A stretch of DNA of 64,000 bases from Treponema sp. Its GTDB lineage: Bacteria; Spirochaetota; Spirochaetia; Treponematales; Treponemataceae. The stretch covers positions 1 through 64,000 of the forward strand of contig JAEEVR010000003.1 in NCBI GenBank assembly GCA_016290995.1, given 5' to 3'. Position 1 is the stretch's first letter, and each line of letters opens with the position of its first letter. A program made the position numbers and the translations under genes. Below the pieces are notes generated by a model. The model was not told where the DNA came from. It did not search any database and saw nothing but the letters and a program-made list of their open reading frames with translations. This document shows positions 1-64,000 of this stretch, one piece after another.

Positions 1-1
1 T

Positions 2-313
2 ATGCCGATGATTTTGGGAATCGCGGTTGACGACACGATTCACTTGACCACGCATTTAAAGTACGGCTTGGAAAAGACAGGCTCTTACAAGACCGCGATG
101 GAAGATTCCTGCCGCGAAATTGGAGCGTCGATGTTCATGACGACATTCATTCTATGCTCAATCTTCACCGTGTACATCTTCAGCCCCTTGCGCTACTTGT
201 TTGTGATCGGGCTTTTGTCCGTCATCGGATTAGCCGCCGCCTTGCTGGCCGACTACACGATAACGCCCGCGCTGCTTTACTTGGTCAAGCCTTTTGGAAA
301 AGAGAAAAAATAA
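2..313 (+). CDS. RND-type exporter (MMPL-like), C-terminal fragment
   Basis: This is the last 103 residues of a gene that begins before the window, so the ATG at base 2 is probably internal. Visible are the GIAVDDTIH motif typical of the transmembrane core of RND/MMPL exporters, then two or three hydrophobic helices (about residues 43-60 and 65-95) and a short basic tail ending GKEKK. Exporters of this group sit in the inner membrane and drive substrate export with the proton gradient. The next two genes encode a LolA-like periplasmic protein and an outer-membrane barrel and follow closely, so the three probably form one envelope-spanning export or lipid/lipoprotein transport unit. The substrate cannot be inferred. 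Confidence 0.8.
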   Translation: MPMILGIAVDDTIHLTTHLKYGLEKTGSYKTAMEDSCREIGASMFMTTFILCSIFTVYIFSPLRYLFVIGLLSVIGLAAALLADYTITPALLYLVKPFGKEKK

Positions 314-336
314 ATCATACATATAGGAGTGTTTAT

Positions 337-1125
337 ATGAAAATTTCTAAAATCATTTTGGGAGCCTTGGCTCTTTGCATGTCGGCGGCGGCCTTTGGCC
401 AAAGCGCGGAAGAAATCGCAAAAAAGGTACATGACCTTCCCGACGGAAAGACAAACTACATGGTGGCTCGCCTTACCCTTCTTGACAAGGCCGGAAAAAG
501 CCGCGTCCGCGAAATCGCTTCCTTTAAGATGGAAGAAGGAACTACAAAAAAAGGCGTGACCGTCTTCAGGACTCCAAAGGACGTGGCGGGCGTAAGCTAC
601 CTTTCGTTCGACTACCCCGACAATCCCGACGGAAGCGCCAAGGACAGCGACAGCTGGCTTTACCTCCCGGCGATGAAAAAGGCGCGCCGCGTCTCTGGTT
701 CAAGCAAGGACGACGACTTCCAGGGAACGGATTTCACTTACGACGACATCGGCGAGCGAAGCCTTGGAAAGGACACCTTTAAAATTTTGGGCTCGGAGAA
801 CGTCGGCGGAAAAGATTGCTGGATGTTGGAATACACGGCAAAGAACGCAAACTCAAAAATCACCCGCCGCGTGATGTGGATCGACAAGAGCAACTACACG
901 ACTCTTAAAGGCGAATACTATGACCGCCAGGGCAAAAAGTTCAAGGAGCTTCTTTGCGAAAGCATTGAGCAAGTCGACGGCTTTTGGACAGTAAAGAAAA
1001 TGACGATGTCAAACATTGTGACTTCTCACAAAACCGTTTACGAACTTTTGGAAGTTAAATACAACCTTAAGGTTGACGCAAACCTCTTTACAGTCAGCGC
1101 TCTTGAAAGGGAAATGGTAAAGTGA
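337..1125 (+). CDS. LolA-like outer membrane lipoprotein-sorting protein
   Basis: A 262-aa secreted protein. The start chosen is the ATG at 337, preceded by ATAGGAGTG; an upstream in-frame extension has no ribosome site and overlaps the previous gene. Residues 1-23 are a signal peptide (basic start, hydrophobic run, AAAFGQ). The mature part contains WLYLPAMKKARRV followed by DDFQGTDFTYDD, characteristic of the LolA-like family annotated as outer membrane lipoprotein-sorting protein, whose members have an unclosed-barrel lipid-binding fold. Such genes habitually lie next to RND exporters and outer-membrane proteins, as here. Its stop overlaps the GTG start of the next gene (GTGA), indicating translational coupling. 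A role as periplasmic lipid or lipoprotein carrier for the flanking exporter is inference. Confidence 0.85.
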   Translation: MKISKIILGALALCMSAAAFGQSAEEIAKKVHDLPDGKTNYMVARLTLLDKAGKSRVREIASFKMEEGTTKKGVTVFRTPKDVAGVSYLSFDYPDNPDGSAKDSDSWLYLPAMKKARRVSGSSKDDDFQGTDFTYDDIGERSLGKDTFKILGSENVGGKDCWMLEYTAKNANSKITRRVMWIDKSNYTTLKGEYYDRQGKKFKELLCESIEQVDGFWTVKKMTMSNIVTSHKTVYELLEVKYNLKVDANLFTVSALEREMVK

Positions 1126-2447
1126 CAAAAAAATTATTATTTGCCGCCCTTCTCTTTTTGGGAACGGCATTCGCCCAAGAGATTGACTACAGCGGAAAGC
1201 TTACGGCCCTTGTAGGCCCAGGCCTTGCCGAAAGCAACGCCGGAAGATTTTTGTCCGGACACTTGGCTTTTGACAACACGCTAAAGGCCTACGCCGGCGA
1301 AAGCATGTTTTATTTTAACGCGATTTTAATCGCTGACGGAACGCAAAGCCAGTCCACAAACGGAATCTCAAACTTCGCAAGCGACGACGGAATATTTTCC
1401 TTAAAGCTTAAGGAAGCCTACCTTGACTACAACGGAGGCTTTTGGAGCGTCCGGGCGGGACGCCAAATCGCTGCTTGGGGAAAGGCAGACGGAATACAAA
1501 TCGCCGACATTCTTTGTCCGCAAGACGAATCCAACCTAATCGCCTCGACCTACAAGGAAAGCCGCTTGGGCGTCGACGCCTTGCGTCTTTCGTTTATGGG
1601 AGACATTTTCCAAAGCGACTTGTATTGGATTCCGATTTTTACGCCAAGCGCATTGCCTTTGGCGCAAAAGAGCGCCTTGCGCGAAATCGTTTTTCCAAAA
1701 CGCTACGGCTCCTTCGACTTGACCACGCCGCAAAAGTGGAGCGACTTTGACCTTCCGGAGCGCAAGATTCAAAACGGAGAATACGCCGCGCGCCTTAGCC
1801 TTTATTTTTCAAAGTTTGACTTGTCATTCTACGGCTTTTACGGCTGGGACGACATTCCCCTCATGACATACACCGCCACATCCGCCACAAGCGCGGTCGT
1901 TTCCGGAACCTACAAACGAATGGGAATGATTGGAGCGGACGCCGCGATTCCCGCGGGCGACTTTGTCTTTAGGCTGGAGGCGGCCTTCTTTCCGCAAAGA
2001 AGCGTTCAAACTTCGGCTGAATGGCAGGCAAAAAGGCAAATGGCCGGACTTGACTTTGAAGGCTCAAAAAAATGCAACCAGCTTTCGGCGCTCGCAGGCT
2101 TTGACTGGACTCCAAGCGGAGGCTGGACAATCACCGCGCAGTACATAGCCGACGCGGTCTTTGAATCAGCCGAAACGCTTGACAGAAAGGCCTACATCCA
2201 CCGCGCCTCGCTGACTGTCGAAAAGTCCTTCTTCAACGAAAGCCTTTCGCTTTCGGCCCTGGCCTTTTTGGACTTAAACGACCTTTCTTCCGCCACAGAA
2301 ATCTCGGCCGAATACTCCTTGTCCGACGCAATCAAGCTGGGCCTTGTGGCAAACCTCTTCTTTAAGGGAATTGACAATAAGGACGGACTTTACGGCGCCT
2401 ACAGCAGCTTAAGCTGCCTGACCTTAAAAAGTTCCTTTACATTCTAA
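1122..2447 (+). CDS. Outer membrane beta-barrel protein (DUF1302-like)
   Basis: A 441-aa protein starting at GTG 1122, inside the stop of the preceding gene. Residues 1-18 are a signal peptide ending AFA. The mature protein is rich in alternating polar and aromatic stretches, contains FWSVRAGRQIAAWGKADG near residue 110 (a sequence style seen in DUF1302-type barrels that accompany RND/LolA-like pairs) and ends in Phe (SSFTF), as expected for a BAM-inserted barrel. It is the last gene of the exporter unit and is followed by a strong terminator. It probably forms the outer-membrane end of the export route, but no substrate or channel function can be read from the sequence. Confidence 0.7.
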   Translation: MTKKLLFAALLFLGTAFAQEIDYSGKLTALVGPGLAESNAGRFLSGHLAFDNTLKAYAGESMFYFNAILIADGTQSQSTNGISNFASDDGIFSLKLKEAYLDYNGGFWSVRAGRQIAAWGKADGIQIADILCPQDESNLIASTYKESRLGVDALRLSFMGDIFQSDLYWIPIFTPSALPLAQKSALREIVFPKRYGSFDLTTPQKWSDFDLPERKIQNGEYAARLSLYFSKFDLSFYGFYGWDDIPLMTYTATSATSAVVSGTYKRMGMIGADAAIPAGDFVFRLEAAFFPQRSVQTSAEWQAKRQMAGLDFEGSKKCNQLSALAGFDWTPSGGWTITAQYIADAVFESAETLDRKAYIHRASLTVEKSFFNESLSLSALAFLDLNDLSSATEISAEYSLSDAIKLGLVANLFFKGIDNKDGLYGAYSSLSCLTLKSSFTF

Positions 2448-2479
2448 AAAAAAAACGGGGCCTTTCGGCCCCTTTTTTT
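2446..2479. terminator. Bidirectional rho-independent terminator
   Basis: Perfect 6-bp stem GGGGCC/GGCCCC (2457-2462 and 2467-2472) with loop TTTC, preceded by a run of A and followed by seven T, so it can end both the plus-strand exporter unit and the minus-strand thrA-ilvN unit. Confidence 0.9.
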
Positions 2480-2483
2480 ATCC

Positions 2484-2533
2484 CGCTCAAAGCGGCGCGG
2501 ACGCTACTTTAGCACGGCCCCGCCTCTGGCCAT
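2484..2533 (-). pseudogene. Remnant copy of the 3' end of ilvN
   Basis: Read on the minus strand, this stretch encodes ARGGAVLK and a TAG stop, closely matching the true ilvN tail SRGGQVLK plus TAG at 2593-2622. Similarity continues past the stop (AAAGCGG and neighbouring bases). A 7-bp inverted repeat (2540-2546/2551-2557) lies between the copies. It is best explained as a duplicated or displaced remnant of the ilvN end. Confidence 0.55.
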
Positions 2534-2592
2534 TGTTCCCCGCTCCGACTGGAGCGGCGTATGATAATTTCCTCTACAAAGCGGAGCGTAAG

Positions 2593-3081
2593 CTACTTTA
2601 GCACTTGCCCGCCGCGACTCATGGCAATGAGGCCGGTCTTGGCGTATTCCAAAATGCCAAAGGGCTCAAGCAAGCGGATAAGGCTGTCGATTTTTGTCTC
2701 GCTTCCGGACGCCTCGACGATGACGCTTTCGGCGCCGACGTCAACGATGTGGGCGCGGAAGATTTCGCAAGTGCTTACGATTGTCTCGCGCTTGCTTCCG
2801 TCGGCCTTTACTTTAATCAAGGCAGTTTCGCGCTGGCAAGTGTCGGCGTCGCAGCGCTCGATCGAAATGACTTCAACCAGCTTTGAAAGCTGCTTTTCGA
2901 TTTGGTCAAGGATGCGCTCGTCGCCCATAACTACAATCGTCATGCGCGAAATCGCCTTGTCGCTTGTTTCGCAAACGGTAAGGCTGTCAATGTTGTAGCC
3001 TCGGCGGCTGAACAAGCCAGAAACGCGGCTAAGAACGCCCGCGTGGTTTTCTACCAAAACAGAAAGAACGAATTTTTGCAT
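2593..3081 (-). CDS. ilvN: Acetolactate synthase small (regulatory) subunit
   Basis: A 162-aa protein. The ATG at 3081 is chosen because GGAGGTGAAAAT lies directly before it; a longer frame would overlap the upstream gene without a ribosome site. The N-terminus MQKFVLSVLVENHAGVLSRV is the ACT domain of IlvN/IlvH, the valine-sensing regulatory subunit of acetohydroxyacid synthase, and the length is normal for the family. The C-terminal domain contains DLIRLLEPFG-type sequence (here DSLIRLLEPFG) before the tail. The catalytic subunit gene ilvB is not in the window, so the two subunits are unlinked here unless ilvB lies elsewhere. It is the last gene of the thrA - aroF/pheA - ilvN operon, 16 nt after the fusion gene. 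Confidence 0.93.
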   Translation of the reverse strand: MQKFVLSVLVENHAGVLSRVSGLFSRRGYNIDSLTVCETSDKAISRMTIVVMGDERILDQIEKQLSKLVEVISIERCDADTCQRETALIKVKADGSKRETIVSTCEIFRAHIVDVGAESVIVEASGSETKIDSLIRLLEPFGILEYAKTGLIAMSRGGQVLK

Positions 3082-3097
3082 ATTTTCACCTCCAAAA

Positions 3098-5095
3098 TTA
3101 TCTTGTCTCCGCGTTGTACACGCCAAGCAAGCGGACGTCCTGCGCTTCCTTCGCTAGGGCGGCCAAAACGTCGCTCACGTAGTCAACGTTGCGCTCTTCG
3201 GGGCTAAGCTCCGCGTCCGCGTAAAAGTTGTACTTCCAAGTCTCTCCGTGAACCGGGCGCGACTCCAAGCGCGTAAGGTTCAACTTGTTCTTGTCAAAGA
3301 CGCCCAAGCAATTGTAAAGGCTTCCAGGCTCGTTCTTTACGCTGAACATGAACGAAACCGCGTTGGGCTTTACGCCGGCCGACTTTTGCGCCCTAAAGGC
3401 AAGCGAGGCCGCCTTGTCGCCCTTTTTCTTTGCGACAAAATGGTTGGCCGCGATTACAAAAAAGCGCGTGTAGTTTTTTGGGTCGTCTTCTATCGATTCT
3501 TCGATTACAGAAAGCTTGTAGTACTTTGCGTTGACCGCGCTTGCGATCGCGGCGTTGGCCTTTGAGTTTTTTTCGGAAACTGTTTTTGCAGCCGTGGCGG
3601 TGGAAACTGAATCGATTTTGTTCCAGTCCGTGTGGGCTGCCAAAAATTTTGAGCACTGCGCAAGACCTTGCGGATGCGAGTAAACGGATTTTATGTCCGC
3701 GAGAGTCGCGCCCTTCACGCCCAAAAGCGCGTGCTGGATTCGCAAGGTTACGCTTGAGACGATGCTTATGTCCTCAAAGCCGGCCAAGTTGTCGTAGTTT
3801 TCGTATACGCTTCCGGCCAAAGAATTCTCGATCGGAACCATGCCGTAGTCGGCGCGGCCGTCCAAAACGCTTTGGAAAATTTCGCGGAATGAATCGACGG
3901 GAAGCGCTTCGGCCTCGTCGTCAAAGTGGCGGGTGATCGCCTGCTCGGCGTAGGCGCCCCGCTTTCCGCAAAAGGCGACGGCCAATTTTTGCCGCGCCGC
4001 TTTTTTGCTTGCGGCGGATTTTTTGCCGCTCGAAATTTTTATCGGAGCCTCGTCGCGGCGCAAGTGGGCCACTTCCCTTCCGACAATCGGAGCCAAGGCG
4101 TCGATGTCGCGCATAAGCTTGTCGAACTGTTCAGGGTAAAGGGACTGCGGGCCGTCGCTTAGGGCCTTGTCAGGATTGCAATGAACTTCCACGATAATGC
4201 CGTCAGCGCCAGCCGCGATTGAGGCAAAGGCCATCGGGCTTACCTTGTCGCGGATTCCAAGCGCGTGGCTGGGGTCCACGATTATCGGAAGGTGGGTCAA
4301 GCTTCTTAAAATCGGAACGGCGCTAAGGTCCAAAGTGTTGCGGGTGGCGCGTTCGTAGGTTCGGATTCCGCGCTCGCAAAGGATTACGTTCTCGCAGCCG
4401 CTTGACAAAAGGTATTCGGCGCTCATAAGCCATTCTTCTATCGTGGCGCTAAGGCCGCGCTTTAAGATTACAGGCTTGTTTATTTTTCCAAGGCGCTTTA
4501 GCATCTCAAAGTTTTGCATGTTGCGGGCGCCGACTTGGTAGCAGTCGATTCCTGCCTTTTGCATTGCGGGAATGTATTCGGCGGCCACGCATTCAGTCAC
4601 TACAGGCAAGCCGTACTTGTCGCCGGCCTCCTTTAATATTTTGCAGCCCTCCTCTCCCAAGCCTTGGAATGAATAAGGGCTAGTGCGCGGCTTGTAGGCT
4701 CCGCCGCGGAGAATCGTCGCTCCGCTTTCGGCGACGCGCTTGGCCACAGCCATCATTTGCTCGCGGCTTTCAACCGCGCAGGGGCCGGCCATAGCGACAA
4801 TCCGTTGGCCGCCGACGCGGATCAACTGGCCGCTGGGCGAAGGAATTTCAACGACAGAATTCTGGGGCTTGAATTCGCGGCTTGCCATTTTGTATGGCTT
4901 TGAAATCGGAATGACGCGCTCAACGCCGGGCAACACCTCGACTTCGCGCGGATCCATTTTAAGGCGTCCGACGGCGGCGATGATCGTTTTTTCTTCGCCG
5001 GCGATTTCGTTTGTCTTAAAATTTTGGCTTCCCAAAAATTTGGCAAGCGCTTTTTTTTCTTCCGCGGAAATCCCGCTCTTTAATACAATTACCAT
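3098..5095 (-). CDS. DAHP synthase / prephenate dehydratase fusion
   Basis: A 665-aa two-enzyme polypeptide. Residues 1-70 form the small ferredoxin-like regulatory domain of Thermotoga-type DAHP synthases; residues 85-345 are the class I DAHP synthase barrel, with MAGPCAVES at 102-110, [11 protein letters not shown] and DPSHALG. A Lys/Ala/Ser linker (about 353-369) leads to a prephenate dehydratase domain (371-555: [29 protein letters not shown]) and an ACT domain (578-655) with ESRP at 611-614, the phenylalanine-binding motif of PheA. One chain thus carries the first step of the shikimate pathway and the committed step to phenylalanine. No chorismate mutase domain is visible. It lies 15 nt downstream of thrA and upstream of ilvN. 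Feedback by phenylalanine is likely from the ACT domain. Confidence 0.93.
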
Positions 5096-5110
5096 TTTTT
5101 ATCCTTGCCG

Positions 5111-7609
5111 CTAGCGTTCAGTGTTGAAGCTTACAGTGCGCAAAATGTCGCCAAAGACGCCGGCGGCCGTTACGCCCGCTCCCGCTCCGTAACCGCGGAC
5201 AGTAAGAGGGATAGGCTGGTAGCGCGCGGTGTGGAATACAAAGGCGTTCTCTCCGCCCTTGACGGCGTACAAGGGATCTTCGGGGCCGACTTCGAACATT
5301 CCGACGGTGCACTTTCCGTCCTGAACGGTAGCGCCCATTCTAAGAACCTTGTTTTGCTTTTTGAGGCCTTCGATCTTTTTCTTAAAGTAGTCGTCAACTT
5401 GCGGAAGGCGCTTCAAGAATTCCTCTGTTGAGCCGGAAGTGTCAAAGTCATCGGGGAAGACCTTGAGAACCTCAACGTCCGTCAACTCGATGTCGTAGCC
5501 AGCTTCGCGCGCGATGATGAGGCCCTTGCGCGCGACGTCCATTCCGTTAAGGTCGTCGCGGGGATCGGGCTCGGTGTAGCGCTTTTCCTTTGCTTCGATT
5601 ACGGCTTGGCTAAAGGGAACGCCTTCGTCCAAGCGGCCAAAGATGTATGAAAGCGAGCCGGACATGATTCCAGTAAAGCGGGTAAGCTTGTCGCCGGAGC
5701 GGAACAAGTTTTGCAATGTGTCGATGATCGGAAGTCCCGCGCCTACGTTGGTTTCGTACAAGAAGCGGCGGCGCTTTTTGTTGGCCACTGTTCTAAGCTT
5801 TTTGTAAAAGTCCATCGTCATTGAGTTGGCGCGCTTGTTGGGAGTGGCGATCGACATTCCCGCTTCCAAAATGTCAAGGTAGCGCTCGGGCAAGTCGTAG
5901 CTTGCGGTGCAGTCTACAAAGACAGGGTTGAGCGGCTTTTTTTCGCGCACGAACTTTAGGATTTCGTCAACGCTTGTCTTGAGCGGCATTTTCTTTGTCG
6001 TCTCGCGCCAAGTCTTAAGGTCGATTCCGTTTTCGTCAATCATAAGGCCGTCAACAGTAGAGATCGCCATAACCTTGATGTCGATGCCTTGCGAAAGAAG
6101 GCTTTCCTGCTGCTCGCCGATTTGGTCAAGCAAAGTGCCGCCGATGTTTCCCGCTCCAAAAGCGAAAACTTGGATTGACTGCGCTGTGTGGAAGAAAAAG
6201 TTGTGGGCCATGCGGACCGCGATGTCGCCCATCTCTCCGTCGATTACGGCGCTGATGGAACGTTCGCTTGAGCCTTGCGCGATGGCAAGAATGCTTACGC
6301 CGGCGTTGGCAAGAGAGTCAAAGAAGCGGCTGGCAACTCCAAGCTGCTTTTTCATTCCGTCGCCGACGATAGAAACAATCGCGCAGTTGGAATAAATTTC
6401 GACGGGGTTGATCACACCGTCTTGGATTTCCAAATCAAACTCGTTGGCGATCGCCTCTTTTGCGCGGCCGGCTGATTCGTCGCGGACGCAAAAGCTGATC
6501 GTGTATTCAGAAGAAGACTGGGTGATGAGCAAAACGGAAATGCCAGCGCGAGAGACCGCGTCAAAGATGCGGCCGGCGATTCCGGTTCGGTCGCGCATGC
6601 CGCTTCCGCTAACAGAAATAATAGAAGTCTTTTTAAGGCAAGAAATGCCGCGGACAAAGTTTACGCCTTCCTTTGAGCTTTCAAAGGGGCCCTTTCCGAT
6701 GCGGGTTCCGCGAGCGCTTTTGTTGAGCGAGTTGAGGCTCCAAGCTTCGATTCCCTTGGCGGCAAGAGGCGCCAAAGTTTTTGGGTGGAGGACTTTAGAG
6801 CCAAAGAAGGCAAGCTCCATCGCCTCTTCGTATGTCATGTCGTCGACCAAAATCGCGTCCTTTACGATGCGGGGGTCGGCGGTGTAAATGCCGTCAACGT
6901 CTGTCCAGAACTGGACTTTCTTTGCCCCCATGCAGGCGCCGACAATCGCCGCGCTAAAGTCCGAGCCGTTCCTTCCCAAGAGGCCTGGGATCGGCTCCGC
7001 TCCCTCGCCGGGAATCCAAGAGCAGACAAAGCCGGGCATCAAAAGAATTCTTGTCTGCGACTTGTATTCGCCGTCGCAGTAGGGGCGCAAAAGCTCCGCC
7101 GTCTTTGCGTAGTCGGCGCTGGCCTCTTTTTGGTTGCCGGTGGCCATGATGAATTTGCGGGAGTTGAGAACGATCACGCTTTGCTTTTTTGCAAGGAGAA
7201 CCGCTTCGACAATCGGAACGCAAAGCAATTCGCCCATGCCCATAATGCGGCAGTGGGCGGTGTCCGTGCATTCGCCAAAAGCGACGACGGCGGTCAAAAG
7301 GTTTTGCAATTCGACAAACTTGTCCTCAAGGCTTTTCATCACCGCGTCGGAATCAAAGCCGGGCAATTTGGACTGAAGCTCGCGGCAAATTTCCAAATGA
7401 ACGGAGCGAAGGTCCTTTACAAAGCGTTCGGGATTTTCGCCGCGGATTGAGCCGTCGATGCTCTCCTGCAATTTATTTGAAACTCCGGCGACCGCCGAAA
7501 CGATTACGCTAACGCGCTCTTTTTGCTGCTGTTCGATTACGATGTCCGTTGAATCAAGAATGCGTCGGGCGTTGCCCATTGACGTTCCGCCGAATTTAAG
7601 TGTAAGCAT
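5111..7609 (-). CDS. thrA: Bifunctional aspartate kinase / homoserine dehydrogenase
   Basis: An 832-aa protein with the usual length and order of ThrA. Residues 1-300 are aspartate kinase (KFGGTS at 5-10, GRNGSDFSAA near 212-221, WTDVDGIYTADPR). Two ACT domains follow (about 325-395 and 408-470). Residues 480-832 are homoserine dehydrogenase, beginning VFAFGAGNIGGT (NAD(P)-binding) and carrying the GIMSGSLSYIF signature region. It catalyses phosphorylation of aspartate and reduction of aspartate semialdehyde to homoserine; the intervening Asd gene is not here. The ATG at 7609 is preceded by GAGGAAC. It is the first gene of the operon with the aromatic fusion gene and ilvN, and has its own sigma-70 type promoter overlapping the panD stop. 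Confidence 0.96.
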   Translation of the reverse strand: MLTLKFGGTSMGNARRILDSTDIVIEQQQKERVSVIVSAVAGVSNKLQESIDGSIRGENPERFVKDLRSVHLEICRELQSKLPGFDSDAVMKSLEDKFVELQNLLTAVVAFGECTDTAHCRIMGMGELLCVPIVEAVLLAKKQSVIVLNSRKFIMATGNQKEASADYAKTAELLRPYCDGEYKSQTRILLMPGFVCSWIPGEGAEPIPGLLGRNGSDFSAAIVGACMGAKKVQFWTDVDGIYTADPRIVKDAILVDDMTYEEAMELAFFGSKVLHPKTLAPLAAKGIEAWSLNSLNKSARGTRIGKGPFESSKEGVNFVRGISCLKKTSIISVSGSGMRDRTGIAGRIFDAVSRAGISVLLITQSSSEYTISFCVRDESAGRAKEAIANEFDLEIQDGVINPVEIYSNCAIVSIVGDGMKKQLGVASRFFDSLANAGVSILAIAQGSSERSISAVIDGEMGDIAVRMAHNFFFHTAQSIQVFAFGAGNIGGTLLDQIGEQQESLLSQGIDIKVMAISTVDGLMIDENGIDLKTWRETTKKMPLKTSVDEILKFVREKKPLNPVFVDCTASYDLPERYLDILEAGMSIATPNKRANSMTMDFYKKLRTVANKKRRRFLYETNVGAGLPIIDTLQNLFRSGDKLTRFTGIMSGSLSYIFGRLDEGVPFSQAVIEAKEKRYTEPDPRDDLNGMDVARKGLIIAREAGYDIELTDVEVLKVFPDDFDTSGSTEEFLKRLPQVDDYFKKKIEGLKKQNKVLRMGATVQDGKCTVGMFEVGPEDPLYAVKGGENAFVFHTARYQPIPLTVRGYGAGAGVTAAGVFGDILRTVSFNTER

Positions 7610-7659
7610 GAAAGTTCCTCACAAAAATAACGTTTTTAGAATAACGGTCTAGCGGTAAA

Positions 7660-7688
7660 ATTATAGCGGAAATAGAAAAGAAAATCAA
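7660..7688 (-). promoter_or_regulatory. Sigma-70 promoter for thrA operon
   Basis: On the minus strand: TTGATT (7683-7688), 17-bp spacer, TATAAT (7660-7665). The -35 box overlaps the panD stop codon. The leader is about 45 nt and shows no T-box or attenuator-like peptide. Confidence 0.75.
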
Positions 7689-8026
7689 TTAGCCCTATTT
7701 TTCTCGTCAACCTGCACAATGTTGGGCTGCCAGCGGTCGGCGTCGTCCTCCTCGATTTGAGTGTAGGTCACGATGATCACCTTGTCGCCGATGGCGGCCT
7801 TGCGGGCGGCCGCTCCGTTGAGGCAAATTTCGCCCTTTTTTCCGGGCATGATGTAGGTGGTAAGGCGCTCGCCGTTATTGACGTTGAGGACGTCCACCCT
7901 TTCCCATGGGTGCATTCCGGCTTTTTTGAGAAGGGCCTTGTCGATCGTGATTGAGCCCACATATTCCAAGTTGGCGTCCGTAACCGTGGCGCGGTGAATC
8001 TTTGACTTTAAAACTGTGATTTGCAT
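7685..8026 (-). CDS. panD: Aspartate 1-decarboxylase
   Basis: A 113-aa protein, slightly short of the usual 120-130 aa but complete. It makes beta-alanine for pantothenate. The self-processing site is intact: YVGS at residues 22-25, where cleavage between Gly24 and Ser25 produces the pyruvoyl cofactor. The neighbouring [14 protein letters not shown] and the [12 protein letters not shown] segment are family hallmarks. The start is fixed by TTAGGAGCTGCATC before ATG. It is the last gene of the pan/coa cluster, separated from coaX by 92 nt that hold several stem-loops, so its expression may be tuned separately. Confidence 0.95.
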
Positions 8027-8050
8027 GATGCAGCTCCTAAATTATTGCAG

Positions 8051-8117
8051 CGTCCAAAGGACGCGGTTAAACCGCTCGAACTTACCATTTTTGTTTTGCC
8101 AACAAAAACACGAGCGG
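8051..8117. promoter_or_regulatory. Cluster of stem-loops between coaX and panD
   Basis: Three hairpins are seen: CGTCC-AAA-GGACG (8051-8063); GCGGT-TAA-ACCGC (8063-8075); and a nested one with outer arms CCGCTCG/CGAGCGG (8072-8078/8111-8117) around TTTTTGTT-TTGCC-AACAAAAA (8088-8108). The second and third compete for the same bases. No long T tract follows on the minus strand, so a processing site or attenuating structure is as likely as a terminator. Confidence 0.5.
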
Positions 8118-8118
8118 C

Positions 8119-8901
8119 CTAATTGTTCATGTCCAGCGCGACCTTGAGGCCCTGCAAAACCAAGTCCGGCAAGACCAAGTCAAAAAGGCCCGCGCTTTCA
8201 AAGGAACGGCTAAAGCCGCCCGTTCCGATTACAAAGGCCCTCTCGCCTCCAAAAACTTTTTCTTCCATTTTGGAAACAAGCTCGCGGATGGCGCCGGCCT
8301 GGCCGTAAAAGACGCCGGACTGGATCGCCTCTATCGTCGAAGAGCCGCAAACGTTTTTGGGCTGAACGACTTCTACGCTGGGAAGCTGCGCAGTTCCTTC
8401 GCTAAGCGCGTGAACGCTCATGCTGGCGCCGGGCAAGATCGCGCCCCCCAAGTACTCGTTGTTTTTTGTGATGACGTCAACCGTCGTGGCGGTTCCCATG
8501 TCAACGACGATCAAGTTTTTGGCTCCGCCGGAACTTGCCGCCGCGTGAACGGCGCCGATGGCGCCAGCGATTCTGTCCGCTCCGATTTCGCGCGGGTTGG
8601 CGTACTTGATTTTTAGACCGGTCTTGATTCCCGCCTGGATGAAAAGCGCTTCCTTAAAAAAATATTTTCTAAAGCAGTTTGAAAGCGAGTGGTTTATCGC
8701 GGGAACGACAGAGCAGCAGGCGATCCGCTCCACCGCCTTGTAGTCAAAATTGTTCAGCGCCAAAACGTCGCGGAAGAACAAGCCCAATTCGTCCGAACTC
8801 AGTTTTGAGTTTGTGGAGCGGCGGAATTGAAGCGCCAATTTTTCGCCCTCAAAAAGGCCGCACTGAATCGTAGTGTTTCCGACATCAACTGTTAAAAGCA
8901 T
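8119..8901 (-). CDS. coaX: Type III pantothenate kinase
   Basis: A 260-aa protein of the normal CoaX length. It phosphorylates pantothenate, the first step from vitamin to CoA. Visible motifs are DVGNTTIQCGLF at the N-terminus (phosphate-binding loop of the ASKHA fold), GADRIAGAIGAVHA, VVDMGTATTVDV and GGAILPGASMS. The start follows GTGAGGAAAATCT. It overlaps the end of coaB by 17 bp, which supports co-translation in the pan/coa unit. Confidence 0.95.
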   Translation of the reverse strand: MLLTVDVGNTTIQCGLFEGEKLALQFRRSTNSKLSSDELGLFFRDVLALNNFDYKAVERIACCSVVPAINHSLSNCFRKYFFKEALFIQAGIKTGLKIKYANPREIGADRIAGAIGAVHAAASSGGAKNLIVVDMGTATTVDVITKNNEYLGGAILPGASMSVHALSEGTAQLPSVEVVQPKNVCGSSTIEAIQSGVFYGQAGAIRELVSKMEEKVFGGERAFVIGTGGFSRSFESAGLFDLVLPDLVLQGLKVALDMNN

Positions 8902-9688
8902 AGATTTTCCTCACGATAGTTTGGATTTGTCCGCGCGCGACAATCACCGCGCCAGAAGCGGCGGCTCCGCCCTTTTTGGCCTTACAAGCGCTTTGCGTTT
9001 TGTCGCCCGCTCGCCACAAAACGCATGGGTGGCTTTTGGGCGTGATTTCGCTAAGGTCGTTTGAAATGACAAAGTCCGGCGGATTATTTTCGGCGAACAA
9101 TTTTTGAACGGCCTTCTCGCGCTCGGCCTCGCTCGCGTTGGACGTAAGCTTAAAGCCAACGACAACGGCGCTCTTGTTTTTCTTTTTTGCCAAGGCGGGA
9201 ATCTCCGCCAAAAGTTTTGGATTCAACTTTAAATTTACGCTTACGTTTTTAGCGCCGCTTATTTTTGAGACCCTTCCCGGCTTAAATTCTTTTCCGTCAA
9301 CCACAAGGCTTTGAACGCTGTAATCGCTTACCGCCGCCGCGTGGAAAATCAAGTCGTATTTGTTGGCCGAAAGTTCCGCGCGCAAAAGTTTTTGCAAGTC
9401 GGCGCATGAGTTGAAGTTTTTGACAGAGTCGCGGGCGGCGGCCCCGGCGGTTTTAGTTTTACAAACCGTTTCCGCTTTGCCGCCTGCAGTTTTGGCCTTG
9501 CCCTCAAGCTTCGGCTGGACCGCGCGCTCGGCCATAAGATAAGTGACAGCGGCGGCGGGATTTAAGGCCTTGATTACGCGAGCGATTAAAAGCGCCGTTT
9601 TTCCGCTTGAAGTGTTTGTGATCGCGCGAACGTCGTCGATTTTTTCAACGCAACCGCCGCCTGTAATCAAAACCCTAAACGCGCTCAT
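8885..9688 (-). CDS. coaB: Phosphopantothenate-cysteine ligase (stand-alone CoaB)
   Basis: A 267-aa protein corresponding to the C-terminal half of the usual CoaBC fusion. It couples 4'-phosphopantothenate to cysteine. Signature stretches are RVLITGGGCVEKIDDVR and NTSSGKTALLIARVI at the N-terminus, and AVVVGFKLTSN and NPPDFVISNDL in the C-terminal part. An Ala/Lys/Thr-rich insert at about residues 62-85 (KAKTAGG, KTKTAGAAA) resembles in DNA sequence a repeat found in other genes of the window. The ATG overlaps the coaC stop by 4 bp, so decarboxylase and ligase are made as separate coupled polypeptides. Confidence 0.92.
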   Translation of the reverse strand: MSAFRVLITGGGCVEKIDDVRAITNTSSGKTALLIARVIKALNPAAAVTYLMAERAVQPKLEGKAKTAGGKAETVCKTKTAGAAARDSVKNFNSCADLQKLLRAELSANKYDLIFHAAAVSDYSVQSLVVDGKEFKPGRVSKISGAKNVSVNLKLNPKLLAEIPALAKKKNKSAVVVGFKLTSNASEAEREKAVQKLFAENNPPDFVISNDLSEITPKSHPCVLWRAGDKTQSACKAKKGGAAASGAVIVARGQIQTIVRKIYAFNS

Positions 9689-10230
9689 TTCGTTCCCAAA
9701 ATTCCTTTCAAGAATTCAAAGGCTTCGGCTGGCTCCGGCAAACGGCCAACGCCGTCGTCGCCGCAAGCAAGGTGGCCCTGCCCGCTCTCCAAAATTCTTG
9801 CGCCCCAATCCTTTAGCGTTTGCAAAGATTTTTGCGTGGCCGGATGCAAGAGCATGTTGGAGTTCATAGCGGGCGAAATCGCGAAGGGCTTTTGAAAATT
9901 GTTGGCCAAGAAAAGCGCGCCCAAAAGGTTGTCGGCGATTCCCGCGGCCAGCTTGTTGATTGTGTCCGCGCTTGCCGGGTAGACAAAAATCGCGTCAGCC
10001 CATTTTTGGCTTAGCGTAATGTGCGCGATCGGCTCATTTTCGTTGGTCCACATATCGGTGTAAACCTTGCTTTTTGTAAGGCCTTCAAACGTCGCCTTAC
10101 CGACAAAGCGCAAGGCGTCCTCGGTTGCAACGACCTTCACTTCGTTTCCGTTCTTTACCAAAAGGCTCGCAAGCTCGGCGGCCTTGTAGCAAGAAATGGA
10201 GCCTGTAACGCACAATAAAATCTTAGACAT
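9685..10230 (-). CDS. coaC: Phosphopantothenoylcysteine decarboxylase (stand-alone CoaC)
   Basis: A 181-aa flavoprotein of the HFCD family that converts phosphopantothenoylcysteine to 4'-phosphopantetheine. The first ATG (10230) is chosen over an upstream TTG. Motifs: CVTGSISCYKAAELAS near the start (flavin/phosphate loop), ASADTINKLAAGIADNLL, PAMNSNML, and the substrate-recognition segment HLACGDDGVGRLPEP containing the catalytic-flap cysteine. It overlaps the end of panC by 8 bp and the start of coaB by 4 bp. Confidence 0.94.
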   Translation of the reverse strand: MSKILLCVTGSISCYKAAELASLLVKNGNEVKVVATEDALRFVGKATFEGLTKSKVYTDMWTNENEPIAHITLSQKWADAIFVYPASADTINKLAAGIADNLLGALFLANNFQKPFAISPAMNSNMLLHPATQKSLQTLKDWGARILESGQGHLACGDDGVGRLPEPAEAFEFLKGILGTK

Positions 10231-10975
10231 TGTCAATCAACCTCACGCCTTCCAAGAACGCGGCCGCGTACAAACGACCATCGTATTCCGTAACGTAATC
10301 CACGGTAAAGCCAGCGTCGGTCAAGGCTTTTTCCTTTTCCGCCACGCTGGATTTTTCCGCCAAAATTTTATGTAGCATCGGAGCCTTCTTTAGCCCCTCC
10401 GCGCTAAGCTTTCTGTTGCGGGAACTGATGGCCAATCCGTCTTCCTGGCGGACGATCGGACACGGAACGATGTTGATGTCCATAAAAAAGGCCTTTATCA
10501 TTTCGCGCAAAAGAACATATTGCTGAAAGTCCTTTTCGCCAAAGTAGGCGTTCTTGGGACGAACAATATTAAACAATTTCATAACGACGGTAAGAACGCC
10601 GTCAAAGTGGCCGGGTCTCTTTGCCCCGCAAAGAAGCTTTGAAAAATCGTTTTCAGTCACCTTGTACTTGTAGTCGTCGGGATACATTTCCGGGTACGTG
10701 GGAGCGAACAAAATGTCGCAGCCGTTTTTTTCAAGCAAGGCCTTGTCGTCGTCAAAGTTCGCCGGATAAGTGTTCAAATCGTTTTTGTCGTTGAACTGCG
10801 TCGGGTTAAGGTAAACGCTGACCACAGTAACGTCGTTGTTCTCGCGGCATTTTTTTACCAACGACATATGGCCTTGGTGAAGGCCGCCCATCGTGGGAAC
10901 AAAGCCGACAGATTTATCGGCGCCGATCTTGGCGCGCTCCTCTTTAAATTCTTTTACCGTTCGTATGATTTTCAT
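10223..10975 (-). CDS. panC: Pantothenate synthetase
   Basis: A 250-aa enzyme joining pantoate and beta-alanine with ATP. It shows GFVPTMGGLHQGHMSL (the HxGH nucleotide site), the LLCGAKRPGHFDGVLTVV substrate region, FGEKDFQQ and the KMSKS-like ISSRNRKLS loop. The ATG at 10975 lies 1 nt after the panB stop; an 11-residue upstream extension would overlap panB and is rejected. It sits between panB and coaC in the coenzyme A cluster. Confidence 0.96.
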   Translation of the reverse strand: MKIIRTVKEFKEERAKIGADKSVGFVPTMGGLHQGHMSLVKKCRENNDVTVVSVYLNPTQFNDKNDLNTYPANFDDDKALLEKNGCDILFAPTYPEMYPDDYKYKVTENDFSKLLCGAKRPGHFDGVLTVVMKLFNIVRPKNAYFGEKDFQQYVLLREMIKAFFMDINIVPCPIVRQEDGLAISSRNRKLSAEGLKKAPMLHKILAEKSSVAEKEKALTDAGFTVDYVTEYDGRLYAAAFLEGVRLIDNV

Positions 10976-10976
10976 T

Positions 10977-11729
10977 TTAGTTTTCCTTTGTGTCCTTATC
11001 GTAGTCATTCAGCGCGCCAAGAATCAAGTTCCAGCCGTCCATAAACTTATGCGCGAACTTGGGCGCGCCCTGCGTCATTCCCAATGCGTCCTGCAAAACC
11101 AAAACCTGGCCGTCGCAGTCGCGGCCGCTTCCGATTCCAATAGTAGGAATTGAAACGGCGTGGGTTATGCGGCTTGCCAAGTCTTCGGGAATGCATTCCA
11201 AAACGATTGCAAAGCAGCCGCATTTTTCGGCCAAAAGCGCCTCGTTGTAAATGCGCTCGGCCTCGCTGTCTGTCTTGCCCTGCTTTTTGTGGCCGCCCAT
11301 CGCGTTGAAAAATTGCGGGGTAAGGCCAAGGTGAGCCATGACCGGAATGCCCGAATCTACCAAATACTTTATCGTGTCGGCCTGCGTGTCGATGCGCTCA
11401 ATCTTAACGGCGTTGGCGCCGGCGGCAAGCAAGCGGCCCGCGCTCTCAACCGTGTCGGCCAAGGATTTTCGCGTGGCCAAAAACGGCATGTCGCCGACGA
11501 TGAATTTGTCGGTTCCCGCGCGGACGGCGGCCGTGTGGTCCACCATCATTTGCATCGTTCCGCAAACTGTTGTCGGCTTACCGTGCATTACCATCGAGCA
11601 AGAGTCGCCGATAAGAATGCAGTCAACGTTTGAGGCTCCTACGATTTTGGCAAAGGCCGCGTCGTAACATGTGATCATGGAAATTTTTTTGCCCTCTTTT
11701 TTGAAGGCGGGAAAGTCTAGAACTGTCAT
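10977..11729 (-). CDS. panB: 3-methyl-2-oxobutanoate hydroxymethyltransferase
   Basis: A 250-aa enzyme that adds a one-carbon unit from methylene-tetrahydrofolate to 2-oxoisovalerate, starting pantoate synthesis. Family sequences are ITCYDAAFAKI, DCILIGDSCSMVMHG, GDMPFLA and GSGRDCDGQVLVLQDALG. The ATG at 11729 is preceded by AAAGGACAGG; a 13-residue longer frame has no such site. It is the first gene of panB-panC-coaC-coaB-coaX-panD. PanE/IlvC activity for the intermediate reduction and CoaD/CoaE are not in the window. Confidence 0.95.
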   Translation of the reverse strand: MTVLDFPAFKKEGKKISMITCYDAAFAKIVGASNVDCILIGDSCSMVMHGKPTTVCGTMQMMVDHTAAVRAGTDKFIVGDMPFLATRKSLADTVESAGRLLAAGANAVKIERIDTQADTIKYLVDSGIPVMAHLGLTPQFFNAMGGHKKQGKTDSEAERIYNEALLAEKCGCFAIVLECIPEDLASRITHAVSIPTIGIGSGRDCDGQVLVLQDALGMTQGAPKFAHKFMDGWNLILGALNDYDKDTKEN

Positions 11730-11767
11730 AGTACCTGTCCTTTTAAAGTGATCAAGTCTGTACGACA

Positions 11768-11797
11768 ACTATAGCGGACTTTCCCGCCCTTTGTCAA
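11768..11797 (-). promoter_or_regulatory. Sigma-70 promoter for panB operon
   Basis: Minus strand TTGACA (11792-11797), 18-bp spacer, TATAGT (11768-11773). The -35 box overlaps the stop codon of the upstream gene. Confidence 0.7.
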
Positions 11798-12762
11798 GAT
11801 TTAGCGAAATCTTCGCCTTCGTCCGCGCAAAGAAGCTGCTCTCCAGACTTTTCAAGCTTTTTGGCGTAATTCAAAAAGACGCTTATTCTATAAGGCTTTA
11901 TCTTTAGAATCTTGGCCAAATCCTTGTTTTTGGGAGCCAACGTCATTTGGCAGCTTTGCAAAAGCTTGTTTTTGTTTTTCCAAGAATGGATTTGATAGTC
12001 CAGCTTTCTTTTTAGCAAAAGGAATTTTGAGCTTGAGGGATCGGTTCTAGAAAGCATCTCCCTGTACTTGCAAACAAAGCCCCAAGCCCTGTCGCGGCTG
12101 GCTTCCACCTTGGCCCGCTTTTCGCTCCGCTCCAACAAACTTTCCTTGATTTTTCGCATCGTCTTAAAAATACGCTCCTCGGAAAAGCCGCAATAACCGC
12201 TGATTTTTCCAAGGCTTGAATCGTCAATGTACCACGCCGACTTTAAGGCCAAGACAAAGGCAGCCCTCTTTTTGTAAAAGACTTCCTTTGGCTCAAGCAA
12301 ATTCTTTCGGCGGCCAAAGACCCGCTTAAAAATCAAGGGCTCTTCAAATTTTTCCGCGCGCGCGTCCCTTACCTTTAGGGCGCCGTCTTCCCGGCCCTGT
12401 CCCAAGCGGCCGTTCTTTTCAACCTCGATTTCGTAGATGCTCCTAAGATTTCTTTTTGTCGCCCGCTTGCTTGCCGTTTCCTCGTCCATTTTTCTTGACC
12501 AAGAAAGCCTGATTCCCGGAAGCGAATAAAAAAGATAGGCGCCCAAAGGCCCCAAGCGTTTGTTGTAGCGCTCAAGAATTCCCTTGAATTTGGGAATGGC
12601 GCTAAGCAAAAAGTCGCTTCGCTCGTCCTCGTCCATGTCAAGCAAATTAAAGCGGCCGGGATTTATGTACACTTGTTCAAGCATTTTCATCACAGCCTCT
12701 TCCTCGCTCAGCTTTCCTTGCTTCCACAATTCTGGAATCAAATCCAACTCGCAGTCTTCCAT
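11794..12762 (-). CDS. Uncharacterised 322-aa basic protein with possible HTH
   Basis: Family not recognised with confidence. The start ATG follows GAGGGGAAAAAGTT. The acidic N-terminus (about 1-60, LIPELWKQGKLSEEEAVMKM, then LDMDEDERSDFLLSAIPKFKG) followed by a helical GILERYNKRLGPLGAYLFYS stretch is reminiscent of a diverged sigma region-2-like fold. The middle is basic and rich in Arg/Lys. The C-terminus has NKDLAKILKIKPYRISVFLN, which could be a helix-turn-helix. No signal peptide or membrane segment. A sigma-like or DNA-binding regulator is one reading and is weak. The gene precedes panB on the same strand but panB has its own promoter. Confidence 0.6.
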   Translation of the reverse strand: MEDCELDLIPELWKQGKLSEEEAVMKMLEQVYINPGRFNLLDMDEDERSDFLLSAIPKFKGILERYNKRLGPLGAYLFYSLPGIRLSWSRKMDEETASKRATKRNLRSIYEIEVEKNGRLGQGREDGALKVRDARAEKFEEPLIFKRVFGRRKNLLEPKEVFYKKRAAFVLALKSAWYIDDSSLGKISGYCGFSEERIFKTMRKIKESLLERSEKRAKVEASRDRAWGFVCKYREMLSRTDPSSSKFLLLKRKLDYQIHSWKNKNKLLQSCQMTLAPKNKDLAKILKIKPYRISVFLNYAKKLEKSGEQLLCADEGEDFAKS

Positions 12763-12848
12763 AACTTTTTCCCCTCTAACATTTGATTAATATGAAGAAT
12801 TTGTAGCAAGAAGCGTGCCAAGTTCCACTTTTCCTTCAAAAGCCGCTC

Positions 12849-12877
12849 TTGTCTTAAGAGGGCCTTTGCGCTAGGAT
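12849..12877 (+). promoter_or_regulatory. Promoter for rdgB, predicted leaderless
   Basis: TTGTCT (12849-12854), 17-bp spacer, TAGGAT (12872-12877), then six bases to the rdgB ATG. A start point 6-7 nt after the -10 falls on the ATG itself. The purine-rich GATGAGGGC before the ATG could be read instead as a ribosome site, so this is less clear than at aroB or deoC. Confidence 0.45.
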
Positions 12878-12883
12878 GAGGGC

Positions 12884-13558
12884 ATGAAAATATATCTTGC
12901 CACAGGAAATTTGAACAAAAAACGCGAAATCAGCCAGGTTTTGCCGGATTTTGAGGTCGTTATTCCAAAAGAAATGGGAATCGACTTTGATCCCGAGGAA
13001 ACGGGAACGGATTTTTACCAAAATTCGATGATAAAGGCCCTGGACTTGTGGCGCAAAGCCCGATCGCTGGAAAAGGAGGCTCCCCTTGTGATGGCCGACG
13101 ACTCCGGCATTTGCGTTGACGCTTTGGACGGAGCGCCCGGCGTTTGGTCGGCGCGATACGCGGGGCCGGACTTTATGAAAGGAAAGCCCGACGGTAGCAA
13201 AATCAGCCAAGAGGAGCAAAACCGCTTTCTTATAGAACAAACCACGGCCGCGCTGGCCGCCGGAACGCCCAAAAACGGCTTTTTATACCAAAACGGCCCC
13301 CGCAGCTGCCACTATTCCTGCTCGATGGTCCTTTTGGTCAATCCCAGCCGCTTTTTTATCGCCCAAGAAACTATGGAAGGAAGCGTAATCGAGCGCATTG
13401 AGGACGCCCGCGGCTCCGGCGGCTTTGGCTACGACCCTATAATCTACTTACCGCAATACAAAAAGACGGTAGCGGAACTGTCTTCCGACGAAAAAAACGC
13501 CATCTCCCACCGCGGAAAAGCCACCCGCACGATACTGGAAATAATAAAAAAATTATAA
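12884..13558 (+). CDS. rdgB: Non-canonical purine NTP pyrophosphatase (RdgB/HAM1)
   Basis: A 224-aa house-cleaning enzyme that hydrolyses ITP, dITP and XTP to the monophosphates. It begins with LATGNLNKKREI (the family's T/S-x-N-xx-K nucleotide motif), contains VMADDSGICVDALDGAPGVWSARYAG (catalytic Asp and base-binding loop) and ends with the GGFGYDPI and SHRGKA motifs. It is about 25 residues longer than the E. coli enzyme, with extra sequence around residues 95-130. It is a single gene, followed by a large inverted repeat before the flagellin genes. Confidence 0.95.
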   Translation: MKIYLATGNLNKKREISQVLPDFEVVIPKEMGIDFDPEETGTDFYQNSMIKALDLWRKARSLEKEAPLVMADDSGICVDALDGAPGVWSARYAGPDFMKGKPDGSKISQEEQNRFLIEQTTAALAAGTPKNGFLYQNGPRSCHYSCSMVLLVNPSRFFIAQETMEGSVIERIEDARGSGGFGYDPIIYLPQYKKTVAELSSDEKNAISHRGKATRTILEIIKKL

Positions 13559-13560
13559 AT

Positions 13561-13637
13561 TGACAAAAAAGGCGGCAAAAAGCGGTTCCGCAATGACGCA
13601 GCCGCAACTGGGAGCGTTTTTTTCGCCTTTTTTGTCA
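13561..13637. terminator. 77-bp inverted repeat after rdgB, probable terminator
   Basis: Perfect 14-bp arms TGACAAAAAAGGCG (13561-13574) and CGCCTTTTTTGTCA (13624-13637) enclose 49 bases with smaller GCGG/CCGC stems; the right arm runs into a T-rich tract (TTTTTTT). It probably ends rdgB transcription, but the size and symmetry are also compatible with a small palindromic element. It lies within the 306-bp gap before the first flagellin gene. Confidence 0.55.
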
Positions 13638-13676
13638 TTTTTTTATATTTTTTTTCATTTTTTTTAAAAAAAACGT

Positions 13677-13704
13677 TAAAGTTTTTTAAAACCCCGTCCG
13701 AAAA
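13677..13704 (+). promoter_or_regulatory. Sigma-28-like flagellin promoter
   Basis: TAAAGTTT (13677-13684), 12-bp spacer, TCCGAAAA (13697-13704), compared with the sigma-28 (FliA) consensus TAAAGTTT-N11-GCCGATAA. The -35 half is perfect and the -10 half matches in six of eight positions. Predicted leader about 155 nt. Confidence 0.55.
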
Positions 13705-13731
13705 TAATTATGAAGAGTCATGAAGGGTAAG

Positions 13732-13745
13732 GTTCCGGACGGAAC
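13732..13745 (+). promoter_or_regulatory. flaB leader hairpin 1 (GGA loop)
   Basis: GTTCC-GGAC-GGAAC: a 5-bp stem presenting GGA in its loop, early in the first flagellin leader. Candidate CsrA contact. Confidence 0.45.
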
Positions 13746-13817
13746 TGACTTCAGACGAATCAGTATAAAACTGCGTGGATGTAGCCTTGTTATGCTGAAG
13801 CGCAATTTTATACTTTG

Positions 13818-13837
13818 GAGCAAAAAGGATTTTGCTC
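13818..13837 (+). promoter_or_regulatory. flaB leader hairpin 2 (AGGA loop), candidate CsrA site
   Basis: Perfect 8-bp stem GAGCAAAA (13818-13825) / TTTTGCTC (13830-13837) with tetraloop AGGA, lying 16 nt before the Shine-Dalgarno AGGAGG (13853-13858), which is itself a GGA motif. This is the arrangement expected for CsrA repression of flagellin translation; no csrA or fliW gene is in the window. Confidence 0.55.
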
Positions 13838-13864
13838 ATCGACATATTTCCAAGGAGGAAATCT

Positions 13865-14725
13865 ATGGTTATCAACCACAACATGTCAGCTATGTACGCC
13901 AATCGTCAACTCGGCGTAACGGGTCTTGGTCTCTCCAAAGACATGGAAAAACTCTCTTCAGGCGAAAGAATCAACCGCGCAGGCGACGACGCTTCTGGAC
14001 TTGCTGTATCTGAAAAGATGCGCGCCCAGATCCGCGGCTTGAACCAGGCTTCAGAGAACGCCCAGAACGGCATCAGCTTCATTCAGACAACTGAAGGATA
14101 CTTGCAGGAAACAACAGACATCATGCAGCGCATCCGCGAGCTTGCCGTACAGGCTTCTAACGGAATCTATTCCGACGAAGACCGCATGCAGATTCAGGTT
14201 GAAGTTAGCGCCCTTGTTTCTGAGGTAGACCGCATCGCTTCTAGCGCCCAGTTCAACGGCATGAACATGCTCACTGGCCGCTTTGCCCAGCCCATGGGAG
14301 AAAACACTGTAACAGGATCTATGTGGTTCCACATCGGCGCCAACATGGACCAGAGAATGCAGGTTTTCATCGGAACGATGACAGCGGAAGCTCTTGGCGT
14401 TCGCGAAATCGGAACTGGCGACAAGATCACCTTGGCCGCTCCGGATGACGCCAACCACGCTATCGGCGTAATCGACGAGGCCCTCAAGAGAATCAACAAG
14501 CAGCGCGCCGACCTTGGCGCCTATCAGAACCGCATGGAATACGCCGTTCGCGGCCTTGACATCGGCGCTGAGAACCTCCAGGCTTCTGAAAGCCGCATCC
14601 GCGACACAGACATGGCCAGCCAGATGGTTGAGTTCACAAAGAACTCTGTCCTCCAGCAGGCCGGAACTGCGATGTTGGCCCAGGCTAACACACAGAGCCA
14701 GAACGTCTTGTCTTTGTTGAGATAG
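13865..14725 (+). CDS. flaB: Flagellin, FlaB-type filament core protein (copy 1)
   Basis: A 286-aa flagellin. The ATG at 13865 follows CCAAGGAGGAAATCT; the longer upstream frame is rejected. The N-terminal D0/D1 helix ([38 protein letters not shown]) and C-terminal helix (QNVLSLLR) are complete, and the short variable centre is typical of spirochaete FlaB proteins, which assemble the periplasmic filament core without a classic cleaved signal peptide. It differs from the second copy mainly in residues 125-195. The central phrase [24 protein letters not shown] is family-typical. Transcription is probably by sigma-28, and translation may be controlled by the two leader hairpins. A terminator separates it from copy 2. 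Confidence 0.96.
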
Positions 14726-14751
14726 TCTGACAGCTTAGGCATACAGCATTA

Positions 14752-14803
14752 AGAGGAGGGGACGGACAGGGAAGCCGATTGATTTCCTTGCCCTCCCCTT
14801 TTC
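14752..14803 (+). terminator. Probable terminator after first flaB
   Basis: An imperfect hairpin: GAGGGG...AGGGAA pairs with TTTCCTTGCCCTCCCC and is followed by CCTTTTCTG. The T run is short. Confidence 0.55.
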
Positions 14804-14818
14804 TGCGTGTAAAAAGCC

Positions 14819-14847
14819 TTGACAAATCAACAAAATCGGACTAAAAT
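14819..14847 (+). promoter_or_regulatory. Sigma-70 promoter for second flaB
   Basis: TTGACA (14819-14824), 17-bp spacer, TAAAAT (14842-14847). Unlike copy 1 this looks like a housekeeping promoter and would give a leader of about 220 nt. The 347-bp gap between the flagellin genes is filled by this promoter and leader structures; no small gene is seen. Confidence 0.7.
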
Positions 14848-14921
14848 TGTAGTAACTATAGGCGCGTTTTCAACCGCGCTTTGATCTTTGACATATACAA
14901 GCCAGCCATGCGCTGTGAGCG

Positions 14922-14970
14922 GCGGCAGAAAAAAGTGTTTCGTAAAACGCGAAGCATTTTTTCCTGCCGC
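14922..14970 (+). promoter_or_regulatory. Long leader hairpin upstream of second flaB
   Basis: Arms GCGGCAGAAAAAAGTGTTTCG (14922-14942, split here as two blocks in the pairing) and CGAAGCATTTTTT-C-CTGCCGC (14950-14970) form about 20 pairs with two G.U wobbles, one bulge and loop TAAAACG. Further hairpins follow: TGCCGG/CCGGCA (about 14986-15007) and CATTAC-AAGAC-GTAATG (15029-15045), ending 15 nt before the ribosome site. The mRNA leader is therefore highly structured. Confidence 0.6.
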
Positions 14971-15072
14971 AATGGGGTTGAAACGTGCCGGGGGCGCATA
15001 AACCGGCATCGCCCGCGCGAACAGGACGCATTACAAGACGTAATGTAGTTTATAACACATGGAGGGCTTAAC

Positions 15073-15921
15073 ATGATTATTAACCACAACATGAGCGCTA
15101 TGTATGCTAATCGCACACTTGGCATGTCAAATGACGCTATCATGGGCAACATTGAAAAACTTAGCTCTGGCGAAAAGATCAATCGCGCCGGCGACGACGC
15201 TTCAGGATTGGCCGTATCTGAAAAGATGCGCAGCCAGGTCCGCGGCTTGAACCAGGCTAACAGAAACATCCAGAATGGTGTTTCATTCATTCAGGCTACA
15301 GAAGGATACTTGCAGGAAACTACAGACATCCTTCAGCGCATCCGCGAACTTTCAGTGCAGTCTGCCAACGGAATCTATTCCGACGAAGACCGCATGCAGA
15401 TTCAGGTAGAGGTTTCTCAGCTTGTTTCTGAAGTTGACCGCATCGCTAGCCAGGCTCAGTTCAATGGAATGAATATTCTTACAGGCGGCTTTGCCGAGAA
15501 TTCTGAAAGAGTAATGCAGTTCCAGATTGGCGCCAACATGGACCAGAACGCGAGAGTGTACATCGGCACAATGACAGCCCAGGCTCTTGGACTCAAGGGA
15601 TCACAGGGCACAGACGAGCAGGTAAGCATTTCTACACCTGACAGCGCCAACATGGCGATTGGTACAGTGGACGCCGCGCTTACAACTGTTAACAAGCAGC
15701 GCGCGGATTTGGGCGCTTACCAGAACCGCTTTGAAATGGCCTCTAACGGCGTACAAGTTGCTGCCGAAAACCTTCAGGCCGCCGAGTCTCGCATCCGCGA
15801 CACCGACATGGCTTCTGAAATGGTTGAGTATACACGCAACCAGATTCTCACACAGTCTGGAACCGCTATGCTCGCTCAGGCCAACTCACAGTCTCAGAAC
15901 GTTCTCGGATTGTTGAGATAG
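15073..15921 (+). CDS. flaB: Flagellin, FlaB-type filament core protein (copy 2)
   Basis: A 282-aa flagellin closely similar to copy 1 in both terminal helices ([46 protein letters not shown]) and different in the surface-exposed middle ([15 protein letters not shown] against the corresponding stretch of copy 1). Treponemes usually carry two or three FlaB proteins in one filament. The start follows ATGGAGGGCTTAAC. Its promoter is of the housekeeping type, its leader is structured, and an 8-bp hairpin follows the gene before flaG. The DNA shows more CAG and TCT codons and fewer of the AAA/GCC-heavy codons seen in its neighbours, consistent with high expression. Confidence 0.96.
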
Positions 15922-15981
15922 TCTAAATCGTAGTTGTTAAAGAGATTACTGGATGTCATCTTTTTGACAAATGCGTGGAAA

Positions 15982-16003
15982 AGGGAAGGCGCGCCCCTTC
16001 CCT
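15982..16003 (+). terminator. Hairpin between second flaB and flaG
   Basis: AGGGAAGG (15982-15989) pairs perfectly with CCTTCCCT (15996-16003), loop CGCGCC. It lacks a strong T run (TCTTCC, then ATTTTT), so partial termination or mRNA end protection is plausible, allowing read-through into flaG-fliD. Confidence 0.55.
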
Positions 16004-16030
16004 CTTCCTAATTTTTCAGGAGGAACGCCT

Positions 16031-16405
16031 ATGAATACGATCAGTAACATAGGGCAGTCTTTGGCAATGGATGGCCAAATGCGCTACAATTCCGTTCCTA
16101 TTAGTGCAGGTACAGGAAGTGTAGAACAAACTCTCAATATTGCGGACGGCGCCAGCGTCGTACAAAACATTGAGGCAAACATGGCCCAGACCAAAGCTGA
16201 CGTCCAGCAGCTCCAACAGCTGTCGGATCAAGTGATGGGACGCAGGCTTCAATTCTCTGTCAACAAAGAGTTGAACAGCGTTATAATTAGGGTGGTTGAC
16301 CCCAGCACCAACAAAGTGCTTAAGGAAATACCGTCCGAGGACATGCAGAGAATAAAAATCAACATGCGAAAGACCATGGGTCTTTTGTTTGATCAAATGA
16401 TTTAA
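16031..16405 (+). CDS. flaG: FlaG family flagellar protein
   Basis: A 124-aa protein; the ATG at 16031 follows TTTCAGGAGGAACGCCT. The C-terminal half has the FlaG signature: LQFSVNKELNSVIIRVVDPS then VLKEIPSEDMQRI. FlaG proteins affect filament length. It is placed between flaB and fliD as in many flagellates and probably shares transcription with fliD 30 nt downstream. Confidence 0.92.
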   Translation: MNTISNIGQSLAMDGQMRYNSVPISAGTGSVEQTLNIADGASVVQNIEANMAQTKADVQQLQQLSDQVMGRRLQFSVNKELNSVIIRVVDPSTNKVLKEIPSEDMQRIKINMRKTMGLLFDQMI

Positions 16406-16435
16406 AAACTCACATGGGATCATCATCGGGGTTAT

Positions 16436-18526
16436 ATGGCAGGAATCGGCATACCGGGCGTCAGCGACAAATATAAAACCAATGATCTCGTAGAAGGTCT
16501 AATGAAAGTCGAACGCATCCCGCTTACAAGGGAGCAGGATACGCTCGAATCCTACAAGACGCAACAGAGCGCTTGGCGCGATGTTAATCAAAAAATGTCC
16601 TCACTGCGAGACAGCGTTAAAACACTCTACTCGTATGACAACCCATTCAACAACAAATTAGCCTCTTCAACTGATGAATTCGCTATAACAGCCGACGCCG
16701 GGCGGGACGCGGCTTTTGATTCATTTAAAATCGACGTAATCACGCCGGCAACTTGCGACCGCTTTTTAAGCAAGGAAATTGCCAAGGGCGAAGAAGTTCC
16801 AGAAGGAACATACACTTTTAAAACTGGCGACAAAACAATCTCATATAAATGGCGCGGCGGAAAAATCGAGGACTTTATCACGTCCTTGAACAAGCGCGGC
16901 GCCAACACAATCAAGGCGTCTTTAATCGGCGTCAACAAGGGCCAAAAAGCGCTCTTGATTGAATCGCTCAAAACAGGCGCCGAAAACCGTTTGGTCTTTG
17001 AAGACGCGGCCTTGGATTACGCCTTGGACAAAGAAATGGTAAGAAAGACCGCTTCAAAATCCACGACTTTTGGAACAAGGGCAAGCGACTTGGCCTCCCC
17101 TTCCGCCGACTCGATTTCGCAAGCCGAGCAAGAGGGAATGCCCGAGCTTTCGGCCGCCAACGTAAAGGCTTCAAAGACAGGCCTTTTGGTAGGCCCGCGC
17201 GGCGGCGGCGAGATAAAGATTCCGGCCGCGGTGGCGTCCAACGAAAATTCGCGGGTCGAGTTTACGATTAAGGCAAGAAAGACAAGCGACATTACAACGG
17301 CTATTAACCAAGGCCTTGACGCGCCCGACATTCCAGGCGCGGGAAGCATAACATTTGGCGGCGTCACGGTAGAAAACAAGGCCAGCGAAACCGGAATACC
17401 CGCTCCCGAAAAACCAAAAGAGGACTTGCAGGAAATAAGAAGCAACTCAGTATTGTACGCGGTCTTGGAAGACGGAACTGAAAGCGAAATCGAAGTTCCC
17501 GCCGCGGCTTGGGAATTTGACGCAAAGACCGGCCAAGGCCAAGAAGTAAGGATAGGCGTTGACGCAAGAAAGTTTCCGGGCATCAAGGCCCTTTCAATAA
17601 AGAACCGCAACACCGGCGTTGAGCTTGAAGTAAGCGCGATGACCGCCTTTGACGCAAAAAAAGATTTGGGCTACGAAGCCGTTCACGCGATAAGCGAGGC
17701 CGGAGACGCGGTGATCAAGTACGAAGGAATAACGATAACCCGTCCGCAAAACGACATCGACGACGTCGTTCCCGGAGTGACGCTGCACGTAAACGAAAAG
17801 ACCGAAAGGACCGCAACGATTTCAATCAAGCCCGACACAGAAAGCGCCAAGGACGCATTGATTCAATTTGTCGGAAAGTACAACCAGACCGTGGCCGAGA
17901 TGAACATTCTTAGCCAAAACAAGCCGGAAATCATTCAAGAGCTGGACTACCTTACCAGCGACGAAAAAGAAAGCTACCAAAAAAAGCTGGGCCTTTTCTT
18001 TAACGACTTTAGCTTGTCCAGCGCCAAAGGCTCGATGCAAAGAATAATAACGGCGCAATACAAATTTTCAGAAAACGCCGAAATCACGATGCTCAACCAA
18101 ATCGGAATCTCGACAAACGCCACAAACTATTCGGGCTACAACCCCGGAAAAATGCGCGGCTACCTTGAGATTGACGAAAAAAAACTTGACGAAAATTTAA
18201 AGAACAACCTTGAGGACATAAAGAAAATCTTTGGCTACGATTCCGACGGAGACTTAATCGTGGACTCAGGAATCGGCTATCTTATCGACAAGCAGCTTAC
18301 CAGCTACGTTCAGACTGGCGGAATCTTGGCAAACAAAGACAGCGTCCTTAACAGGCAAATCGACTCGACACAAAAAAAGATAACAAAGCTTGAGCGACAG
18401 CTTGACGACAAAGAAGCCGAGCTTAGAGCCAAGTACGGCCAGATGGAAGGGGCTCTTAATTCGTTGGAAAAGCAACAAGAGGGAATCACAAACTTTACAA
18501 AGCAAAACCAGCGAAACAACAATTAA
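16436..18526 (+). CDS. fliD: Flagellar filament cap / hook-associated protein 2
   Basis: A 696-aa FliD, the cap that assembles flagellin subunits at the filament tip. The N-terminal domain begins GIPGVSDKYKTNDLVEGLMKVERIPL and QQSAWRDVNQKMSSLRDSV. The centre (about 200-430) is expanded relative to enterobacterial FliD (about 470 aa), as known in treponemes, and contains a Pro/Glu-rich linker near residue 322. The C-terminal region (from about 480) has the FliD_C pattern with NQIGISTNA, and ends in a coiled coil (about 625-690) rich in Lys, Gln and Glu. The gene ends with NNN. It is followed at 13 nt by the unknown gene 18540 in the same unit. Confidence 0.95.
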   Translation: MAGIGIPGVSDKYKTNDLVEGLMKVERIPLTREQDTLESYKTQQSAWRDVNQKMSSLRDSVKTLYSYDNPFNNKLASSTDEFAITADAGRDAAFDSFKIDVITPATCDRFLSKEIAKGEEVPEGTYTFKTGDKTISYKWRGGKIEDFITSLNKRGANTIKASLIGVNKGQKALLIESLKTGAENRLVFEDAALDYALDKEMVRKTASKSTTFGTRASDLASPSADSISQAEQEGMPELSAANVKASKTGLLVGPRGGGEIKIPAAVASNENSRVEFTIKARKTSDITTAINQGLDAPDIPGAGSITFGGVTVENKASETGIPAPEKPKEDLQEIRSNSVLYAVLEDGTESEIEVPAAAWEFDAKTGQGQEVRIGVDARKFPGIKALSIKNRNTGVELEVSAMTAFDAKKDLGYEAVHAISEAGDAVIKYEGITITRPQNDIDDVVPGVTLHVNEKTERTATISIKPDTESAKDALIQFVGKYNQTVAEMNILSQNKPEIIQELDYLTSDEKESYQKKLGLFFNDFSLSSAKGSMQRIITAQYKFSENAEITMLNQIGISTNATNYSGYNPGKMRGYLEIDEKKLDENLKNNLEDIKKIFGYDSDGDLIVDSGIGYLIDKQLTSYVQTGGILANKDSVLNRQIDSTQKKITKLERQLDDKEAELRAKYGQMEGALNSLEKQQEGITNFTKQNQRNNN

Positions 18527-18539
18527 CGAGGGGTGAAAA

Positions 18540-19130
18540 ATGGAACTTTATTTGAACGAACAAAAATTAGACATAACTTTGGAAAACGAAAAAACTGTCG
18601 GCGACGTTTTGCGCTCCTTTGAGCAAACCGCGTCGCAAAACAAATGCGCGACTGTCGGAATAAAAATCGACGGAAAGCAAATCGAAGCGCAGGACTTTGA
18701 CAAAGCCGCCGACCAGCCGATCGAAAGCGCAAAGCGAATCGACCTTACCGTTGTTTCCGAAGACGCCGTCGCCGACGCGTTTAAAAAAGCCTCCGCCGAC
18801 ATCAAGGACACCGTGGAGCTTTTGACGCAGATTCCCGCGCAGCTGCAAAACGGCGGCGACTCAAAGGCCAAGGCTTCCATCGCGCGCCTTGCCGACGTAG
18901 TGGACAACTTTTGCCACATCATCGCCCTTTCAACCTTGTTCCCCGAAAGATTCGCGGCGATTAAAATAGACGGAAAGAATTTAAGCGCCTTCTTTGAAGA
19001 CTTTATGCCGATTTTCAACGACTTGAACGGCGCGCTATCAAACGGCGACACAGTCACCCTTGGCGACTTGGCGGAATACGAAATCAGCCCTCGCCTTACC
19101 GCCCTTGCGGAAGCGGTAAAAAACATTTAG
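18540..19130 (+). CDS. Uncharacterised protein between fliD and PilZ gene
   Basis: A 196-aa soluble protein whose family is not recognised. The ATG follows AACGAGGGGTGAAAA. The first 75 residues (MELYLNEQKLDITLENEKTV, then VGIKIDGKQI and RIDLTVV) resemble a ubiquitin-like beta-grasp arrangement. The remainder is predicted helical and acidic, with two conspicuous segments, ARLADVVDNFCHIIALSTLF and FFEDFMPIFNDLNGALSNGD. No signal peptide or membrane helix. Its fixed place between fliD and a PilZ gene suggests a cytoplasmic flagellar role such as export chaperone or regulator; that is inference from position. Confidence 0.75.
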   Translation: MELYLNEQKLDITLENEKTVGDVLRSFEQTASQNKCATVGIKIDGKQIEAQDFDKAADQPIESAKRIDLTVVSEDAVADAFKKASADIKDTVELLTQIPAQLQNGGDSKAKASIARLADVVDNFCHIIALSTLFPERFAAIKIDGKNLSAFFEDFMPIFNDLNGALSNGDTVTLGDLAEYEISPRLTALAEAVKNI

Positions 19131-19139
19131 GAGTTTAAG

Positions 19140-20216
19140 ATGGACGCGACAGGATCGCCTTTAGCGGCAAGACAGACAGCCCTTCCCTACACAGTCATGG
19201 CCTTTGCCTTGGTCGGCATCGGCGTGTTGTTTTTGCTTTGGATTGTTTGGAAGATTCTTCAAAAAAGAAAGGAATCTCCGGAATACATCGAAGCGCAAAA
19301 GAACAGGCCCACGACGATAAAAGACATCCAGGCTTTGGCAAAAAAGATTTCCTTGACGCGCCAAGAAGCGCTCTTGCTGTACAACATTTGCTTTAGGCAA
19401 AAGGCAAGAAACATCTACTACTTGTGGAACGACGAAGAATATTTGGACGGACTTTTGCGCGAAGAATTTTTAAGGCTTAGGCAAAAGAACGCCGAGTCCG
19501 ACGTTTACGAAGTTTTTAAATTAAAGAGCCGCCTTGAAAGAATCGAGCGCATGCAGCACAGCATTCCGTCAAGCCACAGCATCCCCGAAGGCGAGACCTT
19601 GACTTTGCCGGCTACAGGCGGCCGCTTTTATTCGTTCAAGATTAGAAAAAACGACCAAGACAGCCTTGTCCTCGAAGTTCCCAAAAATTTGGAAGGAACG
19701 GAATTCTGCCCAAAGCCGTTGGACAAAATCGTAATGACTTACATGACAAAACGCGGCACCCAGTACGTCCTTTCTTCAAGAGTGATTCGCTTTCAGCACG
19801 GAGCGGGCGGCGTCCACGAAATGGTCATAAACCATTCCAACGCAGTAAGCATGCAAAACCGCCGCCAATGGAAGCGCATCAACATCGGAAACAAATGCCT
19901 ATTTAGCGCGGTTGAGGAAAAAACCGGAAGACGCGGCGAAGTCACCTACAGTCCCAAAGAAAACAAATACGAAGGAACTTTGGCGGACGTCAGCGCCGGC
20001 GGCTGCATGATTAAAACGCAATTGCCTATAAAACGCGACCAAAAATTGTGGATAAAAATAAACCTTCCCGAACGGGGAGAATTTGAAGCCTACGGTCTGA
20101 TTGTAAGCGCGCAAAAGAACAACGAGACAAACGAGTTTGCGCTGCACATTTCGTTCATCGAAATCGATGAAAAGGACAGAAACGACATTTTCGCGTTTGT
20201 CTACAATTATCAATAA
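19140..20216 (+). CDS. Membrane-anchored PilZ-domain protein
   Basis: A 358-aa protein with one N-terminal membrane helix (about residues 16-40), a basic juxtamembrane segment, and a helical/beta middle (residues 60-230). The C-terminal PilZ domain (about 235-355) has an intact c-di-GMP site: RQWKR near residue 243 (RxxxR) and DVSAGG near residue 284 (D/NxSxxG). It therefore probably binds cyclic di-GMP and links it to motility, fitting its place behind fliD and the presence of an HD-GYP protein elsewhere in the window. The ATG follows TTTAGGAGTTTAAG. It is the last gene of the flagellar run; a separate promoter follows. Confidence 0.9.
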   Translation: MDATGSPLAARQTALPYTVMAFALVGIGVLFLLWIVWKILQKRKESPEYIEAQKNRPTTIKDIQALAKKISLTRQEALLLYNICFRQKARNIYYLWNDEEYLDGLLREEFLRLRQKNAESDVYEVFKLKSRLERIERMQHSIPSSHSIPEGETLTLPATGGRFYSFKIRKNDQDSLVLEVPKNLEGTEFCPKPLDKIVMTYMTKRGTQYVLSSRVIRFQHGAGGVHEMVINHSNAVSMQNRRQWKRINIGNKCLFSAVEEKTGRRGEVTYSPKENKYEGTLADVSAGGCMIKTQLPIKRDQKLWIKINLPERGEFEAYGLIVSAQKNNETNEFALHISFIEIDEKDRNDIFAFVYNYQ

Positions 20217-20220
20217 CGAC

Positions 20221-20250
20221 TTGATATTATAACGCAAACCGCGCTATAAT
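20221..20250 (+). promoter_or_regulatory. Sigma-70 promoter for the tsaE-tsaB unit
   Basis: TTGATA (20221-20226), 18-bp spacer, TATAAT (20245-20250), followed by a short leader with CGGAG before the ATG at 20268. Confidence 0.75.
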
Positions 20251-20267
20251 GGCTGGACACGGAGAAT

Positions 20268-20531
20268 ATGACAGTACTTGAGCTAAAGGATGTTGCGCGT
20301 GAACCTGGCGCCATTTATTACATAAGACGCTACAGGGCCATTGCCAGCTTAAAGTTGCCGACAGAAATTGTTGATTCAAACATAGAATTCAGCATAGAAA
20401 CTGGGCCGCTTGGAGACAAAATAATAGAAGTTGAACTCTTGACCCAGCCGAACTATCCGGCTCTCCCGATCATTAAGGCGCTTAGGGAATTCATAAACGA
20501 AAACGACAATTCGGGAACCCTGCCGATATGA
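20268..20531 (+). CDS. Small uncharacterised protein upstream of tsaE
   Basis: An 87-aa protein, unrecognised. It has a mixed alpha/beta look with VLELKDVAREPGAIYYIRRY at the N-terminus, a central acidic beta region and a C-terminal helix IIKALREFINEND. No signal or membrane segment. The start is fixed by ACACGGAGAAT and its own promoter. Its end overlaps the tsaE start by 4 bp (ATGA), so it is translationally coupled to tsaE and likely a cytoplasmic protein; function is not inferable. Confidence 0.75.
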   Translation: MTVLELKDVAREPGAIYYIRRYRAIASLKLPTEIVDSNIEFSIETGPLGDKIIEVELLTQPNYPALPIIKALREFINENDNSGTLPI

Positions 20532-21004
20532 CATTCCACACGTCCAGCGCGGAAGAAACCCAAGAACTGGGAAAACGCTTGGGCTCTTTTCTTAAGAAAG
20601 GAGACGTAATCGCGCTTCAAGGCCCCTTGGCGGCCGGAAAAACCACCCTTACAAAAGGCATCGCCCTCTCTTTGGGCGTCAAGGACACAATCACAAGCCC
20701 CACTTTTTGCTTGATCTCGGAATACGAAGGAAAAATTCCCCTTTACCATTTTGACGTTTACCGCTTGCAAGGAGCGGACGACTTTGCCAACTTGGGAGCG
20801 GAAGACATGATTTACGGCGACGGCGTTTGCTTGATTGAATGGAGCGAAAAGATAATGGACGAGCTTCCCAAAAAGACAATCATAATCAGGCTGGAAGTTT
20901 GCCAGGCGGACAAGGACGGCTCGAAAGACCCAAACGCCGCCGCCACGCGCCGCGCGATTTACATAGAAAACTGGCCCTACGAAAACTTTGGGGAGGCAAA
21001 ATGA
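20528..21004 (+). CDS. tsaE: tRNA threonylcarbamoyladenosine biosynthesis ATPase TsaE
   Basis: A 158-aa P-loop protein of the t6A-synthesis machinery. Motifs: Walker A GPLAAGKTTLTKG near residue 36, TSPTFCLISEY, HFDVYRL and IEWSEKI, all typical of TsaE. It regulates the TsaB-TsaD complex that modifies A37 of ANN-decoding tRNAs. It overlaps the upstream small gene and the downstream tsaB by 4 bp each. tsaD and tsaC are not in the window. Confidence 0.95.
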   Translation: MTFHTSSAEETQELGKRLGSFLKKGDVIALQGPLAAGKTTLTKGIALSLGVKDTITSPTFCLISEYEGKIPLYHFDVYRLQGADDFANLGAEDMIYGDGVCLIEWSEKIMDELPKKTIIIRLEVCQADKDGSKDPNAAATRRAIYIENWPYENFGEAK

Positions 21005-21825
21005 AAGCGCTAGCATTGGACACGGCGATTTCTTGCATACAAATCGCGGCAAAAAACGACGACTATTTGGCAAGCCTTACGCTGGACATCGGCATGAGGC
21101 AGAGCGAAAAGCTTTTGCCCGCCATCGATTATGTTTTAAAGCAAGCCGACTTAACGCCCGGCGACTTGGACTACACGGTTTTGACACAAGGCCCCGGCTC
21201 TTTTACGGGCTTGCGCTTGGGCTTTGCCGCGCTTAAGGCGATCGAGCTTTTTGGCGGAAAGAAGGCGGCGGACGAGAATTCATCGCAAGCCCAAAAGGCG
21301 GGCGCAAACGAAAACTCGTTCCAAGACCAAAAGGCGGGCGGCCGCTCAAAAATCCCCCTTTACGGAATAAATTCCTTGGACGCATATGCCTGGCCCTTCA
21401 TGGACTTTGACGGAATCGTACTCCCGATCATCGACGCGCATAAAGACAAGTTTTACGCAAAGGCTTTCTTAAACGGAAGCGAAATCCTCCCCTGCGACGA
21501 CTGGGACTTGCGCGCCCTGGAAGAAAAAGTTTTGGCCGCAAGCGAGAGCCTTTCGCAAGACCAAAAACTCGCGGCGAAAGAAACGATTCTAGTTTGCGGC
21601 CTTGAGGCAAAGGCTTTCGTTGACGCTTGCAAAGAAAACGATTTGTTCAAAGGAAAAAAAATCATCGCGCAAAGAGGCCGCGCAATTAGTTTGGAAAGCC
21701 TTTTCGCTTTGGCGGAAGAAAAAATTTCCAAGGGCCTTTCGCCGCTCGCCGACTACGACGGCCCCCAATACTACCGGGCCAGCGAGGCAGAGCGGAACGT
21801 CGCTGACGCTCCGTCCGCTCAATGA
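21001..21825 (+). CDS. tsaB: tRNA threonylcarbamoyladenosine biosynthesis protein TsaB
   Basis: A 274-aa TsaB, partner of TsaD in t6A formation. The ATG at 21001 overlaps the tsaE stop. Core motifs are ALDTAISCIQIAA, RQSEKLLPAIDYVL and TQGPGSFTGLRLGFAALKAIE. Compared with the family (about 220-240 aa) it carries an inserted pair of 12-residue repeats at residues 91-114 (DENSSQAQKAGA, NENSFQDQKAGG) and a related single copy at about 181-191 (SLSQDQKLA). These inserts correspond to a DNA repeat also seen in other genes here. They sit in regions that vary in the family and probably form surface loops. Confidence 0.93.
   Translation: MKALALDTAISCIQIAAKNDDYLASLTLDIGMRQSEKLLPAIDYVLKQADLTPGDLDYTVLTQGPGSFTGLRLGFAALKAIELFGGKKAADENSSQAQKAGANENSFQDQKAGGRSKIPLYGINSLDAYAWPFMDFDGIVLPIIDAHKDKFYAKAFLNGSEILPCDDWDLRALEEKVLAASESLSQDQKLAAKETILVCGLEAKAFVDACKENDLFKGKKIIAQRGRAISLESLFALAEEKISKGLSPLADYDGPQYYRASEAERNVADAPSAQ
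21271..21342 (+). repeat. 36-bp tandem repeat in tsaB (SQxQKAG family)
   Basis: Two 36-bp units (21271-21306, 21307-21342) share the core CAAG(C/A)CCAAAAGGCGGGC. A third, single, related copy is at 21541-21573 (TCGCAAGACCAAAA). Similar sequences occur at 57501-57533, 58708-58770, 35484-35513 and, in another frame, 9434-9502. Confidence 0.65.
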
Positions 21826-21847
21826 GTTTCCGCTTCGCGAAAACTCA
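21823..21847. terminator. Hairpin between convergent tsaB and mutS
   Basis: TGAGTTT (21823-21829) pairs with AAACTCA (21841-21847), with inner CGC-TTC-GCG. It begins on the tsaB stop codon and serves both converging genes, but lacks a T tract on either side. Confidence 0.45.
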
Positions 21848-21868
21848 CAGAATATTTGCAAGGAAAAA

Positions 21869-24472
21869 CTAACGGCCGCTGAGGGACTTTTTCCAGCGGC
21901 TAACAAGCTGCAGGGCGGCCATCGGCGTAAGGTTGTCAACGTCGGCGCTCAAAATTTCGTCAAGAACAATTTCTTCGTCGCTAAAAAGGCCAGGCGCGTT
22001 GAGCGCGCCTTGGGCGGGACTTTGAGCCGGCTCTTCTTGCGGCGCGGGAACGTTTTGAACCATCAAAGGCTTTTCGGAAGCGAGCGTCTGCAAATGTTTT
22101 AGAATCTGTCCAGCGCGGTCGATTACGCTTTGAGGAATTCCTGCAAGGCTGGCTACGTGAATGCCGTAAGAATTTTCGCTCGCGCCTTCCTTAATCTTTC
22201 GCATAAATATTACGGAGCCGTCCGTTTCCTTTACATCCATGCAAAGAAGGCGCATCGAAGAATGCTCCAAGCGCGTAAGCTCGTGGTAATGGGTGGCAAA
22301 AAGCGAGCGGCATTTTAGGCTGTTGAGCAAATGCTCGCTTACCGCCCAAGCGATTGAAAGGCCGTCTTCGGTGGAAGTTCCGCGGCCAACTTCGTCCATA
22401 ATAACAAGGGATCTCTCTGTGGCGCCGCGCAAGATGCGGGCGGTCTCGGTCATCTCGACCAAAAAGGTTGACTCGCCGCGGGCAAGGTTGTCGCTGGCTC
22501 CTACGCGGCAAAATATTTTGTCAACAAAACCGATTTTGGCCGCGTTTGCGGGAACGTAGCTTCCGGTTTGGGCAAGCAAGGCGATCAAGGCGCTTTGGCG
22601 CAAGTAGGTTGATTTGCCTGCCATGTTGGGGCCGGTTATAAGCAGGAACGATGGCTCTCCCCTTGCGACCATCTCTATGTCGTTTGGAACAAATTCGCCG
22701 GAAGGCAAATGCGCCTCGACAACCGGATGCCGGCCGGCCTTAATGTCAAAGTCAAGGCTGTCGTCAACAATCGGCTGAACCCAACGGCCAACGCGCGCGG
22801 CGTAAGCGAACGAGGCGGAAACGTCTGTGTAAGCGACAGCTTTTGCAAGACTCATTAAATACGGAACGTAAGGTTCGATCTGAGAGCGAACTTCCATAAA
22901 CAAAGCGCGCTCAGTTTCAATAATGTTTACGCTGGCGCTGTTCAACTCGCGCTCAAGCTCTTGCAATTTTTCGGTCGTGTAGCGGTCGGCGTTTGTAAGA
23001 GCGCGCCTCATTATAAAATGGCTTGGAACCTTGTCCAAGCGGCCGCGCGAGACTTCCAAAAAGTAGCCGGCCAAATTGTTGTGCTTTACCTTGAGGTTTT
23101 GGATTCCCGTGGCCGCGATTTCTTCGGCAAGATAGTCGTCCAAGATTTTATTAAAGTTGTCGTGGACTTCCCTGTAATGGTCCAGCTCTTTTGAGTAGCC
23201 AGCGCGGATCAAGCGGCCTTCGGTAAAGACCGTTGAAGGATCGTCGCAAATCGCGCGGCCAATCAAGTCGATTATAAAGCGGGCGCCGTCCTCGTCCATC
23301 ATTCCAAAATCATAAGAAGAAAGAGATGCCTGGATCTCAAGCCAAGCCTTTAGGCTTTCGGCCAAGGCCGCCAAATCCTTTGCGTGCGCCTTTTGCATGG
23401 CAACGCGGCCTGCCAAACGCTCAATGTCCAAAATTCCGGCAAGCTTTTCGCGGCAAAAGACGGAAAGGCTTTCGTTTTCAAAAAACATTTTTACGTGATT
23501 CTGGCGGGCGGCGATTTTTTTTATGTCAACCAGCGGGAACGAAAGCCATTGGCGGACGGCGCGGTTTCCCATCGCAGTAAGCGTGTAGTTTACGCATTCA
23601 AGCAAGGTGAACTTTGAAGAGCCGTCGCGAAGGTTTTGAAGTATTTCCAAATTGCGCCTGGAAGAATCGTCGATCAAAACGTAATCGCTGTCTTGGTAAA
23701 CCTTGATTCCCGCGATGTGCGAAAGCTCGGCGTTTGTTGTCTTGTCCAAGTAGTCAAGCAAAAATCCGGCAGGCGCGACTTCGGGGCTGGACTCGTCAAG
23801 CCCAAAGGAAGCCAAGCTCTTTGTCTTAAACTGGCGGGTAAGGCGGGCAAAAGAAGTCTCGCTAGAAAAATGCCAATCCGGGTAATAAGAAACAAGCAAA
23901 TGCGGAACGGAGCCAAGCGCCTGCTTTATGTCGCCGTTGTCCCTTAATGACTGGGGGAGCAAAAGCTCTTTGGGGCTTGCGCGGTCCAATTCCTTGGCAA
24001 AGTTTTCGGCCATTTTTGAGGCGGGCCAAGAGGTGGCCAAAAATTCCGAAGTGCTTACGTCAACAAAGGCAAAGCCCGCCCTTCCCTTGCTGACCGAAAG
24101 AGCGGCCAAAAAGTTGTTGCTTCCGCGGTCAAGGTAGTCGTCGTCCACAACCGTTCCCGGAGTGATGACCTCGACGACTTTGCGTTCGGTAAGGCCGCCG
24201 CCTGGACTGATTTCTCCAACCTGTTCCGCGATGGCAAGCTTTTTTCCAAGGCGCAACAATCTGGCAATGTAAACTTTGGCGGCATGGTAAGGAATGCCGC
24301 ACATTGGCGAGGCGCCTCTGTGCGTAAGGGTTAGATTGATAAGGCGCGAAACTTCTTTTGCGTCGTCGTCGAACATTTCATAAAAATCTCCGAGACGGAA
24401 CAAAAGAATTTCGTCTTTATGATCGTTCTTTAGCTTGTTGTATTGCTCCATTAAAGGAGTCAGTTCGGCCAT
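21869..24472 (-). CDS. mutS: DNA mismatch repair protein MutS
   Basis: An 867-aa MutS1. The mismatch-reading GDFYEMF motif is at residues 28-34 (Phe30-x-Glu32), the connector and lever domains follow, and the ATPase has Walker A GPNMAGKST at 614-622, then GESTFLVEM, Walker B VIMDEVGRGTST and the FATHYHEL helix. It recognises mismatches and recruits MutL. The ATG overlaps the ompH stop (TAATG). It is the last gene of tamB-bamA-ompH-mutS, the same order as in Treponema pallidum. The short tail after residue 800 includes a Pro/Gln-rich linker before a C-terminal helix. Confidence 0.97.
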   Translation of the reverse strand: MAELTPLMEQYNKLKNDHKDEILLFRLGDFYEMFDDDAKEVSRLINLTLTHRGASPMCGIPYHAAKVYIARLLRLGKKLAIAEQVGEISPGGGLTERKVVEVITPGTVVDDDYLDRGSNNFLAALSVSKGRAGFAFVDVSTSEFLATSWPASKMAENFAKELDRASPKELLLPQSLRDNGDIKQALGSVPHLLVSYYPDWHFSSETSFARLTRQFKTKSLASFGLDESSPEVAPAGFLLDYLDKTTNAELSHIAGIKVYQDSDYVLIDDSSRRNLEILQNLRDGSSKFTLLECVNYTLTAMGNRAVRQWLSFPLVDIKKIAARQNHVKMFFENESLSVFCREKLAGILDIERLAGRVAMQKAHAKDLAALAESLKAWLEIQASLSSYDFGMMDEDGARFIIDLIGRAICDDPSTVFTEGRLIRAGYSKELDHYREVHDNFNKILDDYLAEEIAATGIQNLKVKHNNLAGYFLEVSRGRLDKVPSHFIMRRALTNADRYTTEKLQELERELNSASVNIIETERALFMEVRSQIEPYVPYLMSLAKAVAYTDVSASFAYAARVGRWVQPIVDDSLDFDIKAGRHPVVEAHLPSGEFVPNDIEMVARGEPSFLLITGPNMAGKSTYLRQSALIALLAQTGSYVPANAAKIGFVDKIFCRVGASDNLARGESTFLVEMTETARILRGATERSLVIMDEVGRGTSTEDGLSIAWAVSEHLLNSLKCRSLFATHYHELTRLEHSSMRLLCMDVKETDGSVIFMRKIKEGASENSYGIHVASLAGIPQSVIDRAGQILKHLQTLASEKPLMVQNVPAPQEEPAQSPAQGALNAPGLFSDEEIVLDEILSADVDNLTPMAALQLVSRWKKSLSGR

Positions 24473-25002
24473 TATTGCTGTTCCAAAGACTCAATGACTT
24501 TGTCCGTAATGTCAACAGCCGGACTATACCACAAGATCGAGTTGCTTTGCTGCAAGTTGATTACCATAGAAAGGCCCTCGTTTTCGGCGACCTTTTTGAT
24601 GGTGCGGTTGAGGTTCTTGTAGAACTCGTTGTTGTTTGAAAGGTTGTTCTTGATGTTGTTCAACTCAGTGTTTTTTTGCTGAGTGTAAGTCTTAAGGCTG
24701 GAAGACTTGATTCTGATGGAATCTTGATAGCTCTTTACCTCGGCGTCCATTCCCAAGTCTTGGGCTTCCTGAAGCTTTGTTTGCAAAGAACGGATTTCGT
24801 CGGCGCGGCGAGAGATTTCTTCTTGGAACGCGGCGCGCTTTTCTTCATAGGCTTTTACCGCCGAAGAGTTTCTAAAAAACTGCTCGTAAACTTTTGTTGT
24901 GTCCACGACTCCAAAGTTGGTTATATGCTGCTGGGCGAACAAGGCTCCGGCCGCAAAAAGCGAAAAGGCAAAGGCAATAGTCTTCTTTGAAAAAAGTTTC
25001 AT
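24472..25002 (-). CDS. OmpH/Skp-family periplasmic chaperone
   Basis: A 176-aa secreted protein. The ATG at 25002 starts a clear signal peptide (KLFSKKTIAFAFSLFAAGALFAQ) and has AGGAGATTTGCT before it; the longer frame is rejected. The mature part is a long coiled coil (about 45-135) rich in Glu, Gln and Lys, as in Skp/OmpH, flanked by FGVVDTTKVYEQF and ADI-type C-terminal beta sequence (SILWYSPAVDITDKVI). It should hold unfolded outer-membrane proteins for delivery to BamA, whose gene lies directly upstream. Confidence 0.92.
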   Translation of the reverse strand: MKLFSKKTIAFAFSLFAAGALFAQQHITNFGVVDTTKVYEQFFRNSSAVKAYEEKRAAFQEEISRRADEIRSLQTKLQEAQDLGMDAEVKSYQDSIRIKSSSLKTYTQQKNTELNNIKNNLSNNNEFYKNLNRTIKKVAENEGLSMVINLQQSNSILWYSPAVDITDKVIESLEQQ

Positions 25003-25019
25003 AGCAAATCTCCTAAAAA

Positions 25020-27416
25020 TTATTTGTTTACAATATTGAATGACAGGACGAACTTCCATGTGTCGCCCCATTTAACTTTTCCGTCCTTTACGGTAAAGCA
25101 GTTGGCAAGCATAAGCCTTAACGGGAACTGCGGCATCAAGATGCGAATGTCCGGTCCAAAGCTAAAGTAAAAGTCATTAAGGCTTACGTTAGAAAGCAAG
25201 GATCCCAAATCGTCTTTAATGGCGACAGCGTCAAAGAAACCGTCGATGGCAAGCATTCTAGGAATGACAGGAAAGCGAAGCTCCAAGTTTTGGCTGAACA
25301 TAGCCTTTCCTTTTACCGAGTCATAAATGTTTGTCCAACCGCGGCCGTTGAACATGCCGTCGATGTAAAGCTTGTGGTTGTCGCTAACAGAGGAGCCGGG
25401 AGCCGGCGCTTGGAACGAAACCGTTGACAAAGCGGCAAAGATCAATTTAAAGCTCCAGTTTTCGCTTACAGGAACGTCGCACAATGTCACATAGCCTTCA
25501 AGCTTTGTGTCGCTCCTCAAGTAAAAGTCCGTCTCAATCGGAAGCAAACCGTACCATGCCAAGCGCTGGCTAAAGAACCAACCCTTTGAAGGATCATAGT
25601 TGATGTCGCGGCCGTCCATAGACCACTTGGTCCAAATTGAGTTTTGGAAACCCCAATGGTTCGCGTAGCGGCTAATCGCCAAGTCAAGCGGAGTGTAAAG
25701 GCTGTCGTCGTAAATATAATTGGTAAGCGTGTTTGTCAAACCGCCCGCCAAAGTAAGGATCGCCCACTTTGGCATCCAACGATAGGCCAAAGAATGGTCA
25801 AACGACACTTGCCAGCGCTCGTATTCCATGTAATAGTGCGTCTTGTCAACAAGGCCTGAGTCCGTCCAATACAAGCGCAAGGCTTTTGCTTTTGCGTGCG
25901 AGAACGAAAGGTTTTCAGCCCATTCAATCGGAAGATCCCAAAGCCAGCGCTGAGAATATCCAAGGCCGATCGACTGTTCCGTCGTAGAGAGCGTTGTGCT
26001 TGCCGAAACCGTTTTTCCCAAGCCAAAGAGGTTTGAGTTGGACCATTTTGCAAAAAGCGAGAACGGCAAGTCTTCGGGATTTGTAACGCCAGTAAAGGTA
26101 ATTCCAAACTCAATAGAATTGGTGTGCTGTTCCTCAACCGTAAGAATCAAGTTGACCAAGTTGGCGTCGCTGCCCGGCTCTACTGTAGGAACAACGTTAG
26201 AAAAGTACTGCAAGTTCATCAAGTTGCGCAGTCCGCTTGCAATCTTTGCCTTTGAAAAAACGTCGCCGCTTTCTATCGGAACTTCGCGCGAAATTACATA
26301 GTCCTTTGTCTTTTCGTTTCCGCGAACGATGATTCTTTCAACGTGGCTTCTGTCGCGCTCGGTAATGTTCAAAACGTATGAAACCTTGCGCTCAACTGTG
26401 TCGCGGTTTTCCAAAGGCTGGAAAGAGTTTTCTGTATAACCGTTTTCGTAATACAAGTCGCTTACGTCGGCGACCGAGCTTTGGAACTTTGTCTGGTTAA
26501 AGACATCGCCTTTCTTAAGTTTTACAAGAGCTTCCAAACGTTCCTTTGTAAAAACTTTATTTCCGTAAAAAGTCAAACCGTCAAAAGTGTAAATCGAGCC
26601 TTCATACAAGTAGTATGTGATTGTCAACTCGTCGCGGTCTTTTTTGTCGTTGTGAGTGATGTCTCGCGTAATGTCAACAATGTGAAAGTCAAGGTAACCG
26701 CGGTCCATGTAATATTTTGCGATCATTTGGCGGTCAATTTCCAATTGGCTTTCTTGGAAGGCTCCCTTGGAAAAAATGCCGGCCTTTTTAAGCTTTGTCT
26801 GCTTCTTTAATTTTTTTGTCGGAAAGGCTGAGTTTCCCTCAAAGTTAATTCCGACAAGCGCGATTGAATTTCCTTCGCTAATTATAAATGTGACGGCAAC
26901 GCCAGTTTCGCTCTCTTCGTATGTATGAGAAACTTTTACGGAAGGAAAGCCTTTTTCAAGGTAAACGTCTCTAATCGCGCGCTCGTCCATCAGGGCCTCC
27001 GAGTCGGAGAATACATTTCCGACCTTAAGGGAGATGGCGTCTCTTAGCGGCGGGTTCCTTACCTTTTTGTTTCCCTTAAATTTAATTGAAGTGACGACAG
27101 GCTTTTCGACAACGTTCAAAACCAAGATTACGCCGTTGCCGGAATCGTGGATGGCGCCGGGAACGATTTCCTCAAAGTAGTTCAAGCCTTCCAAACGGTT
27201 AAGCAAATCGTAAAAGCAGTCGTTAAACTTTTGGCCGATATAGCTGGATGTCATGCCCGAAAGGTCGGACTGGCGAACGCTTTTCAATCCCTTAAAAGTG
27301 ATTTTGGTAATCGTCTTGTCCACATACCAATCTTCGCTCTCTTCTGAATGCGAATAAGACATAAAAGCGCAGAATATTAATAGAAGAACAAATAATTTTT
27401 TTAACTGAGAGCGCAT
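25020..27416 (-). CDS. bamA: Outer membrane protein assembly factor BamA
   Basis: A 798-aa BamA/Omp85. The ATG at 27416 begins a signal peptide (RSQLKKLFVLLLIFCAFMSYSHS); a TTG further upstream is less likely. Five POTRA domains fill about residues 30-430 (for example ITKITFKGLKSVRQSDL, VTSIKFKGNKKVRNPPLRD, IALVGINFEGNSAFP, DGLTFYGNKVFTKERL, VERIIVRGNEKTKD). The C-terminal D15 barrel follows, containing the FGPDIR region and ending WKFVLSFNIVNK. It inserts beta-barrel proteins into the outer membrane. It lies 21 nt downstream of tamB. Confidence 0.96.
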   Translation of the reverse strand: MRSQLKKLFVLLLIFCAFMSYSHSEESEDWYVDKTITKITFKGLKSVRQSDLSGMTSSYIGQKFNDCFYDLLNRLEGLNYFEEIVPGAIHDSGNGVILVLNVVEKPVVTSIKFKGNKKVRNPPLRDAISLKVGNVFSDSEALMDERAIRDVYLEKGFPSVKVSHTYEESETGVAVTFIISEGNSIALVGINFEGNSAFPTKKLKKQTKLKKAGIFSKGAFQESQLEIDRQMIAKYYMDRGYLDFHIVDITRDITHNDKKDRDELTITYYLYEGSIYTFDGLTFYGNKVFTKERLEALVKLKKGDVFNQTKFQSSVADVSDLYYENGYTENSFQPLENRDTVERKVSYVLNITERDRSHVERIIVRGNEKTKDYVISREVPIESGDVFSKAKIASGLRNLMNLQYFSNVVPTVEPGSDANLVNLILTVEEQHTNSIEFGITFTGVTNPEDLPFSLFAKWSNSNLFGLGKTVSASTTLSTTEQSIGLGYSQRWLWDLPIEWAENLSFSHAKAKALRLYWTDSGLVDKTHYYMEYERWQVSFDHSLAYRWMPKWAILTLAGGLTNTLTNYIYDDSLYTPLDLAISRYANHWGFQNSIWTKWSMDGRDINYDPSKGWFFSQRLAWYGLLPIETDFYLRSDTKLEGYVTLCDVPVSENWSFKLIFAALSTVSFQAPAPGSSVSDNHKLYIDGMFNGRGWTNIYDSVKGKAMFSQNLELRFPVIPRMLAIDGFFDAVAIKDDLGSLLSNVSLNDFYFSFGPDIRILMPQFPLRLMLANCFTVKDGKVKWGDTWKFVLSFNIVNK

Positions 27417-27437
27417 AATCAAAAACCCCAATATTTT

Positions 27438-30400
27438 TTAAAAACTAAATTTCCATGACAAAGTAACCGCGGTGTTCTCAACAATTTTCATATTGAGAAT
27501 GCTTTCCAAATCGGGAGACATGCTCCATCTAACCTTAGCAAAAGGAGCCGCCAATTCAAATCCCAATTCAGGCCTGAGCGAAATACCGTCATACGTATAG
27601 TTACTGCCAATGCGGTTCCTATCGTAATCCAGCCTTAACATCGCGTCAGCAAATATTGCTTCGCCAAAGTATTTACCAATATAAACAGTCGTACCGTCCA
27701 AATAGTTACCGGCTAAGTTGTCCGAACCGGAAGAATTTCGATTTACGCTCTGTTTAACGGCGTTTTGGACAACCATTGTCCTTACAGAGAATATATCAAA
27801 TTTGAAGAAATCACGCAATGCATTTTCCAATCTTCTTATCAAAACTGATTGGAGGGCGTAGTCGCCAGTCGCCAGGGCCAAAGAGGCCGCGTTCTTGGAA
27901 TTTGCAGTCAAAAGGCCTCCCAAGATTTCCATAATCTCGCGCTCTGACCTGGCGGGGCTGGAGCTTAGCCTTGGAGACAATTGGCTTAGCCTTTGCTTTT
28001 CCACTTGCAAAGTAATCGTTACGGGTTCGCTGTTTTCGTCGCGAGTCTTGCATTCCGCCAAAACAGAAACGCTTGGGTCAAAGCTTTCGTCGTTGCTGCT
28101 AAAGTGAATCTCGCCTTCCCTAATGTAGAAGCTGGAATTCATGTAAACGATTTCTCCGCTTCTAATCGGAACGTCGCCGTCCAACACAAGCCGCTTGTCT
28201 TCGCTGGAATACGAAACTTCCATTTCGCTTCCAGGAACGATTACAGCGCGCAAGAATGTTGAATATGAAATTTGAACTCGTTGAGCAGTCCTTATCCTTA
28301 GGTCAACGTCAACCGGCATTCCGTCGTCGTCATCGTCGTTGTCTTCGACAGGGGTAAGGCCGGTAATGATTTCGTCAATTCGGGTGGCGCCAAATTCCGC
28401 GTTGGCGTTTTTGGCGGTCAATTCACCAGACACACCGATAGTGTCATTTTCCAAGCTTACGGCCAAGTCGGCAAGGAACTCGCCCTTTACATGGATTTCG
28501 GAAAGATTTATGTTGAGCGGAACAAAATTGTCCTTTATCGTTTGGATTCTGACTTCGAGGCTGTCCAACGCCAAGCGGTTCATTTGAATGCTTACAGTCA
28601 CGTCAAGCGGCTGGTTTTGCAAATGACAACGGGTTGGTTCCGTGTAGAATTGAGAGCCTTCCAAGAACATCGTAATCATAGGCGTAGAAGCGCGCTTTCT
28701 AAAGAAATTGGGGAAATTGAATTCCGCGTCAGGTATGTCAATCTGTCCGTAAAATTTAGGATCAGAAATTGGGCCTGTCAATGTAAAGCCGCCGACGGCG
28801 ATTCCCTTAAAGATTCGCGCTATCTTTATGCCAAGAGACTCCACAAGCTCACGGCCGTTAATCTGAATGTCGGAAACGGAAACGTTCAAGTCTTCTTTGG
28901 ACACGCTTCCTTGAATTTTCATGTTGAACGGAACAGTATTCCTAATCTCCAAATCCAAATCGCGGAAATCGGTGATGGTTCCATTTAAGCCGATGTTTTG
29001 GCTTGACGAAATGATCAATTGGTTCTGGATTTTCATCAAGCCAATGTGATAGCTCTTTCGGCGCTTTTTGTCCACCTTCTTTTCCACCGCGTCAAATTCA
29101 ATGTTGAGCGAATCCGGAACGCCCTTGCCCACTTCGCTAAGCGCTTGGACTTTTGCCTGCGCGTTGGCAAAGACATTGGTTCCAAAAAGGTTTGTCCTTA
29201 AGTCAAAGGTCAGCTTTCCTTCCCAAGTTTTTTGGTCAAAGTCCGCCAAGACATTCGTAATCTTGCTGTCGCCCCAAGTCGCTTCGGCCTTTTGGATTGA
29301 GAACACCTTGTCTTCGACAATCGCTTGGGCGGACAAGCGCAAGGGCTTTCCGTGGATTGTCATAACGGCTTTTGGAATGTCGATCGAAACAAAGGGGTTT
29401 CCAGCCATTCCTTGCGCCACAATGTTGGCGTTGACAGTGTCGCTATCCTCAGAGCCGGCAAAGAAACGTTCGGAGCGCAAAGACTCAACGCTGAGCGTTG
29501 TAGTGACAAAAAGATTGTTCAAGAAAGTTCCAGAGAAAAGCGAACCGACAGTAAGCGGCGTCTTTAACGAGTTTACAAGATTACCTTCCAACTTAATTTT
29601 TTCTTCGCTCATCGAGTTGGACAAATCAAAGTTAAAGTCCGCGCTTTCAAAAATATTTCCGTCAAAGCGGTAAACAACGACGCCGCTTCCGTTCATCGTC
29701 GAAACTTTGTCGGAATAAGTCACGCTGTCAAAGTAAGCGCCGCCTTGGTCAATGTCAGCCGCAAAGGTTATGACAGGATCGATTGAGCTTGTTCCTTCCA
29801 ACAAGCGGCCGTCAAAGTATGGAACCAAGGCGCGGATGCCTTTGTCGATTGAATAGGCAAAGCTGGACTCCGTTGTAAACGAGAATGTTCTGTTGTTGAT
29901 CTTCACAGGAAAGCCTGTCGCTTCAAATGAACCGTCAAGCTTGGCAACCTCGCCCGAAGTATCCGTCTTAAGGGTAAAGCGCAAGCCGTATTCAGAATTG
30001 ATTTCAATCCAGCCCTTGTTTGCCAAGCCCGAGAATGTATACGGAATGCCGTTCAACTCCAAGCGTCCGTTAAGCAAACGGTCTTTTGAATCGGCCAGCT
30101 TTTCGACAAGGCCGTCCATCAAAAGCTTTTGTCCGCCAAAAATAAATTCAAGGCGCGACAACTGGAATGTTTGTTCGTTTCCATCCGCCTCAAGAATCAG
30201 CATTTGGTCGTCGCGGCTTGTGTTGGCCAAAAGCGCGTAAGGAACGCTGAACGAGAATTCTTTTCCTACGCCCGAAGCAAAGGCGTCGCAAGAGAAAACG
30301 TAAGACTTGACCGCGTCGGAGGCAGCCATCAAAAGGGGCTTCATGTTTTCTTCCGCAAAGAAAGCGGCGGTCTTTACGATGCTGTCAAGATAAATCGCGC

Positions 30401-31910
30401 TGAACGAAAGCGAAGTTTGCGCCGCCTTTGTTTCCGACGAATAGCTTCCAAAGACGGAGACAACGCCCGGCTCGTCGTTGTGAGAATAATCGGAAACTTC
30501 AAAAGTCCAGTCCCACGAATCCGCGGACGGAAGCGCTGTAAGCTGGGCGGCGGTAAAGACGTTTTCGCCAAAGAATACTTGCGGCGCAAAGCACATAAAG
30601 CCGTTTTTGTATTCATCGATAAAGACCTCGGTTGAAATCTCTCCGCCGTTTGGAAGAACAAAGGATTCAACGCTCAAAGTTCCCGTAGGCCTTTTTGCCG
30701 CAAAGTCAAAGGCGCCGTCAAAGCTTAAGTTATAGCGTTCGCCGGAAGTCTTAAAATACGGAATCGTTATTCTTTTTTCGTTGCCGTAAAGCGAGTAAGA
30801 AACGATTGTGTCGCTTTGGAATTTTTCGGCCGGAATTACGTCAGCGGGAACGAAAATGTCGCCGCTTGAATTATAGCCAAACTCGTCGGTTCGATAATTG
30901 TATTTTGCCGACGCCTTTAACGAGAAGTTCAATCCAAACAAACCTTGAGTCAACTTGTCTTGGTTGCTGGTCTGAACAAAGTTGTTCATGTTAAAGCCGT
31001 CGGCAAAAAGGTTGGCCACGCAATCGGCGCTTTCAAAATCGACGATCGCCTCGGCGTAAATGTTTCGCGCGCTGGGCAGCATCTTAAAGCTTAGCTTTTG
31101 CGACCTGTATTCCGCCAAGAAACCGATAAAGCGGGCGCGGTAGTTAAACGCGGCCATGTTGGAAAAGCGCAATACGGCGGAGCTTCCGTCAACGCCGCGA
31201 GGAATCAAGGCCGAAAAGTCAAGGTCGGCCGACATTTTTTCAGAGCCAAGAGCCGCTTCCAAGACGCCGGAAAAATTCGCGTCGATTTTGTTCTGCCCTC
31301 TCGCTCCGATTAAGGCCTTTGAAATGTTGGCCTCAAAAGATTGGCCGGCGGACTTAAAGAGAAAGCGCAAACGGTAAACGCGCAAGTCGGAGTCAAGCTT
31401 GATGTTGGCGTTTTGCAAATTTAATTTGTCCAGCAGTTCCTTAAAGCGCTCGCTGTAAGGCTTTGCCTCAAGACCTTCGCTTTGACTGGCCTTGCGCTTT
31501 TCCAAAATTTGGGTGAGCCAAAAATCATTTTCGCCGGAAAGGATTTTAATCTCAACATCGCGCAGCAAAAGGCCTTCGACGCTTCCCGCAAGCTTTCCCC
31601 TAAAAAGGTCGCGCATCGAATAATCCAAGAACAAGCGGCCGATTGAAGCGACTTCCAAACCGCTCTTTGCGTCAACGACGGAAATGCCGTTGACGTTCAC
31701 TCCGGACAAAACCGACGGAGAAAGAGACTTGTAGGAAATCTGAAGGCCGGCGTTTTCCTTAAAGCTTTCGCGGTAAGAGTCAACTGTTCTTTGGATTTGC
31801 GTTCCAATGCGGCTGTACAGAGGGTGCAAGAGCCTGTTTACCGCCACAAGAAGAGAAAAAAAGAATAACACGCAAACGCCGATTTTTATATAACGCTGCT
31901 TGAACTTCAT
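27438..31910 (-). CDS. tamB: TamB-like translocation and assembly module protein
   Basis: A 1490-aa AsmA/TamB-like protein with an N-terminal membrane anchor (about residues 10-27) and a long periplasmic body of repeating beta segments, expected to form the lipid-conducting groove of this family. The C-terminal DUF490 region (about 1000-1490) includes VDLRIRTAQRVQISYS, LVLDGDVPIRSGEIVYMNSSFYIREG (written here in part) and the terminal FNLSWKFSF-like ending (TLSWKFSF). It is thought to bridge inner and outer membranes in phospholipid transport or protein assembly. An acidic DDDDD-like stretch lies near residue 1190. It heads the tamB-bamA-ompH-mutS run; no TamA is seen and BamA may be its partner. 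Confidence 0.9.
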   Translation of the reverse strand: MKFKQRYIKIGVCVLFFFSLLVAVNRLLHPLYSRIGTQIQRTVDSYRESFKENAGLQISYKSLSPSVLSGVNVNGISVVDAKSGLEVASIGRLFLDYSMRDLFRGKLAGSVEGLLLRDVEIKILSGENDFWLTQILEKRKASQSEGLEAKPYSERFKELLDKLNLQNANIKLDSDLRVYRLRFLFKSAGQSFEANISKALIGARGQNKIDANFSGVLEAALGSEKMSADLDFSALIPRGVDGSSAVLRFSNMAAFNYRARFIGFLAEYRSQKLSFKMLPSARNIYAEAIVDFESADCVANLFADGFNMNNFVQTSNQDKLTQGLFGLNFSLKASAKYNYRTDEFGYNSSGDIFVPADVIPAEKFQSDTIVSYSLYGNEKRITIPYFKTSGERYNLSFDGAFDFAAKRPTGTLSVESFVLPNGGEISTEVFIDEYKNGFMCFAPQVFFGENVFTAAQLTALPSADSWDWTFEVSDYSHNDEPGVVSVFGSYSSETKAAQTSLSFSAIYLDSIVKTAAFFAEENMKPLLMAASDAVKSYVFSCDAFASGVGKEFSFSVPYALLANTSRDDQMLILEADGNEQTFQLSRLEFIFGGQKLLMDGLVEKLADSKDRLLNGRLELNGIPYTFSGLANKGWIEINSEYGLRFTLKTDTSGEVAKLDGSFEATGFPVKINNRTFSFTTESSFAYSIDKGIRALVPYFDGRLLEGTSSIDPVITFAADIDQGGAYFDSVTYSDKVSTMNGSGVVVYRFDGNIFESADFNFDLSNSMSEEKIKLEGNLVNSLKTPLTVGSLFSGTFLNNLFVTTTLSVESLRSERFFAGSEDSDTVNANIVAQGMAGNPFVSIDIPKAVMTIHGKPLRLSAQAIVEDKVFSIQKAEATWGDSKITNVLADFDQKTWEGKLTFDLRTNLFGTNVFANAQAKVQALSEVGKGVPDSLNIEFDAVEKKVDKKRRKSYHIGLMKIQNQLIISSSQNIGLNGTITDFRDLDLEIRNTVPFNMKIQGSVSKEDLNVSVSDIQINGRELVESLGIKIARIFKGIAVGGFTLTGPISDPKFYGQIDIPDAEFNFPNFFRKRASTPMITMFLEGSQFYTEPTRCHLQNQPLDVTVSIQMNRLALDSLEVRIQTIKDNFVPLNINLSEIHVKGEFLADLAVSLENDTIGVSGELTAKNANAEFGATRIDEIITGLTPVEDNDDDDDGMPVDVDLRIRTAQRVQISYSTFLRAVIVPGSEMEVSYSSEDKRLVLDGDVPIRSGEIVYMNSSFYIREGEIHFSSNDESFDPSVSVLAECKTRDENSEPVTITLQVEKQRLSQLSPRLSSSPARSEREIMEILGGLLTANSKNAASLALATGDYALQSVLIRRLENALRDFFKFDIFSVRTMVVQNAVKQSVNRNSSGSDNLAGNYLDGTTVYIGKYFGEAIFADAMLRLDYDRNRIGSNYTYDGISLRPELGFELAAPFAKVRWSMSPDLESILNMKIVENTAVTLSWKFSF

Positions 31911-31955
31911 CTAGACACGAAGCCCCCTGCGCGCTAAAAAAAACAGACGCGACAT

Positions 31956-31981
31956 TGCAAAATTTTGCATTATGGTATACC
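31956..31981. promoter_or_regulatory. Palindromes in the tamB-tmk divergent region
   Basis: TGCAAAATTTTGCA (31956-31969) is a perfect 14-bp palindrome and GGTATACC (31974-31981) a perfect 8-bp one. Both overlap the tmk promoter, so a regulator site is possible. Confidence 0.4.
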
Positions 31982-31992
31982 TTATATATTAT
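31965..31992 (+). promoter_or_regulatory. Promoter for tmk
   Basis: TTGCAT (31965-31970), 16-bp spacer, TATTAT (31987-31992), with a leader of about 30 nt carrying TTTTGAGG. Confidence 0.5.
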
Positions 31993-32027
31993 CGGCTGTT
32001 TTGGTCGAAATTTTGAGGTTTTCTACT

Positions 32028-32648
32028 ATGATACTTAAAAAGTTTGTGGTCTTTGAGGGAATAGACGGAGCGGGCACTTCAACCCAAATGCGGCTTTTGG
32101 CGGAACGGGATTCAGGCAAAAAAATCGTTTTTACGGCCGAGCCGACGGAAAGGCCCACGGGAAAATTTTTGCGCCAGATTTTGAGCGGAAAGGAATCCGT
32201 AAGCGTCCAAACCGCCGCCTATCTCTTTGCCGCCGACAGGGCCGAGCACCTTTGGGGCGCGGGCGGAATTGTTGACCAAACTAAAAACGGCTTGACGGTT
32301 GTATCGGATAGATACCTCTTTTCAAACCTGGCCTACCAGGGAGTCACTTGCGGAGAAGATTTGCCAAAAATGCTCAACAGCCCCTTTCCTTTGCCCCAAC
32401 TTTTGTTTTTCTTTGACATTTCGGCCCAAAAATCCCTTGAACGCGTCGAAAAACGCGGAGAAGCGAAAGAGATATACGAAAACGAAAAGTTCCTTAGCGA
32501 CACCGCCTCCCGCTACAGAATGATAGTCGACCAATACAAAAGACTAGCAGACAACCAAATGAGAATCGTGGAGATTGACGCCACGCTCCCAAAAGAAAAA
32601 ATTTCAGATTTAATCTGGAAGGAAATTCTTCCGATAATAAATTCGTGA
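32028..32648 (+). CDS. tmk: Thymidylate kinase
   Basis: A 206-aa dTMP kinase making dTDP. The ATG at 32028 follows TTGAGGTTTTCTACT; an upstream extension of 21 residues is rejected. The P-loop reads FEGIDGAGTSTQ: the usual lysine of GxxGxGK(T/S) is Thr. Also present are the AEPTERPTG segment, the DRYLFSNLAYQG motif and the C-terminal lid/helix region VEKRGEAKEIYENE. Everything else fits an active TMK, so the P-loop change is a family variant or a relocated lysine, not obviously decay. It overlaps the next gene by 4 bp. Confidence 0.93.
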   Translation: MILKKFVVFEGIDGAGTSTQMRLLAERDSGKKIVFTAEPTERPTGKFLRQILSGKESVSVQTAAYLFAADRAEHLWGAGGIVDQTKNGLTVVSDRYLFSNLAYQGVTCGEDLPKMLNSPFPLPQLLFFFDISAQKSLERVEKRGEAKEIYENEKFLSDTASRYRMIVDQYKRLADNQMRIVEIDATLPKEKISDLIWKEILPIINS

Positions 32649-33268
32649 AAAAGTTAGCCAAAAAAATTATTCTCATCTCTTTATCGCTTGCCGCGGCGGC
32701 GATTTTTTGCCTGCCGGCTTTTTCGTACATGTGCAAGTACAAAGAGGACTTTTACAAGCTTTATCACGTTCACTACCAGCAGTACCCTGACGACTGCATG
32801 GAAAACATTTACTGGCTGGAGCAGGCCGTCCGCGCCGACTTTGCCAATCCCCTTTACGCCAGGGCCAAGATTCAGACCAAGGAAGAATGGGAAAAATACA
32901 GAAATCTTTTCCAAATGCACCTAAACCTTAAGCTTATCGAACAACACATGCGCCTTGCCCGCGTTTACGACAGGCGCGCGATTTGCTTTTACGACGCTCC
33001 CTGGAAAGACGAATACCTTTCAAACCTAAAAAAAGCCAAAAGCTGCTACGAGGCCGGCCTTTACTATTGGCGGGAAGCGCGCCTCTGGTCCGAAAAAGCC
33101 AGCGAAACTAAATTCCGCTTTTTGTTCTTGGAAGACCTGACCAATTGGGAAGACGAAAACAAGCGCATAGCCGACGCGGAGCTGGACTACAATAAAATCC
33201 TAAGCCGCGAACTTACGCGCGTGGCCGCCGAAATCGAAAAGCTAGAGGCGATGGACCGCTCATACTAA
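32645..33268 (+). CDS. Uncharacterised secreted protein downstream of tmk
   Basis: A 207-aa protein starting at GTG 32645 inside the tmk stop. Residues 1-27 form a signal peptide or anchor (KKLAKKIILISLSLAAAAIF). The mature part is rich in Tyr, Trp and charged residues, predicted almost wholly helical, with CKYKEDFYKLYHVHYQQYP, then CMENIYWLEQAVRADFANP and repeated helix pairs resembling TPR-like packing. Two cysteines (in MCKYKED and DDCMENIY) could form a disulfide. No catalytic motif. A periplasmic helical protein of unknown role. Confidence 0.75.
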   Translation: MKKLAKKIILISLSLAAAAIFCLPAFSYMCKYKEDFYKLYHVHYQQYPDDCMENIYWLEQAVRADFANPLYARAKIQTKEEWEKYRNLFQMHLNLKLIEQHMRLARVYDRRAICFYDAPWKDEYLSNLKKAKSCYEAGLYYWREARLWSEKASETKFRFLFLEDLTNWEDENKRIADAELDYNKILSRELTRVAAEIEKLEAMDRSY

Positions 33269-35160
33269 GGAGCCGGAAAGAGTTCGTTGACCGCATTTGC
33301 CAAGGCCGTATTGTCATACATTTGGTCAAGCGTAAGAGACTTTTCGACAGGCGCTCCGTCTTCGCTGTTGCTCCAGTCCGCCTTATGCGACCCGCGCATG
33401 CAACCGGAATACTGGAAGGGAAAGCCGTCCGCGGTGCAGGCATAACGGACGACGCAGCTTCCGCCAACGCTTCTTATTCCCGCGATTTTTATGCCGTTGT
33501 CCCAGCAAATGTTCGCAAAAGAGTTTCCGCACGAAAATGTCACGTTGCTTGTAAGGACGACAAAGTTGTAGTTCTTTTTTTTGTCGTCGTCGTTTATCTT
33601 TCCGTCCAAGTTTATGTCGGCTGGCCCTGTCTCAACCTTCTTTCCGCCGGTGAAAAAATCATAATAAAGGGTGGCGGCGTCCTTTGGGTCAAGCAAAAAA
33701 CACAAGGCGTAATGAAGCGCGGCTGTGTCTCCGCCGGGGTTGCAAGAAAGGTCTATGACAACGTTCTTGACCGAGCTATAGGCGGGCGTGTTTTCAAGCG
33801 CGTAAAAGGACTTGTAAAAAATTCCCACAGTGTCGTCAGGAATGCTAATGCCGCCTGCGGAAGGATCAGGGTTTGGGCTTCCTGGTCGGGGAGAAGCGTA
33901 ATAGCTTTTCCAAAAGGCTTCTTTATATTCAAATTTATCAAAGCGGATTATCGCGGTCTTGTTTGAGTCGATGACCTCAAAGGCGGGCGTCACGGAACCC
34001 GAGGAGGACTTTCCTATGTAGCTTGCGCCGGAAGGGGCAGTTTTTTTCTTTTCGTCCCTGCCCTCCGGATATCTTTGCATGCGCACTATTAGCAAAGCGT
34101 ATTTATTGCTGAACCAATTTTGAGGTCCGTATTTTTCCGCGATATAGGCCTGCGAAACATAATCCTGCTTGGCGGTAAAAGACGAGTGCGCGTCTCCGTA
34201 CACCCTGTTATAAAGCATGTCAAGGCCCGCGATGTAATCAATGTAGGAGGAAGAAAGCAGGAGAGAACGAATGTCGCCCGCGTTTTGCAAAAGCATTTGC
34301 TCAAAGTCAAGAGGGTCGGTCGCGGCGACTTTTTCCTTTACAGGACATCCGCTTCCGTCATCGGCAAAGCCGTAATAGCCCGACCTCCCGTAGAGATTTT
34401 CGTGGATAAAGCGCAAAGTATTGTACGAAAGCGAAATCAGTTCCTTTGGCCGCTCCATTAAATTGCCCGCGGAATCAGTGTACCAGGGGCTTTTGTAAAA
34501 GGACGCATAGCCTGAATCCTTGTCGTAATAATCTTCGTCCGTTCCGGTAAAGTAAACGGCCTTGCCGTTGTAAAAGTAGCGCTCGTAATTTATCATTGAA
34601 AAAACATTTGAAAGGACAAAGAGGGGAATGTAAACGTCGTCGATTCCGCCATACACGCAAAAGCCGTATTTTGCAAGGTCAAAGGTCTTGGCCTTTTCGC
34701 CAGTGTAGGTTTTTACAAGCTTAAGAAAGCCGACAACTTCGATTGGGTCCATGCTTTGAAAGTCACCGAAGGTCGGCATGAAAATCGTGTCTGAGTCTTT
34801 GTTCACGACGATGACATATCTTTTGGCGGCGGCGTCCGGATCTTGTATGACATAACGGTAGTCGCCCTTTGAGTACGACTCCGAAACAACTGAATATTTC
34901 ATGCAAGACGTAAGGTAATGCCTAAGGCCCACATAGGGAACGTAGGAATCGCCCTTATAAAAACGCGCGCTCATCGAGCCTGTAAGCCGCTCCTTTGGCG
35001 CCAAGATGGGAAGAGCCTCCGAAACAAAAGCCAAGCTTTCTTCCTGGGTGGCGTCGGAATAAATGTTTGTAACTGGATTGTCGCTGTAGGAACAGGCTGC
35101 AAAACAAAAAGCTAAAAACGCAAGGCAAAAAGCGCCCAACATCTTAAAAATCTTTTTCAC
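33265..35160 (-). CDS. S41-like (C-terminal processing peptidase family) lipoprotein
   Basis: A 631-aa putative lipoprotein. The GTG at 35160 is chosen because GCAGGAGGACGC lies just before it and the resulting N-terminus (KKIFKMLGAFCLAFLAFCFAACS) is a lipoprotein signal with Cys. The C-terminal third resembles the S41 protease fold: VIRF..FEYKEAFWKSYY, VVIDLSCNPGGD and TSNVTFSCGNSFA, where the Ser of SCGNS is the candidate nucleophile. Between these lies DINLDGKINDDD, a Ca-binding EF-hand/dockerin-like loop. The N-terminal half is unrecognised and Tyr-rich. It overlaps the 32645 gene tail-to-tail by 4 bp. Peptidase activity is probable by family only. Confidence 0.8.
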   Translation of the reverse strand: MKKIFKMLGAFCLAFLAFCFAACSYSDNPVTNIYSDATQEESLAFVSEALPILAPKERLTGSMSARFYKGDSYVPYVGLRHYLTSCMKYSVVSESYSKGDYRYVIQDPDAAAKRYVIVVNKDSDTIFMPTFGDFQSMDPIEVVGFLKLVKTYTGEKAKTFDLAKYGFCVYGGIDDVYIPLFVLSNVFSMINYERYFYNGKAVYFTGTDEDYYDKDSGYASFYKSPWYTDSAGNLMERPKELISLSYNTLRFIHENLYGRSGYYGFADDGSGCPVKEKVAATDPLDFEQMLLQNAGDIRSLLLSSSYIDYIAGLDMLYNRVYGDAHSSFTAKQDYVSQAYIAEKYGPQNWFSNKYALLIVRMQRYPEGRDEKKKTAPSGASYIGKSSSGSVTPAFEVIDSNKTAIIRFDKFEYKEAFWKSYYASPRPGSPNPDPSAGGISIPDDTVGIFYKSFYALENTPAYSSVKNVVIDLSCNPGGDTAALHYALCFLLDPKDAATLYYDFFTGGKKVETGPADINLDGKINDDDKKKNYNFVVLTSNVTFSCGNSFANICWDNGIKIAGIRSVGGSCVVRYACTADGFPFQYSGCMRGSHKADWSNSEDGAPVEKSLTLDQMYDNTALANAVNELFPAP

Positions 35161-35248
35161 GCGTCCTCCTGCATTCCCTTTCATTTTAACAAAAAAAGCG
35201 AGCCTTGAATAGGGAGCGGCGCCGACAGCGCAAGGCAAACTCTGCCAC

Positions 35249-35277
35249 TAGCAAAAACGCGAAAAATGCGGTAATAT
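35249..35277 (+). promoter_or_regulatory. Promoter for aroB, predicted leaderless
   Basis: TAGCAA (35249-35254), 17-bp spacer, TAATAT (35272-35277), six bases, ATG. No Shine-Dalgarno. The same CTAGCAAAA box and exact geometry occur before deoC. Confidence 0.5.
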
Positions 35278-35283
35278 GGCTTT

Positions 35284-36453
35284 ATGCAAGAAAACGCCTT
35301 TTCTATAAATTACCAAAAGCAATATATCGCGACGCCAAAAAGCGAAATTCATTTTATCCAGGACAAAATCGACTTAAAAAAGCTTTTCTTTTCGCAAGCC
35401 AAAGATTGCCGCCGCCTTTTTACGCTTGACGCAAACGTGGCCGCCCTGCCCTGCCTTAAAAATTTCGTCGCGCTCTTCAGCTCAGACGGAAAACAAGACC
35501 AAAAAGCCGCCGCCAAAATCAAGCCCGGAGTTTACGATGGCTCAGGCGCGGCAAAAGGAAACGCTCTTGTCATCGTAAAGTCCGGCGAAAAATACAAAAC
35601 AATAAAGACGGTTTTGCAAATTGTAACGGCCGCGCTGGACCGCGCCTTTACCCGCAAAGACGTTTTCTGCGCGATCGGCGGCGGCGTTCTTACCGACATG
35701 ACAGCCTTTGCCGCTTCGCTTTACAAGCGCGGCGCGGTTTGCGAATTCGTTCCGACAACTTTGCTTGCGATGGTTGACGCCGCGATGGGCGGAAAGACAG
35801 GATGCGACTTTGACGACTACAAAAACATGATCGGGGCCTTTTACCCCGCCCGCGCGCTTTACGTTTACCCGGACTTTGTCCAAAGCCTTAACGAGCGCGA
35901 ATACCGATCGGGCTTTGCCGAAGCTTTTAAGACCGCTCTTCTTTACGACAAAAAAATGTTTTCCGAAATTTCAAAAAAGCGCGAGCTTGTAAAAAAGCGC
36001 GACAAGGCCTTTGTCTTTAAGATGATTCAGGCCTGCGCCAAGGCCAAGGCGCGCGTGGTTCAAAAGGACATGACCGAAAAAAACATCAGAATGCAGCTTA
36101 ACCTTGGCCACACATTTGGACACGCGCTTGAAACTTGCGCGGGTCTTGGAAAAGTGGCGCACGGCGACGCTGTCGCTTGGGGAATCAGCCGAGCGTTGGA
36201 GCTAAGTCAAAAGCTTGGCCTTTGCTCAAAAGAATACAAAGAAGAAGTTTTCGCCCTTTTGGATTATTTTGGATGGGAGACAAAAGCCGCTCCAAAATAT
36301 TTTTGCCCAAAAGACGGCGGCAAAAAAATTCTTGAGGCGATGCGCCGCGACAAAAAGAATTCATCCAACAAAATCCGCGTGATATTGCAGCGCGGCCTTT
36401 GCGATACAGTAATAACGGAAGTCTCCGACAAGGATATTTTAAAATGCCTGTAA
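35284..36453 (+). CDS. aroB: 3-dehydroquinate synthase
   Basis: A 389-aa AroB, second enzyme of the shikimate pathway. The NAD-binding segment is AIGGGVLTDMTAFAASLYKRG, the metal-site and substrate motifs are VPTTLLAMVDAAMGGKTGCD and KNMIGAFYPA, and LGHTFGHALE supplies the metal-binding histidine. The N-terminal domain holds an extra segment (DGKQDQKAAAKIKPG near residues 68-82) containing a QDQKA unit of the dispersed repeat seen in tsaB. The ATG has no ribosome site; the promoter geometry predicts a leaderless mRNA. It overlaps the cysteine desulfurase gene by 10 bp. Together with the DAHP synthase fusion it indicates de novo aromatic synthesis. Confidence 0.93.
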   Translation: MQENAFSINYQKQYIATPKSEIHFIQDKIDLKKLFFSQAKDCRRLFTLDANVAALPCLKNFVALFSSDGKQDQKAAAKIKPGVYDGSGAAKGNALVIVKSGEKYKTIKTVLQIVTAALDRAFTRKDVFCAIGGGVLTDMTAFAASLYKRGAVCEFVPTTLLAMVDAAMGGKTGCDFDDYKNMIGAFYPARALYVYPDFVQSLNEREYRSGFAEAFKTALLYDKKMFSEISKKRELVKKRDKAFVFKMIQACAKAKARVVQKDMTEKNIRMQLNLGHTFGHALETCAGLGKVAHGDAVAWGISRALELSQKLGLCSKEYKEEVFALLDYFGWETKAAPKYFCPKDGGKKILEAMRRDKKNSSNKIRVILQRGLCDTVITEVSDKDILKCL

Positions 36454-37646
36454 ATCCAGAACTCTACTTTGACTGGGCCGCGACCGCGATTCCCGACCAA
36501 GACATTTTGGAGGCCGCGCTAAAGGAATCCTTGGCGGCTTGGGCCAACCCTTCAAGCGTTCACGCCGCCGGCAAAGAGGCTCGCGCCGCGTTGGAAAAAG
36601 CGCGCTCGGACTGCGCGGCCGTTTTGGGCGTCCAGACCAAGCAAATTTTCTTCACCTCAGGCGGAACCGAAAGCGACCACATTCCCCTGCTCGCCATACT
36701 CAACCGGCCCGAAAAAGGAAACGTCGCCGTAAGCTCAATCGAACATCCGGCCTTGCGCGAAATGGCCGACGAACTAAAAAAATGCGGAATTGAATGCAAG
36801 CTGATCCCCGCAGACAAAAACGGCTTTGTCACGCCGGAAGCGGTGTTGCAAACCGTTGACGCAAAGACCCTTTTCGTGTCCGTAATGTCGGTGAACAACG
36901 AAACCGGAGCGGTACAGCCAATCCAAAAAATTGCCGCCGCGCTTGAGGAACAATACAAGGGCAAGCGAAAGCCGCGCTTTCACGTTGACTGCGTTCAAGC
37001 CCTTGGAAAAATACCGATCGATTTCTTGAACGAACCTGGAATTGACTCGGCAGCCTTTAGCGCCCACAAAATTTGCGGACCGCGCGGCATCGGCATTCTT
37101 TACTTAAAAAAAGAGGAAGAAATATTTTTGCGCGGCGGCGGCCAGGAAGGAGGCGTTCGTAGCGGAACCGAAAACCTTTTTGGCTCCATCGCCTTTGCAA
37201 AATGCCTTGAGCGCCACGCGATTTCCGCGCCGCGCGCCGAGCCCAAAAACGGCGGCAAGCCAAAAAGCGCCGCGCGCTTTGAGGAACAAAAGGCCTGGAC
37301 GACGGATTTTATAAAGGAACTGCTCGCCATAAAAGGCTGCGAAATAATTCCCGCCGCGCGCGGCGTTCTTAGTCAGGAAAACTTTTCGCCGTGGGTCGTG
37401 CAAGCAAGCTTTCAAAAGATTCCGGGCCAGGTAATGCTCCGCGCCTTGGACGCAAAAGGCATTTGCGTTTCGACCGGCAGCGCTTGCTCGTCAAAAAAAG
37501 CCTCGCGGCCTATATTGGAAGCGATGGGAGTTCCGGCGGCGCAAAGGGAAACGTCAGTCCGCTTTAGCTTTGGCCCAAAGACTACGCGCCAAGGAATGCA
37601 GGCGCTTTTGGACGCGATAAAAGAAGTTTGCGCGGCATTTAACTAA
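36444..37646 (+). CDS. Cysteine desulfurase (NifS/IscS family)
   Basis: A 400-aa PLP enzyme that takes sulfur from cysteine for Fe-S clusters or tRNA thiolation. The ATG at 36444 lies within the end of aroB; a longer frame is rejected. Motifs: FDWAATAIPD, SGGTESDHIP, HVDCVQALGKIPIDF, the PLP lysine in SAHKICGPRGIGIL, and the catalytic-loop cysteine in STGSACSSKKA. SxxK/His placement and the short cysteine loop agree with NifS/IscS rather than SufS. A Lys/Ala/Pro-rich insert (PRAEPKNGGKPKSAARFEEQ, about residues 263-282) is unusual and consists of two similar 18-bp units. No IscU or thiI gene is adjacent. Confidence 0.92.
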   Translation: MPVNPELYFDWAATAIPDQDILEAALKESLAAWANPSSVHAAGKEARAALEKARSDCAAVLGVQTKQIFFTSGGTESDHIPLLAILNRPEKGNVAVSSIEHPALREMADELKKCGIECKLIPADKNGFVTPEAVLQTVDAKTLFVSVMSVNNETGAVQPIQKIAAALEEQYKGKRKPRFHVDCVQALGKIPIDFLNEPGIDSAAFSAHKICGPRGIGILYLKKEEEIFLRGGGQEGGVRSGTENLFGSIAFAKCLERHAISAPRAEPKNGGKPKSAARFEEQKAWTTDFIKELLAIKGCEIIPAARGVLSQENFSPWVVQASFQKIPGQVMLRALDAKGICVSTGSACSSKKASRPILEAMGVPAAQRETSVRFSFGPKTTRQGMQALLDAIKEVCAAFN

Positions 37647-38658
37647 ACTTTGTACTGCCCAATTGGCCGCAGGCGCCTTTGATTCCGGCTCCGCGGCGGC
37701 GGCGCAAAGTTACGTTAAGGCCCGCGGCCTCCAACTCTTTTACAAAATCCTCGCACTCTTTTTGAGCCGGTTCTTCAAAGGGAAGGCTTTTTATTGGATT
37801 CCAAGGAATAAGATTAATGTTAACGTCAATGCCGCGCGCGAATTCAATCATGCGGCGGGCGCTGTCAGGCCCGGTGTTTTGGCCGGCCAAAAGCGCGGCT
37901 TCAAGCGTCACTCGGCGGCCCGATTTTTGCGCGTAGTAGTCAATCGCCTTTCTAACTTCACTCAAGGGATTTGTCTTTGTAACGGGCATAAGGGCCGCGC
38001 GCAAGTCCGGGTCAGCGGTTGTAAGGCTTAAGGCCAGGCGAATCTTTGGTCCGTTGTCAGCCAAATCGTAAATGCCCTTAACAAGTCCGCAAGTTGAAAG
38101 CGTTATTCTTTTTGTTCCAAGCGCGCGGCCTTCTTTGTCAGTCAAAACCGCAATCGCTTTTCTTATCGATTCAAGGTTGAGCATCGGCTCGCCCATTCCC
38201 ATAAAGACAATGTTTTGCAGCTGGCCGCATTCCTTTTCCAAAAACAAAAACTGCTCGACAATTTCGGCCGCGGTCAAATTGCGGGCAAAGCCCAAATGGC
38301 CTGTCTGGCAAAAAGCGCAAGCCATCGCGCAGCCGGCCTGGCAAGAAACGCAAGCGGTTTTTCGGCCTTCGATGTCGGTAAGCAAAACGGTTTCGATTAA
38401 AAGGCCGTCAAAAGTTTTTATTTGCAGCTTTACCGTTCCGTCGGCGTCTTTAAAAACTTGGTTTACGCAAGAGGAGCGCAAGGAGGCTTTTTCTTTTAGG
38501 GAATCGCGCAAGTCTTTGGGAAGATTTGTCATTTGGTCAAAGGATTCCACGCCAAGAGAAAGCCATTTAAAAATCTGCTTTCCTCTAAATGCGGGAGACA
38601 AATTTAACCCAGAGCAAATTTCATCCGGCAAAAGGCCGGTCAAGGCAAGCATTTCCAT
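37639..38658 (-). CDS. rlmN: Dual-specificity RNA methyltransferase RlmN
   Basis: A 339-aa radical-SAM enzyme that methylates C2 of A2503 in 23S rRNA and A37 of some tRNAs. The 4Fe-4S motif is CAMACAFC (CxxxCxxC) within CQAGCAMACAFCQTGHLGF; also present are FMGMGEPMLN, STCGLVKGI and the catalytic C-terminal cysteine in GACGQLG. The ATG at 38658 is used, with TTG 38661 just before it. It starts immediately after the TPR gene stop and overlaps the cysteine desulfurase tail-to-tail by 8 bp. Confidence 0.96.
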   Translation of the reverse strand: MEMLALTGLLPDEICSGLNLSPAFRGKQIFKWLSLGVESFDQMTNLPKDLRDSLKEKASLRSSCVNQVFKDADGTVKLQIKTFDGLLIETVLLTDIEGRKTACVSCQAGCAMACAFCQTGHLGFARNLTAAEIVEQFLFLEKECGQLQNIVFMGMGEPMLNLESIRKAIAVLTDKEGRALGTKRITLSTCGLVKGIYDLADNGPKIRLALSLTTADPDLRAALMPVTKTNPLSEVRKAIDYYAQKSGRRVTLEAALLAGQNTGPDSARRMIEFARGIDVNINLIPWNPIKSLPFEEPAQKECEDFVKELEAAGLNVTLRRRRGAGIKGACGQLGSTKFS

Positions 38659-38663
38659 CAACG

Positions 38664-39800
38664 CTAGGCGTTTTTCTTAAGGCGTTCCAAAGTGTCGTTA
38701 ATGGCTTGGCTTCTAATGCCAAACTTTTGGAAAGACTCAAGGGTTTCGATCGCCTTTTTCTTTTGGTTCATCTTTGTGTAGCTGTCAGCCAAGTCGATGT
38801 AAAGGCGGTAATTTTTGGGATCGTTTTTGATCAAGGCTCCAAGACGTTCGGCGCTTTCTTCGTAGCGGCCCTCGCCCTTGCAAATAAGAGCCAAGCCAAG
38901 CGCGGCGTAAATGTCAAAGTCGATGTTCATCGCCTTGTTATAATACATCTCGGCAGTCCTATAGTCGCCGGAATTGCGGTAAGCGTCGCCAGCGCGGGTA
39001 AGAATAACCTTGTTGTTTGGATCCATGTCCAAAATCTTGTTCCAATATTCGATTGAGCGGAACTGTTGGTTCATTCCGCGATAGCAGTCGGCCAAACCAA
39101 AGAGCGCGTAAAAGTTTTTGGGATCAAGGCTAAGCGCCCTTTCAAAATACGGAACGCCCTTTTCAAAGCTCTTTAGCTTGCGGTGGCAGTTTCCGATGCT
39201 GGTCAAAACGCGGATGTCAACCTGGTTTTCGTTAAGCTCAAGCATTCTTGTCCAGTAAAAGAGAGCGTCAGTGTATTCCTTAAAGTCATAGTGCAAGTGG
39301 CCCAAACCGATCAAGGCGTAGGGATTGTTTTCTTCCATGTCCAAAACTTTAAGATAAAGCTGCTTGCTCTTTTTAAAGTCGCGGATTTTTCTATAAGCGT
39401 CGGCCACGCGAGTCAACACCGTGATGTTGCGGTCGTCGTGAACCAAGTACTGTTCCCAAATGTCAATCGCCTTGTGGAACTGGTTGAGCGTTTTGTAGCA
39501 GTCGGCCAAACCAAAAAGAGCGTAGTTGTTTCCGGGATAAAATGAAAGGCACTTTGTGTAGTAGTCGATGGCGTCGTTAAAGTGGTTAAGCTTTCGCTCG
39601 CTGTCGCCCAAGCCTACCAAAGCGTAATTGTTGTTGTTTTCAATTTCTAGAATCTTTTTAAATTCGGCTTTTGCTTTGTCAATCTCGCCTTCTTTAAGAA
39701 GCTGGTATCCGCGCTTGGAAAGTTCGGCGATTTCGTTGTTCTTTCCATCGATTTTGATCTCTGGATATTCCTCAAATGAATTCTGTCCGATGTCGCTCAT
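38664..39800 (-). CDS. TPR-repeat protein (378 aa)
   Basis: A soluble protein made almost entirely of tetratricopeptide repeats, about nine units from residue 28 to 370 (each with patterns such as NNYALVGLGDSERKLNHFND, NPYALIGLGHLHYDFKEYTD, NFYALFGLADCYRGMNQQFR). The ALxGLxD motif recurs at 34-residue spacing. No enzymatic domain or signal peptide, so it is probably a cytoplasmic scaffold. The start follows CAGGAGTTAAAAA. It sits between the 119-aa gene and rlmN in one transcription unit; its partner is unknown. Confidence 0.9.
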   Translation of the reverse strand: MSDIGQNSFEEYPEIKIDGKNNEIAELSKRGYQLLKEGEIDKAKAEFKKILEIENNNNYALVGLGDSERKLNHFNDAIDYYTKCLSFYPGNNYALFGLADCYKTLNQFHKAIDIWEQYLVHDDRNITVLTRVADAYRKIRDFKKSKQLYLKVLDMEENNPYALIGLGHLHYDFKEYTDALFYWTRMLELNENQVDIRVLTSIGNCHRKLKSFEKGVPYFERALSLDPKNFYALFGLADCYRGMNQQFRSIEYWNKILDMDPNNKVILTRAGDAYRNSGDYRTAEMYYNKAMNIDFDIYAALGLALICKGEGRYEESAERLGALIKNDPKNYRLYIDLADSYTKMNQKKKAIETLESFQKFGIRSQAINDTLERLKKNA

Positions 39801-39843
39801 TTTTTAACTCCTGTGGAACAGCTCCAACGCCCAAGGCTTTTGG

Positions 39844-40203
39844 CTACTGCTCGCCATTGTTTTGATCGTCTTTTAATAGACTTCCAATTGTCGCGGCGAT
39901 TTTTTCGTAAATCGGCCCAACTTTGCTGGTGTTATGCGCAAGCGTATACATTTTAAGCGCCTTAAGCGTTTGCTTTTTTTTGGCGTATTCATCGCCAACG
40001 CGAATCAATCCGTCGGAATATCCGGTTGTCAAATAAACGCGCCTAGCGCTTTCGATGTCTCCGTTGTTAAAAAAAACGTTCCCACGCCTGTTGAGGATTG
40101 CCTTTTGTTCGGACGAAAGCCCTTGAATGGGTCTGTCGGTAACTTTTATAAATCCGTCGGGAATTTGCTTTTCGTCCACAACGTCTTTAAAATTTAAGGC
40201 CAT
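39844..40203 (-). CDS. Uncharacterised 119-aa protein with TPR-like end
   Basis: A small acidic/basic mixed protein. The ATG at 40203 is chosen over the TTG 12 nt upstream and is preceded by TTGGAAAAGTTT. The stretch SARRVYLTTGYSDGLIRVGDEYAKKKQTLKALKMY (about 53-87) looks like one or two TPR-type helical hairpins; the N-terminus (LNFKDVVDEKQIPDGFIKVT) is not recognised. It is 43 nt upstream of the nine-TPR gene and probably co-transcribed, so the two may act together. No signal peptide. Confidence 0.75.
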   Translation of the reverse strand: MALNFKDVVDEKQIPDGFIKVTDRPIQGLSSEQKAILNRRGNVFFNNGDIESARRVYLTTGYSDGLIRVGDEYAKKKQTLKALKMYTLAHNTSKVGPIYEKIAATIGSLLKDDQNNGEQ

Positions 40204-40242
40204 AAACTTTTCCAATTGTTTTTTTAATTCAACGCCATTTCA

Positions 40243-40270
40243 ATTATAACATATTATTTTAATTTGTCAA
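40243..40270 (-). promoter_or_regulatory. Sigma-70 promoter for the TPR-rlmN unit
   Basis: Minus strand TTGACA (40265-40270), 16-bp spacer, TATAAT (40243-40248); both boxes are perfect. Confidence 0.8.
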
Positions 40271-40304
40271 GAAAATAATTCCCCTATCGGCCCGCTTCCA
40301 CCGC

Positions 40305-40333
40305 TAGCAAAAGAAGGCAAAAAATGCTAGTAT
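40305..40333 (+). promoter_or_regulatory. Promoter for deoC, predicted leaderless
   Basis: TAGCAA (40305-40310), 17-bp spacer, TGC-TAGTAT (40328-40333, with an extended -10 TG), six bases, ATG. No Shine-Dalgarno. Same layout as aroB. Confidence 0.5.
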
Positions 40334-40339
40334 TTCCCT

Positions 40340-41053
40340 ATGACAAAAGAAGAAGTTTGCAAAATGATAGACCACACGCTTTTGGCCGCCACGGCTACAA
40401 AGGCGCAAATCCAAAAACTCTGCGCGGAGGCGGCCCAGCGCTCCTTTGCGTCAGTTTGCGTAAACCCGGTTTGGGTTCCCCTTGCGGCCAAGGAACTGCA
40501 AGGAAAAACACCAGCCATATGTACAGTAATCGGTTTTCCTTTGGGAGCGGAAAAAAGCCAAATAAAAGCCCTTGCCGCTAAAGAGGCCGTTCTTGACGGA
40601 GCGGACGAAATAGACATGGTGATCAATATCGGAGCGGCAAAAGAAGGCCGCTTTGACCTTGTCCAGGAAGACATCGCGGCCGTTGTCCAGGCCGTAAAGG
40701 AAGCCGGCGCCCAAAAGGGCAAAAAAGCGCTTGTAAAGGTTATCGTTGAAACTTGCTATTTGACCGACCAAGAAATAGAAGGCGCATGCTTAGCCGCCAA
40801 AAAAGCCGGCGCGGACTTTGTAAAGACCTCAACCGGTTTTGGAACGCCAAAAGACGCCGCGGGCAATCCCCTTCCCAACGGAGCGCAAGTCCGACACGTT
40901 CAGCTTATGCGAAAAACTGTTGGGCCCGACATGGGCGTAAAGGCAAGCGGCGGAATCCGCGACGCGGCCGCGGCCCGCGCCTTGATAGAGGCCGGAGCCA
41001 ACCGTTTGGGCTGCAGCGCCGGCGTGGCGATTGCGGAAAGCTGGAAAGAATAA
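40340..41053 (+). CDS. deoC: Deoxyribose-phosphate aldolase
   Basis: A 237-aa class I aldolase that splits 2-deoxyribose 5-phosphate into glyceraldehyde 3-phosphate and acetaldehyde. Motifs: [15 protein letters not shown] at the N-terminus, [19 protein letters not shown] and FVKTSTGF, whose lysine forms the Schiff base, and VKASGGIRD with the second conserved lysine. The length is slightly above the family's usual 220 aa. It stands alone and diverges from the TPR-rlmN unit. It converges on the MBL-fold gene across 42 bp with a weak GTCGC/GCGAC hairpin. Confidence 0.96.
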
Positions 41054-41095
41054 GTCGCCCGCGACGCTCGCGACGCGCGGCATTATGCGGACAGT

Positions 41096-42067
41096 TTAGG
41101 CCTTGTCCGCCGTTCCGCCGACCGTCTGCCAGTACATTTTGTTTTTTTCAAAAAACCAGCGGACGCGGCCTTCCTTGTAAAGGTAAGTCAAATACGAGCG
41201 GATGGAGCTTCCGATAAGCATAAATTGGCTTAAGCGCAAGGTCATGTCGCTTTTGTCGGCAAAAGCCTTTAAAAGCTCCTCGTGCGTTTTTGGCTGGACC
41301 AAAATCTCTTCTATCAGCCTTTCGTTTGAAATCGTGGAAATCAAATTAAGTTCCGAAAGCTCGTCAACTTCGTCGTAAACGTCTCCGTGGCTTGGAACAA
41401 AAAAATCGGCCTTTATTTTGGCTATTCGCAAAAGGGATTCCTTAAAGGATTTTACGTCCACCACAAAGGGCGTCCAAAAGCGGTTTAGCATCGTTCGGCC
41501 AAAGATTCCGTCGCCGGCGTAAAAAACTTTTTTTCCGTCGGGGCCGGCCGCCAACACTCCAATCATGTCAAAGCTGTGGCCTGCAAGAGGAATGAATTCA
41601 AATTCAAAATCGCCGCATTTTATTTTTTGTCCGGCGCCGACAACTTGGTCAACAAAACATTGCGGCGAGTGAAAGTACGGCGTGTCCAGTTCCGGCAAGG
41701 GAAAGGCCCCGTAAAAAGACGTCGCTTGGATTTGCGGAGTTTCGGCGCAAGATTTTTCGGCTTGGGTGGTCCAGACTTGGCAGCCCGTTTTTTCTTTAAG
41801 CCAAGCGGCGCCGCCAATGTGGTCGGCGTGAGCGTGGGTGCAAACAATCGCCTTTACGCAAAGCTTTCCAAAACGATCTTGGCAAGCCTGGTAAATTTTT
41901 TGCGCAAAGGCAGCGTCTTCGCCAGCGTCGATAAAATAGATTTCCGTTAAGTCAGGAGAAACTTTTTGGGCGGCGACGCCAATGTTCGTCGGGCCGGGAA
42001 AAACATAAAGGCCGGAGGCAAGTTCCTTTAGCGTCAATTCTTGGCATTTGATTTCAGCCAAAATCAT
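41096..42067 (-). CDS. MBL-fold metallo-hydrolase
   Basis: A 323-aa metallo-beta-lactamase-fold protein. The metal motif is intact, HAHADH in CTHAHADHIGGAAW, with further ligands in LAGHSFDMIG (His), GDGIFG (Asp) and SHGDV (His). The C-terminal 80 residues form a winged-helix-like region (KTHEELLKAFADKSDMTLRL, then YLYKEGRVRWFFEKN), as in the LACTB2/RNase-like subgroup, so nuclease or thioester hydrolase activity are alternatives. The start overlaps the stop of the small membrane-protein gene by 4 bp. It ends the four-gene greA unit. Confidence 0.87.
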   Translation of the reverse strand: MILAEIKCQELTLKELASGLYVFPGPTNIGVAAQKVSPDLTEIYFIDAGEDAAFAQKIYQACQDRFGKLCVKAIVCTHAHADHIGGAAWLKEKTGCQVWTTQAEKSCAETPQIQATSFYGAFPLPELDTPYFHSPQCFVDQVVGAGQKIKCGDFEFEFIPLAGHSFDMIGVLAAGPDGKKVFYAGDGIFGRTMLNRFWTPFVVDVKSFKESLLRIAKIKADFFVPSHGDVYDEVDELSELNLISTISNERLIEEILVQPKTHEELLKAFADKSDMTLRLSQFMLIGSSIRSYLTYLYKEGRVRWFFEKNKMYWQTVGGTADKA

Positions 42068-42309
42068 TCTCCGTCTTTTTGCAGTTTGTTTTTTATTCTT
42101 GCGATTAGAATCGTGTCCCTAAGGGCCAAGCCCGCCGCCGCCAAAAGCAAAAGGCCCATGACGGCGTAAAAGAGAGGGCTGCCGGGATTGGTTTTAAAGT
42201 CTTTGAACGTTACGTAAATCAAGAAGACGCAGAGAGCGCCGCACAAGTAGCGGTTTGACTCCAAACCCTTTTTTTGAGCTTCAAGTTTTTGTCTTTCTGC
42301 GTCTTCCAT
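42064..42309 (-). CDS. Small membrane protein, two helices
   Basis: An 81-aa protein with a charged N-terminus (EDAERQKLEAQKKGLESNR), two membrane helices (about 23-40 and 48-66) and a basic C-terminal tail (RIKNKLQKDGE). Family not recognised. It is tightly placed between greA (4 nt) and the MBL-fold gene (4-bp overlap), so it is almost certainly translated with them. Confidence 0.75.
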   Translation of the reverse strand: MEDAERQKLEAQKKGLESNRYLCGALCVFLIYVTFKDFKTNPGSPLFYAVMGLLLLAAAGLALRDTILIARIKNKLQKDGE

Positions 42310-42313
42310 AATT

Positions 42314-45007
42314 TTACTTTGCTATTTCGATCTTAACGACTTTGTAGTTGTACAAAGTCTCGTTGATTCTGAAAGAGAATTCCTCTTCGGCCTTTTTGTC
42401 CAACAAGGCGTTTCCGCGCGGAGACATGTAAGAAATGATTCCCTTGTCCGGGTCTGATTCCCAGGGTCCCATAATTGTGTATGTCTCGTTCTGGTTTGTG
42501 TCTTTGTTGAGGAGCGTGACTCTCGTTCCAAAAGAAACAACGGCGGTAGAGGCTGTTGTCGGGTCGAAAACAACCGCGCGGTTAAGCTCTTCCTGCAACT
42601 TGGCAAGACGCTCGTTGAGGTAGTGCTGGTGCTCTTTGGCGGCCTTGTATTCGGCGTTTTCCTTCAAGTCGCCCTGAGCGCGAGCCTCGGCGATTTCCTT
42701 GGCGTTGGCAGGAATGTCCACTTTTTGGATTTGCTCGGCAAGAGCTTCCTTTTCGTCCAACTTGGCGCGGGTGACAAGCATTCCTTTTGGAGCGGCGGCC
42801 TTTTCTTCCGTCGTGCGGAACTTGTAGTCAGGATACTTTTCCAAGATGCTGTTGCGAAGGTTTGTCTTGATTTTTGGAGTCAAGTCGTGGATGTCGTCAA
42901 CCAAGGTGTACATCTTTGTGACAGTATCTTCGTTGTTCTGGAACATATAATTGGCAAGCGCTTCGTTCTTGAACAAAAGCTCCTCGGCCTGCTTTTCGAT
43001 CTTTTTGTTTTCTGTCGTGTTGACGTGGTTGTTGATCTCGCGGAAACAAAGCTCAATGATGTTAAGCAAGGCGATAAGCTGCTTTTCGTAAGAAACGCCG
43101 CTGTCCTTGTACCAGCTTTCGTCCTGGCAGTTGGCAAAGAGATACAACAAACCTGCGCGGTAATCCTTGTAGTTTTCAAAGCAAGAGGCGACAAAGGCCT
43201 TAAGCTTGTCAACGCCGCCGTTTTGGGCAACCTGCTCAAGCATCTTTACGTCAAGAACAGTCGGGAACAACTTGAGGTACTGCTCCTGCCAATCGGGCAA
43301 AAGCTTGATGTTCTTTAAGAAGCCTTCCTTAAGCTTTGTGCTCTTTGTGTCCTTAAGCTCGTCGTATACGGCGCGAGGATTGTCCAAGTCGCCGTAAATC
43401 TGGGCAAAAGTGTACTTGCAGGGGTATGCGCGGGCAGGAATCAACTCGCCGATTCTTTGAACGGTCAAGTAAGCGGCGACAACCTGCGTTGTGGCGTGCG
43501 TTACAGTCTTGAGGTAGCCTGTAAAGTACTGGTACATGTCGCTGAACAAGTCGCTGTCCTTGTCTGTGGAATCGTCGTTTACAAATCTCATTATGATGTC
43601 GATGCGGGCAAAGAATTCTTTTTGGGCCTTGAACTCGTTGCTGAACTTTTCTTCGCCGGAGATTTCGTGGTCGCGAACTACATACTGGGTGATGTCGTTG
43701 GGGTTGACTCCAAACGTCGAGTCGCTTTCCAAAATCTTTTTGGCGGCGTTGTTCCAGCTGGTCCATTCCTTGCTTTCCAAAATCGCGGGAACAAGCTCGG
43801 CCTTGATGCGCTTAAAGTCGCAGGCGTTGCCAAAGCTCTTGATGATTGTCTTAAGAGTTTCGGCCTTGTTTTCCTTGACCATCTTTACAAGCTCTTCGCG
43901 AGTCTTTGTGGCCTTGAGAACCCAAATGTGGTCGTTGCTAAGGGGCGTCAAAGCGTCAACAGCCATCTTAAGCGACATTTCGTGAATGCCGCTCTTCTTT
44001 CCAAAGTTGATTGTAATGTTGTCGTTCTTTGCCTTTACGATTTTTCCTACGCCCCATGTGCGGTGGAATACAAAGCTCTTAACGTCAAAAGCGATGTGCT
44101 TTTCAAAGTCGTTGATGGCTTCGAATACGTTGCGGAAATTCTGCGTAAGGTCGCTTGAAGCGATGAACTCGTCAAGGTTGGAGCGGCCGGCGTACAAGCC
44201 CTTGTAGCACTCTACGATTTCGCGGCGGGCCCAAGAGTCTTTGGGGTCGATATGCAAAATCAATTTAAGGATGCTGATCGCCGTCTCCCACTTTTGGTTG
44301 TCCTTGTACCAGCCGTAAAGTTCCTGCATCAAAAGCGCGGACTTGTCTTCGCTGATGGACTTGGCAACCTTTCTTTGAACCGAAAGGAAGAAGTCGATTT
44401 CTTGCGGAATCAAGCCGACCAATTTTGTCCAAACTTCTTTAACGGGAGCGATGTTCTTGAGGGAAACAAAACGGTGAAGCGCCTTTTTGTAAAAGCTAAC
44501 GGCATTTTCCGTCTCGCCCTTTTCTTCGTAGCGCTCGGCCAAAGCCTTGGCCATCTCCGCTTCCTCAAAGTCAATCTTTACGATCTTTTCGTAAAGAGAC
44601 CACATCTCTTCGTTTTTGTCTTCGCGATAGCGCTCGGCCAAGGCGCGCAAGGCAAACTTGTTGTTCTCGTCGCTGGCCAAAATGCTTTTGCAAATGTAAA
44701 CGACAATCGGCTCTTTTTTGTTCTTGTTAAGAATGTCAACAAGAGTAACCAAGGCGGAATTGTCCAAAGCGCCTTGCTTTTGGGCAAGCATTCCCGAAAT
44801 GTAGAGCGCCGTGATGCTGTCCTTTGAGTGAGCCAACTGCTCGTCGCAAACGTCGCGAATCTCGCTGATCGCGTTTTCTTGAACCGCTTGAGCGACAATC
44901 TTCTCAAGCTCCTCGATGTTATTCTGAGTTACATTGCTAATAGCGGCGCGAGTCCACGTCTCTTCCTTTAGCTGATCTTGAACCTTCTTTACCAACTCTT
45001 CTGACAT
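42314..45007 (-). CDS. greA: GreA-type transcript cleavage factor with giant N-terminal region
   Basis: An 897-aa protein whose last 160 residues are GreA: the coiled coil with EARAQGDLKENAEYKAAKEH (acidic residues at the tip that enter the RNA polymerase channel) and the C-terminal FKBP-like domain (GTRVTLL, IISYMSPRGNALL, DKKAEEEF). Ordinary GreA is about 158 aa. The preceding 740 residues are helical and TPR/HAT-like in part (for example ALAERYEEKGETENAVSFYKK), with a KOW/SH3-like segment WGVGKIVKAKNDNITINFGKK near residue 330. Large GreA proteins are known in treponemes. The start follows AACAGGAGAATCAA. The unit also contains an upstream TPR gene (15 nt away). Confidence 0.93.
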   Translation of the reverse strand: MSEELVKKVQDQLKEETWTRAAISNVTQNNIEELEKIVAQAVQENAISEIRDVCDEQLAHSKDSITALYISGMLAQKQGALDNSALVTLVDILNKNKKEPIVVYICKSILASDENNKFALRALAERYREDKNEEMWSLYEKIVKIDFEEAEMAKALAERYEEKGETENAVSFYKKALHRFVSLKNIAPVKEVWTKLVGLIPQEIDFFLSVQRKVAKSISEDKSALLMQELYGWYKDNQKWETAISILKLILHIDPKDSWARREIVECYKGLYAGRSNLDEFIASSDLTQNFRNVFEAINDFEKHIAFDVKSFVFHRTWGVGKIVKAKNDNITINFGKKSGIHEMSLKMAVDALTPLSNDHIWVLKATKTREELVKMVKENKAETLKTIIKSFGNACDFKRIKAELVPAILESKEWTSWNNAAKKILESDSTFGVNPNDITQYVVRDHEISGEEKFSNEFKAQKEFFARIDIIMRFVNDDSTDKDSDLFSDMYQYFTGYLKTVTHATTQVVAAYLTVQRIGELIPARAYPCKYTFAQIYGDLDNPRAVYDELKDTKSTKLKEGFLKNIKLLPDWQEQYLKLFPTVLDVKMLEQVAQNGGVDKLKAFVASCFENYKDYRAGLLYLFANCQDESWYKDSGVSYEKQLIALLNIIELCFREINNHVNTTENKKIEKQAEELLFKNEALANYMFQNNEDTVTKMYTLVDDIHDLTPKIKTNLRNSILEKYPDYKFRTTEEKAAAPKGMLVTRAKLDEKEALAEQIQKVDIPANAKEIAEARAQGDLKENAEYKAAKEHQHYLNERLAKLQEELNRAVVFDPTTASTAVVSFGTRVTLLNKDTNQNETYTIMGPWESDPDKGIISYMSPRGNALLDKKAEEEFSFRINETLYNYKVVKIEIAK

Positions 45008-45022
45008 TTGATTCTCCTGTTG

Positions 45023-45943
45023 TCATTTGACATATAGCTCATATATTTCCGTATCAAGAATTTTTATTCTTGTGATGATTTCGTTCGCCTTGCCGTCGTC
45101 CTCTTTTTCGGAACTGTAATGGTCATACAGCCAAAAATAAAGGTTTATCAAACGCGGCGTCAAAAGCTCCGTCTGGCAAGACGGATCCTTTATTTCCATT
45201 TCCTTTGCGTAAATCTCCTGCTTTAAGCGGGTGATTTCCGTGGGGCGCAGCTTTCTCTTTACAGTGAACACGCCGTAAAGCTGTCCGTAAACCGGAATCC
45301 ATTCCATCAAAACCGCGCCGCTGTATCCTTTGTCCTGAACGTTCCTTATCAAGCAATGGATAAGCTCAGAATCCAAAAAGGCCGGATCGATTTTTTGGGG
45401 GTCAATGAAAAACGCTTCCCTAAACAAAACCTTTGCGTGCCTTTCCTCTCCGCACAAAGCGTAGCAGTCGGCCATTTCGGCAATTATCGCCGCGTTGTCC
45501 GGCTTGACGGAGTTTGCGTCCGTCAAACAATTGCGAGCGGTTTCGTAGGAGCCAAGCTTTTTGTAGCAAAGGCCTGTTTTGCGCAAAATCTCGGCCTTTT
45601 GCGAAGGGTCCTTCTCGGACGCCAATTCATTGTAGCAAGCAAGCGCCAAAGAAAAAACTCCGGTCTTGACCGCAAAAAGCGTTCTGTCAAAAGTAGTCTT
45701 TTGCCGCTTGATGAAGTTAAGAAAGCCCTTCCATTCGTTGCAGTAATTTTCGCCCCGTTCAAAAGCGTCTTTTATGCTTTTGGACCGTTCCACCACGTCA
45801 ATCCAAAAATTGCAGCAGTCAATCGCAAAGAGAATTTCTTGGTTTTCCAGTTCGTAAACGAGCGCTCCGTTAAGCAAAGCCTTGGCTTCCGCAGGATTGC
45901 CGCTCCTTATCAAACTGTATGCCTGCAAAATATCGTCTGACAT
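45023..45943 (-). CDS. TPR-like protein upstream of greA
   Basis: A 306-aa soluble helical protein. TPR-type pairs are visible at about 6-60 (AYSLIRSGNPAEAKALLNGA), 96-180 (SLALACYNELASEKDPSQKA, GLCYKKLGSYETARNCLTDA, MADCYALCGEERHAKVLFRE). The C-terminal third is unrecognised (VLMEWIPVYGQLYGVFTVKR). It has several cysteines but no clear metal motif. Being the first gene of the greA unit, it may work with the helical extension of GreA; that is inference. A TATAAT box lies only 12 nt before the ATG and there is no Shine-Dalgarno, so the leader would be a few bases. Confidence 0.8.
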   Translation of the reverse strand: MSDDILQAYSLIRSGNPAEAKALLNGALVYELENQEILFAIDCCNFWIDVVERSKSIKDAFERGENYCNEWKGFLNFIKRQKTTFDRTLFAVKTGVFSLALACYNELASEKDPSQKAEILRKTGLCYKKLGSYETARNCLTDANSVKPDNAAIIAEMADCYALCGEERHAKVLFREAFFIDPQKIDPAFLDSELIHCLIRNVQDKGYSGAVLMEWIPVYGQLYGVFTVKRKLRPTEITRLKQEIYAKEMEIKDPSCQTELLTPRLINLYFWLYDHYSSEKEDDGKANEIITRIKILDTEIYELYVK

Positions 45944-45955
45944 AGCGTAAATTCA

Positions 45956-45983
45956 ATTATAATGATTGGCGGACTTTAGTCAA
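45956..45983 (-). promoter_or_regulatory. Sigma-70 promoter for the greA unit
   Basis: Minus strand TTGACT (45978-45983), 16-bp spacer, TATAAT (45956-45961), 12 nt before the ATG. Confidence 0.7.
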
Positions 45984-46084
45984 TAAAAAGCGTGAATTTT
46001 TTTTGAATTTTGGAAAAAATATAATATGAATTTTTTTTCATTTGTCAATACCCTTTTGGCGCTTGGCGCGCAAGTTTTTTTGGC

Positions 46085-46113
46085 TTGAACATTTCCGCCG
46101 TTTTGACTATAAT
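46085..46113 (+). promoter_or_regulatory. Sigma-70 promoter for fba
   Basis: TTGAAC (46085-46090), 17-bp spacer, TATAAT (46108-46113), leader about 25 nt with AAGGAG. Confidence 0.8.
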
Positions 46114-46144
46114 ATTTGGCATAAAATCCTTAAGGAGCTTTTTT

Positions 46145-47143
46145 ATGGTTAATTACAAAGATTTGGGCCTTGTGAACACGCGCGACATGTTCGCCAAGGC
46201 AATGAAGGGCGGATACGCCATTCCTGCGTTCAACTTCAACAACATGGAGCAGATGCAGGCTATCATCATGGCTTGCGTTGAGGCCAAGTCTCCCGTTATC
46301 TTGCAGGTTTCAAAGGGAGCCCGCGCCTACGCCAACGCCAACATTCTTCGCAACATGGCCCGCGGCGCCGTCGAGTACGCCCACGAGTTGGGATGCGACA
46401 TTCCGATCGTTCTCCACCTTGACCACGGCCCGAATTTTGAAGTTGCCAAAGACTGCATCGACAACGGATTCTCTTCTGTAATGATCGACGGCTCAGCCCT
46501 TCCCTACGACGAGAACGTAGCGGTTACAAAAAAGGTTGTCGAATACGCCCACAAATACGACGTCACCGTAGAAGCCGAGCTTGGCGTTCTTGGCGGCGTT
46601 GAGGACGAAGTTAGCGCCGAAGAGTCAAAGTACACAAAGCCTGAGGAAGTAATCGACTTCACTTCTAAGACTGGCTGCGACTCATTGGCCATCTCAATCG
46701 GAACAAGCCACGGCCGCTGCAAGTTCACTCCGGCCCAGTGCACACGCACTCCCGACGGAGTTTTGATTCCTCCGCCGTTGGCCTTTGACGTATTGGCCGC
46801 CATCGAGCAAAAGCTCCCCGGCTTCCCGATCGTTTTGCACGGATCTTCTTCAGTTCCCGTTGAATACGTAAAGATCATCGAGCAGTACGGCGGAAAGATT
46901 CCGGATTCAGTCGGAATCCCCGAAGACCAGCTGCGCAAGGCCGCCAAGTCAGCCGTTTGCAAGATCAACATCGACTCTGACGGACGCTTGGCCATGACAG
47001 CCGCCATCCGCCGCCACCTTGCCGAGCACCCGGGCGACTTTGACCCCCGCCAGTACCTCACTCCGGCCCGCGAAGAGCTCAAAAAGATGTACATGCACAA
47101 GTGCGTGAACGTCCTCGGCTCAGCCGGCCACGCTTTGGACTAG
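46145..47143 (+). CDS. fba: Class II fructose-bisphosphate aldolase
   Basis: A 332-aa zinc aldolase of glycolysis. The ATG at 46145 follows TTAAGGAGCTTTTTT; a 20-residue longer frame has no such site and overlaps the promoter. Motifs: PAFNFNNMEQMQAI, VLHLDHGPNFE (zinc His and catalytic Asp), EAELGVLGGVEDEV, AISIGTSHG, and VLHGSSSVP with phosphate contacts; NIDSDGRLAMT follows. Codon choice differs visibly from neighbours in favouring GTT, CAG, AAG and CGC, as in the flagellin genes, which fits high expression. It is a single gene with its own promoter and terminator. Confidence 0.97.
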   Translation: MVNYKDLGLVNTRDMFAKAMKGGYAIPAFNFNNMEQMQAIIMACVEAKSPVILQVSKGARAYANANILRNMARGAVEYAHELGCDIPIVLHLDHGPNFEVAKDCIDNGFSSVMIDGSALPYDENVAVTKKVVEYAHKYDVTVEAELGVLGGVEDEVSAEESKYTKPEEVIDFTSKTGCDSLAISIGTSHGRCKFTPAQCTRTPDGVLIPPPLAFDVLAAIEQKLPGFPIVLHGSSSVPVEYVKIIEQYGGKIPDSVGIPEDQLRKAAKSAVCKINIDSDGRLAMTAAIRRHLAEHPGDFDPRQYLTPAREELKKMYMHKCVNVLGSAGHALD

Positions 47144-47162
47144 AATTAGTTTCCTAACTAAG

Positions 47163-47195
47163 AACGCCCGCGGTTTTTATCGCGGGCGTTTTTTT
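47163..47195 (+). terminator. Rho-independent terminator after fba
   Basis: AACGCCCGCG (47163-47172), loop GTTTTTAT, CGCGGGCGTT (47181-47190), then a run of T. Confidence 0.92.
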
Positions 47196-47288
47196 GCTTG
47201 TCAATTCTCCCCCTTCCCCCTAAACTCCGCGGCCAAAATTCCGACAATATATAAGAATATATATCTTTAAAACGCGGGGTGGATTTTT

Positions 47289-50075
47289 ATGAAAAACCAA
47301 GTTTTAACCTTTATTATTGCGATTTGTTCAATCGCTTTGGCCATTTTTGTCAACGGCTGCAAAACGGCGGAAAAATCGCCTGTGACGGCCCAAGAATTGA
47401 TTTTGGCCGGCGAAATCGACAAGGCAAAGGGCCTTTTTAGCAACCAGGCCGACATCAACAACGTTGACGAAGACGGAAACACCGCCTTGCACGCGGCGGC
47501 TAGAATCAACGATTCGGATTTGGTGACTTTCCTTGTGATAAAGGGAGCGGATTTGGAGCTTAAGAACAATTCCGGCGACACCGCCCTTCACGTGGCCGTA
47601 AAGTCCGACTGCTACGAATCTTCAAGAGCCTTGACCGGCTTGGGAGCGGACATTTTTGCCCTTGACGCGGAAGGAATCAGCGCCTTGGAAAGTTCGCTTG
47701 CCCGCGGCGACGTTTACTACGACATAATGATAAACGAAAAAACCGCTCAGCTTAAAGACGAAAACAACGGAAACGGCATCGTCCACTACTTTGTCAACAC
47801 GCAAAACAAAAAAGCGATCGACTATTGCGTGAACAAAAAAATCAACATCGACAAAAAGAATTCCAACGGCAAGACTCCCCTCGCGCTTGCGTTGGAAAAC
47901 CCAAAGAACATCGTCACCGCTCAAATCGCCGCCGAATTGATTTTGGCTGGAGCCGCTCCGGTTAACTGCGACGCAAAGTATTTTGAAGAAGCGGTGGAGC
48001 AGCGCAACATGTCGCTTAGAATGAGCGACGGACAGACGCCCCTTCACATGGCCGCGATTTACGGACACACAGGAATCGCGCAGTATCTTCTTGACAACGG
48101 AGCGGACACAAAGGCCCAAGACATTTCGGGCGCCACTCCCCTTCACGAAGCGGTCCGCTACGGAAGGACAGAAATCGTGTCGCAGCTTTTGGCCAACGGC
48201 GCCGACGTTAACGGAAAGGACAGCCTTGGAAAGACTCCCCTCTTGCTTTTGATTCCGCAGGACAAGCAAAACGAAATTTACTCAATCCTCTTGGCCAACG
48301 GCGCCAACGTCAACCAAAAGGACATGTACGGCGACACTGTTTTGCACGTCGCCTCGATGACAAAAATCAGCCCCGAAGTTTTGGGAATGTTCACAAGCGC
48401 CGGAGCGGACATCAACATCCGCAACAAAAAAGGCTTGACTCCCTTGGCCACCGCGATCGAGCACGGAGAGGCCGCGCAAGTCGCCTTCTTTGTTTCTAAC
48501 GGAGCGGACATCCACGCCGAAGACGCAAAGAAGACCACGCCGCTTATCAACGTTTTGCGCCGCCCGGACGACTTGTACAAGTCTTTGGTAATCAAAGAGA
48601 ACGCTTCAAGCACAGACTCGGAAGGCAACACTCCGCTTTTGGTCGCGCTTAAGCAGAACGCGGCTTACGAAAGAATCGAATACATCGCAAGCCTTGACTC
48701 AAACGTAAACGCGCGAAACCGCGACGGCGAAAGCGCCTTGTTTATCGCAGTTGAAAAGAACAACCGCAAGGCCGGCGAGCTTATGCTTTCACGCAACGCC
48801 GACATCTTTGCCGCCAACACGCAAAACATCTCTCCGCTTAGAAAATCTTTGGAAAGCCAAAACGGAAGCGAGCAATGGCTTTTGAATTCTTCAACCATCA
48901 CTGCCCGGGACGGAAGCGGAAACTCCGTCTTGCATTACGCCGCCGAATGGCAGCTTCCAAACGACACGCTTAACTTTTTGATTCAAAAGGGAGCGGACGT
49001 AAACGCGGTTAACGGAAACGGCGAGACTCCCCTCTTTAGCGCGGCCAAGGGCGACAACACTGACGCCATCGATTTGTTGGTAAAGCGCGGAGCGTCATTG
49101 AACGCCCGCGACCACTTGGGAAGCAGCCCCTTGCACGCGGCCGTCCGCTGGGACGCTTTGACCGCCGCCGAAAAGTTGATCAACCTTGGCTTTAACATTG
49201 ACAGCCAAAACGTAGGCGGAAAGACGCCGCTTGCCGAAGCCGCCGTTGAAGGAAACACGACTATGGCCCGCCTTTTGATCAGCCACGGAGCCAACCCCAA
49301 CGCTTACGACCAAAACGGCCGCACGGCTTTGAGCGACGCCATCAGAGGCGGCCAGTACGAAATGACAAAGCTTTTGCTTTCGGCCAAGGCCAATCCGCAA
49401 ATTCAAGACATGAACGGAAGGACGCCTTTCCACGAGGCGGCGACTATTGGCGACAAGGACATAATCGTTCTTTTAAGAAGAGCCGGAGCCAATCCGCTTT
49501 CGCGCGACAAGAGCGGCGTCACACCCCTTTCAATCGCGTTTGCAAAGGAGCCGGAAATCATGTACGCGGTTTTGGGAAATGACAAAATGATAGCCGACTC
49601 TGACGGAAACACGCCGATCCACATCGCCCTCCAGTCAAAGACAAACGTAACAATCCTTAAGTCTTTGATACAGCGCGGCTATCCGTTTGACACAAGAAAT
49701 TCTTCGGGCTACACGCCGCTTTCGATCGCCGCCGACACAAACCAAAAGGACGCCGCCGCCTTGCTTTTGGAAAAGGGCGCCGATCCTTTTGCGCAAACGT
49801 CAGCAAAGGGCGGCAGCGTGCTTTCAATGGCCTTTAACGAAAAGAGCGGCTACTTGCTTGGCTACATCGTAAAGAATTCGGCCGCAAAGACCGACATTCG
49901 CGGAAACACAATCTTGCACTACGCCGCTCGCATGGCCGACGAAGCGACAGTCGCCCGCCTGCTTAAGAACGGCCTAAGCAAAAGAGCCAAGAACGTAAGC
50001 GGCGAGACTCCTTACGACGTTGCGGTCAGTTGGAAAAAAGAAGGCAACGCGGCCTTGCTTGACCCCAACACATAA
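47289..50075 (+). CDS. Ankyrin-repeat lipoprotein (928 aa)
   Basis: A secreted protein of about 25 ankyrin repeats. The first 24 residues are a lipoprotein signal ending VNGC, so the protein is probably anchored in a membrane and faces the periplasm or outside. Repeats run from about residue 55 to 920 with the usual 33-residue period and consensus such as GQTPLHMAAIYGHTGIAQYL, GATPLHEAVRYGRTEIVSQL and GRTPFHEAATIGDKDIIVLL; a few are degenerate (about residues 110-240). Ankyrin stacks bind proteins, so a surface adhesin or periplasmic scaffold is plausible but undetermined. The start follows GCGGGGTGGATTTTT. It is a single gene ending in a strong terminator. Confidence 0.9.
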   Translation: MKNQVLTFIIAICSIALAIFVNGCKTAEKSPVTAQELILAGEIDKAKGLFSNQADINNVDEDGNTALHAAARINDSDLVTFLVIKGADLELKNNSGDTALHVAVKSDCYESSRALTGLGADIFALDAEGISALESSLARGDVYYDIMINEKTAQLKDENNGNGIVHYFVNTQNKKAIDYCVNKKINIDKKNSNGKTPLALALENPKNIVTAQIAAELILAGAAPVNCDAKYFEEAVEQRNMSLRMSDGQTPLHMAAIYGHTGIAQYLLDNGADTKAQDISGATPLHEAVRYGRTEIVSQLLANGADVNGKDSLGKTPLLLLIPQDKQNEIYSILLANGANVNQKDMYGDTVLHVASMTKISPEVLGMFTSAGADINIRNKKGLTPLATAIEHGEAAQVAFFVSNGADIHAEDAKKTTPLINVLRRPDDLYKSLVIKENASSTDSEGNTPLLVALKQNAAYERIEYIASLDSNVNARNRDGESALFIAVEKNNRKAGELMLSRNADIFAANTQNISPLRKSLESQNGSEQWLLNSSTITARDGSGNSVLHYAAEWQLPNDTLNFLIQKGADVNAVNGNGETPLFSAAKGDNTDAIDLLVKRGASLNARDHLGSSPLHAAVRWDALTAAEKLINLGFNIDSQNVGGKTPLAEAAVEGNTTMARLLISHGANPNAYDQNGRTALSDAIRGGQYEMTKLLLSAKANPQIQDMNGRTPFHEAATIGDKDIIVLLRRAGANPLSRDKSGVTPLSIAFAKEPEIMYAVLGNDKMIADSDGNTPIHIALQSKTNVTILKSLIQRGYPFDTRNSSGYTPLSIAADTNQKDAAALLLEKGADPFAQTSAKGGSVLSMAFNEKSGYLLGYIVKNSAAKTDIRGNTILHYAARMADEATVARLLKNGLSKRAKNVSGETPYDVAVSWKKEGNAALLDPNT

Positions 50076-50094
50076 CTGTTGCAAGACAAAAAAA

Positions 50095-50121
50095 CCGCCC
50101 GGTTTCGGGCGGCTTTTTTTT
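50095..50121. terminator. Rho-independent terminator after the ankyrin gene
   Basis: CCGCCCG (50095-50101), loop GTTT, CGGGCGG (50106-50112), then CTTTTTTTTT; A run on the left, so it also suits the convergent chemoreceptor gene. Confidence 0.9.
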
Positions 50122-50138
50122 GCTTGGAAACAAGCGGC

Positions 50139-52199
50139 TTAGACCCTAAACTGGCCAAGCTCGTTTCCGATTGAATCGATGGACTTTTGCATTTCGGCCG
50201 CAAGGTTCTGCAATTGCTCGCTGACATTGGAAATCATCGAGGCTCCAACATGCATTTCTTCCATTCCGCTCTTCATTCCGCCAGTGGCGCTTTCTAGCAT
50301 TTCGACTTCGCGCAAGATAGCTTGGTTTCCTTGAGTCATTTCTTCGGAGCTTTGCTTTACTTGGCTTGAGTTGTTGTTCAAAACGCTTAGGGCTTCGTTA
50401 ATCTGAGCGGAGCCTTCAAGCTGCTCGCCCATGGCCTGGCTGATTTCGCGAACCAAGGCGTCTGTCTCCGCAACGCTGTCGGCCACAGACTTTAGAACGT
50501 CCTGCGAGCTGCGGCTGGCCGAAACGATTTGGTCAACAGATTCCTGGATTGTCTTAAGCTGCGCGCCGATTGTCTTTGTCTGCGCGGAAGAGTTTTCGCT
50601 AAGCTTTCGGATTTCGTCGGCAACAACGCTAAAGCCTTTTCCAGCCTCGCCGGCGTGGGCGGCTTCGATGGCGGCGTTCATAGCAAGCAAGTTTGTCTGG
50701 CGCGCGATTCCGCTGATTACGCTGTTGGCTGTCTTAAGCATTTCGCTCTGCTGTTGAACGTCCAAAACCATAGTGTTGACTTCTTCTTGCTTGGCGACGC
50801 CTTCGCTGGCGCCTTTTTGCAAAACGGCAAAAGAGCCGCTCAACTTTTCAACGGAAGCGTTTACGGAGTTGATGTTTCCGATCATTTCTTCTACGGCCGA
50901 GCTGGCTTGGCTTACGCTCTGCGCCTGGTTTTCGATCATCTTGCCCATAGACTCAATGTTGCTTGAAATCTCGGTCACGGCGCCGGCGGTTTGGTCAACA
51001 GACTTTGCCTGCGACTCCAAGCCATTGCCCATTTTGTCGATGTTGGAGATGATTTCGTTGATTGAGGAAACTGTGTTCTGGGTGCAGTCGCGCAAGGCGG
51101 TTCCTGTGTTGACCAAAGTCTCGTTGGAATTCTTTACGCTTCCTACGATGCCCTGCAACTTTTCGATAAAGCGGTTAAGGCTTGCGACAAGCTCGTTCAT
51201 TATCTTTAAGGCGCTGTCGCTCTTAAGCTTGACGCGCTGGGTAAGGTCGGCGTTTCCGCTGGAAAGCTCGTCAACGGCGCCCTTTAACGTTTTGGCGCTT
51301 ATCGCGACGTTCGATGTATAGAAGAAAACAAAAATCAAAATGACGGCTACAAGACAAATCGCGATCGGAGTTACCGCGGAGGTCAAAAAGGCCATAGGCG
51401 TGTAGTCGTACTTCATAACCATGTACCAATCGATAAGCTTTAGAGGTCCGATTACATATTCCGCCTTGGGAGCGGAGCGAGTGGCGATTTCTACCGGAAG
51501 AGCGTCAAACTTGGCCAAGTCCGGCATTCTTTGCTTTACGGAAACGTGGTCCTTAAGGATTGACTGGTCGGTGGCGCCGGTAATTTCCAATCCGTCGTTG
51601 TAAAGATACATTTCTACGTCTTTGGGAATTCCTTCGTACATGCTGTTGATAAAGTCAGTGAGCGGAATGCCGGTTCCGGCGATACCGATCGGAGTGCCTT
51701 TTTCATTGCGGACAACAGCGTTTACCCAAAGCATTGTCTTGTTCAAGTCGGGGTTGTAGTTAATGTTAAAGTTGTATTCCTGAGTTTCGTACATCGTCAT
51801 CTTGTACCAGTAGGTGTCAGGGTCGTTTGGGTCAAGCGTGTAGGCATACTGCATGTCGCTCCAAAACTTGTGGTCCTTGTCGCTTACCCAGAAAATAGAC
51901 TTGCTCAAATATGAGTTTTGATAGGCCAAAAGCTCGATCTTTCCCATGCGGGCGGCTTCGGGATCATCAGGATTCTTTAAGTACTCCTTTACAAGCGGAG
52001 AGCGAACCATTTGGCGGACCAAGGTAAGCTGCTCGTTTAGGCTGGACTGGAATTCCAAAGTCTTTATTTGGGCCACATGGGTCAATTGGGTGTCGGCGTT
52101 TTTCCTAAAATCGCGTTCAGCCCAAAAAATGGTCACAACAACAGTGATTGCGACGGCAAGAACGGCCGCCAAAATTACCTTAAGCTTGAAGTTCTTCAT
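50139..52199 (-). CDS. Methyl-accepting chemotaxis protein
   Basis: A 686-aa transmembrane chemoreceptor. It has TM1 (about 7-27), a periplasmic dCache-like sensor (about 30-275) with [15 protein letters not shown] and [15 protein letters not shown]2 (about 283-308), a HAMP-like linker and the cytoplasmic signalling domain. The conserved tip, which contacts CheA and CheW, reads [20 protein letters not shown] then [14 protein letters not shown]. The double-Cache sensor suggests small-molecule ligands such as amino or carboxylic acids. The start follows CGAGGAACGT. It has its own promoter and shares the gap with the divergent M13 peptidase gene. Confidence 0.95.
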
Positions 52200-52232
52200 A
52201 CGTTCCTCGTGGTGTATATAAATGTATTTTCT

Positions 52233-52260
52233 ATTTTACACCCTTTTTTAAAAAATTCAA
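52233..52260 (-). promoter_or_regulatory. Sigma-70 promoter for the chemoreceptor gene
   Basis: Minus strand TTGAAT (52255-52260), 16-bp spacer, TAAAAT (52233-52238). Confidence 0.65.
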
Positions 52261-52278
52261 GCGAATTTCAAAGCGAAT

Positions 52279-52307
52279 TTGACATATAAAAAAACTCGCG
52301 CTATTAT
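52279..52307 (+). promoter_or_regulatory. Promoter for M13 peptidase gene, predicted leaderless
   Basis: TTGACA (52279-52284), 17-bp spacer, TATTAT (52302-52307), seven bases, ATG. The perfect -35 and the lack of any ribosome site make this the clearest leaderless case. Confidence 0.65.
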
Positions 52308-52314
52308 CCATAAT

Positions 52315-54321
52315 ATGAAGAAAATACTGTCCTTGGCCTTGTTTTTGGCCTTTTTGCCTGTTTTTGTGTTCGCACAGGAAAAACCCTGGCCAAACACGAC
52401 GATAATCGGAGCCCTAAACGGCTATAATCCCCGCTTGCAAGACGACTTTTACGCCTCCGTAAACCGCGACTGGCTCTTAACGGCCAAAATTCCTCAAGGC
52501 TATCCTAGAATCGACTCTTTTACCGAACGCAGCATCCAAATAAAGGAAGAGCTTCGTTCGCTAATGACCGATAAAAGCCTAAAGGGCCTTGACGCGCAAA
52601 ACGTCAGAAACCTCTACAACCTTTTCCTTGACTGGGAGGGCAGAAAAAATTCCGGCGTCGCGGAACTAAAGGAAATAATCCAAAACGTAAAGAACCTTAA
52701 AAACCTGCAAGAACTGAGCGATTGGTTTTGCGGCGACGAATGCATTTACAAGGGCGCCTATCCGTGCGGCCTGGTCGTTGAAACAGACATAAAGGACAAG
52801 TCAAAAAAAGCCTTGACCGTTTACCCGACGGGCTTGACTTTGCAGGATTCAGCGGAATACAAAAGGCTTACGGAAAACGGAAAAAACCAAAAGGAATTTT
52901 CCGACGCGGTTTCGCTCCATGTTTTGACAAAAATCGGCTTTAGCGGCCAAGAAGCGGACAAAATCATCGCGCAAAAATACCAGTTTGAAAGCGCTCTCGC
53001 TTCCACAATGATGACGACGGACGACTACAATTCGCCAAAATATTTTGAAATGATATTGAACGAGCGAACGCTTGGCCAATTGCAAGAACTTTCGCCGGCC
53101 TTTCCGCTTGTCCAATCGATAAAAGCGCTTGGCATGGACAAGACAAAGAGGATTTACTTGGCCGAGCCCGCGTGGCTAAAAAAGATGAACGAGATTTACA
53201 GCGAAGAAAACATAGGGCTTGTAAAGGCTTGGCTTATAGACAAAATCGCGCGCGACGCTGTTTACTACTTGGACAGGGAAAGCTACGATTTTTTCAACAA
53301 AGCGCGGGCCAAGCGCTACGGAATCGCCGACGCTCCAAACGACACTCAAAACGCCGTTGACTTTGTCGCGGACGCGCTTGTCGTTCCCCTTTCAAAGCTT
53401 TACGCCGCCAACTGCGTTGACAAGAACGCAAAAAAGCGCGTCACAAAAATCGTCAAGCAAACAATCGCCGAATACAAAAAATTACTCGCCGGCCAAGACT
53501 GGCTTTGCGCGGAGACAAAAAAGAAGGCGATTCAAAAAGTCAGCGCGACAAAAATCCGAGTGGCCTACCCTTCGCGCTGGGACGACTGGAGCGCGTTGAA
53601 AATTTCAAGCGCCAAAGAGGGCGAGTCTTTTTTTAGCGCCGTTCAAAAAGTCCGCGTCTTTAGGACAAAGCAAGAGCTTAGCAATGTGGGCAAAAAATAC
53701 GGAAGCGGAATGTGGATAGAAAACGTTTTCCAAGTCAACGCCTTTAACGAGTTCACTTCAAACTCAATAAAAATAATCGCCGGAATAATCGGCGGAGCCT
53801 TCTACCACCCCGACATGACGGACGAAGAGCTTTACGGAGGCCTAGGCGCTGTAATCGGCCACGAAATAAGCCATTCATTTGACGCGACAGGAAGCCAGTT
53901 TGACAAAGAAGGCGAGATGAACAATTGGTGGACAGAAGAAGATTTGGAAGCCTTTAAGGCTCGCTCTAAAAAAATCTCGGACCGCTTTAACGGCATGACA
54001 ACTTTTGGCTCGACGCGGCAAAACGGAGAGGCAGTCCAAGGAGAGGCGGCGGCCGACATCGGCGGAGTCAAGGTCATGCTCGCGCTTGCAAAGAAAAAGC
54101 CGGAATTTAACTACAAGCTTTTCTTTGAATCGTACGCCAGAGTATGGAAGGCGGCGATTTCAAGGGAATTTGCGGGAGTAATGTTGAACGACCCTCACCC
54201 TTACGCCAACTTAAGGACGAACGTAACCTTGCAACAGTTTGACGAATTTATCGAAACCTACGGAATCAAGCCCGGCGACAAAATGTACTTGGCGCCGCAA
54301 GACAGAATCTCGATTTGGTAG
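52315..54321 (+). CDS. M13 (neprilysin/PepO) family metallopeptidase, secreted
   Basis: A 668-aa zinc endopeptidase. The ATG at 52315 gives a good signal peptide (KKILSLALFLAFLPVFVFAQ); a longer frame of 12 residues overlaps the promoter. The N-terminal M13 domain starts RLQDDFYASVNRDWL. The catalytic part has VNAFNEFTSNSIKI (substrate-binding NxF-type segment), the zinc motif HEISH in IGHEISHSFDATGSQFD, and EAAADIGG with the third zinc ligand and its Asp. It ends PGDKMYLAPQDRISIW, with the terminal Trp typical of the family. Probably periplasmic, since there is no lipobox. The HD-GYP gene follows after 47 bp with its own promoter. Confidence 0.95.
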   Translation: MKKILSLALFLAFLPVFVFAQEKPWPNTTIIGALNGYNPRLQDDFYASVNRDWLLTAKIPQGYPRIDSFTERSIQIKEELRSLMTDKSLKGLDAQNVRNLYNLFLDWEGRKNSGVAELKEIIQNVKNLKNLQELSDWFCGDECIYKGAYPCGLVVETDIKDKSKKALTVYPTGLTLQDSAEYKRLTENGKNQKEFSDAVSLHVLTKIGFSGQEADKIIAQKYQFESALASTMMTTDDYNSPKYFEMILNERTLGQLQELSPAFPLVQSIKALGMDKTKRIYLAEPAWLKKMNEIYSEENIGLVKAWLIDKIARDAVYYLDRESYDFFNKARAKRYGIADAPNDTQNAVDFVADALVVPLSKLYAANCVDKNAKKRVTKIVKQTIAEYKKLLAGQDWLCAETKKKAIQKVSATKIRVAYPSRWDDWSALKISSAKEGESFFSAVQKVRVFRTKQELSNVGKKYGSGMWIENVFQVNAFNEFTSNSIKIIAGIIGGAFYHPDMTDEELYGGLGAVIGHEISHSFDATGSQFDKEGEMNNWWTEEDLEAFKARSKKISDRFNGMTTFGSTRQNGEAVQGEAAADIGGVKVMLALAKKKPEFNYKLFFESYARVWKAAISREFAGVMLNDPHPYANLRTNVTLQQFDEFIETYGIKPGDKMYLAPQDRISIW

Positions 54322-54332
54322 AGAACGTTGTC

Positions 54333-54361
54333 TTGCATTACAAGAAAAAACGCAGTATAGT
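54333..54361 (+). promoter_or_regulatory. Promoter for HD-GYP gene, predicted leaderless
   Basis: TTGCAT (54333-54338), 17-bp spacer, TATAGT (54356-54361), seven bases, ATG; no Shine-Dalgarno. Confidence 0.6.
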
Positions 54362-54368
54362 TAAACAA

Positions 54369-55328
54369 ATGGCAAAGAGCGCAAAACAAACCGATTTCTC
54401 CTTTATGAGCGAGCGAAAGGCCGCGGGAATTTTTTACATGATCATTACGCCGGCAATCGCGGCCAGCGTTGCGCTCACTTTCTTTTCGGCCCGCAAAGCC
54501 TACCCCTTCCCCAGTTCATATTTTTTGATTGTATGCGCGGCGATTCAAATTGCCGGCTGGGTTATAGGAGTCGCGGCCACAAAAAAAATGGTTTCCAAGA
54601 CAAGGGAGATTATAGCCCAAACGCAAAAAATACAAAAAATCCAAGAGCGCTTGATCATCAGCATCGCGGACTTGGTAGAATCAAAGGACGCGTTTACAGG
54701 CCAGCACGTTCAAAGAACAGCCCATTATGTTGAGCGCATTTGCAAAAAGATGATTGAATTGGGCTACTACCCCGACGAATTGAACGAACACACCGCGCAA
54801 GTAATGAAAAAAGCCGCTCCCCTTCACGACATGGGAAAAATGCAAATCCCGGAAACCATTTTGGGAAAGCAGGGAAAACTTACCGCCGAAGAATTTGACA
54901 TGATAAAAATGCATCCGCTTTGGGGTGAAAAAATCATCGACAAGGCCTTTGCCGGAATCGAAGACGACGAGTTCACCCAAACGGCGCTGATGATGGCGCT
55001 TACGCATCATGAATGGTGGAACGGAAGCGGCTACCCCTTGCGCTTGGCCGAAAAAGAAATTCCCTTGTGCGGAAGAATCATGGCGGCCGCCGACGTTTTG
55101 GACGCGCTTTTAACCGTTCGCTCTTACAAAAGGGCATACACTATCGACGAAACGATGAACATCATCGCAGACAACGCCGGAAAGCAATTTGACCCCTTGG
55201 TGGCCGAAGCGGTCCTTGAACTTGAAACCGAAATCACCTACTTGCAAATCGACGCGATCAACGACTCGACCATCGATGAAGCGAGAAGAAAAGACACAGG
55301 CCTCTTAAAAGAAAACGAGGAGCTTTAA
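54369..55328 (+). CDS. Membrane HD-GYP domain protein (probable c-di-GMP phosphodiesterase)
   Basis: A 319-aa protein with two N-terminal membrane helices (about 20-42 and 52-72), a short coiled linker, then an HD-GYP domain (about 95-290). The metal motif HDMGK lies in PLHDMGKMQIPETIL, followed by GKLTAEEFDMIKMHP, HHEWWNGSGYP (the GYP motif, complete) and AADVLDALLTVRSYK. It should hydrolyse cyclic di-GMP, opposing the pathway read by the PilZ protein at 19140. The start is the ATG at 54369; an upstream extension overlaps the M13 gene. It overlaps the RNB gene tail-to-tail by 4 bp. Confidence 0.94.
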   Translation: MAKSAKQTDFSFMSERKAAGIFYMIITPAIAASVALTFFSARKAYPFPSSYFLIVCAAIQIAGWVIGVAATKKMVSKTREIIAQTQKIQKIQERLIISIADLVESKDAFTGQHVQRTAHYVERICKKMIELGYYPDELNEHTAQVMKKAAPLHDMGKMQIPETILGKQGKLTAEEFDMIKMHPLWGEKIIDKAFAGIEDDEFTQTALMMALTHHEWWNGSGYPLRLAEKEIPLCGRIMAAADVLDALLTVRSYKRAYTIDETMNIIADNAGKQFDPLVAEAVLELETEITYLQIDAINDSTIDEARRKDTGLLKENEEL

Positions 55329-57217
55329 GCCTCGACAAACTTAACCTTTAAATTTGGAATGTCCACGCTCTTAACCTTTAGCGCAATCTTGTCGTTAAGG
55401 TTGAGTTTCTTTGACGGAGCGAACATCGTCTGCTGGGCCAAAGAAGGAATCATAAAAATCGCTTCGTTTCCCTTAAAGTCAACGCAAACGGCCTCGCCGG
55501 TCCAATCGGGATTTTGCAAAAGATAGACAAGCGTCCAATGCAAGTCGCTTTTTCGCTCGGCCTTTTTGCAAACGTAGGCGGCTTCGTCTCCGGCGGCAAG
55601 GCGCTCAAGCATCGCGTCTTTGTCTATAAGCTCGCGGCCGTCCAAAAAAGCGCGCAGCTGCTCGTGGCACAAAAGGTCTCCGTAACGGCGAAGGGGGCTT
55701 GTGACTTGGCTGTACATTCCAAGGCCCAAGCCTGCGTGCGCGCTTGGAGTCACGCCTACGCTGCGGCGGCGCATGCACTTTACGGTTTTGAATTCCCCGG
55801 CAAGGCCGTCCGGCAAATCATTTGGAATGTCGGGCGCTTCTTGGCTTACGTAAACAAAAGGAATCTTGTTGGCAAACGCAAAACGCGCCGCGCCCTCTCC
55901 TGCCAAAAGCATCATCTCGCGGACAACCTCGGAACTTTGCGGATGGACTTCCGGCTCGACAAAAACTTTTTTGTTTTCGTCAAGACGAATGTGGACTTCG
56001 GGCAAATCTATTTCCACGCTGCCGGCCTTTTTGCGCCGCTCCAAATTGCGCGCGGCTATGGCGAACAAATCCTTTAGCTCGCCGTCCTTAAGTTGGTCGG
56101 CGGCTTGGTAGGTCAAGCGCTTTACTCTGACCAAAGTTTTCATCACTTGGCATTCTTCTATGGTTCCGTCGTCGTTAAGCAAAAGGCGGAACGAAAGGGC
56201 GCCGCTTTTTTCCTTTAAGCCCAAGGCGTAGTCTTCCAAAGAATCCTCGCACAACATTCTTGCCGCGCCTTCCGGAATGTAAAGAGTGGCGCCCCGGCCC
56301 ATCGCCGCCTTGTCTATCGGGCTTTGCGGAAGAATCGCGCTTGCGGGATCGGCGATGTGGACCCACAAGTATTTTCCGTCAAAGGCAATCGCGTCGTCGG
56401 GGTCGCTTGACCATTCGTTGTCTATCGCGTAAGAAATTCCCGGAACTTCATAGCGTTCCTCCTCTGGCGGAGAGGAAAGGGAAAGCGAGGCCGACTGCAT
56501 CGAAAGGCCCCAGCGGGTTGGATGCGGATTTTTTGTGATTTGCCAAATGCCCGTGTCAAGCAAAAGCTTGTGGGCGTTTTCCGGCGTGGCGGCCAAGCCA
56601 ATTTCTTGCATAACCTTTGACTTGTCGATTTTTGCAAGCGCCACGGCTTCGACTTCGCCCATATACTTTGAGTCGCCCGGTTCCAAGGCGTTGGCCTTAA
56701 GGCGCGCGATAAAGGCGGCTCGGTATTCCGCTTCGTGGGCTTTTTCGTCGGCCTTGCTTTTTAAGGCTTGGATTTCTTCGGCGGAACGGGGAACAAAAAA
56801 AAGCGCGCCGCTCTTTAGCTCGTCTTCCAAAAGAGAAAATTCAAAAGACGAGCGCAGTTTGTCAAAGTAAAAGTAAACGGCTTTAGCCGCGGCGTCTCCG
56901 TCAACCAAGCCTAGCAATTCCTCAAAAGAAATTTTTTGTCCGGCAGTTGTTTCGTCGCTTTGCAAAAGTTCGTAGGCCTCGGCGATTTTTTCATCCGTTC
57001 CATCGGCGCTAAAATCCAAAAGCGCGTCAAGCTCCGCTCCTTTTGCAGGAAGCGGAACGATGTCCTTTTCGCGGACTTTTACCGAGTCGTATTTGGCGGC
57101 CTTTCCTGTGTCGGTGGCCGCGGCCGTTCTATATTTTATGACGAACTTGTCGCCTTCGATTTCTGTTATTACTGCGGCGTTCTTTTTGTACAAAACCGCT
57201 TGATTTTTTTCGAACAT
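55325..57217 (-). CDS. RNB-domain exoribonuclease (RNase II/R family)
   Basis: A 630-aa protein with the RNB catalytic domain in the centre: SYAIDNEWSSDPDDAIAFD (metal-binding Asp cluster), WVHIADPASAI, ARMLCEDSLEDYALG, and YSQVTSPLRRYGDLLCHEQL. The N-terminus (about 1-60) looks like a small beta-barrel RNA-binding module, and the C-terminus (from about 560) an S1-like barrel that is shorter than usual. It probably degrades RNA 3' to 5'. Overall size is closer to RNase II than RNase R (about 800 aa). A perfect TATAAT lies exactly 6 nt before the ATG, so it too may be leaderless. It is transcribed divergently from the LRR gene. Confidence 0.9.
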   Translation of the reverse strand: MFEKNQAVLYKKNAAVITEIEGDKFVIKYRTAAATDTGKAAKYDSVKVREKDIVPLPAKGAELDALLDFSADGTDEKIAEAYELLQSDETTAGQKISFEELLGLVDGDAAAKAVYFYFDKLRSSFEFSLLEDELKSGALFFVPRSAEEIQALKSKADEKAHEAEYRAAFIARLKANALEPGDSKYMGEVEAVALAKIDKSKVMQEIGLAATPENAHKLLLDTGIWQITKNPHPTRWGLSMQSASLSLSSPPEEERYEVPGISYAIDNEWSSDPDDAIAFDGKYLWVHIADPASAILPQSPIDKAAMGRGATLYIPEGAARMLCEDSLEDYALGLKEKSGALSFRLLLNDDGTIEECQVMKTLVRVKRLTYQAADQLKDGELKDLFAIAARNLERRKKAGSVEIDLPEVHIRLDENKKVFVEPEVHPQSSEVVREMMLLAGEGAARFAFANKIPFVYVSQEAPDIPNDLPDGLAGEFKTVKCMRRRSVGVTPSAHAGLGLGMYSQVTSPLRRYGDLLCHEQLRAFLDGRELIDKDAMLERLAAGDEAAYVCKKAERKSDLHWTLVYLLQNPDWTGEAVCVDFKGNEAIFMIPSLAQQTMFAPSKKLNLNDKIALKVKSVDIPNLKVKFVEA

Positions 57218-57229
57218 ATCTTCATTATA
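57200..57229. promoter_or_regulatory. Divergent promoters for LRR gene (+) and RNB gene (-)
   Basis: Plus: TTGATT (57200-57205), 17-bp spacer, CATTAT (57223-57228), then AGGAAC before the ATG at 57247. Minus: TATAAT (57224-57229 complement), six bases, ATG of the RNB gene; its -35 is poor. The two -10 boxes overlap, so the promoters probably exclude one another. Confidence 0.5.
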
Positions 57230-57246
57230 GTGGAAACAGGAACAAT

Positions 57247-58062
57247 ATGGAAGAGAGCGCGTTTTTTATCGGAAATTATTCTCAAAGCGGCCGCGAAGAC
57301 CTAGAAGACCTTGAGCTTTACGACCAAGTGAACGGAATCGGCGTCGGCGCCTTTTACGCTTGCCCAAACCTAAGCCGCGTGGTCTTGAACAAAAACCTAA
57401 ACTATGTTTCGCCGCTCGCCTTTGCCGCCTGCCCTTCCCTAAAAGAAGTCGTCGCGGACTCAAACATCATCGCGCTGGCGCCCAACGCCTTTGCGCGCGG
57501 ACAAAACGATTCGCAAGACCAAGAGGCGCGCGACTTGGCGCGAAAAATCCTTTTAAAGAACGTGTCCTACAAATGCGAAGACGGAATCGTATACAACGCC
57601 AAATGGCGCTCCCTTCTTTTTGCGCAAACGAAAGACTTGCGCTCGCTTGTTTTTCCGCGCGGAACAAAGTCGATCGGCTGGTACGCCTTTGACGGCTGCA
57701 GGGCCTTGGAAGAAATCGACATTCCGCCGACAGTCGAATGGATCGGCGAGCGCGCCTTTGCAAACTGTTCCAGCCTAAAAAAAATCTCGCTTACAAAAAG
57801 CGTCCAGCAAATCGGCCAGGCGGCCTTTATGAACTGCCGCTCGCTTGAAGAATTTAAAATCCCAAAAGGCGTGGAGCGAATCGAAGCCTTTACTTTTAGC
57901 GGCTGCGAAAATTTGCGCGCCGTGGAATTCCCTTCCAGCGTAAAATGCGTGGAAGAAAAAGCCTTTGAATTTTGCTCTAGCTTGGAAAAAGTCACGGTAT
58001 CAAAATGGTGCCAGGTGGAAGACGATGCCTTTGACAAGGGCGTGGAAATCCACCGCATCTAG
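57247..58062 (+). CDS. BspA-like leucine-rich repeat protein, cytoplasmic
   Basis: A 271-aa LRR_5 (BspA-type) protein. About nine repeats of 23 residues run from residue 25 to 265, for example GTKSIGWYAFDGCRALEEID, TVEWIGERAFANCSSLKKIS and SVQQIGQAAFMNCRSLEEFK. There is no signal peptide, unlike the surface BspA proteins of oral treponemes, so an internal or non-classical location is likely. A charged low-complexity loop (QNDSQDQEARDLARK, about 86-100) interrupts the repeats and carries the SQDQ-type dispersed repeat. Start after CAGGAAC. Confidence 0.88.
   Translation: MEESAFFIGNYSQSGREDLEDLELYDQVNGIGVGAFYACPNLSRVVLNKNLNYVSPLAFAACPSLKEVVADSNIIALAPNAFARGQNDSQDQEARDLARKILLKNVSYKCEDGIVYNAKWRSLLFAQTKDLRSLVFPRGTKSIGWYAFDGCRALEEIDIPPTVEWIGERAFANCSSLKKISLTKSVQQIGQAAFMNCRSLEEFKIPKGVERIEAFTFSGCENLRAVEFPSSVKCVEEKAFEFCSSLEKVTVSKWCQVEDDAFDKGVEIHRI
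57501..57533 (+). repeat. SQxQKA-type repeat in LRR gene
   Basis: ACGATTCGCAAGACCAAGAG matches the core of the tsaB repeat and is read in the same frame (SQDQEA). Confidence 0.5.
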
Positions 58063-58895
58063 CGGCGCAACACATCCACAAGGTGGCTTCCGGCGCCCAA
58101 AAGTTCCGGCCGCTCGGAAATTTCAAGCGCGTAGTTTTTAAAAAGCTCAAAGGTTTCTTCGTCCATCGCGTTAAGCTCGCGGCGCATGTAGTCGGCCGGT
58201 CCGTCGGGCGAAAATATTTTGACCCGCTCAAGGCCGCTCTTTTTTTGCAGGGTGTTTATGTCTTCCAATCTAACGTAGGAATACAAGTCGTCGTCGCGCG
58301 AAATCGTCTTAAAATTTTTGTCGATTTGCCCGGCCGCGATGTTCTCTTTGATTTTGTTTTGGCCAAAGCAGTATTGCGTGACGGCGTATTCGTTCATCGT
58401 GTAGGCGCAAAAAATCAAGCCGCCCTTTTTTGCGACGCGAGAGGCTTCGGAAAGCGCTTTTAGTTTGTCTTCTTCCGTGTGGAGGTGGTAAAGAGGCCCC
58501 AACATCAAGACGATGTCAAAAGTCGCGTCGTCCAAAAAAGAAAGGTCGCGGGCGTCGCCTTGCCAGCACTTTACTTTTTCGTGCTTGGCGCGTAGTTTTT
58601 CCAAATTGCTTTTTACAAGCTCAACGGCTGTCACGTCAAAGCCTTGCCTGCTAAGAGGAACGGAGTAAGCGCCGGTGGCCGCGCCGACGTCAAGTATTTT
58701 TAGCGCCTTGGCGGCGCCCGCTTCTTGGGTTTGCGAACAATTTCCGCTTGCCGCAGCCTCTTGGCCTTGCAAAGCCTTTTCGTTTGCGGCGGCCAAAATG
58801 TTTTTCATTGTAACAAAAAATTCGACTTGGCCGTGCCGCGTTTTAAGGCGGTGGTCCTCGTCGAATTTTTTGTAATATGATTCTAGGTTTGTCAT
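58059..58895 (-). CDS. Class I SAM-dependent methyltransferase
   Basis: A 278-aa protein. The ATG at 58895 is used (TTG 58898 is an alternative). SAM motif I is LDVGAATGAYSVPLS, with VTAVELVKSNLEKL (motif II acidic residue) and DIVLMLGPLYHL as motif IV. The substrate is unknown; the fold resembles small-molecule or UbiE-like methyltransferases. An insert of about 24 residues (QGQEAAASGNCS, QTQEAGAA, about 40-59) lies directly before motif I and is a 36-bp tandem repeat of the tsaB type. The gene overlaps the LRR gene tail-to-tail by 4 bp. Confidence 0.87.
   Translation of the reverse strand: MTNLESYYKKFDEDHRLKTRHGQVEFFVTMKNILAAANEKALQGQEAAASGNCSQTQEAGAAKALKILDVGAATGAYSVPLSRQGFDVTAVELVKSNLEKLRAKHEKVKCWQGDARDLSFLDDATFDIVLMLGPLYHLHTEEDKLKALSEASRVAKKGGLIFCAYTMNEYAVTQYCFGQNKIKENIAAGQIDKNFKTISRDDDLYSYVRLEDINTLQKKSGLERVKIFSPDGPADYMRRELNAMDEETFELFKNYALEISERPELLGAGSHLVDVLRR
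58708..58770 (-). repeat. SQxQKAG-family tandem repeat in methyltransferase gene
   Basis: On the minus strand, two 12-codon units (QGQEAAASGNCS and QTQEAGAA...) align base for base with the tsaB pair over most of 60 bp with the same 36-bp period and reading frame. Confidence 0.6.
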
Positions 58896-58913
58896 CAAAT
58901 TAAGATCGCGCCG

Positions 58914-58950
58914 CGAGTTTTGATTCGCCGTTCCGGCGAATTAAAACTCG
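58914..58950. repeat. Long hairpin between methyltransferase and argG
   Basis: CGAGTTTTGATTCGCC (58914-58929) pairs with GGCGAATTAAAACTCG (58935-58950), 16 pairs including one G.T, loop GTTCC. The outer GAGTTTT/AAAACTC resembles the hairpin at 21823-21847. Confidence 0.65.
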
Positions 58951-58956
58951 TCAGCC

Positions 58957-58978
58957 AAAAAGCCCGCGAGGGCTTTTT
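58957..58978 (-). terminator. Rho-independent terminator for argG
   Basis: AAAAAGCCC (58957-58965), loop GCGA, GGGCTTTTT (58970-58978), 6 nt beyond the argG stop. Confidence 0.8.
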
Positions 58979-58984
58979 GCGCTA

Positions 58985-60256
58985 TTACTCAGTCGGGCGC
59001 TTTTTGAAAGACTTGCTTTCCAAAATGGCCTGGCCTTCGCCGACCTTTTGCTCCATCATCGCGCGAACCTTGAGCGGCAAGCCGAACAAAGTGATAAAGC
59101 CCTGCGCGTCCTTGTGGTCGTAAAGGTCGCCTGTAGTGAAGCTCGCGATGCTTTCGTTGTACAAGCTGTACTTGCTGCCCGAACCGGCTCCGCGAATCAT
59201 TCCCTTGTTAAGGTAAACTTTGGCCCAACCAGTAACGGTCTCTTCGGTCTTGTTGACAAAGGCCATCAATGAATCGAACAAAGTCGTGAACCATTTTCCG
59301 TCGTAGATAAGCTCGGCGACCTTGATGGAAACCTGCTGCTTGTAGTGGTATGTGTCGCGGTCAAGGCAAATGTGGTCCATCATGCGGTGGGCAAAGTACA
59401 AAATCGCTCCGCCGGGAGTTTCGTAAACGCCTCGGCTCTTCATTCCGACGCAGCGGTTTTCGCAAATGTCAACCAAGCCGACGCCGTGCTTTCCGCCAAT
59501 CTTGTTGAGTTTTTCCAAGAGAGAAAGCGCGTCCATTTTCTTTCCGTTCAAGGCGACGGGGATTCCCTTTTCAAAGTCAATCTTTACGAACTCGCCTTTT
59601 TCGGGAGCCTCTTCGGGAACGGTCGTGTTCTTGAGCATGTGCGGATAGTTGGGAGCGTTCTCAGTCTTCTCAAGCTCCAAGCCTTCGTGGCTAAGGTGCC
59701 AAATGTTTTCGTCGCGGCTGTAAGACTGGTCGTGCTTCATCGGCACTTCAAGCTTTCTGTCCTGAAGGTATTTGATCTCGGCCTCGCGGCTGTCCATGTT
59801 CCATTTGGGGTCGCGCCAAGCGGCGATGACCTTAAGGTCGGGAGCGAAGGCTTTGATGGCAAGCTCAAAGCGAACTTGGTCGTTGCCCTTTCCTGTGGCT
59901 CCGTGGCAAATCGCGACGGCCTTTTCCTGGCGGGCGTACTCAACCAAGATTTTTCCGATAAGGGGGCGGGCTGTCGACGTTCCCAAAAGATATTCGTCTT
60001 CGTAAACGGCGTTGGCCTTGAGGGCCGGCCAGCAGTATTCTTCGATGTATTCTTTGCGGGCGTCGACGACATAGCAGGCCGAGGCGCCGGTCTTGAGGGC
60101 GCGGTTTTTGATTTGCTTCCAATTGTCGCCCTGTCCCAAGTCAATGCAAACCGCGATTACGTCGTAGTCGTAGTTTTCCTTTAGCCACGGAATGATGACG
60201 GTTGTGTCAAGTCCGCCTGAATAAGCCAAAACAACTTTGTCTTTCGCTTTTGCCAT
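58985..60256 (-). CDS. argG: Argininosuccinate synthase
   Basis: A 423-aa enzyme joining citrulline and aspartate with ATP. The ATG at 60256 follows ATAGGAGAAAAATT; a frame extending 92 residues further crosses the promoter and is rejected. Motifs: VVLAYSGGLDTTVI (P-loop), AVCIDLGQGD, HGATGKGNDQVRFE, and YETPGGAILYFAHR. Length is usual. argH, argF and argB are not in the window, so whether this serves arginine synthesis or citrulline use cannot be decided. It has its own promoter with tandem TGTATATTT sequences that could be regulator sites. Confidence 0.97.
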   Translation of the reverse strand: MAKAKDKVVLAYSGGLDTTVIIPWLKENYDYDVIAVCIDLGQGDNWKQIKNRALKTGASACYVVDARKEYIEEYCWPALKANAVYEDEYLLGTSTARPLIGKILVEYARQEKAVAICHGATGKGNDQVRFELAIKAFAPDLKVIAAWRDPKWNMDSREAEIKYLQDRKLEVPMKHDQSYSRDENIWHLSHEGLELEKTENAPNYPHMLKNTTVPEEAPEKGEFVKIDFEKGIPVALNGKKMDALSLLEKLNKIGGKHGVGLVDICENRCVGMKSRGVYETPGGAILYFAHRMMDHICLDRDTYHYKQQVSIKVAELIYDGKWFTTLFDSLMAFVNKTEETVTGWAKVYLNKGMIRGAGSGSKYSLYNESIASFTTGDLYDHKDAQGFITLFGLPLKVRAMMEQKVGEGQAILESKSFKKRPTE

Positions 60257-60289
60257 AATTTTTCTCCTATCCGCGCAAAATACGGAAAC

Positions 60290-60336
60290 TGTATATTTAT
60301 GCAAAAAAGTGTATATTTTTTCATTCAGAATGTCAA
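60290..60336 (-). promoter_or_regulatory. argG promoter with tandem TGTATATTT boxes
   Basis: Minus strand TTGACA (60331-60336), 17-bp spacer, TACACT (60308-60313). On the plus strand TGTATATTT occurs at 60290-60298 and 60310-60318, 20 bp apart (two helical turns), one overlapping the -10. Possible ArgR-like or other repressor sites. Confidence 0.6.
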
Positions 60337-60353
60337 GAGAAAAAAGCGATTTT

Positions 60354-60382
60354 TTGACAATACAATAAATAAATGGTATAAT
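60354..60382 (+). promoter_or_regulatory. Perfect consensus promoter for the GNAT pair
   Basis: TTGACA (60354-60359), 17-bp spacer, TATAAT (60377-60382): full sigma-70 consensus. It is divergent from the argG promoter with 17 bp between the two -35 boxes. Confidence 0.85.
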
Positions 60383-60410
60383 ATAAACTGAAACAAGCGG
60401 GAGCAAGTAA

Positions 60411-60935
60411 TTGGAAATTAGCATTGAAATTGATTCATTAACAGATTGCCTCATTGAACGCGCCTCTGGCGAAAAATTTGACACTGAATTCCGGCTTGTC
60501 GCTAAAACCATAACAAAAGAAGATTCTGTCAAGTTAAAAGCGGAAGGTTGGCTTTTTGATTGGAGCGTTCCTCATCAAGACGGTTGCGAAATATACGCTC
60601 TTACATTAAAAGATTCAACCGAAATAGAGGGCTTGATTGCGTTAAAGCATTTTAGAAGTCAGTTTTTTACATTTGTTGAATTGGTTGAAGCTGCCCCGCG
60701 CAATTATGGACACAACGGAAAATTTATGGGCGTCGGAGCGCATCTATTTGCCATTGCCTGCAAGTTAAGCTGGGACGTTGGAAACGAAGGATATGTTCAA
60801 TTTGTGGCAAAAACCGCGCTAATTGAACATTATCAAAAAACGCTCAATGCAAAACTTATTGATTCGCAAAAGATGTATATCGATTCCGAGGGCGCGATTG
60901 AGTTGATAAAGAAGTATTTTCCACAGGAGAATTGA
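60411..60935 (+). CDS. GNAT-fold acetyltransferase-like protein
   Basis: A 174-aa protein starting at TTG 60411, chosen because GCGGGAGCAAG precedes it and the N-terminus fits. The GNAT core is visible: EIYALTLKDSTEIEGLIALK (beta strands), VELVEAAPRNYG, then GKFMGVGAHLFAIACKLSWD, a motif A/CoA loop with GxGxxL-like spacing, and YVQFVAKTALIEHYQKTL before the C-terminal strand. No acceptor is known. The gene is AT-richer than its neighbours and uses TTA/ATT-type codons, suggesting later acquisition. It is followed after one base by a 69-aa gene, a pair that looks like a small two-gene cassette. Confidence 0.8.
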   Translation: MEISIEIDSLTDCLIERASGEKFDTEFRLVAKTITKEDSVKLKAEGWLFDWSVPHQDGCEIYALTLKDSTEIEGLIALKHFRSQFFTFVELVEAAPRNYGHNGKFMGVGAHLFAIACKLSWDVGNEGYVQFVAKTALIEHYQKTLNAKLIDSQKMYIDSEGAIELIKKYFPQEN

Positions 60936-60936
60936 A

Positions 60937-61146
60937 ATGATTTTATGTCAAGCAAAGCCAATTGTGGCCGCATTTATAACTACAACTTCTACAGACAATT
61001 TTGATCATTTTGGCGAAGCCATGCCAGACGGAAGGCTTGTCGAGCCGTCATCTCCAAAGCCTTTCAGACTCCGAGAAGCGATTCTCCTATCAAAAAAATT
61101 AGGACGCCCTCTTACAGGGGCCGAAATGGAACAATTCTCTATTTAA
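60937..61146 (+). CDS. Small partner protein of the GNAT gene
   Basis: A 69-aa protein, unrecognised beyond its pairing. It starts one base after the GNAT stop, with ACAGGAGAATTGAA as ribosome site. The first 35 residues are unstructured and Pro/Thr-rich; the C-terminal 30 (FRLREAILLSKKLGRPLTGA then EMEQFSI) form two helices ending in a short acidic/hydrophobic tail. It could be an antitoxin-like or substrate-like partner of the acetyltransferase; there is no DNA-binding motif. No other function can be supported. Confidence 0.7.
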   Translation: MILCQAKPIVAAFITTTSTDNFDHFGEAMPDGRLVEPSSPKPFRLREAILLSKKLGRPLTGAEMEQFSI

Positions 61147-61147
61147 T

Positions 61148-61190
61148 AAAAAACGCCGGACCCGCCCCATGCATTGGGCAAAATCCGGCG
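61148..61190 (-). terminator. Terminator for the minus-strand lipoprotein gene
   Basis: CGCCGGA (61154-61160) pairs with TCCGGCG (61184-61190), with an inner GCCC/GGGC stem; on the minus strand it is followed by six T. A second hairpin GCGCG/GCGCG lies at about 61199-61215. Confidence 0.8.
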
Positions 61191-61222
61191 ATTATCCGCG
61201 CGTCCATGCGCGCAAAAAACTG

Positions 61223-62530
61223 TTAGCGAATTTTCTTTAGCCCATAGATTGACGGAGCGCGGAATCCACCATGGCCAGTAATACCAAAGCCTGTGGCTTC
61301 TGGAACATCAAAAGTAAAGAAGCACTGCGCGTAAAGAGTGTCTTTTTCCCTTGTGGCAAGCGCGGTTTCTATTCCGCCTTCGCTGTCAAACGAATCCAAC
61401 TCGCATTCATATACAGCTCCTTCAAAGCTATCTGTTTTAAGACACACCACGGCGTATGAAGTGTTCCAATCAACATGGCCATCAATCAATTCGCTTTGCT
61501 TGGTCGCAAAGTATTCAACAACAGTTCTAAGGTTTTTTACATTATCAGGGGCTTTGTAATTCTTTAACTTTAGAATTACCTTTGTTCCGTCATAAGCTAT
61601 GTCAAGACATCCATCTTTTTTTAAACTTGTAAACTCACCGATTCCGTTCTCCGCAATAACCGAAAGTTTTTCAAATTTGTGGAATTCCTTAAGGTTGACA
61701 TTCTTCGGCTGAAAGTTTACAGTAAAATCATAGCGCTTGCCTGGCTCGCAAAGAGGATAAATACATTCAATATAATCCTTGTCACAAGGATAAAAATCCG
61801 CCCACATTCCATCGCTGCTTTCTATGTAAGACCAATTCCAGCCGCCATATATTTTGTTCAGCTCTTTTTTGTACGAGCCGTTTCCATCACCAACATATTC
61901 TAAATCTTTATTATAGTCGCCGTTATTGTCGCCGACATACTTATATATATATGTTGGGTTTCCGTTTTCGTCTTTCACTTCTCCAAGGACTGCGTTTGGA
62001 TTATAGCAGGACTCCGACGGGCGCGTAATCGTAAACTTAATTCCGCCCGCCACTTTTTCTACTTTAACATGTTCAGTCTGCAAGATTTCCGGTTCCGTAT
62101 CAATGACAACGGTCTTGACGTTTTCTTTCTTGACTTCCTGTCCGCTCGCCGTAACTGTCGCGGGAATTGTTATGGACAGTGTTACGGAGCATTTTTTTGC
62201 TTCAGAAACGCCAGTCACTTTTATCACAAGGGAAGTTTCGGTAGCCGAAACTATCACAGCCTTAAAGCCTATAAATCCAGACGAGCCAACAGAGCGCGAA
62301 ACGGTATTGTCCGAAAACCATTCGCTAACGTCCGTTCCGGCGGAAAGGCTGGCCACTCCCGCCGCGCTCAATTTGTCCGAGGCAGAAGACAAATCAATGG
62401 TTAAAGTTTCTTCATACGTTCTTCTCAACGACGGAGACTCATTACCGCCTCCTGCAGAGTTGGAACAGCCCGCACAAGCCAAAGCGAAAAAAGCCGCAAA
62501 AACAGTGGCCAAATAAGAAAACTTTTTCAT
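61223..62530 (-). CDS. Putative surface/periplasmic lipoprotein, unknown
   Basis: A 435-aa protein. The ATG at 62530 follows TGGGGGATTTT and gives a lipoprotein signal (KKFSYLATVFAAFFALACAG, then C). The mature N-terminus is Gly/Ser/Asn-rich, followed by two Ig-like or beta-sandwich segments (about 45-160: TYEETLTIDLSSASDKL, TSLVIKVTGVSEAKKCSVTL). An imperfect tandem repeat YVGDNNGDYNKDL / YVGDGNGSYKKEL lies near residues 207-235. The C-terminal half is also beta-rich with a GGFRAPSIYG end. No enzyme motif. It belongs to the AT-richer islet and is transcribed from a full-consensus promoter. Confidence 0.75.
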   Translation of the reverse strand: MKKFSYLATVFAAFFALACAGCSNSAGGGNESPSLRRTYEETLTIDLSSASDKLSAAGVASLSAGTDVSEWFSDNTVSRSVGSSGFIGFKAVIVSATETSLVIKVTGVSEAKKCSVTLSITIPATVTASGQEVKKENVKTVVIDTEPEILQTEHVKVEKVAGGIKFTITRPSESCYNPNAVLGEVKDENGNPTYIYKYVGDNNGDYNKDLEYVGDGNGSYKKELNKIYGGWNWSYIESSDGMWADFYPCDKDYIECIYPLCEPGKRYDFTVNFQPKNVNLKEFHKFEKLSVIAENGIGEFTSLKKDGCLDIAYDGTKVILKLKNYKAPDNVKNLRTVVEYFATKQSELIDGHVDWNTSYAVVCLKTDSFEGAVYECELDSFDSEGGIETALATREKDTLYAQCFFTFDVPEATGFGITGHGGFRAPSIYGLKKIR

Positions 62531-62574
62531 AAAATCCCCCATTTCGGAATATGAATATTTACATATTGTTATAA

Positions 62575-62603
62575 ATTATATATGTATTATTTCATACTGT
62601 CAA
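62575..62603 (-). promoter_or_regulatory. Perfect consensus promoter for the lipoprotein gene
   Basis: Minus strand TTGACA (62598-62603), 17-bp spacer, TATAAT (62575-62580). The palindrome at 62605-62621 abuts the -35 box. Confidence 0.85.
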
Positions 62604-62604
62604 T

Positions 62605-62621
62605 AATTACATTATGTAATT
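62605..62621. promoter_or_regulatory. Palindromic operator candidate (XRE/lipoprotein)
   Basis: AATTACAT-T-ATGTAATT, perfect 8-bp arms around one base, lies between the divergent lipoprotein and XRE genes. It sits against the lipoprotein -35 and within the presumed XRE promoter (TATCAT at 62627-62632, six bases before ATG), so one bound regulator could act on both. Confidence 0.55.
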
Positions 62622-62638
62622 TTTAGTATCATCTTATT

Positions 62639-62950
62639 ATGGGTTTCAAGGAAAATTTAAGGGCTGAACTTGATTACAAAGGGATGCTCGTAAAAGAGCT
62701 GGCAAAAAAAAGCGGAATAAAAAAACAGACAATCGACAATTATCTTAGCGCCCACAACTCGATGCCAAGCGCGGAAACAGCCGTAAAACTCGCCAGAGCG
62801 CTGGAAACAAGCGTGGAATTTCTAGTAAGCGGAAAGGCCCCCTCATCTCCTAAAAAGGCAAAAAGAGACCAAGAGATTCTTTTAGAAAACTACCAGCGGC
62901 TTGCTCCCCAAAAAAAGAAACTTATTTTAGACTTGATTCAAACTCTTTAA
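62639..62950 (+). CDS. XRE-family helix-turn-helix regulator
   Basis: A 103-aa protein with an N-terminal HTH_3/XRE DNA-binding domain (about 5-62): FKENLRAELDYKGMLVKELA, KKSGIKKQTIDNYLSAHNSM and KLARALETSVEFLVSG. The C-terminal 35 residues are helical and basic (LLENYQRLAPQKKKLILDLI), probably a dimer helix. The arrangement resembles phage CI-like or toxin-linked regulators of short length. There is no Shine-Dalgarno; a TATCAT box six bases before the ATG predicts a leaderless mRNA. The palindrome upstream is a likely binding site for autoregulation. No phage genes are adjacent. Confidence 0.88.
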   Translation: MGFKENLRAELDYKGMLVKELAKKSGIKKQTIDNYLSAHNSMPSAETAVKLARALETSVEFLVSGKAPSSPKKAKRDQEILLENYQRLAPQKKKLILDLIQTL

Positions 62951-62954
62951 CCAC

Positions 62955-63653
62955 CTATTTCTTCACCGCGACAAACATTAGGCGGGCGCTGTTGGGGAGG
63001 ACTACGTTCCACAAGGCTTCAAAGTCTTTCCATGACTCCTTGCGGTTAGTGGCGCCGCTGGAGTTGCGGAAGGACGGAACGGAATCCTGAATGTAGACAA
63101 AGCGCTGGTCGTAGCCGACGACGGGAACGTAGTGCCAGCCGCCAGGGCAGTTGATCAAAACGATTACGGGAATGTTATGGCTCACCGCGTTCTTCAGCGC
63201 GGCGGCGTCGCCTTTAAAAACGTCCATCTTATAACCGCGCTGTTTGTCCCAAAAATTTTTGAGCGGCTTTGGATTGATTGTTCCGTCAGGATTTTTTTCT
63301 TCTATCTGATCGTATAGTTCCAAGCCCTTTGCGTTTTCTCCGTAAAAGCGCAAGACAAAGGCGGACGACATCGCGCCGCACTCGTTATGCTCTTGGCTTT
63401 CGGCGGCGGGCATTGGGCTAATCATAAACGCTTCAGAGTCCAGGCTGCCGCCGGGAATCGCGCTTTGGTCGTAGGCAGGAGCCTCAATCATTCCGCGCTC
63501 GTAAAAGGCTTGCACCATCTCTTTAGGATAGCGCTTTAAGATTTCGGCAAGCGGGTCCTTTTCTTTGCAGGAAGCAAAGAGCGCGAGGGCTGCAACGCAA
63601 GCAAGCGCCGCGATGCCGCCGCGCTTAAGGCCTTTAAGACGCTCGCGGCTCAC
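62955..63653 (-). CDS. C39-like papain-fold lipoprotein
   Basis: A 232-aa protein. Its N-terminus (RGGIAALACVAALALFASC) is a lipoprotein signal. The mature part looks like a peptidase C39-type cysteine protease: catalytic Cys in EHNECGAMSSAFVLRFYG, His in GGWHYVPVVGYD and the following Asp in YIQDSVPSF. No ABC transporter is attached, unlike bacteriocin-maturing C39 enzymes, so it is a stand-alone envelope enzyme or a degenerate relative. Its ATG overlaps the stop of the SPFH gene by 4 bp, which ties it to that membrane-scaffold gene. Confidence 0.82.
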   Translation of the reverse strand: MSRERLKGLKRGGIAALACVAALALFASCKEKDPLAEILKRYPKEMVQAFYERGMIEAPAYDQSAIPGGSLDSEAFMISPMPAAESQEHNECGAMSSAFVLRFYGENAKGLELYDQIEEKNPDGTINPKPLKNFWDKQRGYKMDVFKGDAAALKNAVSHNIPVIVLINCPGGWHYVPVVGYDQRFVYIQDSVPSFRNSSGATNRKESWKDFEALWNVVLPNSARLMFVAVKK

Positions 63654-64000
63654 TTTACCAATTCCTTAAGGCTTGCGGCAAGACCGGCCATGTTTTGAAT
63701 GTCGGAGGGAACGATAAGCTTTGTGGCTTGTCCGTTGGCGACTTTTTCAAGCGCCTCAAGGCTGCGGAGCTTTATAACGGCGTCGTCGATTTTGGCTTCT
63801 TTGATTATGCGCAAGCCGTCGGCGGTGGCGGACTGAACTTCGCGAATCGCTGCGGCCTCGCCTTCCGCCTTTCTAATCTTGGCTTCCTTTTCGGCTTCGG
63901 CCTGCAAAATCATCGCCTGCTTTTGTCCTTCGGCGACAAGGATTTCGCTTTGCTTTTGTCCTTCGGCGATAAGAATCTTTTCGCGGCGCTCTCGTTCGGC
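63650..64000 (-). CDS. SPFH/band-7 (stomatin-like) protein, C-terminal fragment
   Basis: The C-terminal 116 residues of a gene whose start lies beyond the window. Visible is the coiled-coil with repeated AEGQKQ-type heptads (IAEGQKQSEILVAEGQKQAM), continuing AEAEKEAKIRKAEGEAAAI, and the end VANGQATKLIVPSDIQNMAG, typical of stomatin/paraslipin proteins that form rings on the membrane and often work with a NfeD or protease partner. The tandem AEGQKQ unit is doubled in the DNA (GCCGAAGGACAAAAGCA twice). It overlaps the C39-like gene. Confidence 0.88.
   Translation of the reverse strand, partial: AERERREKILIAEGQKQSEILVAEGQKQAMILQAEAEKEAKIRKAEGEAAAIREVQSATADGLRIIKEAKIDDAVIKLRSLEALEKVANGQATKLIVPSDIQNMAGLAASLKELVK

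Follow-up and report, generated by a model that had tools for sequence, protein, structure and literature searches.

Copies of the repeat in the window

The window, 64,000 nucleotides of a contig from a Treponema sp. (JAEEVR010000003.1), belongs to a 2.62-Mb draft genome of 56 contigs that is about 89% complete. The gene tsaB carries two copies of a short repeat in tandem and a third, degenerate copy in a second loop, and further copies lie in aroB, in a leucine-rich repeat (LRR) gene, in a SAM methyltransferase gene and in non-coding DNA (Table 1). A sequence-only reading of this DNA had noticed the tandem pair, the third related copy in tsaB and the near-copies in the three other genes. Coordinates and host families hold, and these copies form one dispersed family with those of tsaB. 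No match to Rfam was found within the window. Two adjacent ORFs (flagellin-like by eye) at positions 13832-15921 of the window are about 80% identical across 300 bp, with a spacing of 1208 bp.

Table 1. The tsaB gene and copies of the repeat in the window
Feature	Position	Strand	Remarks
tsaB gene	21001-21825	+	
tsaB copy 1, 34-bp element	21273-21306	+	core 21283-21303; encodes ENSSQAQKAG; insertion relative to relatives
tsaB copy 2, tandem at 36 bp	21309-21342	+	core 21319-21339; encodes ENSFQDQKAG; insertion relative to relatives
tsaB third copy, degenerate	21543-21576	+	core about 21553-21573; SQDQKLA; second loop, also an insertion
tsaE 3'-end candidate copy, weak	20911-20944	+	3 mismatches; may be chance
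aroB copy	35481-35514	+	core 35491-35511; GKQDQKAAA; in-frame insertion; absent from G183, G199, G050, G164 and outgroups
LRR_5 (BspA-type) gene copy	57501-57534	+	core 57511-57531; NDSQDQEAR
SAM methyltransferase copy 1	58749-58782	-	core 58752-58772; NEKALQGQEAAA
SAM methyltransferase copy 2, tandem at 36 bp	58713-58746	-	core 58716-58736; SGNCSQTQEAG; absent or shorter in G175, G064 and others
Non-coding degenerate copy	50069-50102	+	overlaps 5' side of a terminator-like hairpin just after ORF 47289-50075

Consensus and abundance of the repeat unit

Alignment of 162 non-redundant copies gave a DNA consensus of ~34 bp (CRAAAANGNTTYGCAAGMCCAARAVGCGGSCSSC), with information spanning positions -10 to +23 relative to the core; this takes the place of the unit of 36 (or 18) bp first proposed. 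The consensus was built from matches to a fixed seed, and its information extends past that seed, to positions -10, -6, -5 and +21 to +23. These outer positions are retained in non-coding copies too. Many positions of the consensus are degenerate, and no long core recurs exactly in high copy number; the degenerate 21-base core is TYGCAAGMCCAARAVGCGSSC.

About 850 kb of the window genome (G000), roughly a third of it, was read base by base, as were ~400 kb of each of two sister species (G199 and G097), while for other species the orthologous loci were read, as stretches. With up to 3 mismatches allowed, the 21-bp core had 66 matches in the 850 kb (0-3 for reversed or permuted controls), which extrapolates to approximately 200 copies per genome. 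A search of the genome with an 18-mer (up to 3 mismatches) gave 64 matches against 5 for the reversed pattern, and the same search of the 64-kb window gave 4 against 0.09 expected. None of 1500 random genomic 18-mers reached the count of the core in the 850 kb (32 for the core; 99.5th percentile, 18). Several 10-mers were also over-represented in the 850-kb sample (GGCGGAACGG, TTGGGAGCGG, GGAACGGTAA and GACGCGGACG), which suggests additional dispersed repeats in this genome. A refinement of the motif by unsupervised position weights was set aside because it drifted towards overall codon composition.

Neighbouring copies show a peak of spacing in direct repeat at 33-39 bp. Tandem pairs (32 and 18) outnumber inverted pairs (11 and 7), so the inverted arrangement is not favoured, and folding of the consensus into a hairpin was no better than that of shuffled sequences (z about 0). 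The repeat is thus not palindromic, as the sequence-only reading had held. A palindromic full-length form, suspected from the copies in rlmJ and aroB, was rejected, as inverted pairs are not enriched.

Coding frame and the case for a DNA unit

Among the 66 copies, 37 lie in the frame encoding SQxQKAG (QDQKA), 18 in other frames or antisense, and 11 in no called gene; a few of these 18 and 11 may be chance matches or miscalled. The proposal that all hosts share one frame therefore stands for the dominant frame but not for the remaining copies, which are out of frame, antisense or intergenic. Because copies occur in several frames, in antisense and between genes, the repeat unit is DNA and not a peptide motif. 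Intergenic copies at the 5' side of terminator-like hairpins, downstream of genes, are found at C38:108465, C38:137675, C14:63495 and C28:119660 of the window genome and at the non-coding site of Table 1.

Copies in coding sequence number 45 in sense and 10 in antisense. Shuffling of codons within genes left 2.5 in sense (maximum 7) and 1.2 in antisense (maximum 3), and the unit is hence far commoner than in codon-matched shuffles. Shuffling of synonymous codons, which preserves the proteins, left 14.8 in sense (maximum 18) and 1.9 in antisense. Low-complexity drift had been named as an alternative from the outset: codon bias and loops rich in Q, A and K would converge on similar DNA with no transposed unit. 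The host loops are indeed of low complexity and variable length, and composition contributes, as one in three sense copies survives the synonymous shuffles (14.8 of 45). However, antisense, out-of-frame and intergenic copies carry the same 34-bp consensus, including positions outside the search motif, and 190 of the 200 genomes of the genus lack the repeat. Drift is largely refuted by these observations, and we regard it as highly improbable. The excess of the sense SQxQKAG frame would reflect selection, both for copies that keep the frame and encode a hydrophilic Q/A/K-rich loop and against the hydrophobic loops that antisense copies would encode.

Distribution among spirochaetes

A 17-base word of the repeat had 34-146 matches in ten of 200 genomes of the genus and at most 15 in the others, with both strands used about equally. 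A stricter word, applied to a phylum-wide sample, was found 43, 71 and 65 times in three genomes of this group and 0 or 1 times in the other 293. The ten share 74-94% nucleotide identity in ten core genes and have about 60% identity to the outgroups G016 and G020; the most divergent member, G164, has the fewest copies (34, versus 91-146). By tsaB, the nearest named relatives are uncultured Treponema/Spirochaetaceae assemblies, several of them with rumen or reticulum isolate names. This clade comprises about ten Treponema species that live in the gut, largely in the rumen, and the repeat is confined to it; the other spirochaetes covered by the 200 genomes of the genus and the phylum sample lack it. 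One further member of the genus, G013, has an intermediate 15 matches (usually 0-9) and a TsaB without the insert; its count is due either to composition or to a distant remnant.

In-frame insertions in conserved enzymes

Two loops of TsaB carry between one and three units in most members of the clade; the first site is empty in one member, and neither insert occurs in 23 other species of the genus. PDB matches of TsaB end at residue 85, just before the insert. The AlphaFold model, built from eight sequences, is of low quality as a whole (mean pLDDT 59.5), with the insert (residues 82-120) below 50, as is much of the N-terminal half.

The sequence-only reading had placed the repeats in loops absent from family members. 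An alignment of tsaB and 12 further genes, which include aroB and the methyltransferase gene of Table 1, agrees with this: outgroup orthologues are without the motif, so the segments are not conserved in species that lack the repeat. In MnmG, AroB, Alr, NadE, PgeF, HemW and RlmJ the inserts are in frame, variable in copy number and found in the clade only. FolC, MutL, the methyltransferase, MurI and thiamine pyrophosphokinase (TPK) also have clade inserts; in some of these, loop length varies in outgroups as well, and MurI, TPK and the methyltransferase are the weakest cases for this reason. Filled and empty sites with intact flanks were identified in mutL (36 bp; filled in G199, empty in G175) and in aroB (27 bp; filled in G097, empty in G183). 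Of the 22 clean indels of 9 bp or more that separate G097 from G199, 18 have a length divisible by three, and several correspond to whole units of the element. These comparisons show that the coding copies are in-frame insertions, variable in copy number, in loops of conserved enzymes; a dispersed element in coding DNA was what had been proposed, and the family proves larger than claimed. Repeats of the GGGTCAAGCCCGAnnATGAC type also occur in frame in such loops (VRVKPEHDS and SPTMTDRASPTMTDR; pgeF of G132 and the thiamine pyrophosphokinase gene of G175), and the loops thus accept more than one repeat family.

Origin and later evolution of the repeat

The flanks of the copies mismatch as in unrelated DNA, and no flank is common to them. 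In one sampled genome even the nearest copies are separated by at least 5 differences in 34 positions, and there is no fresh duplicate pair. The majority of copies are common to G097 and G199 (73 site comparisons filled, 7 empty and 4 partial, with some loci counted repeatedly). The comparisons revealed no clear case of a recent private gain, and several of the presence/absence differences resemble loss or recombination. Most copies look ancestral to the clade. Very probably, then, this is a short non-palindromic dispersed repeat of ~34 bp that multiplied in the ancestor of the clade and settled in intergenic and coding DNA. The main spread is placed in that ancestor because copies are mostly shared, have diverged to this degree and show no clear private gains. 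A very small repeat would have been inserted across the ancestral genome in a burst, as a pre-formed sequence and not by gradual drift, either by copy and paste or by a templated, microhomology-driven process. Later changes would comprise tandem duplication (in steps of about 33-39 bp), in-frame deletion, point divergence and recombination between species. Parts of G097 are closer to G000 than to its sister G199, pointing to such interspecies recombination. The repeat is probably a selfish or neutral element. G199 and G097 also differ by the presence or absence of segments 65-197 bp long, some of which contain short inverted repeats; these are possibly a MITE-like family.

There are two other explanations. 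One is that the motif is a DNA site with a function (uptake-sequence-like, chromosome-organising or terminator-associated), selected across the chromosome and tolerated in genes. The near-equal use of the strands and the several intergenic copies adjoining terminator-like hairpins are in keeping with such a site, but the degenerate consensus, lacking a highly repeated exact long core, is not. Furthermore, sites that arise by point mutation would not come as indels and as tandem arrays of varying copy number, as these copies do, and we consider this explanation quite unlikely. Alternatively, duplication driven by the host, through ectopic gene conversion and slippage, could have spread ancestral loop repeats without a mobile element ever being involved. 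In its favour, the genomes show both tandem changes and interspecies recombination, and the clade has no Y1 transposase or reverse transcriptase that is present throughout. Against it, copies lie in unrelated genes and at intergenic sites without shared flanks, and gene conversion would need more homology than 34 diverged bases provide. Spread by host processes only is therefore rather doubtful.

As for the means by which an inserted repeat would have multiplied, an IS200-like Y1/RAYT transposase (PF01797) was detected in none of the ten clade genomes, several of which are incomplete. A reverse transcriptase was found in only two of the ten and is not associated with the clade. Searches of the clade genomes and of viral contigs yielded no transposase, reverse transcriptase or donor element tied to the repeat. 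A phage source was rejected, since 26 viral contigs had one match each and no multi-copy donor was among them. The junctions and indels compared had neither a consistent target-site duplication nor a fixed end. It is possible, and we suggest it only tentatively, that the repeat represents a new class of ultra-short, non-palindromic mobile DNA, which colonised the clade chiefly by in-frame insertion into housekeeping genes with machinery that involves neither an IS200/RAYT transposase nor a reverse transcriptase.

Comparison with known repeat systems

DUS/USS uptake sequences have a near-invariant core of 9-12 bp in about 1000-2000 copies. The Treponema repeat resembles them as a short motif dispersed across coding and non-coding DNA, but it is degenerate, has roughly 200 copies and undergoes changes of length. 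REPs are extragenic and palindromic, occur as inverted doublets and are linked to RAYT genes (PMC3116915). Like REP/REPIN elements, the Treponema repeat is short, dispersed and present in many copies, as singlets and clusters; unlike them, its copies are mostly intragenic, non-palindromic and in direct tandem, and all ten clade genomes are without a detected Y1 transposase. On the features tested, the repeat is neither a REP/REPIN nor an uptake sequence.

The small dispersed repeats (SDRs) of Nostoc, a subject of Elhai et al. in 2008, are reportedly about 21-27 bp long and mostly outside genes. The Treponema unit is likewise a short dispersed repeat with insertion polymorphism and is slightly longer (34 bp), whereas most of its copies are inside genes, the two being compared by description. 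The Nostoc SDRs are believed to be mobile, and one of them, SDR5, inserts precisely within HIP1 sites (PMC4390886). No fixed insertion target of this kind was seen at the indels between G097 and G199 or at the filled and empty junctions.

The Rickettsia palindromic elements (RPEs), to which the sequence-only reading had likened the repeat in idea, are dispersed in a single bacterial lineage, both in frame in conserved housekeeping proteins and between genes; they are 105-146 bp long, with terminal inverted repeats and long stem-loops (PMC2229807). The Treponema repeat is similar in its in-frame insertion into genes of conserved proteins whose orthologues outside the lineage are without it. It differs in its host, a spirochaete, in its tandem arrangement at 33-39 bp, and in palindromy and size, two defining features of RPEs: the unit is 3-4 times shorter and forms no hairpin beyond chance. 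No description of it was found in the open-access literature, and it ranks among the shortest dispersed sequences known to have become established within genes. Insertion of dispersed repeats in frame into working enzymes is best documented for RPEs. The Treponema repeat is a further case from a distant phylum and adds a much smaller, non-palindromic unit, with presence and absence at many sites among about ten related species. This clade makes it possible to test directly by what route units of this size multiply, how they are maintained in essential proteins and whether new protein loops arise from them.
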